A DNA stretch of 37,413 nt from Mediterranea sp. (in: CFB group bacteria) (GTDB taxonomy: Bacteria; Bacteroidota; Bacteroidia; Bacteroidales; Bacteroidaceae). The stretch's first letter is position 1, and each line of letters opens with the position of its first letter. The stretch covers positions 1-37,413 of the forward strand of contig JAIRNG010000009.1 in assembly GCA_031258135.1 (NCBI GenBank), given 5' to 3'. The notes under the pieces were generated by a model. It did no database searches. It was given only the letters and a program-made list of their open reading frames with translations, and was not told the DNA's origin. Shown piece by piece: positions 1 through 37,413 of this stretch. The translations under genes and the position numbers were made by a program.

Positions 1-1
1 T

Positions 2-3000
2 GCCTCATCAGAAGAAAACGGGATAATGCAACAAACGAGAAGGATAACAGGCAAAGTGCTCTCGAAAGAAGACAACGACGTCGTAGTCGGAGCAAGCATC
101 CTTGTAAGTGGCACAACGATCGGTACCTCTACCGATATGGAAGGCGGGTTCACGTTGAACAATGTTCCGGCCGACGCTAAAACGATCACTGTTTCTTATG
201 TAGGAATGGCCTCGCAGACCCTTCCTGTCAGACAACAGATGATTGTCTATCTGGAAGGCGATTCAAAAGTACTGGACGAAGTGATGGTGGTGGCTTACGG
301 TACGATGAAAAAGAGTTCATTCACCGGATCGGCCGGCTTGGTGAAGAGCGACAGGATTGAATCCCGTCCGGTGACAACCGTCACCTCCGCGCTGCTTGGA
401 GCGACTCCCGGCGTGCAGGTGAGCTCCTCCAACGGACAACCGGGTTCGGAACCGTCCATTTATATACGCGGGCTTGGTTCCATCTCTGCTACCAACACCC
501 CGCTGATCGTACTGAACGGAATGCCCTACGACAACAGTATCAGCAGCATCAATCCGGGGGATATCGAGAGTATATCCGTATTGAAGGATGCTTCATCGGC
601 CGCCTTGTATGGCGCGCGGGCAGCCAACGGCGTTGTGTTGATAACGACCAAGACGGGCAGCAAAGACAAGCTGACCGTAAACGTGAAAGTGAACCAGGGC
701 GTCACCACCCGGCAGACGGCCGATTACGAGACGCTGGGCGTGGCGGACTTCCTGACGGTGTATTGGGAAAACGCGCGCAACAAACTGGTGATAGGCGACA
801 TGGACCCTGTACTTGCCGGGCAGAACGCCGCTCAAAACCTGATAACAAGTAATCTGAAATACAACCCGTTTAACGTGCCCGACGATCAGGTGGTGGACGA
901 ATACGGGAAACTCAACCACAACGCCCGGTTCATGTGGGCCGACGATACCAACTGGGTGGACGCCATCCAGCAGACGGGAAACCGTACCGATATAGGCATG
1001 AACATCAGCGGGGGCGGAACGAAATCCGACTACTACCTGTCCGTGGGCTACCTGACGGAAAAAGGGTACATCATCGGATCCGGATTCGACCGCTACACGA
1101 TGAATACCAACGTCAACTCGCAGATCACCAACTTCCTGAAGGTGGGCGGAAACCTCTCGACCAACCTGAGCAATAGTTACGGTAACCAGGACGAGGGCAG
1201 CAACACCAACGGCAACCCGTTCCGCTTTACGCGCTACATCGGCCCGATCTATCCCATCCACCGGCACGACCCCGACACAAAGGCATACCTGCTGGATGAG
1301 TACGGACAGAAACAGTATGACTTCGGACAACTTGACGGTCGGGACTATATTGGTGGAAACAATCCCGCCATCGAGCTGCAGAACAGGTACGAGGGCTACA
1401 AGCGTAACACCATCAACGCCAAGGCCTACGCCGAAGTGCGTTTCCTCGACGGTTTCAAGTTCACCGTGAACGGAGCCGTGGGCGCCAATGCCTATCTGAA
1501 AAACAACGCCAGCGTCTATTACCCCGAAAAGAACAACCAGGAAACGGTGACTTCATCAAAGACAAACATCTTTACCACCACCTGGACGTTCAACCAGTTG
1601 CTGTCGTACGCCAAAGACTTCGGCGACCACCACACGGACGCATTAGTGGGTCACGAAAGCTACGACTATGAATACAATTACCTGTACAGCGAAAAGGAAG
1701 GCATGAACATAGACAACGGCAACTACGAGTTCGGCAACTACAGCAAATTGACCGGTGGCAATAGCTATACGCACACCTACAAGACGGAGGGATACCTGGC
1801 GCGCATCAACTACGACTATGCCAGCCGCTACTTCCTGTCGGCCTCCTACCGTCGCGACGGCACTTCGCGCTTCTACAAGGACGCACGCTGGGGGAACTTC
1901 TACTCCATTGGCGCAGGCTGGCGCATCGATGAGGAGGCGTTCATGAAACGTTTCACCTTCATCGACCTGCTGAAGCTGCGCCTTTCCTACGGAGAGGTGG
2001 GAAACGACAACATCGACACCTACTACGGCTGGCAGACCATGTACGTTCTCTCGCCCAACGGCTTGGAAGCCGGATACATCCAGGATCAGTACATTCGCAA
2101 CAAGAGCCTCCGGTGGGAGAAGTCGCAAAGCATCGACGCCGCCATTGAGTTCGAATTGTTCAAGAGCCGCCTCACGGGTTCGGTTGAGTTCTTCAACCGC
2201 CAGTCGAGCAACCTGCTCTTCGAGATACCGCAAGCCGTAGACGCCGGATTTACCTATGCCTACGCCAACGCCGGATCGATGTACAACCGCGGCGTGGAGA
2301 TAGACCTTAACGGCAAGGTGATCAAGACCGCCGACTTCGTATGGACGCTGGGGCTGAACGCCACGTTCCTGAAAAACAAGATCACTGAACTGCCGGTGGA
2401 CCCCTACAACGAACTCCCCCACCGGATAGAGGCGGGACACTCGCGCTACGAGTTCTACCTCCGCCAATGGGCGGGTGTAGACCCCGCTACCGGCAACAGT
2501 ATCTACGTGCCCGACCCGGCCGTGATTGAAGCCGGTACCTCCACGTATCTGGTGGAGGTAGACGGCAAAACCTACACGACGGAACTTGACGAAGCGCTCC
2601 GCGACTGGAGCGGCAACTCCATGCCCGACGTATCGGGAGGCATCTCCACCAGCCTGTCGTGGAAAGGACTCACGCTCAGCCTGCTGTTCAACTACCAACT
2701 GGGCGGACAGCTATATGACACGGGCTACAACAGCCTTATGACCGAAGCCTACGGATCGGCCCTGCTGGGTTCTACCCGTCACGTGGATATCCTGAACCGC
2801 TGGCAACAGCCTGGCGACATCACCAACGTGCCCCGCATCGAGTTCGGAAACACCGACCTCTACGCCGGCAGCTCTACCCGTTGGCTGATCAGCTCGGACA
2901 TGCTGGAACTGGCCAATGCCACCCTGACCTACGACATTCCCCGCGAATGGCTCGCCAAGTACAGCGTGCAGGGACTGCGCGTCTACGCGTCGGGCGACAA

Positions 3001-3127
3001 CATGCTGCTCTTTACCAAACGCCAGGGCATCTACCCCCGCAAGAACATCTTCTCGGGCTATGCCGGCAATGCCGACGTATACCTCCCGGCGAGAGTCATA
3101 TCCCTGGGTCTTAATCTTACCTTTTAA
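2..3127 (+). CDS. SusC/RagA-family TonB-dependent outer-membrane receptor, 5' end outside window
   Basis: Outer-membrane TonB-dependent importer of the SusC type, which works with a SusD lipoprotein to bring oligomeric nutrients into the periplasm. The frame is open to the left edge of the window. The first internal ATG (position 26) would give a protein with no signal peptide, so the true start lies upstream. From there come a carboxypeptidase-like beta-sandwich (RRITGKVLS to the IVYLEGDS strand), the linker KVLDEVMVVAYGTMKKSSFTGS, a plug domain with YIRGLGSISATNTPLIVLNG and LKDASSAALYGARAANGVVLITTK, and a long beta-barrel ending in an aromatic residue (NLTF). The residues before ATG 26 could be the end of an STN domain, but this cannot be confirmed. 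The stop is 12 nt before the SusD gene, so the two are surely co-transcribed. The substrate is unknown. Neighbouring peptidases make a peptide substrate possible (compare RagAB), but this is inference. Confidence 0.95.
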   Translation, partial: ASSEENGIMQQTRRITGKVLSKEDNDVVVGASILVSGTTIGTSTDMEGGFTLNNVPADAKTITVSYVGMASQTLPVRQQMIVYLEGDSKVLDEVMVVAYGTMKKSSFTGSAGLVKSDRIESRPVTTVTSALLGATPGVQVSSSNGQPGSEPSIYIRGLGSISATNTPLIVLNGMPYDNSISSINPGDIESISVLKDASSAALYGARAANGVVLITTKTGSKDKLTVNVKVNQGVTTRQTADYETLGVADFLTVYWENARNKLVIGDMDPVLAGQNAAQNLITSNLKYNPFNVPDDQVVDEYGKLNHNARFMWADDTNWVDAIQQTGNRTDIGMNISGGGTKSDYYLSVGYLTEKGYIIGSGFDRYTMNTNVNSQITNFLKVGGNLSTNLSNSYGNQDEGSNTNGNPFRFTRYIGPIYPIHRHDPDTKAYLLDEYGQKQYDFGQLDGRDYIGGNNPAIELQNRYEGYKRNTINAKAYAEVRFLDGFKFTVNGAVGANAYLKNNASVYYPEKNNQETVTSSKTNIFTTTWTFNQLLSYAKDFGDHHTDALVGHESYDYEYNYLYSEKEGMNIDNGNYEFGNYSKLTGGNSYTHTYKTEGYLARINYDYASRYFLSASYRRDGTSRFYKDARWGNFYSIGAGWRIDEEAFMKRFTFIDLLKLRLSYGEVGNDNIDTYYGWQTMYVLSPNGLEAGYIQDQYIRNKSLRWEKSQSIDAAIEFELFKSRLTGSVEFFNRQSSNLLFEIPQAVDAGFTYAYANAGSMYNRGVEIDLNGKVIKTADFVWTLGLNATFLKNKITELPVDPYNELPHRIEAGHSRYEFYLRQWAGVDPATGNSIYVPDPAVIEAGTSTYLVEVDGKTYTTELDEALRDWSGNSMPDVSGGISTSLSWKGLTLSLLFNYQLGGQLYDTGYNSLMTEAYGSALLGSTRHVDILNRWQQPGDITNVPRIEFGNTDLYAGSSTRWLISSDMLELANATLTYDIPREWLAKYSVQGLRVYASGDNMLLFTKRQGIYPRKNIFSGYAGNADVYLPARVISLGLNLTF

Positions 3128-3139
3128 TAAACGGAACGT

Positions 3140-4759
3140 ATGAAAACAAAGATAATATCCATACTGCTGCTATCTCTGCTGATGAGCGGATGCAGCGAAG
3201 ACTTCCTCGAAACAAGGTCCACTCAGGACATCGACGAGAGCCTCGTATTCACCGACACGAAGAACGCCATGCTGGCCATCAACGGCCTGCATAAACTGAT
3301 GTGGACGCAAGACCTGAGCGGCACAGCCCCCCGCGGCGGCTTCGAAATGATCATGATATGGATGGATATGCTGGGCGAAGACCTGGTATACACTTACTCC
3401 AATGCACAGTACCAAAGCGAAGCCAAATGGGTGACCCACCGCAACTACAGCGGTTCGGGACACCTGCTGCATTTCTTCAGACTGCTCTACTACTTCGTGT
3501 CCAACGCCAACATGGTGATGGACAACATCGACAACGCCACCGGCCCCGACAACGAAAAGAGCAATATCAAGGGCCAGGCCCTGTTCTACCGCGCCTTCGG
3601 CTACTTCTACCTCGTACAGCTCTGGGCCGAACGCTACCACGAAGGCGGTAATAATACCCAATTAGGCGTGGTGATGCGCAGCGACGGCGACATGGGTCAT
3701 AAAGCCCGCTCCACCGTGGAAGAAGTATACGCCAAGGTGAATGACGACCTGGACGAAGCCATCCGTCTGCTGGCGGAAACCACCGTGGAACGACCCAACA
3801 AGTCGCACATCCACGTGCACATCGCCCGCGGGCTGAAAGCCCGCGTGCTGCTGGCGCAGAGCCGCTGGGCGGAAGCCGCCGATATGGCGAAACTGGTGGT
3901 AGATCAGTCCGGAGCCAAACTGCAGGACGACACCTACATCACCACGCAAGACCGCTTCAGCGACGCCTCGAACACCGAATGGCTGTGGGGATCGAACAAA
4001 GTGGCGGAACAGATCGCCACCCTGCGTTCTTTCCACGAATACATGTCGAACAACTTCCGCTCGTACAACGGCAACACGCCCCGCGCCATCTACAACCTGC
4101 TGTACGACAAGATCAGCCCCACCGACGTCCGCAAAGGCGTCTGGTTTCCCCGTGCGGCGGACAAAAGCACGTGGGCGACAGCCCGTCCGCAGTACTCCAT
4201 TGGCGGTAATGCCCGCGTAGCCAACTATATGGCCAATAAATACCTGCTGGCCGACCCCAATGCCACCTTCGGCAACGTACCATTCATGCGCCTGCCTGAA
4301 ATGATGCTCATTCAGGCGGAAGGCTATGCCCGCGCCGGTGAAAACAGTAAAGCGGCACAGGCTCTCTACCCGCTGGCCAAGCGCCGCGACCCGGCCTACA
4401 CGCTCTCCACCAAGACCGGCCAGGCACTCATAGACGAGATCATGGTTCAGCGCCGCGTGGAACTCTGGGGCGAAGGCTTCCGTTTCCTCGACCTGAAACG
4501 GCTGAACATGCCGCTCGACCGCGGGCCTGCTCCACGCGATGGATACAACAAGGGCTGGTGGCCAACCATTGCCGGCTCCGGAACCGCCACCTTTGTGCTC
4601 ACCAACTGGGATCCGGAAGCCTCGAACTTCAACATGTACGGCGATGGAACAGTCATCGGCGAAGCCGCCAGATACAGGGAAGCCGGACACGTGGAGTGGC
4701 AGTTCAAGTTCCACCAGGACGTGATAGACAGCAACCCGCTTTGTGAACAGAACCCGTAA
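3140..4759 (+). CDS. RagB/SusD-family nutrient-binding surface lipoprotein
   Basis: SusD-like lipoprotein of 539 aa that caps the upstream SusC barrel and captures substrate at the cell surface. It starts with a lipoprotein signal peptide (MKTKIISILLLSLLMSGC, lipid Cys18) followed by the acidic SED export signal. The SusD fold signatures are the N-terminal FLETRSTQDIDE segment, the TPR-like helices around GQALFYRAFGYFYLVQLW, and the C-terminal RLPEMMLIQAEGYARAG and RRVELWGEGFRFLDLKRLN motifs. Length is typical. It lies 12 nt after the SusC stop and is followed by a strong hairpin, so the receptor pair may end its own transcript there. Ligand cannot be read from the sequence. Confidence 0.95.
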   Translation: MKTKIISILLLSLLMSGCSEDFLETRSTQDIDESLVFTDTKNAMLAINGLHKLMWTQDLSGTAPRGGFEMIMIWMDMLGEDLVYTYSNAQYQSEAKWVTHRNYSGSGHLLHFFRLLYYFVSNANMVMDNIDNATGPDNEKSNIKGQALFYRAFGYFYLVQLWAERYHEGGNNTQLGVVMRSDGDMGHKARSTVEEVYAKVNDDLDEAIRLLAETTVERPNKSHIHVHIARGLKARVLLAQSRWAEAADMAKLVVDQSGAKLQDDTYITTQDRFSDASNTEWLWGSNKVAEQIATLRSFHEYMSNNFRSYNGNTPRAIYNLLYDKISPTDVRKGVWFPRAADKSTWATARPQYSIGGNARVANYMANKYLLADPNATFGNVPFMRLPEMMLIQAEGYARAGENSKAAQALYPLAKRRDPAYTLSTKTGQALIDEIMVQRRVELWGEGFRFLDLKRLNMPLDRGPAPRDGYNKGWWPTIAGSGTATFVLTNWDPEASNFNMYGDGTVIGEAARYREAGHVEWQFKFHQDVIDSNPLCEQNP

Positions 4760-4769
4760 GAGATGAGTT

Positions 4770-4809
4770 ACCGAAAGGCTTTCAACAGCTCTATTGAAAG
4801 TCTTTCGGT
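4770..4809 (+). terminator. Hairpin downstream of the SusCD pair
   Basis: Two 16-nt arms (4770-4785 and 4794-4809) pair at 15 of 16 positions around an 8-nt loop, beginning 11 nt after the SusD stop. The arm begins ACCGAAAG and the mate ends CTTTCGGT. No clear T-run follows, so this is a terminator-like or mRNA-stabilising hairpin. Confidence 0.6.
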
Positions 4810-5008
4810 ATAAAAGTTGAAGAACGCCTGACCAATAGCCTCCACCACGATCACGATGAAGAAAACATACTTACAAGTTAGCTCCTCTTCGGTCGGTGGG
4901 ATGCCGATAACACGTGTGATTTATTAATCACCGTTTTCTTTTCATAAAAATACTTAAGAAATTAGCGGATATAGAGAAAATACTTATTAAAAACACAGAA
5001 GAAAACGT

Positions 5009-5378
5009 ATGAAAACAATATTGAAGTCAGCCGTATTGCTACTGGTTATAGCAGGATGTTTCTCCTGCGGGAAGAATGACGATACAGACGAGATTCCGCC
5101 TTGTATTGTTGATATGATAGAGGAAATAAAGTCGACTCCCGTGTGGAACCCCTCCGACTGAGATCTGGAGCTATCGCTACAACGGAGAAACGGTCTATTT
5201 TATTCCGCAGCATGATTACGAAATCCACAGCATACTGTATGGTAAAGACTGCCGGGTGATATGCTACTCCGGCGGCGGCTTCACAGGAAAGGGTGACGGC
5301 CGGTGTACTGATTTCTTTGAGAAACGCACACATGAGAAACTGATATGGAAAGATGATAGAACATACACTTACCCATAA
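5009..5378 (+). pseudogene. Frameshifted small lipoprotein with DUF6970-like domain
   Basis: The ATG at 5009 opens a 50-codon frame with a lipoprotein signal peptide (MKTILKSAVLLLVIAGCFSC, lipid Cys most likely residue 20) and an acidic stretch, which stops at TGA 5159-5161. The +1 frame continues without a break as EIWSYRYNGETVYFIPQ, then a Cys/Gly-rich CYSGGGFTGKGDGRC segment, to TAA at 5376-5378. Removing one C from the CCCC run at 5149-5152 restores NPPTEIW across the joint, matching the NPPxEIW start that I recall for DUF6970 proteins. The repaired protein would be about 122 aa. It ends 12 nt before the M4 protease, so they were probably one transcript. A single-base assembly error is possible. 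The function of the family is unknown to me. Confidence 0.75.
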
Positions 5379-5390
5379 AAAATAATCAAG

Positions 5391-7727
5391 ATGAGAACTG
5401 TATTTCAAATTTTAGCCTTGCTGTTATGTGGAACAGCAAATATTTGGGGACAAACCAAACTTATTCAAGAAGAAACGGATGAGCGTAACCATGTGTCTTT
5501 TGCAAGATTCGCAACGGACACGGTTATTCCTATAACGAATGCACCTGAATTGTTAAAGAAAATCCAGCCAGAAGTAAGAGAAGTTGATGAATGGAAACTC
5601 TCAACAAAGCGAAAAGAGATAAAGGATGATAATAACTCTACACATACATTTTATCAACAATATTACAAAGGCATCAAGGTAGAGGGTGGAGAATTTAGTG
5701 TTCACGCCACAAGAGACAGTATTAGGTCGATACTTGGAGTCTTTGAGTGGGTTGGTGATTTGGATATCAACGCAAAACTTTCGGAACAAGAAGCTTTAGA
5801 ATATGCCTTGAAATATACCGGTGCAGAAATTTATAAATGGCAAGTACCGGAAGAAGAAGTATGGATAAAAGAGCATTATGGAGATACTTTTTATCCTAAA
5901 GGAGAATTGGTAGTTGTAAAAGACAGACTGAATACCAATTCAAAATACTGTTTGGCATATAAGTTCAGCGTTTATGCACATAAACCGATGAGCAGTAATT
6001 ATGTCTGGGTAGATGCTATAACTGGAGAAATAGTGAATATAGAATCGCGTATTTTCTATAGTAATGCTTCAGGAACAGCTGCTACACGTTACAGTGGAAC
6101 AAGAATCATCACAACTGATTCATACAACGGAGGATTCCGGCTTAAGGAAACAAGGATGAACACACCGATTCAGACATATAACATGCATTGGGGCGTAAAT
6201 TTTAATAATGCAACAGATTTTGTTGATAACGACAACAATTGGACCGCTGCAGAATATAATAATGCAAATAGAGATAATGCAGCACTTGACGCGCATTGGG
6301 GAGCTGAGATGGTATATGACTATTTTAAGCAAGTACATAATCGGAATAGTTGGGATGGCAATGGAGGAGCGATATGGGGCTATGTTAATGCAAATATGTA
6401 TGGTCTGGGACTTGGAACTTCAGATAACGCTTTCTGGAGTCCGCAAGATCATCGGATGGTGTATGGATATGGGACAAACTCTCCATTGACAACACTTGAT
6501 ATATGTGCACATGAATTTGCTCATGGGGTATGTGAAGCTACAGCAGGATTACCAAATTCTGGAGAATCTGGCGCTATCAACGAAAGTCTGAGTGATATTT
6601 GGGCCGCATGTGTTGAAAACTATGTGAACATAACTTATGGGCTTAGCAAAAATGTGTGGTTGCTCGGAGAAGATACGGGTTCTGCAAGTCGTAGTTTATC
6701 TAATCCAAACTTGTTCGGACAGCCGGATACGTATGACACCAGCTCATGGAATAGTAATGCAGATGCTCACCTCAACAGTGGAGTTGGCAATTTCTGGTTT
6801 TTTCTATTGTCTCAAGGCGGTAACGGAACCAACGATTTGAATAATGTATACAGCGTTGCAGGAATAGGCATAACTAAAGCCGCAGCAATTGCATATAAAG
6901 CAGAAACATCTTATCTCACATCTTATGCTAATTACGCCCAATTCAGGAATGCAACTATAAGTGCTGCCACAGATTTGTACGGCGTTTATTCTTCCGAAGA
7001 AATGGCTGTCACCAATGCATGGCATGCTGTTGGTGTAGGTAATAGATTCCAATACATTTCCGTATTTGGCCCTGCTACATTCTATTCCACTGCCACTTTT
7101 CAGATACAAAATCTTCCAGTAGGGGCAACTGTCGACATGCAAACTTCTTATGGACTTACTGCGAGTGCATCAAGCAGCACAATTACCGTAACAGCAGATC
7201 CTACTTCTTATTTTGATAATGAAGGCTGGTTACAGATAGATATTGAAAAAAATTCTCTGATTATCTTTTCAGTTCTGAAAAGATTTATTTGCGGTGAATA
7301 TATTGGTGCAGAAGAAGTTACGAGTTACCATGAAGTAGAATCGATTTATGGTGATCCTTGGGACAGCGAGGAACCCGATTGGTGTACAAACAGTATTGGT
7401 GATGAAAATAAATTCCGCTTTTCAGTGTTGAACGAAGCATATCGCCCGTTGCTGCAGCAAATCAGGTATCAAGCAAGAATTGTAAGAAGAAGCGATCAGG
7501 TAGTATTACTTACGTTGCCATACACTTTCAGTGGAGAGGAGCCGGTCTTTTTCGATACTAGTGGTATTGGAATACCGCCCCCTAACATAATGCATGATAT
7601 AGAACTGAGAGTATGCTATTATGGACTTGGTGGAATAGGAACTACTCACAACGGGGTATGGCAGAAAGCGGGGCAAGTTCGATGGATACACTGCACCGAT
7701 ACTGGATATGATCTCCCAGAAGAATAG
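5391..7727 (+). CDS. Secreted M4 (thermolysin-family) zinc metalloendopeptidase
   Basis: Secreted zinc endopeptidase of 778 aa. A Sec signal peptide (MRTVFQILALLLCGTANIWG, cleavage before QT) is followed by an FTP/PepSY propeptide (about residues 50-225; HTFYQQYYKGIKVEGGEFSV and YVWVDAITGEIVNIES), the inhibitory/chaperone region of M4 zymogens. The catalytic domain carries HEFAH (His374, Glu375, His378), the third zinc ligand Glu398 in ESLSD, and the transition-state His460 in DAHLNSG. All key residues are present, so it should be active. About 230 C-terminal residues form one or more extra beta-rich domains. There is no recognisable T9SS sorting domain. The coding sequence is visibly richer in A+T than the SusCD genes before it and the M14 gene after it, which suggests separate acquisition. 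Role: degradation of extracellular or periplasmic protein. Confidence 0.95.
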   Translation: MRTVFQILALLLCGTANIWGQTKLIQEETDERNHVSFARFATDTVIPITNAPELLKKIQPEVREVDEWKLSTKRKEIKDDNNSTHTFYQQYYKGIKVEGGEFSVHATRDSIRSILGVFEWVGDLDINAKLSEQEALEYALKYTGAEIYKWQVPEEEVWIKEHYGDTFYPKGELVVVKDRLNTNSKYCLAYKFSVYAHKPMSSNYVWVDAITGEIVNIESRIFYSNASGTAATRYSGTRIITTDSYNGGFRLKETRMNTPIQTYNMHWGVNFNNATDFVDNDNNWTAAEYNNANRDNAALDAHWGAEMVYDYFKQVHNRNSWDGNGGAIWGYVNANMYGLGLGTSDNAFWSPQDHRMVYGYGTNSPLTTLDICAHEFAHGVCEATAGLPNSGESGAINESLSDIWAACVENYVNITYGLSKNVWLLGEDTGSASRSLSNPNLFGQPDTYDTSSWNSNADAHLNSGVGNFWFFLLSQGGNGTNDLNNVYSVAGIGITKAAAIAYKAETSYLTSYANYAQFRNATISAATDLYGVYSSEEMAVTNAWHAVGVGNRFQYISVFGPATFYSTATFQIQNLPVGATVDMQTSYGLTASASSSTITVTADPTSYFDNEGWLQIDIEKNSLIIFSVLKRFICGEYIGAEEVTSYHEVESIYGDPWDSEEPDWCTNSIGDENKFRFSVLNEAYRPLLQQIRYQARIVRRSDQVVLLTLPYTFSGEEPVFFDTSGIGIPPPNIMHDIELRVCYYGLGGIGTTHNGVWQKAGQVRWIHCTDTGYDLPEE

Positions 7728-7735
7728 CACTTCTT

Positions 7736-7767
7736 TTTAGCTATTCATATAAATATACTTATCTTTG
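7736..7767 (+). promoter_or_regulatory. Bacteroidetes-type promoter for the M14 peptidase/GltS operon
   Basis: A perfect -7 box TATCTTTG (TAnnTTTG) lies at 7760-7767. A T-rich -33 element (TTTA, 7736-7739) sits 20 nt upstream. Transcription would begin near 7773, leaving a leader of only about 13 nt before ATG 7787. It marks a new transcription unit after the M4 gene. Confidence 0.5.
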
Positions 7768-7786
7768 AACAAATAAACATGTGAAT

Positions 7787-10450
7787 ATGAAGAAATACCT
7801 CCTCCTCTGCCTGCTGACGGCGCTTCCGGTAACAGGCGCCGTTGCACAACCGCAGCCTGGAACGTACGCCTACGACCTGGCGTACTTCCTGCCTCAGGGC
7901 AACCAGACCTACAACCCGCAAATACCCACCCCGGAAAGCATCCTCGGTTTCCAAATCGGACAGCAGCACGCAGACTGGGGGCAGGTGGCGGATTATATGA
8001 AGACGTTGGCGGCATGCAGCGACCGTGTCACCGTCAGGGAGACGGGACGCACCTACCAGCGCCGGCCGTTCCTGGAAGTAGTGTTCACCTCCGCCGAAAA
8101 CCAGCGGAACATCGGTCGCATCAGGGAGGAACACCTGAAACTGAGCGACGTAAGCCGGTCGGGAAGCCTGTCGCTGGAGGAGATGCCCGTAGTGGTGAAC
8201 CTCATATACTGCATCCACGGCAACGAAGCCTCAGGCGTGAACGCCTCATTAGCCGTGGCCTATTATCTGGCGGCCGCCCAGGGAAGCGAGATAGACGAGT
8301 TGCTGAAGAACGAGGTGGTGGTGATGACGCCCGGAGCCAACCCCGACGGCGTCAACCGCTTCGCCTCGTGGGTGAACTCCTCCCGCAGCCTGACGGACGT
8401 AAGCGACCTGAAATCGCGCGAGTTCACAGAGCCCTGGCCGTCGAGCCGCACCAACCATTACTGGGCGGACTGCAACCGCGACTGGCTGATGGCGCAGCAT
8501 CCCGAAGGCATCAACGGACTGAACGTTTATTTCCACTGGTTGCCCAATGTCGTAGCCGACCAGCACGAACAGGGCGCTACGCGCCCCTACTATTTCAGTC
8601 CCGGACATCCCAAACGGACACATCCGCTCACCACGCAGCTCAACCAGGACCTGACGGCGGAAATATCCTCGTATACGGCCAAGGCTCTTGACCGGATAGG
8701 CGTCACCTACTATTCCAAAGAAGGCTACGACGATTTCTATTACGGTAAAGGGGCGGCGTATGGCGATATACACGGCTCCGTCTGCCTGCTCTACGAGCAA
8801 GGTTCCACCCGCGGGCATCTGCGGCAGACGCCCAACGGGGAATGGTCTTTCGGCTGGACGGTACGCAATCAGGCGCTGGCCTCGCATGCCACGCTCGTAG
8901 CCGCCAAAGAGATGCGCCTCCGCCTGCTGGCCTATCAGAAAGAGTATTACGAACGTTCCGCCGCCGATGCCCGCAAGGAAGCCGTGCAGGGATACGTGTT
9001 CGACACGCGGGGGTCGAAGTCCGTCGCTTTCCATTTTCTGGAGAACATGGCCCGTCATCATATAGACGTCTATCGTTTGGCAAAAGATTATCAGTCGTTC
9101 AAGGCGGCAGACGCCTACGTCATTCCCGTGGTGCAAAAGTATAGCACGATGGTGAAGACGCTGATGGAGAACTGCCTGGAATATCCCGACAGCACGTTCT
9201 ACGACATCTCCACATGGACGTTCCCGCACGCTTTCAACCTGAGATACCTCCCCGTAAAGAGCGCCGCCGGGCTGCCGGGCGACAAGGTGGAAGAAAACCT
9301 CTTCCCTGTGGGAAAGGTCATCGGCGGCAAGAGCGGAGTGGGCTACGTGTTTGAAAACACGGAGTTCTATGCGCCGAAAGTGGCCTACGAGCTTCAGCGG
9401 AAAGGCGTCCGCGTCAGCGCTGGCAGCCGCCCGTTCCTGTTCCGCTCCGGCGACGTGGAAAAAAAGATGGGGTACGGAACGTTTCAGGCGCTGGTTCAGA
9501 ACCAGACGCTCTCTCCGGACGAACTATACAATACCCTGGTTGAGCTGGCAAAGGCCACAGGTGTGGATATCTATTCGGCAACCACGGCGCTTATGCCCGA
9601 CGTGGATATGGGAAGCCCCGCCTTCAAGCCTCTTGCCCAGCCCAAAGTAGCCATACTTGTGGGGCGCGGCATGGGCATCCCCGATTCGGGTGAAATATGG
9701 TTCCTGCTGGACAAGCGTTTCCAGATGCGCCCCGTGCTGATAGAGAACAGGCAGCTTTCGGCCAAAGACCTGCAGGCATACAACGTGGTCGTCATGGCAA
9801 ACGGACTGCCGGCGCCGGACAAGACAAGCGAAGCCGCCCTGAAAGACTGGGTGGCTGCCGGAGGTACGCTTATCGCCACCGGAAAGGCCTACGAATGGGT
9901 AGACAGAGCGGGCATCCTCTCCCTGAAGACCAAGAGCGCCGCCGCGGAGACCAAGAGCGCCGCTGTGGATACGAAGGACATGGAGAGCGATAGCGCCGGG
10001 ACTGACGGTACGGCGACCGGAAACGCTACCGAAGCCAACGCCGCCGAAGCCAACGCCGCCACGGCCTACCGCCCGTTCGCAGACAAGGCGAAAGCCGATG
10101 CGGGAAGAAGCATCGACGGCGTGATTCTGAATTGCAGCCTCGACAAAACCCATCCGCTGGCCTGGGGACTCGACCAGGACGAGATAGCGGTGATGATGAA
10201 CGGAACCCTGGTCTTCCGGAAAGACGACAGCCCGTATGTGTCGCCGTAGCACTACACCTCCAGTCCGCTACTGACGGGCTTCCTCTCCGCCGCCAACCAA
10301 AAACGGCTGAAAGATACTCCGGCCGTCTTTGCCAAACCTTTCAAGAGCGGAATGGTCATTGTATTTGCCGACGACATGAACTTCCGTTCCTATTTCTTCG
10401 GGACAGGCAAGCTGTTCATGAATGCGCTGTTCTTTAACCAATGCATGTAA
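7787..10450 (+). pseudogene. M14-family zinc carboxypeptidase interrupted by an in-frame TAG
   Basis: Secreted zinc carboxypeptidase-like protein. The signal peptide MKKYLLLCLLTALPVTGAVA favours ATG 7787 over GTG 7781. The M14 catalytic domain shows zinc ligands His144 and Glu147 in HGNEASG, His261 in DQHEQG, substrate-binding NRDW (231-234) and the general base Glu338 in YEQGSTRG. A C-terminal GATase-like region follows. TAG at 10247-10249 stops translation after 820 codons, but the same frame continues for 66 more sense codons (HYTSSPLLTGFLSAANQKRL through NFRSYFFGTGKLFMNALFF) to TAA at 10448. That tail resembles the normal end of the family. The catalytic domain is intact, so a truncated product may keep activity. 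Residues ~714-762 form an unusual Ala/Thr/Glu-rich insert built of 21-bp repeats (KTKSAAAE/TKSAAVD). Confidence 0.85.
9928..10072 (+). repeat. Low-complexity in-frame repeat inside the M14 gene
   Basis: The unit GACCAAGAGCGCCGC occurs at 9928 and 9949 (21-bp period, seven codons). It is followed by the 15-bp unit GAAGCCAACGCCGCC repeated around 10031-10060. These encode a Lys/Ala/Thr/Glu-rich linker between two conserved blocks of the C-terminal region and look like a slippage-expanded insert. Confidence 0.7.
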
Positions 10451-10466
10451 CTTAACCCCGATAGCT

Positions 10467-11801
10467 ATGAACGATTTTACACCGTGGACGCTGTTCGTCG
10501 ACGTGGGCGTCATCTCGCTGCTCCTGCTGGCAGGCAAGCTGATGAGGGTCAAGATAAAACTTATTCAGAAGCTCTTCATCCCGCCCAGCCTGCTGGCAGG
10601 TTTCCTGGGGCTGGCGCTGGGGCCGAACGGTTTCGGGGTGATTCCGCTCTCCACGCAGACGGGCGTTTACGCCGGTATCCTGATTGCGTTCATCTTCGGC
10701 GCATTGCCGCTCACCTCACAGAAAGTGAAAGGAGAAGGAGCGGCCGTGGGCAGCATGTGGGCGTACTCACAGGCGGGAATGTTGCTGCAATGGGCATTGG
10801 GCGGCCTGCTGGGCCTGCTGGCGCTGAACAGGTTCTGGCCACTCAGTCCGGGATTCGGCATCACCATGCCCGGCGGTTACTGCGGCGGACACGGAACGGC
10901 CGCCGCCATCGGGCAATCGTTCGCCAAGCTGGGCTATGACGAGATACTGACGCTTGCCATGACGGCAGCCACCGCAGGTATCGTGGCGGCCGTCATCATC
11001 GGCCTGGTCGTCGTGAAATGGGGAACAAAAAGACGCTATACCTCTTTCCTGGCCAGCTACAACGACCTTCCGCACGAACTGCGCACCGGCCTGCTTCCGG
11101 ACGGGAAGCGCGAAAGCATGGGCCGGTCGTCCTGTTCCTCCATCTCTATCGATTCGCTGACGTTCAACCTGATTGTGGTTGCGGCTATCGCACTGGGCGG
11201 CTATGGCGTCAGCAAACTGGTCTCCTGCATGGCGGCGGGCTTCGAACTGCCGGTATTCAGTTGCGCGTTCATCGTGGGATTGCTCGTCAAGAGGATATTC
11301 GACCACACGCAGGTCAGCGACTACGTCTGCCCGCAAACAGTGGGACATATCAGCGGGACGTTCACGGACCTGCTGGTAGCGTTCGGCATAGCATCCATCA
11401 AACTGTCGGTCGTGGTGGAATACATCGTTCCGCTCAGCATACTGCTGCTCACGGGATTGATATTCACCCTGCTGTACGTGATCTTTGCGGCGCGCAGGTT
11501 GATGCGGGAGGGTTGGTTCGAGAAAGCCCTTTTCACGTGGGGATGGTTCACCGGAACGATGGCGATGGGCATCGCCCTGCTGCGTGTGGTAGACCCCGGG
11601 ATGCGGAGCCGCACGTTAGACAACTATGCACTGGCCTACCTTTTCATAGCGCCGGTGGAAATATCGCTGATAACGTTCGCCCCCGCCGCTTTCTGTGCAG
11701 GATACGGGCTGACGTTCTCTTTTGTTTGCCTGGCGGCCGCCGTTTCGGTATTCCTGATTGCACGGCTCAAAGGATGGTTCATTAAAAAGAAAGAAATATG
11801 A
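10467..11801 (+). CDS. gltS: GltS-type sodium/glutamate symporter
   Basis: Inner-membrane symporter of 444 aa with about 10-12 hydrophobic helices, resembling the ESS (glutamate:Na+ symporter) family. It shows the N-terminal LLLAGKLMRVKIKLIQKLFIP block, LAGFLGLALGP, and the glycine-rich re-entrant segment PGGYCGGHGTAAAIGQSFAKLG. A second inverted half has KLSVVVEYIVPLSILLLTG and a TGTMAMGIALLRVVDP segment. I chose ATG 10467 (MNDFTPWTLF) because the earlier in-frame ATG at 10422 lies inside the M14 reading frame and adds a non-hydrophobic leader. The gene begins 16 nt after the M14 end and overlaps the next gene by ATGA. Coupling to secreted peptidases suggests recovery of released glutamate; glutamate specificity is inferred from family likeness only. 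Confidence 0.85.
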   Translation: MNDFTPWTLFVDVGVISLLLLAGKLMRVKIKLIQKLFIPPSLLAGFLGLALGPNGFGVIPLSTQTGVYAGILIAFIFGALPLTSQKVKGEGAAVGSMWAYSQAGMLLQWALGGLLGLLALNRFWPLSPGFGITMPGGYCGGHGTAAAIGQSFAKLGYDEILTLAMTAATAGIVAAVIIGLVVVKWGTKRRYTSFLASYNDLPHELRTGLLPDGKRESMGRSSCSSISIDSLTFNLIVVAAIALGGYGVSKLVSCMAAGFELPVFSCAFIVGLLVKRIFDHTQVSDYVCPQTVGHISGTFTDLLVAFGIASIKLSVVVEYIVPLSILLLTGLIFTLLYVIFAARRLMREGWFEKALFTWGWFTGTMAMGIALLRVVDPGMRSRTLDNYALAYLFIAPVEISLITFAPAAFCAGYGLTFSFVCLAAAVSVFLIARLKGWFIKKKEI

Positions 11802-13042
11802 AACAGACATTACTTCTATTGACAGGCATTGTGCTGGCGACATTCTCGGATACTGCCAATGCCTGCACCTCTGCCGTTATCTCCGGCAAGGTAACCCCCG
11901 ACGGACGTCCCCTTTTATGGAAGAACCGCGACACGAGCGATTTGCTGAACTGCGTGCGCTACATGAAGGGTGAGAAATACGGCTATGTGGCCGTAACCGG
12001 CTATGCGGAAGATCCTCGCTCCATCTGGACAGGAACAAACGAAGCCGGCTTCGCCATCATGAATACCCTCTCCTACAATCTGACGGAGGAAGAGGGCGAA
12101 GGAAGTTCCAAACGTAACGGAGCAGTCATGAAACGCGCTTTGGAGATCTGCGCCACCGTTGCCGAATTCCGTCACTATCTGGATACGCTTAGCCGCCCCA
12201 TGAACGTACGGACCAACTACGGAGTGATCGACGCGCAGGGAAACGGTTTCTATTTCGAGGTGAACAGTACGGAGTACAGGGAATATGATGTGAACGACCC
12301 GGACGTCGCCCCTCATGGATTCATTGTCCGTTCAAATTATTCGTTTAGCGGGAAACTGAACGAAGGTGCAGGATATGTGCGCTATCAGGAAGCCCTGGAA
12401 AAGCTCTTCACCGCTTCCGCGACCGGAAAAGTCACCCCGCAGTGGCTATTCTCCACCCTCTCCCGTTCGTTTCGCAACCCGTTGCTGGGCATCGACCTGA
12501 AGGACGGACGCTTCAACAAGCCTCAGTCTACCGGCTGGTTCGTGGAACAGGATTTCATTGCACGCCGGAGTTCCTCCTGCGCCGTCGTTATTCAGGGAGT
12601 AAGGCCGGACGAACATGCGTCGTTCACCACGATGTGGACGGTCATCGGTTATCCTCCCGTAACTCCGGCCGTGCCGGTATGGGCGAGCGGCGCGGAGAAG
12701 AAGCTCCCGCGTTTGCTGACGGTTGAGAAAGGTACGCGGCATTGCCCGCTGTGTGATGCGGCAGATACGCTCCGCCGCAACGTGTACAGTTACCGCCGGG
12801 GGATGAATACCGAGAATTACTTCAACTGGGAACTGCTGTTCAACCGGAATGGAAACGGATACATGCAACAGGCGGAGGAGCTGGAAACCCGGATGTTCGA
12901 CGCCCTGTACGGAAGGATTGAAAGATGGAGGAAGAGGAAGTCGCTTCCTGCGGGCGAAGTTCACAAACTGTACGATGAGTGTGACGCCTTCATCGAAAAG
13001 AATGGCAGATATTTACAGGAGCTTCAGGCAAACCCGGATTAA
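11798..13042 (+). CDS. Secreted C45-like N-terminal nucleophile amidohydrolase
   Basis: A 414-aa Ntn-hydrolase-fold protein resembling the peptidase C45 / isopenicillin N acyltransferase / linear-amide C-N hydrolase group, which cleaves or transfers amide-linked acyl groups. The signal peptide MKQTLLLLTGIVLATFSDTANA would be removed to expose Cys23 as the N-terminal nucleophile. The following TSAVISGKVTPDGRPLLWKN-RDT block is the conserved start of the family (Arg in the WKNRD motif). Further marks are NEAGFAIMNT, RTNYGVIDAQGNGFYFEVN and FIVRSNYS. The start codon overlaps the gltS stop by ATGA, so translation is coupled. The substrate is unknown: N-acyl amino acids, dipeptide-like amides or bile-salt-like conjugates are possible, and context favours peptide or glutamyl amides. 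Confidence 0.8.
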   Translation: MKQTLLLLTGIVLATFSDTANACTSAVISGKVTPDGRPLLWKNRDTSDLLNCVRYMKGEKYGYVAVTGYAEDPRSIWTGTNEAGFAIMNTLSYNLTEEEGEGSSKRNGAVMKRALEICATVAEFRHYLDTLSRPMNVRTNYGVIDAQGNGFYFEVNSTEYREYDVNDPDVAPHGFIVRSNYSFSGKLNEGAGYVRYQEALEKLFTASATGKVTPQWLFSTLSRSFRNPLLGIDLKDGRFNKPQSTGWFVEQDFIARRSSSCAVVIQGVRPDEHASFTTMWTVIGYPPVTPAVPVWASGAEKKLPRLLTVEKGTRHCPLCDAADTLRRNVYSYRRGMNTENYFNWELLFNRNGNGYMQQAEELETRMFDALYGRIERWRKRKSLPAGEVHKLYDECDAFIEKNGRYLQELQANPD

Positions 13043-13045
13043 CCC

Positions 13046-13693
13046 ATGGATGAACCCACTATCGACCGGCTGCAACGGACGGACATTCACGAAGTCGCCG
13101 GTATCCTGACCGGCGCTTTTAAAACAAATCCGGCCTATTCCATCATCTTCAAAAAGAAGGAGCAACGCGAAGAGGGCCTGTTCTGGCTATTCAGAACCAA
13201 TCTCCTTATCCTTAATCAAAAGCAAGTCCTGACAAGGGTTGCCAGAGAAAGAAATACAGGAAGGATCATCGGAACATACACCCTGATACCACCGGAAGGC
13301 GTAAAGAGGCCGCTCTCCGTTTATACAAAGATCGGCCTTCCTTCTTTTATATCCAGGTTCGGAATGAACCCACTGACCCGGATGCTTAGCTTAGACAGCT
13401 ACAACAGGAAGTTGCTGGCGGAATCGATCCGGATACCTGAATATCATTACCTCTCTATGGTCGTCATAAAGAAAGAATACAGAGGCGCAGGAGTAGGTAC
13501 TTATGTTTTAAAAAAGGCTATTCAACGGCTTATAGATTCAAATCCCACCTGCAGAACGGTTGGTTTAACCACTCAACTCCCTGAGAATGTAACGTTCTAT
13601 TCGCGGTTGGGGTTCGATAAGTTGGACGAAGGGTATGCCAGCTTCAAAGGAGATGAATACTTTAATTGCAATATGAAACTGGATTTAATATGA
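13046..13693 (+). CDS. GNAT-family N-acetyltransferase
   Basis: A 215-aa acetyltransferase of the GNAT fold. The acetyl-CoA pyrophosphate loop reads YRGAGVGTYVLKKAIQ after beta-strand YHLSMVVIKKEY-type sequence (YHYLSMVVIKKEYRG), and the C-terminal motif B region is VTFYSRLGFDKLDEGYASF. The N-terminal half (IHEVAGILTGAFKTNPAYS) matches the usual substrate-side helices. ATG is 3 nt after the amidohydrolase stop, so it is the last gene of the M14-gltS-C45 operon. The acceptor may be an amine or amino acid released by the pathway; that is a guess. Confidence 0.85.
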   Translation: MDEPTIDRLQRTDIHEVAGILTGAFKTNPAYSIIFKKKEQREEGLFWLFRTNLLILNQKQVLTRVARERNTGRIIGTYTLIPPEGVKRPLSVYTKIGLPSFISRFGMNPLTRMLSLDSYNRKLLAESIRIPEYHYLSMVVIKKEYRGAGVGTYVLKKAIQRLIDSNPTCRTVGLTTQLPENVTFYSRLGFDKLDEGYASFKGDEYFNCNMKLDLI

Positions 13694-13732
13694 GTCCCAT
13701 GTGAGGCAGGTGTTCTCCATGCCTGTCTTTCC

Positions 13733-13776
13733 GTTGGGGGATACCCAAAGGGTTACCTTTTGGGTACCCCCCCAAC
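13733..13776. terminator. Bidirectional terminator hairpin between convergent genes
   Basis: Near-perfect inverted repeat: GTTGGGGG(A)TACCCAAA at 13733-13749 pairs with TTTGGGTAC(C)6CAAC ending at 13776, with one bulged base. It sits between the GNAT stop (13693) and the beta-galactosidase stop (13790) and can fold on either strand. Confidence 0.7.
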
Positions 13777-13789
13777 GCTCAACTCCTAC

Positions 13790-16909
<3,120 letters not shown>

Positions 16910-16917
16910 TCAAGTTG

Positions 16918-16925
16918 CTAAGATA
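16918..16925 (-). promoter_or_regulatory. Possible -7 box for the beta-galactosidase gene
   Basis: The minus strand reads TATCTTAG, one mismatch from TAnnTTTG, ending about 38 nt before the start codon. A convincing TTTG -33 element at 19-21 nt is missing (only a T-run). Weak call. Confidence 0.3.
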
Positions 16926-17141
16926 GAATGAATAAACCGGAAAAAGGATGGAATTTAATTCAAAAAGGGCCATAAATCATTCAGAACCCGTTAATCATTC
17001 AAAATTTGTGCTGTATTATGAGAATAAAACAATCGTCAACAACCCATCAAAAGTCTTATCATAACGGAAAACGATCATTCGTCGATAAACAGTAATCCGA
17101 GTTGCCTTTCATCCACCCTCTTCTTTGGCCGGGGGAAGCAA

Positions 17142-17303
17142 CAGGGTACTGTAAGCCCACTTTCAGGGTACTGTAAGCCCACTTTCATGGCCGATGAAAC
17201 TTGGCTTACATGTACCGTAAGCCCACTTCCCTCGGCGAGGGAACTATGGTTACTCCGACAGGGAACTACGGTTACTCCGCCAGGGAACTCGCGTTACCCG
17301 TTA
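17142..17303. repeat. Two 22-bp-period direct repeat arrays with an internal hairpin
   Basis: This is the only structured part of the 594-nt gap 16880-17473. CAGGGTACTGTAAGCCCACT starts at 17142 and again at 17164 (22 bp), with a diverged third copy (TGTACCGTAAGCCCACTT) at 17211. Between them, 17172-17188 pairs with 17194-17210 (15 of 17), so one copy is inverted. A second array, AGGGAACTxxGGTTACTCCG, starts at 17238, 17260 and 17282 (again 22 bp). The rest of the gap holds the beta-galactosidase leader and a short AAATCC/GGATTT hairpin at 17396-17414 that may terminate the minus-strand GNAT gene. No convincing gene is seen. Confidence 0.75.
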
Positions 17304-17473
17304 AAGGTACAGACGGGAATAACCGATATTACAAAGAATTAAAGGAAGATTTAAAGAAAAGGAAAGGAGATAAACCCGTCAGATTCTATTGAAATAAATC
17401 CACTCACCGGATTTGTGGGACTTTTTGAGAAAAAACGCTATGTAGGGGATGGTAAAAGAGAACTTATATTAAA

Positions 17474-17971
17474 TCAGTCGAGTTTTAAAAGCATTAAATA
17501 ATCCTCATGATCTTCGCCAATGATTTCAAATCCCATTTTCTTGTAGAGTTTGACAGCGTAATTCTCTTTCTTTACATTCAAGGAGACCTGTTTATAGCCG
17601 CTATCACGTAAGTGTTTTATCATTGCAGACATTAGTTGAGCGCCAATGCCTCGGTTCCGATACGCTTTGAATAGTGAAACGGCAAGTTCAGGGGTGCTGT
17701 CATCGATATACCCATAACCTTTTATATCGCCGGAGATGATTCTGGCCCAAACCGCTCCAATAATCTTACTATCCAGTTCTGCTATCAGACAATAATCGTC
17801 TTTCCGGCTGCCGAAATCTTTTATATAGGCTTCTACCTGAGGGATTTTGAGCACGCTTTCCGGAATCGGATTGTTCTCGTCTGGTTGATAAATTGCTTCA
17901 TAAAGCATATTTTCAAGTATGGGAATCTCGGCAGGTTCTAATTCCCGGATAAGGGGATTGCAGGGTTGCAT
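17474..17971 (-). CDS. GNAT-family N-acetyltransferase
   Basis: Small acetyltransferase, 165 aa from the start chosen here (MQPCNPLIRELEPAEIPILE). GNAT marks: LIAELDSKIIGAVWARI (strand 4 region), the acetyl-CoA loop YRNRGIGAQLMSAMIKHLRD, and the C-terminal VKKENYAVKLYKKMGFEIIGE. Two upstream ATGs (18007, 17992) also lie in frame but fall inside the preceding S41 gene. ATG 17971 comes 7 nt after that gene's stop, which fits an operon arrangement. Substrate unknown. Confidence 0.85.
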   Translation of the reverse strand: MQPCNPLIRELEPAEIPILENMLYEAIYQPDENNPIPESVLKIPQVEAYIKDFGSRKDDYCLIAELDSKIIGAVWARIISGDIKGYGYIDDSTPELAVSLFKAYRNRGIGAQLMSAMIKHLRDSGYKQVSLNVKKENYAVKLYKKMGFEIIGEDHEDYLMLLKLD

Positions 17972-17978
17972 AAGTTTT

Positions 17979-19397
17979 TTATGGTTCAACATCAATAACC
18001 ACTCCATTCGTCGCTTTTCCGTCCAACGAACTAATCACTTTCTTTCCTGATACCGGCGTATGCGAAGAGCGGGTTCCCTGATCTTCTGTGTATGAACCAT
18101 CAATAAGCGCCAATGCGATTTTCAACAGGCGCTCGTTTTCATTGCCCAGGTCACAAAGTACAGGAATATCTTCTATATATCCCTCTTCGTCATAGTCAAA
18201 AGCTTCTCCTTTGGGGTAATCCGGCTTAAAGCCATCGGTGTAATCAGTAAATCCTTTGGAGTTCAGTATCTGACAGATAATCGGGTGCATTATCCAAGCC
18301 TTGTCATCGCTTTCATATTCCGACGATCCGACATTCTTACCTACAGTTGTTTCGCCAATAATGATCACCTCCATAAACGGGTCTAACAGATTGATGACCG
18401 CCTCGGATGATGATGCGCTCATGGAACTCGTCAATACATATAGCCTTTTCAGGTTAAGGTTTTTCCCAGTCGGGTTTCCATTCTTCAGGGTTTCGTTTAC
18501 CTTGAAATAATACCGGGTCTTGGGATCATTATATTTGTATTGGAGCGATCCGAAATCTTTATCCAGTTTATCGGAAGGCGTAAAGATTGCGCATAATAAT
18601 TGAGCCGACGACAGCAAGCCGCCGTTGTTGTATCGTAAATCTAAAATAAACTCATCGACTCCGTCAAAGAAATCACCGGAGAGCCTGCGCAACTCATCAT
18701 CATAAGTTTTGTCGTCAGCCTCATCTTCTTTTCCGGCAGTAAAGTGGTTATATACAAGGTAGCCGATCTTTTTGCCTGCCCTCTCGAAAATATCATGGTG
18801 AAATACCGGATTATCTTCTACTGCACGGGCGGCATCAATATATAATACATCAGGTGATAGGTGTAATTTCCCATCACTCGGATCCAGATAAGCTACGGTA
18901 AATTCGGCTGCTTCGCCTCCAAACAAGGTCTCTACACTTTCATTTGTCAGATATTCGCCGTTAATCTTAAAGATCCAGTCTCCTCTTTTTAATTTGCCTG
19001 ATGAGGCCGGTGAATCAGGGAGTACATATAAAACGCGGGCGCCAATCCTATTATCCTGAAAGCCTACTAAACAACACTCAAAACCATACGTGTAGTCACT
19101 CCGGATAGCTCCCCGGGTGGTACCGGAAATATTCTCAATATACGAATAAGGATTGCCTTTCTTACCATCCTTTGAGGAAAGCAAACTTGCAAAGAATGTT
19201 TCAGGGGTAGCGTTATAGTTTAATGCGTCGGCTTTCTTGATCTCTTCCCGCCAGAAATAATGTTCCCGCATACCGTCTTCTATCCATGCAATGGTTTCCG
19301 GGCGTTCAACGTCTTCTTTGGGTTCATTCTTATCATCATCACATGCGTTCAGGAACAAGCAAAGAATAAAGAAAGAATAATATATAATATGTTTCAT
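17979..19397 (-). CDS. S41-family (C-terminal processing) serine protease lipoprotein with PDZ domain
   Basis: A 472-aa lipoprotein protease. The signal peptide MKHIIYYSFFILCLFLNAC gives lipid Cys19, followed by DDDKNE, an acidic stretch like the Bacteroidetes surface-lipoprotein export signal. An N-terminal helical region precedes a PDZ-like domain (~105-175; VLYVLPDSPASSGKLKRGDWIFKINGE broken by no gap), and then the S41 core with FILDLRYNNGG (~250-260). The nucleophile serine is within the SMSASSSEA stretch (residues 325-333), and the general-base lysine is probably Lys354 in TTVGKNVGSS. Both catalytic elements are present. Likely degrades or trims peptides at the cell surface. It follows the thiamine operon but a terminator separates them. 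Confidence 0.9.
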   Translation of the reverse strand: MKHIIYYSFFILCLFLNACDDDKNEPKEDVERPETIAWIEDGMREHYFWREEIKKADALNYNATPETFFASLLSSKDGKKGNPYSYIENISGTTRGAIRSDYTYGFECCLVGFQDNRIGARVLYVLPDSPASSGKLKRGDWIFKINGEYLTNESVETLFGGEAAEFTVAYLDPSDGKLHLSPDVLYIDAARAVEDNPVFHHDIFERAGKKIGYLVYNHFTAGKEDEADDKTYDDELRRLSGDFFDGVDEFILDLRYNNGGLLSSAQLLCAIFTPSDKLDKDFGSLQYKYNDPKTRYYFKVNETLKNGNPTGKNLNLKRLYVLTSSMSASSSEAVINLLDPFMEVIIIGETTVGKNVGSSEYESDDKAWIMHPIICQILNSKGFTDYTDGFKPDYPKGEAFDYDEEGYIEDIPVLCDLGNENERLLKIALALIDGSYTEDQGTRSSHTPVSGKKVISSLDGKATNGVVIDVEP

Positions 19398-19449
19398 ATT
19401 TCAGTGATTGACTTGTGCAATGGATACAATTGTACGGATGCAGGCCTGT

Positions 19450-19472
19450 AAAAAACAGATAAAAATATCTGT
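19450..19472 (-). terminator. Rho-independent terminator of the thiamine operon
   Basis: On the minus strand ACAGATA (19472-19466) pairs perfectly with TATCTGT (19461-19455) over a TTTT loop, followed directly by a run of T (19455-19450). It lies 11-33 nt after the thiamine pyrophosphokinase stop and before the S41 gene. Confidence 0.75.
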
Positions 19473-19482
19473 GCGGATAACG

Positions 19483-20142
19483 TTAAGCCTTTCTGAATGC
19501 CCGATAGACTATAACTTTGTCTCTGACAAGTATGGTGAACGGATTCATGTGTACTTCGTTAAGCGTTCCCTGCCACCAGTTGGTCAGTGTGGATAGGGGA
19601 TACTTAAGCCCGCGGCCTCTGATCGGCGCGAGTTTGGGTGAGAAGACCGAAACCGGCAGTCCGACGTGAGAATCGAACGTCGAGTCTTCTTTGGTTGGGA
19701 CGAATACGCCATAATCCGTAATGATCATGACATCATCGAGTTTATCCATGTAATCGAGCAGCAGGCTGATATTTCCTATCGTATGGTCTTCCCGTTTTCC
19801 GGTTGCTCCAACGATAAAAATGGTTTTCATGCGTTGTGATATGCAATATTCTACGGCTTTGGTCAGATCGTTCGTCTGTTCGTTGGAAGAATAATAGATG
19901 ATATCGGCAAATCTGGCTTTGTTCTCAGGGCTTATAGAATCTCCGTCGCCGACAATGGCCTCCGGAACAAATCCTTGATTAAAGTACTCGTTTACCGCGC
20001 CGTCACAGCAAATGACATGTTTTGCCTTTTTGAGCAGGTTCAACGGCAAAGAATGTGTCGGAAAGTCTCCGTTAGCCAAAATAATTGCGTCGGGAACTGA
20101 ATTTTCCGTAGGCATGGGATAATGCTTTAAGTTCTTTTTCAT
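19483..20142 (-). CDS. tnpK: Thiamine pyrophosphokinase
   Basis: Cytoplasmic enzyme of 219 aa that transfers pyrophosphate from ATP to thiamine to give TPP. The family motifs are all visible: CCDGAVNEYF (45-54), the metal-binding GDGDS (65-69), EQTNDLTKAV (88-97) and GATGKREDHTIGN (112-124). Length is that of stand-alone bacterial enzymes. It is the last gene of the riboswitch-controlled operon, 12 nt after pnuT, and converts the thiamine brought in by PnuT into the cofactor, trapping it in the cell. Confidence 0.93.
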   Translation of the reverse strand: MKKNLKHYPMPTENSVPDAIILANGDFPTHSLPLNLLKKAKHVICCDGAVNEYFNQGFVPEAIVGDGDSISPENKARFADIIYYSSNEQTNDLTKAVEYCISQRMKTIFIVGATGKREDHTIGNISLLLDYMDKLDDVMIITDYGVFVPTKEDSTFDSHVGLPVSVFSPKLAPIRGRGLKYPLSTLTNWWQGTLNEVHMNPFTILVRDKVIVYRAFRKA

Positions 20143-20154
20143 ACTTTGTTTTTG

Positions 20155-20799
20155 TTATGCGGTTTGCAACCGCATGATACGTTTCCATTTTAAATAGCCA
20201 AAGATAGCGATTATTGTATAAAGCAAATACAAGGCAGAGGTAAGATTTAACTCTTTATAAGTATATAGCCCCGAACTTATGATATTTACACCAATCCAGA
20301 CAAGCCATTGTTCCACATATTTCCGGGCAAGCATCCACATTCCCGCAATGCTTAATGCAGTCGTAAAACTATCCAGAAAAGGAACGGTGCTATCAGTGAA
20401 AGCAATGAGTATCCAGGCGATAATTCCGAATGAGACGATGAATGTCAGCGTGAGAGGCAAAATGAATTTAACCGGGGTGTGCGTTATGGGCAACTCCCCT
20501 TTTCCATGCTTTCCGTTTCCGAAACTCCAATAGATCCACCCATATATCGCCGCAAACAGATAATATACGTTAATGCCGGTATCCGCATATAATCCGGCGT
20601 CGTAATAAACGAAGATGTAGATAGCCGGCATGATCATACCGGCTATCCACAGATAGATACTGGCCTTGTACTCCAACCAAAGGTATACCAGACCGACGAC
20701 TGTTCCGGATATTTCCAATACAGCCTCACCCCAGCCCTCTCCAAAGGAGAGGGGGAAGAGGGAGAAGAGAACGAAAAACGGATAAAATAACGTGATCAT
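20155..20799 (-). CDS. pnuT: PnuT-type thiamine transporter (PnuC family) with repeat-derived N-terminus
   Basis: Inner-membrane facilitator of 214 aa with about seven helices. PnuC-family features are the LEISGTVVGLVYLWLEYKAS start, AAIYGWIYW, and the terminal LYLLYTIIAIFGYLKWKR helix. Position between a riboswitch-controlled receptor and thiamine pyrophosphokinase assigns it to thiamine (PnuT) rather than nicotinamide riboside. Oddly, about 15 residues before the family core (FPLSFGEGWGEAV) are encoded by a palindromic repeat (20721-20753). A TTG at 20718 immediately before LEISGT, preceded by GGGGTGAGG, is an alternative start that would give a protein of normal family length. ATG 20799 is 12 nt after the receptor stop. 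Confidence 0.88.
   Translation of the reverse strand: MITLFYPFFVLFSLFPLSFGEGWGEAVLEISGTVVGLVYLWLEYKASIYLWIAGMIMPAIYIFVYYDAGLYADTGINVYYLFAAIYGWIYWSFGNGKHGKGELPITHTPVKFILPLTLTFIVSFGIIAWILIAFTDSTVPFLDSFTTALSIAGMWMLARKYVEQWLVWIGVNIISSGLYTYKELNLTSALYLLYTIIAIFGYLKWKRIMRLQTA
20721..20753. repeat. Palindromic repeat element, copy 1 (in the pnuT 5' end)
   Basis: CAGCCTCACCCCAGCCCTCT followed by CCAAAGGAGAGGG. The core is CCCTCTCC-AAA-GGAGAGGG, with 8-bp arms and a 3-nt loop. It differs by one base (A for G) over the shared 33 nt from the two copies at 36510 and 36573. It is translated within pnuT. Confidence 0.8.
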
Positions 20800-20811
20800 G
20801 ATTGATTTCCA

Positions 20812-23079
20812 TTAGAATTTCAGGGTGACATTAAACAGAACATTCGTTCCGGCCATCGGATAATACCGCGGGTCACTGTATATGGCGGCCTCTCCGACAG
20901 GCTTCCCATCTGCGTCGGTCTTATATACGGCCGCCGTTTGCGAATAACCGTTCGTTTCGTATTTCCTGTTAAAGACATTATACAGGGTAGCCCCTACGGT
21001 TACGCCTTTCGTATATGGAACATGAAACGTATAGCCGGCATGCAGATGGCTCACGAAATAAGCATCCACGGCGTTCTCTTTACTGCCGGAATTGTCGAGG
21101 TATTGCCGGCTGACATATTGCGACTGGAAGGATGCCTGCCATCCCTTATGGTCGAAGCCGATGAGGCTTCCCGCCATGAAAGAGGGAGAGAAAGCGATTG
21201 GAGTTGTACCCAACTCACGGGCGGTCTGCGTCCAAAGTTCTCCCCATGATTCATCGTAGTCGCTTACGTATTCCACGTAGTTCCTGATGCGGTTCTTGCT
21301 CCATGTCGCGTTTACATCCCAGCGCAGCCATGGGGTCAGCTTTGCGCCGGCAGTTAACTCGATACCCATGCGATAGCTGTCTCTCACGTTTTCCGCCATC
21401 GGTTCCCCGATCTCATTCAGTCTGCCGTTCAGTACAAGCTGGTTGGTATAGTCCATATAGTAAAGGTTGGCTCCCGTCGTGAAATGTTTGTTGCGGTATG
21501 TATACCCCAACTCATAGTCGAACAGTTTTTCCGGTTTGGGGAATTGTGTAAACAGGCCGTCGGTGTAGTTGTTGCGGCTGGGTTCTTTTTGCGCTGTGCT
21601 GAAAGAGGCGTATGCGCTGTGGTGCGGGTTTATTTGCCAGAACAGTCCGGCTTTAGGATTGAAAAAGCTGAAGTCTTCGTTAACGGCCAGTTTCTGCAGG
21701 CTTTCGGGAGTTGCCGTCCAATCCCATTTATCGTTATTGCCGTTGATCTTGTAGTTGATGTAACGGTACTGCATGTCTGCATATAAGTTAACTCCGCCGC
21801 CCAAGTCATAATTCGCTTTGGCGTAAATATTCCCGTCGGTCTTTCGTCCGCCGTTGCGGTAATACTCATGGCAGGGCTCCAGGTTACCGATATAATTCTT
21901 TATCCATATCACTTTTCCGTAGTGGTCGCTGGCGTAGTAGTTCAGCCCTCCTCCCAGGACGGCATCCAGCCGGTGGTCCTTGTAATTGAGCGAGAAGACC
22001 CCTCCGCCAAAATCACTGCCTACCAGCTTTTGGCGTACAAGGTTACTTTTCTTATAAGTACTGCCATCAATCGTGTAAGGCGTTAATCCATACTCAACCA
22101 GTGTCCGCCCGTTCTTATATTCCTGGTAGTAGCCGAAGCCGTTGGTGTAGTGCAAGGCTACATTCAGTCTCCATGCCGGTGAGAATGTATGGTTGGCCAG
22201 AAGCTGGTAGTGCGTCTGGCGGTAGTTGTCCGTCTGGTCGTCATAGAATCCGGTGACCGCTCCGTTGTCATCTTTGATCTCCCCGTTCGGATTGTACCGG
22301 CGGTTTGTTTTCAGCATTTCTTTGCTGATCCCGTCCCAGGCATGGTATGTTTCTTCTTTTCCACCGAAAGTGATTAGTTTGACGGAAGTCCTTTCGCCAT
22401 AGAATCCGCCCTGGAGGAAATAGGACTTCAGGTCCGAACCCGACCTGTCGCGGTAACCATCACTTCGGATATTGGAAATCCTTGCGTCGAAGGCCCAGTA
22501 GTTATCGATTAGTCCGGATCCGATCTTGACCGTTTCCTTATGCGTATGGAATGACCCGTAAGAACCGGCAACCTCAGCGTAAGCTTTCGACGGGATTCCC
22601 TGCATACGCATGTTGATGGATGCTCCGAACGCTCCGGCTCCATTGGTTGATGTTCCCGCGCCGCGTTGTATCTGCATGTCTTCCAGTGAAGAAGCGATAT
22701 CCGGAGTGTTCACCCAGTAAATGGAATGGCTCTCGGCATCGTTCATCGGTATGCCGTTTGCTGTGATATTGATACGGCTTGCGTCCGTTCCGCGAACGCG
22801 GATGCTTGTGTAACCGATTCCGCTCCCCGCATCCGATGTAGTGAGTACCGACGGAGTAGAGGTTAGCAGGAAAGGAATATCCAATCCGAAGTTTTGTTTG
22901 CTGATCTGTTCTTTGTTTACATCGGTAAAGGCAACCGGCGTTTTCGATGTGGCACGGGTGGATACGATTTGTACTTCTTCCAGTGCAACGTACTGTAGAC
23001 TGTCCTTAGGCGCGCTTTGCCCAAATACACTTGCTCCGGTACATAGCATACCGGTTAGCATCATAACTTTCATTTTCAT
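20812..23079 (-). CDS. TonB-dependent outer-membrane receptor for thiamine
   Basis: A 755-aa outer-membrane receptor with signal peptide MKMKVMMLTGMLCTGASVFG, a short N-terminal region without the SusC-type beta-sandwich, a plug (~35-150; TSIRVRGTDASRINITANGI, then DMQIQRGAGTSTNGAGAFGA) and a 22-strand-type barrel ending LFNVTLKF. It is the first gene behind a TPP riboswitch and is followed by pnuT and tnpK with 12-nt gaps, so its ligand is very likely thiamine or a phosphorylated form. This matches the OM thiamine receptor described in Bacteroides thetaiotaomicron; the assignment rests on riboswitch and operon context. Confidence 0.92.
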   Translation of the reverse strand: MKMKVMMLTGMLCTGASVFGQSAPKDSLQYVALEEVQIVSTRATSKTPVAFTDVNKEQISKQNFGLDIPFLLTSTPSVLTTSDAGSGIGYTSIRVRGTDASRINITANGIPMNDAESHSIYWVNTPDIASSLEDMQIQRGAGTSTNGAGAFGASINMRMQGIPSKAYAEVAGSYGSFHTHKETVKIGSGLIDNYWAFDARISNIRSDGYRDRSGSDLKSYFLQGGFYGERTSVKLITFGGKEETYHAWDGISKEMLKTNRRYNPNGEIKDDNGAVTGFYDDQTDNYRQTHYQLLANHTFSPAWRLNVALHYTNGFGYYQEYKNGRTLVEYGLTPYTIDGSTYKKSNLVRQKLVGSDFGGGVFSLNYKDHRLDAVLGGGLNYYASDHYGKVIWIKNYIGNLEPCHEYYRNGGRKTDGNIYAKANYDLGGGVNLYADMQYRYINYKINGNNDKWDWTATPESLQKLAVNEDFSFFNPKAGLFWQINPHHSAYASFSTAQKEPSRNNYTDGLFTQFPKPEKLFDYELGYTYRNKHFTTGANLYYMDYTNQLVLNGRLNEIGEPMAENVRDSYRMGIELTAGAKLTPWLRWDVNATWSKNRIRNYVEYVSDYDESWGELWTQTARELGTTPIAFSPSFMAGSLIGFDHKGWQASFQSQYVSRQYLDNSGSKENAVDAYFVSHLHAGYTFHVPYTKGVTVGATLYNVFNRKYETNGYSQTAAVYKTDADGKPVGEAAIYSDPRYYPMAGTNVLFNVTLKF

Positions 23080-23108
23080 TTTTTTTAAATACTTTTGGTT
23101 AAACAGAA

Positions 23109-23198
23109 AAGGGGTACTTTTCTATACTTCCCTCCGCCGGCATTATCCGGATCAGGTCAATGGGTATGTTCTCAGCCCGTGATATTAGGGCACCCCTT
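23109..23198 (-). promoter_or_regulatory. TPP (THI-box) riboswitch
   Basis: On the minus strand the conserved THI-box runs in order: GGGGTGCCC, GGGCTGAGA, ACCC, ACCTGATCC, GGATAATGCCGGCGGAGGGA. The ends AAGGGGT (23198-23192) and ACCCCTT (23115-23109) are perfectly complementary and can close the P1 helix. The element starts about 6 nt after the predicted transcription start and ends 29 nt before the receptor ATG. No terminator hairpin is evident between it and the gene, so control may be at translation. Confidence 0.96.
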
Positions 23199-23209
23199 AA
23201 AAGATTGCG

Positions 23210-23240
23210 CAAATGTAGTCAATCGAAACGATACGGCAAA
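23210..23240 (-). promoter_or_regulatory. Consensus promoter of the thiamine operon
   Basis: On the minus strand TTTG (23240-23237), a 19-nt spacer, then TACATTTG (23217-23210). This is an exact match to the Bacteroidetes primary-sigma consensus, placed so that transcription starts just before the riboswitch. Confidence 0.85.
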
Positions 23241-23323
23241 CCCATATCATAAAAAAAATGTTTCCGCCCGGTCAACAGGAAAATTCTTTTTTTGTGGCTT
23301 TTAGAATCTTTAACTTGCATTGT

Positions 23324-23354
23324 ATTGACAACTTACGAAAGTTTCGTAGATTTG
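23324..23354 (+). promoter_or_regulatory. Promoter of the blaI-blaR1-like operon
   Basis: ATTG (23324-23327; one mismatch to TTTG), a 19-nt spacer, then a perfect TAGATTTG at 23347-23354. The start codon is 25 nt after the box. Confidence 0.75.
23334..23348. promoter_or_regulatory. Palindromic operator overlapping the blaI promoter
   Basis: TACGAAA-G-TTTCGTA is a perfect 7-bp inverted repeat around a central G. It fills the promoter spacer and overlaps the first two bases of the -7 box. BlaI/MecI proteins bind dyads as dimers, so this is the likely autoregulatory site; binding itself is inferred. Confidence 0.65.
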
Positions 23355-23379
23355 CGATATAATCGTAGTTCAACTATAT

Positions 23380-23745
23380 ATGGAAAAGCTAACGGTACAA
23401 GAAGAAGAAGTGATGATCTACGTCTGGGAGTTGGATAACTGTTTCGTGAAGGATATTGTAGCCAAGTTCCCCAAACCGGCTCCGCCGTACACTACGGTAG
23501 CATCGATCATAAAGAACCTTGAGAGAAAAGGATATATCCGGGCGAACCGCATAGGCAACACATATCAGTATGCCCCCGCCATTAAGGAAAATGAATACAA
23601 ACGTACTTTCATTAGTGGCGTGGTACGGAATTACTTTGAGAATTCATATAAGGAAATGGTTTCTTTCTTTGCCAAAGACCGGAAAATATCTACGGACGAA
23701 TTAAAGGAAATCATCGATATGATCGAAGAAGGAAAAGAAGAATAA
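23380..23745 (+). CDS. BlaI/MecI-family winged-helix transcriptional repressor
   Basis: A 121-aa penicillinase-repressor-type regulator: LTVQEEEVMIYVWELDNCFV (first helix), IVAKFPKPAPPYTTVASIIK with the recognition helix, LERKGYIRANRIGNTYQYAP wing, and a C-terminal dimerisation helix (MVSFFAKDRKISTDELKEII) that carries the proteolysis site in characterised relatives. It is followed 21 nt later by an M56 protease, the usual partner that inactivates it. A palindrome overlaps its promoter. No beta-lactamase gene is nearby, so it probably governs this pair and unlinked targets. Confidence 0.93.
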   Translation: MEKLTVQEEEVMIYVWELDNCFVKDIVAKFPKPAPPYTTVASIIKNLERKGYIRANRIGNTYQYAPAIKENEYKRTFISGVVRNYFENSYKEMVSFFAKDRKISTDELKEIIDMIEEGKEE

Positions 23746-23766
23746 CCTGTAAAGACTACCTGCGCC

Positions 23767-25098
23767 ATGAGTCCCGAATTAGCCTATTTCCTGAAAGTAA
23801 ATATAGCCATTGCGCTCTTCTATGCGTTTTACAGGCTGTTTTTCTACGAAGACACGTTCTTTAAATGGAGACGCACGGCATTATTGTGTTTTTTGGCCAT
23901 ATCCATGCTTTATCCTCTCCTCAACATTCAGGAGTGGGTTAAAGAACTGAGACCCATGGCTGCAATGGCGGATATTTACTCAACAATAATATTGCCGGAA
24001 ATTACAATAGATGCATCACGCGATATAAACTGGAAACAACTTCTTGTATCCTCGTTCAACTGTCTGTATACCGGCATGTTGGGTTTCCTGTTTATCCGTT
24101 TCCTCGTTCAACTGTTTGGCATTATCAGGTTGGGAATACAAACTCCGGCAACGATACTGAAAGGTACGCGGTTTCACCTGTTAAATAAACCACAGGGTTC
24201 GTTTTCTTTCTTCAAGTGGATATTTATGTATCCTCAAATATATACTGAAGAAGAACTGGAAGAAATTCTCATCCACGAAAAGACCCATGCCTGTCAATGG
24301 CATTCGGTGGATGTAATCCTCAGTGAACTGATTTGTATCTTTTGCTGGTTCAACCCGTTTGTGTGGTTACTGAAACGGGAAATACGCCGTAATCTGGAGT
24401 TTATAGCGGATCATAAGGTGCTGGAAACAGGCCATGACTGCAAAACATACCAATATCATTTATTGGAACTGACTTATGAAAAAGAAGTAGCTACTCTTTA
24501 TAATAAATTTAATGTTTTACCACTCAAAATTCGAATTAGAATGATGAATAAAAAAAGAACCAAACGGATAGAAAGGACCAAATATCTGCTCCTTCTTCCA
24601 CTGACTGCTCTATTGCTCATAGTCAGCAATATTGAAACTATCGCGCGCAGCACGGAAAAAATAATCAATCCTGCTACAGAGACAGACCCGATAGTCATGA
24701 ACGACTTTCAACCGCAATCGCTTGAAACCCTGCTTCAGGAGAGAAGTTCTGATATGCCTGCCGATACTACGGTTTTCGAAGTTGTGGAACAAATGCCGCA
24801 ATACCCCGGAGGAACGAAAGCCTTAATGAACTTTCTGGCCTATAACATCAGGTATCCTAAAGATGCCGCAAAGAACAAAGTACAAGGACGTGTCGTTGTA
24901 CAATTTGTCGTAGACAAGGAAGGGAACGTTATAAATCCCAAGATTACCCGCAGCGTTAATCATGAATTGGATGGAGAAGCCCTACGTGTAGTAAGGGCAA
25001 TGCCAAAATGGACTCCGGGAGTTCAACGCGGCAAAAAGGTATCGGTAAGATACACTATACCGATCGCGTTCAGTATTCCGCCAGGGGATGCGAAGTAA
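23767..25098 (+). CDS. BlaR1-like M56 membrane metalloprotease fused to a TonB C-terminal domain
   Basis: A 443-aa inner-membrane sensor protease. The N-terminal half has four hydrophobic segments (about 8-24, 37-54, 96-120, 183-202) around the zinc site HEKTH (His170, Glu171, His174), with a probable third ligand in EFIADHKVLE (Glu211). A further helix (KYLLLLPLTALLLIV, ~275-292) leads to a periplasmic part ending in a TonB C-terminal domain (~345-440; MPQYPGGTKALMNFLAYNIR and VQGRVVVQFVVDKEGNV). Unlike true BlaR1 there is no penicillin-binding sensor domain. In the BlaR1 model the protease cuts the BlaI repressor when stimulated. The TonB-like domain may contact receptor or peptidoglycan, which is inference. 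Ends convergently towards the SusD gene. Confidence 0.9.
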   Translation: MSPELAYFLKVNIAIALFYAFYRLFFYEDTFFKWRRTALLCFLAISMLYPLLNIQEWVKELRPMAAMADIYSTIILPEITIDASRDINWKQLLVSSFNCLYTGMLGFLFIRFLVQLFGIIRLGIQTPATILKGTRFHLLNKPQGSFSFFKWIFMYPQIYTEEELEEILIHEKTHACQWHSVDVILSELICIFCWFNPFVWLLKREIRRNLEFIADHKVLETGHDCKTYQYHLLELTYEKEVATLYNKFNVLPLKIRIRMMNKKRTKRIERTKYLLLLPLTALLLIVSNIETIARSTEKIINPATETDPIVMNDFQPQSLETLLQERSSDMPADTTVFEVVEQMPQYPGGTKALMNFLAYNIRYPKDAAKNKVQGRVVVQFVVDKEGNVINPKITRSVNHELDGEALRVVRAMPKWTPGVQRGKKVSVRYTIPIAFSIPPGDAK

Positions 25099-25107
25099 GA
25101 GTAAGAA

Positions 25108-25170
25108 GCTCGCCGACGGCGTCGGGAAGAAAAAACATGTATGTGACGGCTCGCCGACGACGTCGGGAAG
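25108..25170. repeat. Direct repeat containing a CCGACGnCGTCGG palindrome
   Basis: GCTCGCCGACGGCGTCGGGA occurs at 25108 and again, with one base changed (A for G), at 25149, 41 bp apart. Each contains the palindrome CCGACG-N-CGTCGG and is followed by an A-rich stretch. It lies just after the BlaR1-like gene. Confidence 0.7.
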
Positions 25171-25177
25171 CAAAAAA

Positions 25178-25204
25178 ATCCGTGTCATCCGTGTCATCCG
25201 TGTC
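25178..25204. repeat. Three tandem ATCCGTGTC units (CACGGAT repeat family)
   Basis: ATCCGTGTC is repeated three times end to end with a 9-bp period. The same family appears at 34230-34290, 35184-35253 and 37229-37380. Confidence 0.85.
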
Positions 25205-25253
25205 CTTAGGATAGAAAACTTCCGTTAAAAGCTCCCGTAGAGAGCATACTCCA

Positions 25254-25282
25254 ACAGGCGGTACGCAGAGCGTACCGCCTGT
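25254..25282. terminator. Perfect hairpin between convergent blaR1-like and susD genes
   Basis: ACAGGCGGTACGC (25254-25266) and GCGTACCGCCTGT (25270-25282) are perfectly complementary over a 3-nt AGA loop. It sits 36 nt after the minus-strand SusD stop and can act on both strands, although no T-run follows on either. Confidence 0.65.
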
Positions 25283-25317
25283 ACTGAATTATTTCCCGAA
25301 CAGAGACAGGGAACGGA

Positions 25318-27231
25318 TTACCATCCGGGATTCTGTACGATCAGCCCTTTGCTCAGGTTGACAACATTCTGATGGATCGGATAGAGATACATCCGGTCGT
25401 TCCAGATTCTCCGTTCAATCGTTGTCCGGTAATAATAAGATTCCGGGGTTCCGATCGGTTTAGTCGGGTCGCCATATTCATTCATCCCTGTGAACTTTGT
25501 CTGGTCGGCTTCCTGGCCGGGGCCGCAAATCATCCAGCGGCGAATGTCGAAATAGCGCTGACCTTCACAGAATAATTCCACGAAACGTTCGTGACGAATG
25601 GCTTTGGCCTGCGCCTGATAATTGCCGATAATGTTCTTTTTACCCTCGTCGGCCAGTTTTTGATATCCGGAAATACCGGCGCGTTCGCGCACCAGGTCGA
25701 GGTATCTGATGATGTCCGGGTCGCCCGGATCGACTTCGTTGCAAGCCTCGGCATAATACAGATAGAACTCGGCCAACCGGTAGATGATAGAAACACGCCG
25801 CCAGATCTGCACGCCGCCACTGACATGATTCACCGTACGATTCTTGAACTTGCCGAGCAGGTAACCGTTCAGCGGCGTATCCGTCGAAGCCGGTCCGGCG
25901 CCTCCGTTGAGCGAGAAATCCACATAATAACCCGTTGAGGGCTGAATGTGCCAGCTTTTGCCCTGATAGATCACGTCGGCATAGAAGCGGGGCTCGCGTG
26001 CGGCATACATATTGAAAACATTTGCATCCGTGCGGATTGCCAGATTGTTGGTACAATAGTGAGACACCTGCACCAGTGCATCTTCGTTGTAGCCCGAAGC
26101 CGGATCGTCCTTCGCCAGCCCGTTGGCCATAAAAAACATGTCAACCGATTCCTGGCTTGGGCCGATCGTTCCGTAACACGCGTTTACGTCACGCGGATTC
26201 GTCCGTTTCTCCATCTTATACTGGTCACTGTAACTGTTGTAAGTAGCCGACCAGAGAATCTCCTGATTATATTCCTGAAACAGCGTATACACGGAGGCAT
26301 CGGGATTTATCGAGCCGTTGACCAGCGTCCTGTACAAGTCGTGCCCCTGCGCCTGGGCAAACGTGAGCAATTCTTCCAGACGCTGTTTGGCCGTCACCCA
26401 TTTATTGGGATCCCTTTCCGGAAAAATCTGCGTTCCGTCGGGGTTCCTGAGCTTCAAAGCCTCCGCCCATCCCCCGTTGTAGAGCGGAGATGCGGCATAG
26501 ACCCACAACTTGGCGCGCAACGCCATTGCCGTAACCTTCGTGGGACGGACAACCTCGTTGAAAGTGTAAGAGATGGCGGTTCCCGACCTGGAAACCACCG
26601 AATTGGGCAGGTGGCTTTCGCTGCCAATGACAATGTCCAGCAGGCTGTCGATGTAATGAACCATTTCATCAACCGTGGCGCGGGTATAGTCCTCCACCGC
26701 AGGATAAGCGGCATCGTCAATCACCGTCACAATCGGACACGGCCCGTAAAGTTCAAAGATCGAGAAATAACAGTAGGCCAGGAAGTAACGCGCCTCGTCT
26801 TTCATTCGCGCCATTTCGGCCTCCGTAATGATGTTGGAATCGGAACCCACCGGTTTCCCTCTTTCGATAAAGATCATCGCCTGGCGGATGTACTGATACA
26901 ACGTCGCCCACCGGTGGAACGCAGCAGTACCGGCCGTATAACCCGCCGTCATTGCATCCAGGGAGGGCATTTTCTGGGAAGTTATCTCCCCGGCCATGTT
27001 TGACCACGGATTCCTGAAAGCATTCGCCTCCGAACCGGTCTCGGAAAACTCGGAAATACTTTGATACATGTTCACATACCAACTCCGGGTATAAGTAGGA
27101 TTCTCAAAAACCTCGTCAATAGACAGGTTCCGGGTCAACTCGCTGGATATATCCAGATAATCCGAACAGGCTGTATGGGTTAATGCCAGGCCGGCCATCA
27201 CAATTCCATAGAATATGTTACTTGATTTCAT
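25318..27231 (-). CDS. RagB/SusD-family nutrient-binding surface lipoprotein
   Basis: A 637-aa SusD-type lipoprotein, on the long side for the family. Signal peptide MKSSNIFYGIVMAGLALTHTAC gives lipid Cys22, followed by SDYLDISSEL, the typical SusD start. Inner signatures are RYFLAYCYFSIFELYGPCPI (helix/TPR region), a long carbohydrate-type insertion in the middle, and the C-terminal YRLAEFYLYYAEACNEVDPG and RHERFVELFCEGQRYFDIRR-W segments. It starts 12 nt after the SusC stop and is the last gene of the three-gene operon. It would close the SusC lid and bind substrate at the surface; ligand unknown. Confidence 0.95.
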   Translation of the reverse strand: MKSSNIFYGIVMAGLALTHTACSDYLDISSELTRNLSIDEVFENPTYTRSWYVNMYQSISEFSETGSEANAFRNPWSNMAGEITSQKMPSLDAMTAGYTAGTAAFHRWATLYQYIRQAMIFIERGKPVGSDSNIITEAEMARMKDEARYFLAYCYFSIFELYGPCPIVTVIDDAAYPAVEDYTRATVDEMVHYIDSLLDIVIGSESHLPNSVVSRSGTAISYTFNEVVRPTKVTAMALRAKLWVYAASPLYNGGWAEALKLRNPDGTQIFPERDPNKWVTAKQRLEELLTFAQAQGHDLYRTLVNGSINPDASVYTLFQEYNQEILWSATYNSYSDQYKMEKRTNPRDVNACYGTIGPSQESVDMFFMANGLAKDDPASGYNEDALVQVSHYCTNNLAIRTDANVFNMYAAREPRFYADVIYQGKSWHIQPSTGYYVDFSLNGGAGPASTDTPLNGYLLGKFKNRTVNHVSGGVQIWRRVSIIYRLAEFYLYYAEACNEVDPGDPDIIRYLDLVRERAGISGYQKLADEGKKNIIGNYQAQAKAIRHERFVELFCEGQRYFDIRRWMICGPGQEADQTKFTGMNEYGDPTKPIGTPESYYYRTTIERRIWNDRMYLYPIHQNVVNLSKGLIVQNPGW

Positions 27232-27243
27232 AGCTTCTAAAAA

Positions 27244-30200
27244 TTAAAATGTTACTTCAAGACCGGCCGTCCATGTACTGGAAACCGGATATTTTGCACC
27301 CGAACGCGCATCTCCCAACTCCGGATCCCAATATTTCACATCATCCCACGTGATGAGATTGGTGCCCTGGATGTAAATACGCAGGTTCTGCATAAACAAC
27401 TTTTTCAATTGATTCTTATTGAACTGATAGCCAAATTCGATGTTCTTCAAACGGATGAAACTTGCATCCCTGTACCACCACGTGCTATTCCTCGTGTTGT
27501 AGGAGAAATCATTGCTATGCATACGGGGATAGAGCACGTTCTGATTGTAAGGATCGGACGCCGTCCAACGGCTCAAAGCCTCGGTGCGGGCCGAAGAACC
27601 GTCTTTCCCATTCTTAAACGGCATAAAGTTCTCGGCCTTGCTCATTAGATTGACCGACGCCCCCGACGCTCCCTGGAAGAAGATGCCGCCAAAGAATCCC
27701 TTGTACTCGGCATCCAACGCGATACCATATACGCCCTTGGGAGTGCCGGAACTAAAACCGTTGATATAAGTCTGGTCATTTCCGTCGATCATCACGTCGT
27801 TATTCAAATCGGCATACTTAATGTCACCCGGCGAAACAGCCGAACCGGGATCGGGCAAACCCTCTTTCAACTTATACGTTTGCGCTCCCTTGGAATCATA
27901 GGTTATATCAAAATCATCCGGCGTATACAATCTTTCGGCCACATACAGGAAAGGAGTTCCGATGCTGTGCCCGGTCAGGTCCTGATAGGAAAGGGCATGC
28001 AGGATTTCATCGCAGTTAACGATTTTATTATGGGTATAGGTGTAATTTCCGCGAAACGTAAGGTTCAAACCGCCAATACGGTTTTTCACGATGATGTTAC
28101 CATCCCAACCCCGGTTGGTTACAACACTGATGTTCTGTAATGGCCCGGTACGCAAACCCGCCATGGAAGGAATCGTATTGCGACGCTCCAGTATATCGTG
28201 CCGGCGATTGTAAAAATAGTCAACGGAAAGATCGACAACTCCGTTCAGGAGACCCAAATCAAGACCAACGTCAAACTTGTCCTCAATCTCCCATTGCAAA
28301 TAGGGAGCCGCCGCGTTACTCTCCGAAATGCCGCTTCCCATTCCGTTTTGATTGGTACCGTTGGAAGCGCCCGATATACCGAGGTCATAGCCGCCGGCGC
28401 TCTGATTCAACGATGCCTGATAGGGGAAACGCCCCAGACTCCCCAAATCGTCATTACCTGTCCGGCCGTAAGAAGTGCGGAGTTTGAGTTTACTCATCAC
28501 ATTTGTCGCCCCCGACATCCATTTTTCATGACTGACGTACCATGAACCTCCGATGGATGGAAAAGCGCCCCAACGATGTCCTTCCGCAAAGTTTTCGCTA
28601 CCGGTCATACCCATACTGGCTTCCAACATATAACGGGTGTCGTAACCATACGAAACACGGGCTACGACGTTTTGCTTCCTGTAAGGAAGGAGATTCAAAC
28701 CGCTTGCGTTCTGCACCTGACGCTCCCGCTGGTTATACAGCAACAAACCCACTACATCATGTTTCCCTGCAAAGACATTTTTATAGTTCAACGATGTTTC
28801 GATATATATCTTTTTCTCGCCTCCACTGGCGCCGCTGCTGGGATTACCCAGAGCCGAACCGGCATTGCGCAAAGTCTTTTTCAATGTTCCGTCGTCGTTC
28901 CGTCCGGTTGCATAGTAGGAATTGGCCGACATCGACCTGTTTACATACTGATCGGAATAGGCGTCAAAACTCACCGATCCTTTGACCAGCAGACCTTTGG
29001 TGATGAAATCAAGATCCTGCTCAATGGTAACTTTACTCTGGACGGTGGATGTCCACGACTTACTGTATCCGCTCCGGTAGAGGAAGTTATACGGATTCTG
29101 CCGCAACCCCTGCCCGTCCGATTCGGGATGCTCGGACGCAGTACCGTCCGAATAGATCATCGGGATCAAATGTACGGGAAACAGTGTCATACCGTTGAAA
29201 ATATCATCGGCGGTGCGGCTCGGTGCAATGCGGTTCACATACTGTCCGCTCATATCGATGGACATGCGGGTGGTTCCGGTTACATCGAAGTCGATGTTAG
29301 AACGCAGGTTGTAGCGTTCGAACTTCACATTCGAGTCGTACACATCCGTCGTATTCTTTTGGTAAATACCATCCTCCGTATAATAGGCTCCCGAAACGAA
29401 AAAGCGGAGTTTCTCGCCGCCACCGCGGAAACTGATGGTATAACGTTGGTTGTGCGTGTTGTCCCTCAACATATCCATCCAGTTCGCATTCGGATACAGG
29501 TCGGGGTCGGAACCGGTCCGGTATGCTTCTAACGTAGCATCGGAAACAGGAGCCACAAATCCCAATGCCGGATTGCCGGCATCGTTCCAGGTAGCTTCGT
29601 TGAACAGGTTCAGGAACTGATAAGAATTTAGCAGATTGGGTAAACGCAACGGACTTGCAATTCCCTGTTCAATTTTCAGGTTGACGCTTGTCTTTTGAAC
29701 TTTACCGCGTTTGGATGTGATCAGGATTACGCCATTGGCTCCTTCCGCACCGTACACTGCTGTTGCCGAAGCATCTTTCAGAATGGTCAATGTCTCTATT
29801 TCGTCCACATCAATGTCGTTCATCTTGCGGGGAATCCCATCAACCAGCACCAACGGATTTGTTCCGCCGGCATACGAGCTTACCCCCCGAATCCAGAATT
29901 GGGCGTCGTCCCATCCCGGCTCACCGGAACGCTGAACGGCGATCACACCGGAAACTTTACCGGCAATGTTATTCGTCAGGCTCCGGGTCGTTACGTTCAA
30001 CTCGGCCGGACCAATGGTTGACATGGATGCCACGACGCTCTCTTTCTTCTGCTGTCCGTAGGCAATAACAACCACTTCCTCCAAGTCTATCGAAGAGACC
30101 ACCATGCGGATGTTTATTACATCGACACCCTTCCTCACAGTACGCAATTCTTTATTGAATCCGATGAATGTAAATTCAAGTTCATCACCGTCGGCTGCTT

Positions 30201-30438
30201 TCACCGAGAATCTCCCATCCAGATCGGTAATTACACCGGCCGGCGTTGTCAAATTTCTCACAGTCGCCCCAATCACCGGATCACCGTTGGAATCGGTCAG
30301 CAATCCCGTGATTGTCCGTTGATTTGAGTTCTGCGCCACTCCCTGCACTTCCGTTTTAGCAAGAGCCGTCATCGGGAGTCCCATCATCGTTGCCGCCATA
30401 ATGGCAAGCAACCAATTTATTGTATTCTTTATCTTCAT
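27244..30438 (-). CDS. SusC/RagA-family TonB-dependent outer-membrane receptor
   Basis: A complete 1064-aa SusC-type importer. Signal peptide MKIKNTINWLLAIMAATMMG through ALAK, then a carboxypeptidase-like beta-sandwich (~40-115; RTITGLLTDSNGDPVIGATV), the linker DLEEVVVIAYGQQKKESVVA, a plug (ATAVYGAEGANGVILITSKR) and a barrel ending GLEVTF. No STN domain, so it is probably not coupled to an anti-sigma factor. It lies 23 nt after the upstream lipoprotein and 12 nt before its SusD partner. No glycoside hydrolase, protease or dedicated regulator is found in the operon, so the substrate cannot be inferred. Confidence 0.95.
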   Translation of the reverse strand: MKIKNTINWLLAIMAATMMGLPMTALAKTEVQGVAQNSNQRTITGLLTDSNGDPVIGATVRNLTTPAGVITDLDGRFSVKAADGDELEFTFIGFNKELRTVRKGVDVINIRMVVSSIDLEEVVVIAYGQQKKESVVASMSTIGPAELNVTTRSLTNNIAGKVSGVIAVQRSGEPGWDDAQFWIRGVSSYAGGTNPLVLVDGIPRKMNDIDVDEIETLTILKDASATAVYGAEGANGVILITSKRGKVQKTSVNLKIEQGIASPLRLPNLLNSYQFLNLFNEATWNDAGNPALGFVAPVSDATLEAYRTGSDPDLYPNANWMDMLRDNTHNQRYTISFRGGGEKLRFFVSGAYYTEDGIYQKNTTDVYDSNVKFERYNLRSNIDFDVTGTTRMSIDMSGQYVNRIAPSRTADDIFNGMTLFPVHLIPMIYSDGTASEHPESDGQGLRQNPYNFLYRSGYSKSWTSTVQSKVTIEQDLDFITKGLLVKGSVSFDAYSDQYVNRSMSANSYYATGRNDDGTLKKTLRNAGSALGNPSSGASGGEKKIYIETSLNYKNVFAGKHDVVGLLLYNQRERQVQNASGLNLLPYRKQNVVARVSYGYDTRYMLEASMGMTGSENFAEGHRWGAFPSIGGSWYVSHEKWMSGATNVMSKLKLRTSYGRTGNDDLGSLGRFPYQASLNQSAGGYDLGISGASNGTNQNGMGSGISESNAAAPYLQWEIEDKFDVGLDLGLLNGVVDLSVDYFYNRRHDILERRNTIPSMAGLRTGPLQNISVVTNRGWDGNIIVKNRIGGLNLTFRGNYTYTHNKIVNCDEILHALSYQDLTGHSIGTPFLYVAERLYTPDDFDITYDSKGAQTYKLKEGLPDPGSAVSPGDIKYADLNNDVMIDGNDQTYINGFSSGTPKGVYGIALDAEYKGFFGGIFFQGASGASVNLMSKAENFMPFKNGKDGSSARTEALSRWTASDPYNQNVLYPRMHSNDFSYNTRNSTWWYRDASFIRLKNIEFGYQFNKNQLKKLFMQNLRIYIQGTNLITWDDVKYWDPELGDARSGAKYPVSSTWTAGLEVTF

Positions 30439-30461
30439 ATCGTTAAATTTACTCAGGTTAT

Positions 30462-31838
30462 TTAATCCACAGGCTCAATACTTGCTTTTTCCTCTACCGA
30501 AAGGGTAGCCGCATTCACACCGGCCGAGACATCAACCGTCAGGATGTAATAATTACCGGCGGTCAAGTTATCTGTATTTTTCATTATATTCCCACTATCC
30601 GAAGGGCCCGGATTAACTTTGAACCAGGAATTAGGAGTTATAAGAGACAATCTGGCCGCAGTAAATTCAAATCCCCAATCCTTTTGCCCAAAAAATTTGA
30701 AGTTAACCGAACTGGCATTGATTGTTTCACCGGCTTTCAGAATAACCTGATGCTTTTTGTTTCCAAGCGGAGCCATACAAAACCCTTTATTCGGCGACCA
30801 GTTGATATTGTTCCTTGCATACGAAGGCTTACCGATTGCATTATTGCCTATCACCCAAATGGCTGCTTCTCCTGTTGTAGACTCGTTTGTAGTCGAGAGA
30901 TTGTCTCCGTTCATCAATTCAACATTGAAATACTTCAGCGATTTATTCACCGTGAAACGGTACTTGGCCGTCATTCCCCTAAACTTGAGTATCTTGCCGT
31001 CCGTGTTTTTCTTGATGTCGAAGAAAGCGGGATCGATCCAGTAGTTTGCATAATCGGCTTTCAAACCGGTTACCTGAATCTCTTCACCTTGCGTAAATTC
31101 GGCTTCTATCCGGAACTCCGAATCGGTGATCTTTTCAAACTCGATGTCATTCACGGCAAACTTAATGAACGGTGCACCCACATAAGTCAGTGTGTTGAAC
31201 GAAACGGTGTATTCACCTTCGGTATCGGAGGTAAATTCAATGTTGTTCTGAATCCCATGGGAGATCTTGCCATCCACACTGCCGAATGTTATCTCGTTCC
31301 CGTTTGCACCATATTTGGGAGCAACGATATATCCGGACAACTCCGTCGGAAACACATCGGTAACGGCGTAGCTATGCGGATCACCCGGAGCCGGAAGCAT
31401 GTCATAGTCACCGTCGGCAGTTCTCAGAATCAGTTTCTGGAAAACCGGACGGGTAACGGCAATGCCGATCTCTTTCACATCGTGCGCATAACGTTGATTT
31501 TGCACCCTCAATTGAACCGTGGCGCTCCCATCCGGAATATCCTTAAGAAACGGGATATACACCCTGCCGGAATAAGTTCCATCGCTGCCGGTAATCACAA
31601 TTCTGTCCGTAACAACCGTTTCTCCATAAAGAATGGATACTTTGGATGTCGACGGACTGACTCCTGCGCTTGCTACCTTGAAGGTAAAGGCGATGCTGTC
31701 GCCCATATAAGCGCTTTCGGGACCCTCTAACGACAGGACAGTTGCCTTGCCCGTATCGTTAAACTCATCATTTTGATCATCGCATGATGACAAACCAATA
31801 ACCATCGGCGTCATCAGTAATATAAAAAACTTTCTCAT
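30462..31838 (-). CDS. SusE/F-position surface lipoprotein (DUF5125/DUF5121-like)
   Basis: A 458-aa lipoprotein with signal peptide MRKFFILLMTPMVIGLSSC (lipid Cys19) and acidic DDQNDE after it, a surface-export type signal. The body is all-beta: an Ig-like first domain (VLSLEGPESAYMGDSIAFTF to IGIAVTRP, ~34-130), then two or more SusE/F-like modules (FQKLILRTADGDYDMLPAPG; ~300-450 containing AAIWVIGNNAIGKPSYARNN). The modules resemble the DUF5125 and DUF5121 families as I recall them. It heads the operon, before susC, whereas SusE/F-type proteins usually follow susD. Probably an accessory substrate-binding protein. Confidence 0.8.
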   Translation of the reverse strand: MRKFFILLMTPMVIGLSSCDDQNDEFNDTGKATVLSLEGPESAYMGDSIAFTFKVASAGVSPSTSKVSILYGETVVTDRIVITGSDGTYSGRVYIPFLKDIPDGSATVQLRVQNQRYAHDVKEIGIAVTRPVFQKLILRTADGDYDMLPAPGDPHSYAVTDVFPTELSGYIVAPKYGANGNEITFGSVDGKISHGIQNNIEFTSDTEGEYTVSFNTLTYVGAPFIKFAVNDIEFEKITDSEFRIEAEFTQGEEIQVTGLKADYANYWIDPAFFDIKKNTDGKILKFRGMTAKYRFTVNKSLKYFNVELMNGDNLSTTNESTTGEAAIWVIGNNAIGKPSYARNNINWSPNKGFCMAPLGNKKHQVILKAGETINASSVNFKFFGQKDWGFEFTAARLSLITPNSWFKVNPGPSDSGNIMKNTDNLTAGNYYILTVDVSAGVNAATLSVEEKASIEPVD

Positions 31839-32154
31839 ACTTAAATAAGATTACATTATAAGTTGAACGAAGAATTATTAGATTTTTACAAACTCAAAAT
31901 TAAAGGTAATTCTATGAGTTCTTTTTGACGTAATAAAAAAAGTGAAATGTTAATGTGGAAAACAGGCGTAAAAGGCAGTAGCAATCAGCAACTTGCGCTG
32001 TCATTGAGAATGTTTAAAAATGAAATTAAAGTGAAGGATATATCATTGGAGCGGCAACGCCGCCCCTGCCGGTATACAACCTGAAAGGAAAGAAAAGAAG
32101 GAGTTATCAGTCGCTGCGCTTCTTGAAGGAGACGAAGAAGACGAATAGGGGAGA
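31839..32154. other. Intergenic region with leader of the SusCD operon
   Basis: A 316-nt gap between two minus-strand genes. It holds a perfect -7 box on the minus strand (TAATTTTG, 31902-31895), 57 nt before the DUF5125-like start codon, but no matching TTTG at 19-21 nt. The 6-bp arms AACTCA (31891-31896) and TGAGTT (31915-31920) flank the box. A small GCGGC-AAC-GCCGC hairpin at 32051-32063 may end the transcript of the coiled-coil gene. No gene seen. Confidence 0.6.
31895..31902 (-). promoter_or_regulatory. Probable -7 box of the DUF5125-susC-susD operon
   Basis: Minus strand TAATTTTG, an exact TAnnTTTG match. The missing -33 element suggests an activator-dependent promoter or a false match. 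Confidence 0.4.
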
Positions 32155-33030
32155 TTATTCCAATGTAAATCCTTGCGAGCCGATCCGCGTTCCGTCTGCA
32201 AAGATGTCCACACGATAGTTACCTGCATACAGAAATTCCTCCACATGCCAGTAGACGATGACAGGTTGTTCTTCTCCGTTATACTCGATGTACTTTTTGA
32301 TAGAGTAATTCAGTGTACGGTTTTCGTAGGGGAACGTATGTGAGTTGTCTTTGGTCAGTACGTCGTTATCCGGTTTGGTGATGCGTACATACAATGTACG
32401 TTCTCCGGTTACGGCGGTTATATTTTTGGTGACTGTGAAACCTATATTGAACTTCACTGTGTCCTTTACTTTTTTCACGGTTTTATCCCGTTTGTTCTTG
32501 GGCTGTATCCAGATATTGGTTGCATCTAACTGAGCTGCAAGCGTAACCTGTCTGTTCAATTTATCTTTTTCTTCGGATAAGTTACTGATCTGGCGGGAAG
32601 CCGCATTGTATCTCTGCGTAACGTCGGCAATGACCTGCTTCTGCTCCACCGCAAGCTTGTTCAGCGAATCAATCTGACTGATGTAACTCATCATGACTTT
32701 GCGCAACGTGGTCAGTTCTTTCTTCAACCGCATGATCTCGGCAGCGTTAGTGCTTTTAACCGTACGTAGTTCTTCAAGAAGCCGTTGTGTTTTTAGCTGT
32801 TCCTGACTGAGCAATTGTACCAGCGAGTCGTTGGTGATGGTCATTTTCAACTCATCGTATTGTGTGGCGAAATGGGTATAGTCGTTTTCCAACTCCTCTT
32901 TTTCCAATTCGAAAATCTGAACCAGCTCTTTATTGTTCTGTTTCTCGGAGAACAGGAGATATGTGACGGCCGCCATGGCGACGACTAAAATAACGACAAC
33001 AATGATCAATCCGTTGCTTTTCTTATTCAT
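32155..33030 (-). CDS. Membrane-anchored coiled-coil protein of unknown function
   Basis: A 291-aa protein I do not recognise beyond being a Bacteroidales-type conserved protein. One N-terminal membrane helix (NGLIIVVVILVVAMAAVTYL, residues ~6-27) is followed by a long coiled coil (~30-170; heptad-rich ELEKEELENDYTHFATQYDE to SEEKDKLNRQV), and a C-terminal beta domain (~185-291; KFNIGFTVTKNITAVTGERT, LYVRITKPDNDVL, YVGxYRVDIFADG-like AGNYRVDIFADGTRIGSQGF). The topology fits a periplasm-facing tether or scaffold. It is divergent from mdh and has its own likely promoter. Confidence 0.8.
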   Translation of the reverse strand: MNKKSNGLIIVVVILVVAMAAVTYLLFSEKQNNKELVQIFELEKEELENDYTHFATQYDELKMTITNDSLVQLLSQEQLKTQRLLEELRTVKSTNAAEIMRLKKELTTLRKVMMSYISQIDSLNKLAVEQKQVIADVTQRYNAASRQISNLSEEKDKLNRQVTLAAQLDATNIWIQPKNKRDKTVKKVKDTVKFNIGFTVTKNITAVTGERTLYVRITKPDNDVLTKDNSHTFPYENRTLNYSIKKYIEYNGEEQPVIVYWHVEEFLYAGNYRVDIFADGTRIGSQGFTLE

Positions 33031-33061
33031 AGTTTTTAATCCGGACTAAGTTAAACCCGTG

Positions 33062-33069
33062 CAAAAGTA
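33062..33069 (-). promoter_or_regulatory. Probable -7 box of the coiled-coil gene
   Basis: Minus strand TACTTTTG, exact TAnnTTTG, 31 nt before the start codon. No clear -33 TTTG at the right distance. Confidence 0.45.
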
Positions 33070-33175
33070 GTGTTTTAAATTTGTTTTCCTGCGGTTGTAC
33101 GGAGATTTAGGCTTTCTTTACACCCGGGGCCTCAGAAATGATGTTAACATTTTAACTAAATTTATTATGGAAATA

Positions 33176-33206
33176 TTTCTTTAATTAGATTATCGTTGTA
33201 ATTTTG
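33176..33206 (+). promoter_or_regulatory. Promoter of mdh
   Basis: TTTC (33176-33179; one mismatch to TTTG), 19-nt spacer, then a perfect TAATTTTG at 33199-33206. The predicted leader before ATG 33268 is about 55 nt. Confidence 0.7.
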
Positions 33207-33267
33207 CCACCGGTTTCACCAAGGTATGGATAAATGAGATTCTTATTCACTTAAAAACTTAAATATT

Positions 33268-34209
33268 ATGTCAAAAGTAACCGTAGTAGGCGCAGGCAAC
33301 GTAGGCGCTACATGTGCAAATGTACTTGCTTTCAATGAAGTGGCGGACGAAGTGATCATGCTCGACGTTAAAGAAGGCGTATCGGAAGGTAAAGCAATGG
33401 ATATGATGCAGACCGCTCAACTGTTGGGTTTTGATTCTACGTTGACGGGGTGCACTAACGACTATGAAAGAACCGCGAACTCCGACGTTATTGTAATTAC
33501 ATCGGGTATTCCCCGCAAACCGGGTATGACCCGCGAAGAGTTAATCGGCGTAAATGCGGGAATCGTGAAGAGTGTAGCTCAGAGCGCGTTGAAATATTCT
33601 CCTGACGCCATTCTTGTGGTTATATCCAATCCTATGGATACCATGACGTATCTGGCTCTGAAATCATTGGGTTTGCCAAAGAACCGCATCATCGGTATGG
33701 GTGGCGCTTTGGACAGCTCACGTTTCAAATACTATTTGTCACAAGCTATCGGTTGCAATGCAAACGAAGTAGAAGGTATGGTTATCGGCGGCCACGGTGA
33801 TACGACGATGATCCCTCTGGCCCGTTTTGCTACATACAAAGGCCTTCCGGTTTCCAACTATCTTTCTGCAGAAAAGATTGAAGAGGTCATCAAGGCTACC
33901 ATGGTTGGCGGAGCTACATTGACAGGGCTTCTGGGAACTTCCGCATGGTATGCGCCGGGCGCCGCAGGAGCATTTGTTGTTGAAGCCATCCTTCATAACC
34001 AGATGAAGATGGTTCCCTGTTCCGTAGCGTTGGAAGGTGAATACGGGCAGACGGATATCTGTTGCGGCGTTCCTGTGATCCTGGGACGTAACGGCATCGA
34101 AAAGATCGTCGAGCTTCCATTGAACGATGAAGAGAAAGCCAGGTTTAAAGATAGCGCTGCCGCAGTACGCGGCACAAATGCCGCTCTGAAAGAGGTAGGC
34201 GCCCTTTAA
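33268..34209 (+). CDS. mdh: Malate dehydrogenase (LDH-like type)
   Basis: Cytoplasmic NAD-dependent malate/oxaloacetate oxidoreductase, 313 aa. The Rossmann loop is G8-A-G10-N-V-G13. Asp33 at the end of the second strand favours NAD over NADP. Substrate-binding arginines are Arg83 and Arg89 in IPRKPGMTRE, a third Arg is in DSSRFKYYLS, and the catalytic His176 is in GGHGDTTMIP. The substrate loop residues (RKPGMTR) indicate malate rather than lactate. In Bacteroidales the enzyme runs in the reductive branch to fumarate and succinate/propionate. It is a single-gene unit with its own promoter and a hairpin after it. Confidence 0.97.
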   Translation: MSKVTVVGAGNVGATCANVLAFNEVADEVIMLDVKEGVSEGKAMDMMQTAQLLGFDSTLTGCTNDYERTANSDVIVITSGIPRKPGMTREELIGVNAGIVKSVAQSALKYSPDAILVVISNPMDTMTYLALKSLGLPKNRIIGMGGALDSSRFKYYLSQAIGCNANEVEGMVIGGHGDTTMIPLARFATYKGLPVSNYLSAEKIEEVIKATMVGGATLTGLLGTSAWYAPGAAGAFVVEAILHNQMKMVPCSVALEGEYGQTDICCGVPVILGRNGIEKIVELPLNDEEKARFKDSAAAVRGTNAALKEVGAL

Positions 34210-34229
34210 ACGAAACGAAAAACAGGCAG

Positions 34230-34282
34230 AACGCGGATAAACGCGGATAATTAACGTTAAAATATCCGTGTTCATCCGCGTT
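34230..34282. terminator. Hairpin made of CACGGAT-family repeats between mdh and peroxiredoxin
   Basis: AACGCGGATAAACGCGGATA (34230-34249) pairs with 34263-34282 at 18 of 20 positions, and the two mismatches can form G-U pairs on one strand. A further CGTTATCCGTGT unit follows. It lies between convergent genes and could end both transcripts. Confidence 0.6.
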
Positions 34283-34355
34283 ATCCGTGTACCCTCCTGT
34301 CTGAGCTAACCGTCGACTGTTAACTCCCGTACAAAGCAACTACCGGTTCACATGA

Positions 34356-34988
34356 TCAATGATGACTCAGGTAATTGGAAACACCTTCTTCCGTGGCTTT
34401 CAAAGCCTCTTTCCCTTTCGACCAGTTTGCCGGACAAACTTCGCCGTTTTCTTCAAAGTGCTGTAAAGCGTCTACCATGCGCAACACCTCGTCTACGTTA
34501 CGGCCAAAAGGCAAATCGTTGATAACGATATGACGCACTATTCCTTCTTTGTCAATGAGGAACAATCCACGGAAGGCCACGGGAGTTCCTTCGTATCTGA
34601 TCCTTCCGTTTTCGTCCAATGTATAGTCGCCGGCAAGCACGCCGTAGTTTTCGGAAATTTCTTTTGAGAAGTCCGATACGATCGGATATTTAACGCCCTG
34701 GATACCCCCTTCTTTCTTCGGCATTTGCAGCCAGGAGAAATGAGAATATTCCGAATCAACGGAACAACCGACCACAGCTACGTTGCGCTTTTCAAATTCA
34801 GCGAGTTTTTCCTGAAATGCATGCAACTCTGTCGGACATACGAATGTAAAATCCATAGGATAGAAGAAAAAAACCACATACTTGTTGCCCCGGTATTGGC
34901 TTAATGAAAAGCCATGAACAATCTCATGCCCGTTGACTACCGCAGTAGCGTCAAAGTCGGGAGCTAGTTTACCTGCTAATGATCTCAT
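34356..34988 (-). CDS. Typical 2-Cys peroxiredoxin
   Basis: Thiol peroxidase of 210 aa (AhpC/Prx1 group) that reduces H2O2 and organic hydroperoxides. The peroxidatic Cys51 is in FYPMDFTFVCPTE and the resolving Cys185 in GEVCPANW. The family segments FEKRNVAVVGCSVDSEYSHF-SW and FLIDKEGIVRHI are intact. I chose ATG 34988 (MRSLAGKLAPDF), the normal start of the family. An upstream in-frame ATG at 35060 would add 24 unrelated residues and would lie upstream of the promoter. The reductase is not in the window. Regulation by an OxyR-type factor is plausible but no site was identified. Confidence 0.93.
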   Translation of the reverse strand: MRSLAGKLAPDFDATAVVNGHEIVHGFSLSQYRGNKYVVFFFYPMDFTFVCPTELHAFQEKLAEFEKRNVAVVGCSVDSEYSHFSWLQMPKKEGGIQGVKYPIVSDFSKEISENYGVLAGDYTLDENGRIRYEGTPVAFRGLFLIDKEGIVRHIVINDLPFGRNVDEVLRMVDALQHFEENGEVCPANWSKGKEALKATEEGVSNYLSHH

Positions 34989-35026
34989 AGTTAAATTGTT
35001 TTTTATTGATGAATAAATTAATGTTC

Positions 35027-35056
35027 CAAAGATAGCGTTTACTAACAGTCTGCAAT
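35027..35056 (-). promoter_or_regulatory. Promoter of the peroxiredoxin gene
   Basis: Minus strand ATTG (35056-35053), an 18-nt spacer, then a perfect -7 box TATCTTTG (35034-35027). The start codon is 38 nt downstream of the box, which supports ATG 34988. Confidence 0.65.
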
Positions 35057-35154
35057 CCATGAAAGTTTATATAATAAATCTATCAGGAAAGAGGTTTTAT
35101 CAATGAAGCCGGTACGGATTTATGCCATCTCACCTTTCGCCCCCGTTAAGGGAC

Positions 35155-35179
35155 ATACCGTACGCCCGGCGTACTGTAT
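35155..35179. repeat. GTACGCC palindrome in the peroxiredoxin/DUF3575 gap
   Basis: GTACGCC-C-GGCGTAC is perfect, extended by ATAC/GTAT to 11 of 12 paired bases. It is part of the 833-nt gap 34989-35821, which holds only promoters and repeats. Confidence 0.7.
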
Positions 35180-35183
35180 GAAA

Positions 35184-35253
35184 ATCCGTGTCATCCGTGT
35201 GATCCGTGTCCTTTAATTATATTTTAGACACGGATTTCACGGATTACACGGAT
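35184..35253. repeat. Inverted pair of CACGGAT-family triplets
   Basis: Three ATCCGTGT units (35184-35210) face three ACACGGAT-type units (35227-35253) across a 16-nt AT-rich loop, 24 of 27 positions complementary. This forms a large potential hairpin. Confidence 0.8.
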
Positions 35254-35263
35254 TCCTGATTTT

Positions 35264-35367
35264 TGCAGGCAACTTTCCGATTTTTGCAAGCAACTTTTAG
35301 GGTAAATGCAAGCAACTTTTAGGAAAATGCAAGCAACTTTTAGGGTAAATGCAGGCAGCTTTTTTAA
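35264..35367. repeat. Five-copy array of ~21-22 bp TGCAAGCAACTTTTAGG units
   Basis: TGCAGGCAACTTT/TGCAAGCAACTTTTAGG units begin at 35264, 35285, 35307, 35328 and 35350, with steps of 21, 22, 21 and 22 bp. The outer units are the most diverged. There are no spacers between units and no coding potential. Confidence 0.85.
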
Positions 35368-35369
35368 GT

Positions 35370-35543
35370 ATGCTGTATCAAAAATCCTCCCCCTATCAAG
35401 CACATATTCATCTTCACATCGCGCCCCATAGGGGGCACACCTGCTTAAGCAGTATACTCAACGTACTGTATCAGGTACATTCATCCTCACCTATTGCCCT
35501 ATAGGAGGCACACCTGTCTAAACAGTATACTCAGCGTACCGTA
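35370..35543. repeat. Imperfect tandem duplication of an ~80-95 bp intergenic unit
   Basis: Two copies (35370-35465 and 35466-35543) share CTGTATCA, ATTCATCyTCAC, GCCCyATAGGrGGCACACCT, and CAGTATACTCArCGTA in the same order. Copy 2 lacks a short block after CTGTATCA. Copy 1 contains the palindrome CTGCTTAAGCAG. The stretch from 35544 to the promoter at 35735 is AT-rich, with nothing else recognised. Confidence 0.75.
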
Positions 35544-35734
35544 TAAGCAGTCAATACATATAAAGATTGTTAAATCTTGCTTGTTTGGATCGAAGAAGAA
35601 GCGTTAATACAATTTATTTTATATAGGATACACGTTTTTCCATTATATAGGGAGCCAAGAACTGACTGTTTATATATTTAACCGGGAAATAACCCGTTTT
35701 AAAAGAATAAAAACGCTTTTTCGGAAAAAGAGAA

Positions 35735-35766
35735 CTTGCAAAGCCGGAATGGAAGCACTATATTTG
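35735..35766 (+). promoter_or_regulatory. Promoter of the OmpA-like/DUF3575 gene
   Basis: CTTG (35735-35738; TTG matches), a 20-nt spacer, then a perfect TATATTTG at 35759-35766. Predicted leader about 50 nt. Confidence 0.7.
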
Positions 35767-35821
35767 CATTATCAGCCTCATGTAAGGGGACGGACGTTTT
35801 CAAAACTGTAACAAAACAATT

Positions 35822-37207
35822 ATGTATCATTATTTGCGATTAAGATTATATCGGTACCTGCTGTTCGCAGGTCTGTTTCTGGCCTTCCCGCCCTGTGTAG
35901 GTCAGGTATCCTTCCCCGTCCGGACCGCGGCGGATTCCCTGTATCGTCATATTTCCCGTGGGATGAGCGACAGGGTGAGTTGCCATTTCACTTACGCCCA
36001 GGGTAGCAGTACGATTTTCCCCGGATTAGGTAATAATGCGGCGGAGTTGAAGAAGCTGGATGCGTTTGTCGCTCAGGCGCTCTCCTATTCCAACCTGTCC
36101 ATTTCCCGTATCCGGTTGACCGGTTACTGTTCCATCGAGGGGAGTTCGACGCGGAACGAGGCATTGTCTTACGAACGGGTGGAGGGTTTCTACCGGTATC
36201 TGCACGAGCATTACCCCCGTCTTTCCCGTTATCCTTACGACCAGACCTGGGCGGGGGAAGACTGGGCCGGCCTGTCCGAGCGTGTCAAAGCTTCCCGGAT
36301 CAACGAGCGTGAAGAGGTGTTGGAAATCATCCGCCGCGTTCGTTCGTATGATACCCGTGAGGCCCTGTTGGCGAAGTTGAACGGCGGCCGCCCCTGGCTT
36401 TTTATGGAGCATGAGATTTTCCCCCGGCTTCGCCGCGTGGAGTTGCGGATAGAGTATGCGAAAGCCCAACAAGCAGCCCACGAACCTGCAGCCGAAGCCC
36501 GCGAACCTGCAGCCTCACCCCGGCCCTCTCCAAAGGAGAGGGAGAAGAAAAATGATACCGCATGGTCTTCCTCCCTCTCCTTTGGAGAGGGCCGGGGTGA
36601 GGCTGCGGGTGCCCGGGGTGAGGCTGCGGGTGCCCGGGGTGAGGCTGCTTTCCGTTTCGCCCTTAAGACCAACCTGTTGCTTGCCGCCGGCGTTCAGTCC
36701 GACTTCAGCTATACCGCTCCCGTGGCCAACGCGGCGTTGGAGTATTTCATCACGCCAAGCTGGTCGGTGGAGGCGGGCGCTATGTACAGCTATTGGAGTT
36801 TCAATTCCGGCAAAGAGTTCCAGGGCGTTTCCGGTTACCGGCTGGAGCCCCGCTACCGGTTGGCTTTCCCGGGCGACCGCTTCGGAGTGTACCTTGGACT
36901 TTACGGCCGGATGGGTGATTATGACAGCCGGACAATAGACAGGAAACAAGGGACAACTGACGGCGGCGATGCGCAGGCCACACTCAACTATACGGGTGAC
37001 TATTGGGATGCCGGGGTTTCGGGTGGGTTCACCCTCCGGTTGGTGGGGAACCTGGGGTTGGAGATTGGCGTCCGTGGCGGATACGTGGCCACATCCCCCG
37101 ATAAATACACCCGCGACGGTGGACGGAACCGGTGGGAGAGCCGCTGGAAATACAACAAGGTGGGTGTAACGGACATCAACCTTAGTATCATTTACAATTT
37201 TCAATAA
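35822..37207 (+). CDS. OmpA-like/DUF3575 outer-membrane protein with repeat-built linker
   Basis: A 461-aa envelope protein with signal peptide YRYLLFAGLFLAFPPCVGQ (cleavage near residue 28). The N-terminal domain is OmpA-C-like (~45-215; ISRIRLTGYCSIEGSSTRNE, LSYERVEGFYRYLHEHYP), the peptidoglycan-binding fold. The C-terminal domain (~278-461) is DUF3575-like and probably a small beta-barrel (FRFALKTNLLLAAGVQSDFS to VGVTDINLSIIYNF). Between them, residues ~218-277 are low-complexity (EPAAEAR-EPAAS, SPRPSPKERE, LSFGEGRGEA, GARGEAA twice), encoded by repeat DNA. In related genomes DUF3575 genes often open fimbrial (FimA/Mfa1-type) loci, so such a locus may continue past the right edge; that is inference. 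Confidence 0.85.
   Translation: MYHYLRLRLYRYLLFAGLFLAFPPCVGQVSFPVRTAADSLYRHISRGMSDRVSCHFTYAQGSSTIFPGLGNNAAELKKLDAFVAQALSYSNLSISRIRLTGYCSIEGSSTRNEALSYERVEGFYRYLHEHYPRLSRYPYDQTWAGEDWAGLSERVKASRINEREEVLEIIRRVRSYDTREALLAKLNGGRPWLFMEHEIFPRLRRVELRIEYAKAQQAAHEPAAEAREPAASPRPSPKEREKKNDTAWSSSLSFGEGRGEAAGARGEAAGARGEAAFRFALKTNLLLAAGVQSDFSYTAPVANAALEYFITPSWSVEAGAMYSYWSFNSGKEFQGVSGYRLEPRYRLAFPGDRFGVYLGLYGRMGDYDSRTIDRKQGTTDGGDAQATLNYTGDYWDAGVSGGFTLRLVGNLGLEIGVRGGYVATSPDKYTRDGGRNRWESRWKYNKVGVTDINLSIIYNFQ
36479..36647 (+). repeat. Inverted palindromic-element pair plus 21-bp tandem repeats inside the DUF3575 gene
   Basis: CGAACCTGCAGCC occurs at 36481 and 36502 (21 bp apart). Palindromic element copy 2 starts at 36510, and copy 3 lies inverted, ending at 36605. 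The outer 35 nt of each (36510-36544 and 36571-36605) are exactly complementary across a 26-nt spacer. Then GCCCGGGGTGAGGCTG recurs with a 21-bp period to 36647. The whole block stays in frame. Confidence 0.88.
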
Positions 37208-37225
37208 TTTAATTTTCAAGTTATG

Positions 37226-37413
37226 AAAAAGACACGGATTTCACGGATTGCACGGATTTTACAACTCTCACGGATGAATACGGGTTTTAAACACAGAGAC
37301 ATGGAGTTACGGAGTTACACGGAGATAAAAAGAGAAAAGGAGAAAGTGGACACGGATTACGCGGATGAACACGGATTTCCATGCGGCATCGTAATTTTCA
37401 ATTTTCAATTTTC
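37226..37413. repeat. Dispersed repeats at the right edge
   Basis: The 206 nt after the DUF3575 stop are almost all repeats: CACGGAT units with 9-10 bp spacing (37230-37275), a second family (ACACAGAGACATGG, GGAGTTACACGGAG; about 37291-37325), CACGGAT units again (37350-37378), and a 7-bp-period AATTTTC run to the edge. Confidence 0.75.

What the first reader, a model, noticed from the sequence alone, without database searches (positions are those of the whole stretch)
36510..36605. Palindromic element inserted in frame as an inverted pair in an outer-membrane protein
Two copies of the same element face each other inside an open frame, with 35 exactly complementary bases across a 26-nt spacer. 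They add about 32 residues to the linker between the OmpA-like and DUF3575 domains without breaking the frame. The mRNA should form a long hairpin in mid-gene. The layout is also that of a tiny invertible segment. In-frame palindromic elements are known from Rickettsia (RPEs); I know of no comparable description for this family.
Basis: partly seen in the sequence, partly recalled or inferred. Interest (0 to 1): 0.7.

Follow-up and report, generated by a model that had tools for sequence, protein, structure and literature searches.

The report
In-frame palindromic elements with nuclease relatives
A short palindromic DNA element occurs in dozens of copies in this gut-type Bacteroidales genome, often in frame inside working genes, and longer relatives of it carry a homing-endonuclease-like domain that is translated in the middle of core enzymes, which points to a kind of mobile DNA that lives inside proteins without any sign of being spliced out.

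Summary
In detail: window 36510-36605 holds two exactly complementary 35-nt arms around a 26-nt spacer, in frame in a DUF3575 ORF. It is one copy of a dispersed element: 73 core matches in the 2.43-Mb MAG, 0 for the reversed control. Of 71 kept copies 44 lie inside ORFs (22 N-terminal, 12 C-terminal, 10 internal); 29 of the 31 ORFs match a Pfam family. The RPE-like reading therefore holds.

DUF559 models like homing endonuclease I-Bth0305I. Twelve of the 30 DUF559 domains sit in frame in housekeeping proteins (LeuRS, MetH, IcmF, SpoIID, PurL, M23), one of them in this genome. No intein or catalytic-RNA signature was found.

Best explanation: the pair is a non-autonomous member of a palindrome-DUF559 mobile family that persists as unspliced in-frame insertions. 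Mobilisation by DUF559 is inferred, not shown. An invertible switch is not supported.

The parts
35822..37207 (+). Host ORF, 461 codons, C-terminal DUF3575 domain, weak OmpA-like match
36510..36544 (+). Left arm: tail CAGCCTCACCCCGG plus hairpin CCCTCTCCAAAGGAGAGGG; read as ASPRPSPKERE
36545..36570 (.). Spacer of 26 nt with the core CCATGCGGTATC on the - strand
36571..36605 (-). Right arm, exact reverse complement of the left arm; read as SLSFGEGRGEA
36474..36641 (.). Wider imperfect inverted repeat (71-nt arms, 85%), with 21-nt tandem modules 36475-36516 and 36592-36633
   Evidence: I1, D8, D12
20721..20753 (+). Second copy in the window, a single arm (97% of the first)
   Evidence: (D5, I2)
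20155..20799 (-). PnuC-type ORF (NMN_transporter, PF04973) whose residues 16-26 are coded by the single arm

Best explanation
The pair is one copy of a mobile palindromic family that inserts in or beside genes and survives where the reading frame stays open. Inside genes it becomes a short S/P/G/E/R-rich linker or tail. Full members have the order arm - DUF559 nuclease - arm; short pairs like this one are non-autonomous derivatives, as MITEs are of transposons. Likely working: the Vsr/EDxHD-type nuclease, made as a domain of its host protein or from a free-standing gene, nicks or cuts at palindromes or at an empty target, and repair copies arm-bounded DNA into the break. Selection on the host gene keeps only in-frame copies in loops and termini, and afterwards protects them from deletion. 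Shown here: dispersed in-frame copies; DUF559 between arms of this family; DUF559 in frame in unrelated enzymes; presence and absence at one gene site. Inferred: nuclease activity, copying, mobilisation of short pairs in trans, absence of protein splicing.
For: 73 core matches against 0 in the control. 44 of 71 kept copies in ORFs, 29 of 31 such ORFs with a Pfam family. Two relatives alike: 23 of 41 examined copies in G069 and 8 of 19 in G073 lie in ORFs. In this genome one pair encloses DUF559 in frame inside SpoIID. Family palindrome on both sides at 20 of 30 DUF559 loci, 0 of 29 Y1 loci (Fisher p 1.4e-8). DUF559 in 19 of 20 palindrome carriers against 16 of 34 non-carriers tested (p 3e-4). 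Embedded in LeuRS x4, SpoIID x3, IcmF x2, MetH, PurL-type, M23; 8 of these 12 have the palindrome on both sides. 30 of 120 listed host proteins carry two or more DUF559 motifs. SpoIID: insert in G000, G073, G064, short loop in the 13 others aligned. DUF559 tree joins domains of unrelated hosts, LeuRS with IcmF 96/89 and MetH with M23 97/91. Embedded domain under purifying selection, ratio about 0.08. Invariant E15, D43, E54, D56, H60 in 29 of 29; model pLDDT 90.4 matches homing endonuclease I-Bth0305I, E 2.6e-5.
Against: No experiment. Y1 transposases also co-occur with the palindrome by genome: 15 of 17 carriers against 7 of 17 non-carriers (p 0.01), so co-occurrence alone does not single out DUF559. 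10 of 30 DUF559 loci lack paired family palindromes, and 16 of 34 tested non-carriers have DUF559. Only one of three DUF559 matches in this genome lies between element copies. The spacer core of short pairs was not found beside the DUF559 of this genome or at loci of other genomes then held. No target-site duplication was defined. The palindrome pattern is loose and the loci are the best scoring, not random. The inverted-flank score alone does not discriminate (20 of 30 against 16 of 29).
Confidence: 0.62

Rival explanations
1. RPE-like element of unknown enzymology; DUF559 is only cargo or a frequent neighbour that jumped between palindromes and does not move the short pairs.
For: Short pairs outnumber DUF559 copies (71 against 3 matches in this genome). 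Spacers of short pairs and DUF559 copies are not shown to be related. One palindrome carrier, G194, has no DUF559 match.
Against: 20 of 30 against 0 of 29 flank test; purifying selection on an embedded domain; homing-endonuclease-like model.
Confidence: 0.25
2. REP/REPIN system: the arms are REP sequences moved by a RAYT (Y1 tyrosine transposase), and intragenic copies are accidents.
For: Palindromes in inverted pairs; intragenic REPs are described (PMC3733652, section 15 read). Y1 domains in 15 of 17 carriers examined against 7 of 17 non-carriers.
Against: 0 of 29 Y1 loci have the family palindrome on both sides. G000 has only a 153-codon Y1 frame and a truncated one, G073 and G285 none; G000 and G073 are only 82-83% complete.
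Confidence: 0.07
3. The inserts are removed after translation or transcription: inteins or introns.
For: LeuRS and other essential hosts carry them. PMC9403480 (passages) mentions a DUF559 gene of EDxHD type in its section on intein-containing genes.
Against: No intein family among Pfam matches of the 16 embedded hosts or NCBIfam matches of 6; no Rfam family in 19 loci, 68 kb; the frame stays open through arms and insert.
Confidence: 0.04
4. Tiny invertible segment that switches the linker of this surface protein.
For: Perfect inverted repeat; spacer core seen in both orientations in homologues.
Against: The same pair geometry occurs in many unrelated genes and between genes; inversion would leave the arms unchanged and alter only about 9 residues. 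No reads.
Confidence: 0.02

Closest known systems
Rickettsia palindromic elements (RPE)
   Same: Palindromic, dispersed, in frame in unrelated genes; about 150 bp, 44 insertions reported in R. conorii (PMC10969869, passages)
   Different: Bacteroidota; arms built of tail plus hairpin; many N- and C-terminal fusions; full-size relatives carry a nuclease domain. Homology to RPE sequences was not tested.
REP / REPIN with RAYT
   Same: Short GC-rich hairpins in inverted pairs, tens of copies; intragenic cases known (PMC3733652)
   Different: No family palindrome flanks a Y1 gene (0 of 29); DUF559 instead (20 of 30); over half of the copies lie in ORFs here (44 of 71)
Inteins with homing endonuclease
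   Same: Nuclease domain in frame inside essential enzymes
   Different: No splicing domain found; bounded by palindromic DNA arms
EDxHD homing endonucleases (I-Bth0305I)
   Same: Fold of the nuclease; DUF559 is assigned to EDxHD in PMC9403480 (passages)
   Different: I-Bth0305I is treated with group I intron endonucleases in PMC3943268 (passages); here no intron and the nuclease lies in the host reading frame
MITEs
   Same: Short, non-coding-by-themselves inverted-repeat derivatives of a larger element; in-frame fusions occur (PMC10969869, passages)
   Different: Proposed partner is a nuclease, not a transposase; not proven

Membership tests
RPE-type in-frame palindromic element | Many dispersed palindromic copies | tested here: met
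   73 core matches, control 0
RPE-type in-frame palindromic element | Copies in frame inside unrelated functional genes | tested here: met
   44 of 71 copies in ORFs; 29 of 31 ORFs with a Pfam family
RPE-type in-frame palindromic element | Sequence homology to RPE families, Rickettsiales host | not tested
   No RPE sequence was fetched; the host is of the Bacteroidota (one search names relatives)
REP/REPIN-RAYT | Cognate Y1 transposase gene flanked by the palindrome | tested here: not met
   0 of 29 Y1 loci; L051 was dropped for want of a left flank
REP/REPIN-RAYT | GTAG or CGTC tag at one end | tested here: not met
   Aligned copies end in CAGCCTCACCCC and in GGGAG/GGGGG (by inspection)
Intein | Splicing domain around the nuclease | tested here: not met
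   No intein family at E <= 0.001 in Pfam (16 embedded hosts) or NCBIfam (6 hosts)
Group I/II intron with homing endonuclease | Catalytic RNA around the nuclease | tested here: not met
   No Rfam family reaches its threshold in 19 loci
EDxHD / Vsr-type endonuclease | Fold and conserved acidic/histidine residues | tested here: met
   29 of 29 domains; 3r3p E 2.6e-5, 1vsr E 0.015
EDxHD / Vsr-type endonuclease | DNA cleavage | not testable with these tools
   -
Invertible DNA switch | Both orientations in one population | not testable with these tools
   No reads

The most novel reading that the evidence does not exclude
A class of selfish DNA, spread patchily over the Bacteroidota, whose habitat is the inside of proteins: palindromic arms that read as harmless linkers carry an EDxHD/DUF559 homing-type nuclease, which is expressed as an unspliced internal domain of core enzymes (LeuRS, IleRS, MetRS, MetH, SpoIID) and also mobilises arm-only pairs that decorate tens of other proteins per genome. 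It would be neither intein, intron, REPIN nor RPE as described.
Probability: 0.45. Interest if true: 0.93.

Novelty: new variant of a known kind. Interest (0 to 1): 0.8.

Why it matters
How in-frame palindromic elements spread through protein-coding genes has, as far as I recall, been open since RPEs were described, because no enzyme was tied to them. Here an enzyme candidate lies between arms of the same family, so the question can be tested directly. If true, many annotated core enzymes of Bacteroidota carry an unspliced selfish nuclease, interdomain linkers evolve by capture of elements, and S/P/G/E/R-rich linkers in annotations may be fossil mobile DNA.

Tried and rejected
RAYT as partner: Y1 domains sought in 34 genomes; by genome they too go with the palindrome (15 of 17 carriers, 7 of 17 non-carriers), but none of 29 loci has the family palindrome on both sides. 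Splicing: no intein or catalytic-RNA family. Inverted-flank score by itself: 20 of 30 DUF559 but also 16 of 29 Y1 loci, so not used as an argument. Special stop-avoidance by the window pair: 4 of 6 frames open, reached by 216 of 2000 shuffles, so not remarkable. Common spacer core between short pairs and DUF559 copies: not found; 0 hits in the 19 stretches of G073 and 2 in the 20 of G069. Stringent palindrome in 61 genomes of genus and order: only the own genome; looser forms in 23 of 99 genus genomes and 20 of 296 of the phylum. The genome-contig scan gave 4 named loci, none with the element.

Literature: searches, in an open-access library only. One search found 14 papers with 'DUF559'; I read passages of four (PMC12907096, PMC11079077, PMC12308824, PMC9403480). 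None of those passages describes palindromic arms or insertion into housekeeping enzymes; PMC12308824 reports repeated transposase/DUF559 segments as recombination hotspots, and PMC9403480 a DUF559 gene of EDxHD type.

Faults of mine: the printed alignment holds wrong ORFs for L085 and L086; only L152, L153 and P0001 were used from it. An earlier count said 16 of 36 non-carriers and 'most' loci flanked; the counts are 16 of 34 and 20 of 30. The regular expressions (25 of 61 linkers with a motif) miss degenerate cases visible.

Full report
The observation. Arms 36510-36544 and 36571-36605 are exact reverse complements of 35 nt around a 26-nt spacer. The imperfect repeat goes on outward to 71-nt arms at 85%, with 21-nt tandem modules on both sides. 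It lies in an open frame of 461 codons with a DUF3575 domain. The stretch 36470-36650 folds as RNA at -148.4 kcal/mol, z -16.6, none of 200 shuffles as stable. The description is right; the element-like part is larger than stated and makes up most of the 66-residue linker.

The element in its genome. The window is contig 17 of a 2.43-Mb assembly in 171 contigs, 82% complete. The core CCTCTCCAAAGGAGAGG has 73 matches (64 exact, 6 with one mismatch, 3 with two), 37 and 36 per strand; the reversed control has none. Copies share a tail CAGCCTCACCCC(G/A)(G/A) before the hairpin and mostly occur as converging pairs 43 to 504 bp apart. Of seven compact pairs (43-49 bp) six share a spacer core like CCATGCGGCATC. 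Some contigs begin or end at a copy, as repeats do in assemblies.

In frame inside genes. I dropped two 2-mismatch matches that lack the tail and kept 71. Of these 44 lie inside ORFs of at least 150 codons: 22 within 60 residues of the N-terminus, 12 within 60 of the C-terminus, 10 internal; 27 are outside. All 31 element-bearing ORFs were scanned with Pfam and 29 match a family at E <= 0.001; the two without are C72 and C111. Internal copies lie in five genes: DUF3575, carbamoyl-phosphate synthase large chain, two FAD oxidoreductases and SpoIID; the tenth 'internal' copy is in the unverified C72 ORF. In MetH and Fmt, among the N-terminal cases, no ATG lies between the element and the conserved domain, so translation seems to run through it (inspection; GTG and TTG starts not excluded). 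C-terminal cases include RsmH and polyphosphate kinase. All three frames of either arm are used; the third frame of the right arm holds a TGA and ends the polyphosphate kinase ORF. In G069, 23 of 41 copies (20 stretches; 71 matches in that genome) and in G073, 8 of 19 (19 stretches; 26 matches) lie in ORFs of at least 120 codons. ORF calls are mechanical and starts are not proven.

Permissive sites. At one CarB loop G000 has 105 residues between two conserved blocks (blocks included), ten of eleven relatives are short (54 in the one counted) and G001 has 80, with an unrelated inverted repeat. In the DUF3575 family the linker runs from 36 to 145 residues in 61 proteins; 13 of 61 carry both arm-coded motifs and 25 at least one. 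A paralogue in the same genome has a 70-residue linker of unrelated sequence. So in-frame insertion is upheld, but a net gain of 32 residues is not. The window pair is not unusually poor in stops.

The nuclease link. In this genome one pair, in SpoIID, has its cores 423 bp apart and encodes DUF559 in the same frame. Of the 30 best DUF559 loci from 80 genomes, 20 have a palindrome of this family on both sides within 300 bp; of 29 Y1-transposase loci treated alike, none (p 1.4e-8). The pattern is loose, four stem types with one mismatch, which is why the Y1 control matters; loci are the best-scoring ones. Over genomes, 19 of 20 palindrome carriers of the phylum sample have DUF559, against 16 of 34 non-carriers tested of 276 (p 3e-4); the 34 were taken from the top of the list. 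Y1 domains show a like tendency, 15 of 17 against 7 of 17 (p 0.01), so it is the flank test that singles out DUF559.

DUF559 inside enzymes. In 16 of 30 loci the domain is in a long ORF with other domains: LeuRS four times, SpoIID three, IcmF twice, MetH, a PurL-type protein (C-terminal), an M23 peptidase, and four restriction-modification proteins in which a nuclease may be native. Of the 12 others 8 have the palindrome on both sides. In LeuRS it precedes the editing domain in three and follows it in one. NCBIfam agrees for six hosts. A region search found 1041 proteins of 570-1825 aa; among the 120 listed are MetH, LeuRS, IleRS, MetRS, RecG-type, UDP-glucose-dehydrogenase-type and GH31 hosts, and many helicases where it may be native (some Pfam names from recall). 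30 of these 120 carry two or more DUF559 motifs, several with arm-like stretches such as SPSPKERG or GEGRGEA beside them. A second region search gave 19 proteins, with PncC-type and chorismate-synthase-type hosts added and a SpoIID case named Bacteroides sp. 51.

Movement and selection. SpoIID matches in 43 of 50 genus genomes; of 16 aligned, G000, G073 and G064 carry DUF559 at one loop and 13 have a short loop. The DUF559 tree joins domains of unrelated hosts, LeuRS with IcmF (96/89) and MetH with M23 (97/91); embedded domains cluster (5 changes, 2 of 500 shuffles as low), though the larger embedded group itself is weakly supported (87/64). Between G000 and G073 the embedded domain has pN 0.14 and pS 0.70, ratio of corrected distances about 0.08, like its host (0.12 and 0.09), while the arm regions are much more diverged; in G073 the right arm is in direct orientation. 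E15, D43, E54, D56 and H60 are invariant in 29 of 29. The model (pLDDT 90.4) best matches 3hrl and the I-Bth0305I catalytic domain, with Vsr lower (E 0.015). PMC9403480 (passages) already assigns a DUF559 gene to the EDxHD homing family, so that part is in print.

Mechanism. Best supported: a palindrome-bounded mobile family whose full form carries a Vsr/EDxHD-type nuclease and whose short form is the window pair. The nuclease is thought to cut at hairpins or empty sites, and repair copies the element; what survives selection is in-frame copies in loops and termini; a nuclease inside a needed enzyme is expressed with it and hard to lose. The steps from nuclease to copying are inference. No intein or catalytic RNA was found, so the inserts are probably left in the protein; that is untested.

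Against it. Spacers of short pairs and of DUF559 copies are not shown to be related, DUF559 occurs without this palindrome, 10 of 30 loci lack paired palindromes, only one of three DUF559 matches in this genome lies between copies, and no target duplication was defined. DUF559 as cargo of an RPE-like element is the main rival. The invertible switch has little support.

Comparison. By behaviour the window element is RPE-like, and I file it as a new variant of that kind; homology to RPEs was not tested. It is not a REPIN by the tests made. What may be new in kind is the arm-nuclease-arm form living unspliced in enzymes. My searches covered an open-access library only, and neither the listings nor the passages I saw describe it.

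Noticed in passing
L277 (G001 CarB loop): Another, unrelated inverted repeat (read QLTIDNGQLTM ... HLSTVNCQLPF) sits in frame at the same CarB loop, so more than one palindromic family may use in-frame sites.
   Followed up: no
P0086-P0205, 30 of 120: Host proteins with two or more DUF559 motifs, P0086 (MetH) with three.
   Followed up: partly
L322 (G069 C65:35800-38800): A 598-codon ABC-type ORF with two element pairs at two different places, both in frame.
   Followed up: no
N-terminal copies in G000, e.g. C2, C35, C64, C165: Interiors of many longer pairs read MDKQ/MEKQ...KEVTSS before the right arm: the start codon lies between the arms, as if the pair straddled translation starts.
   Followed up: no
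window 35264-35349 and 17146-17253: Local tandem arrays with units of 21-22 nt, unrelated to the element (D1 and D2).
   Followed up: no
window 25166-25207, 34264-34295, 35181-35254, 37230-37258, 37345-37376: A further dispersed repeat built of ACGGATT / ATCCGTGT units, in both orientations, outside the long ORFs (D3, D4, I4).
   Followed up: no
P0026, P0034, P0048, P0042 (DUF3575 homologues): Linkers with other arm-like peptides (TTSPLRGTPPRAG, TPSPSERGGERL, TPSPLERAGVRP), perhaps other palindrome families at the same linker.
   Followed up: no
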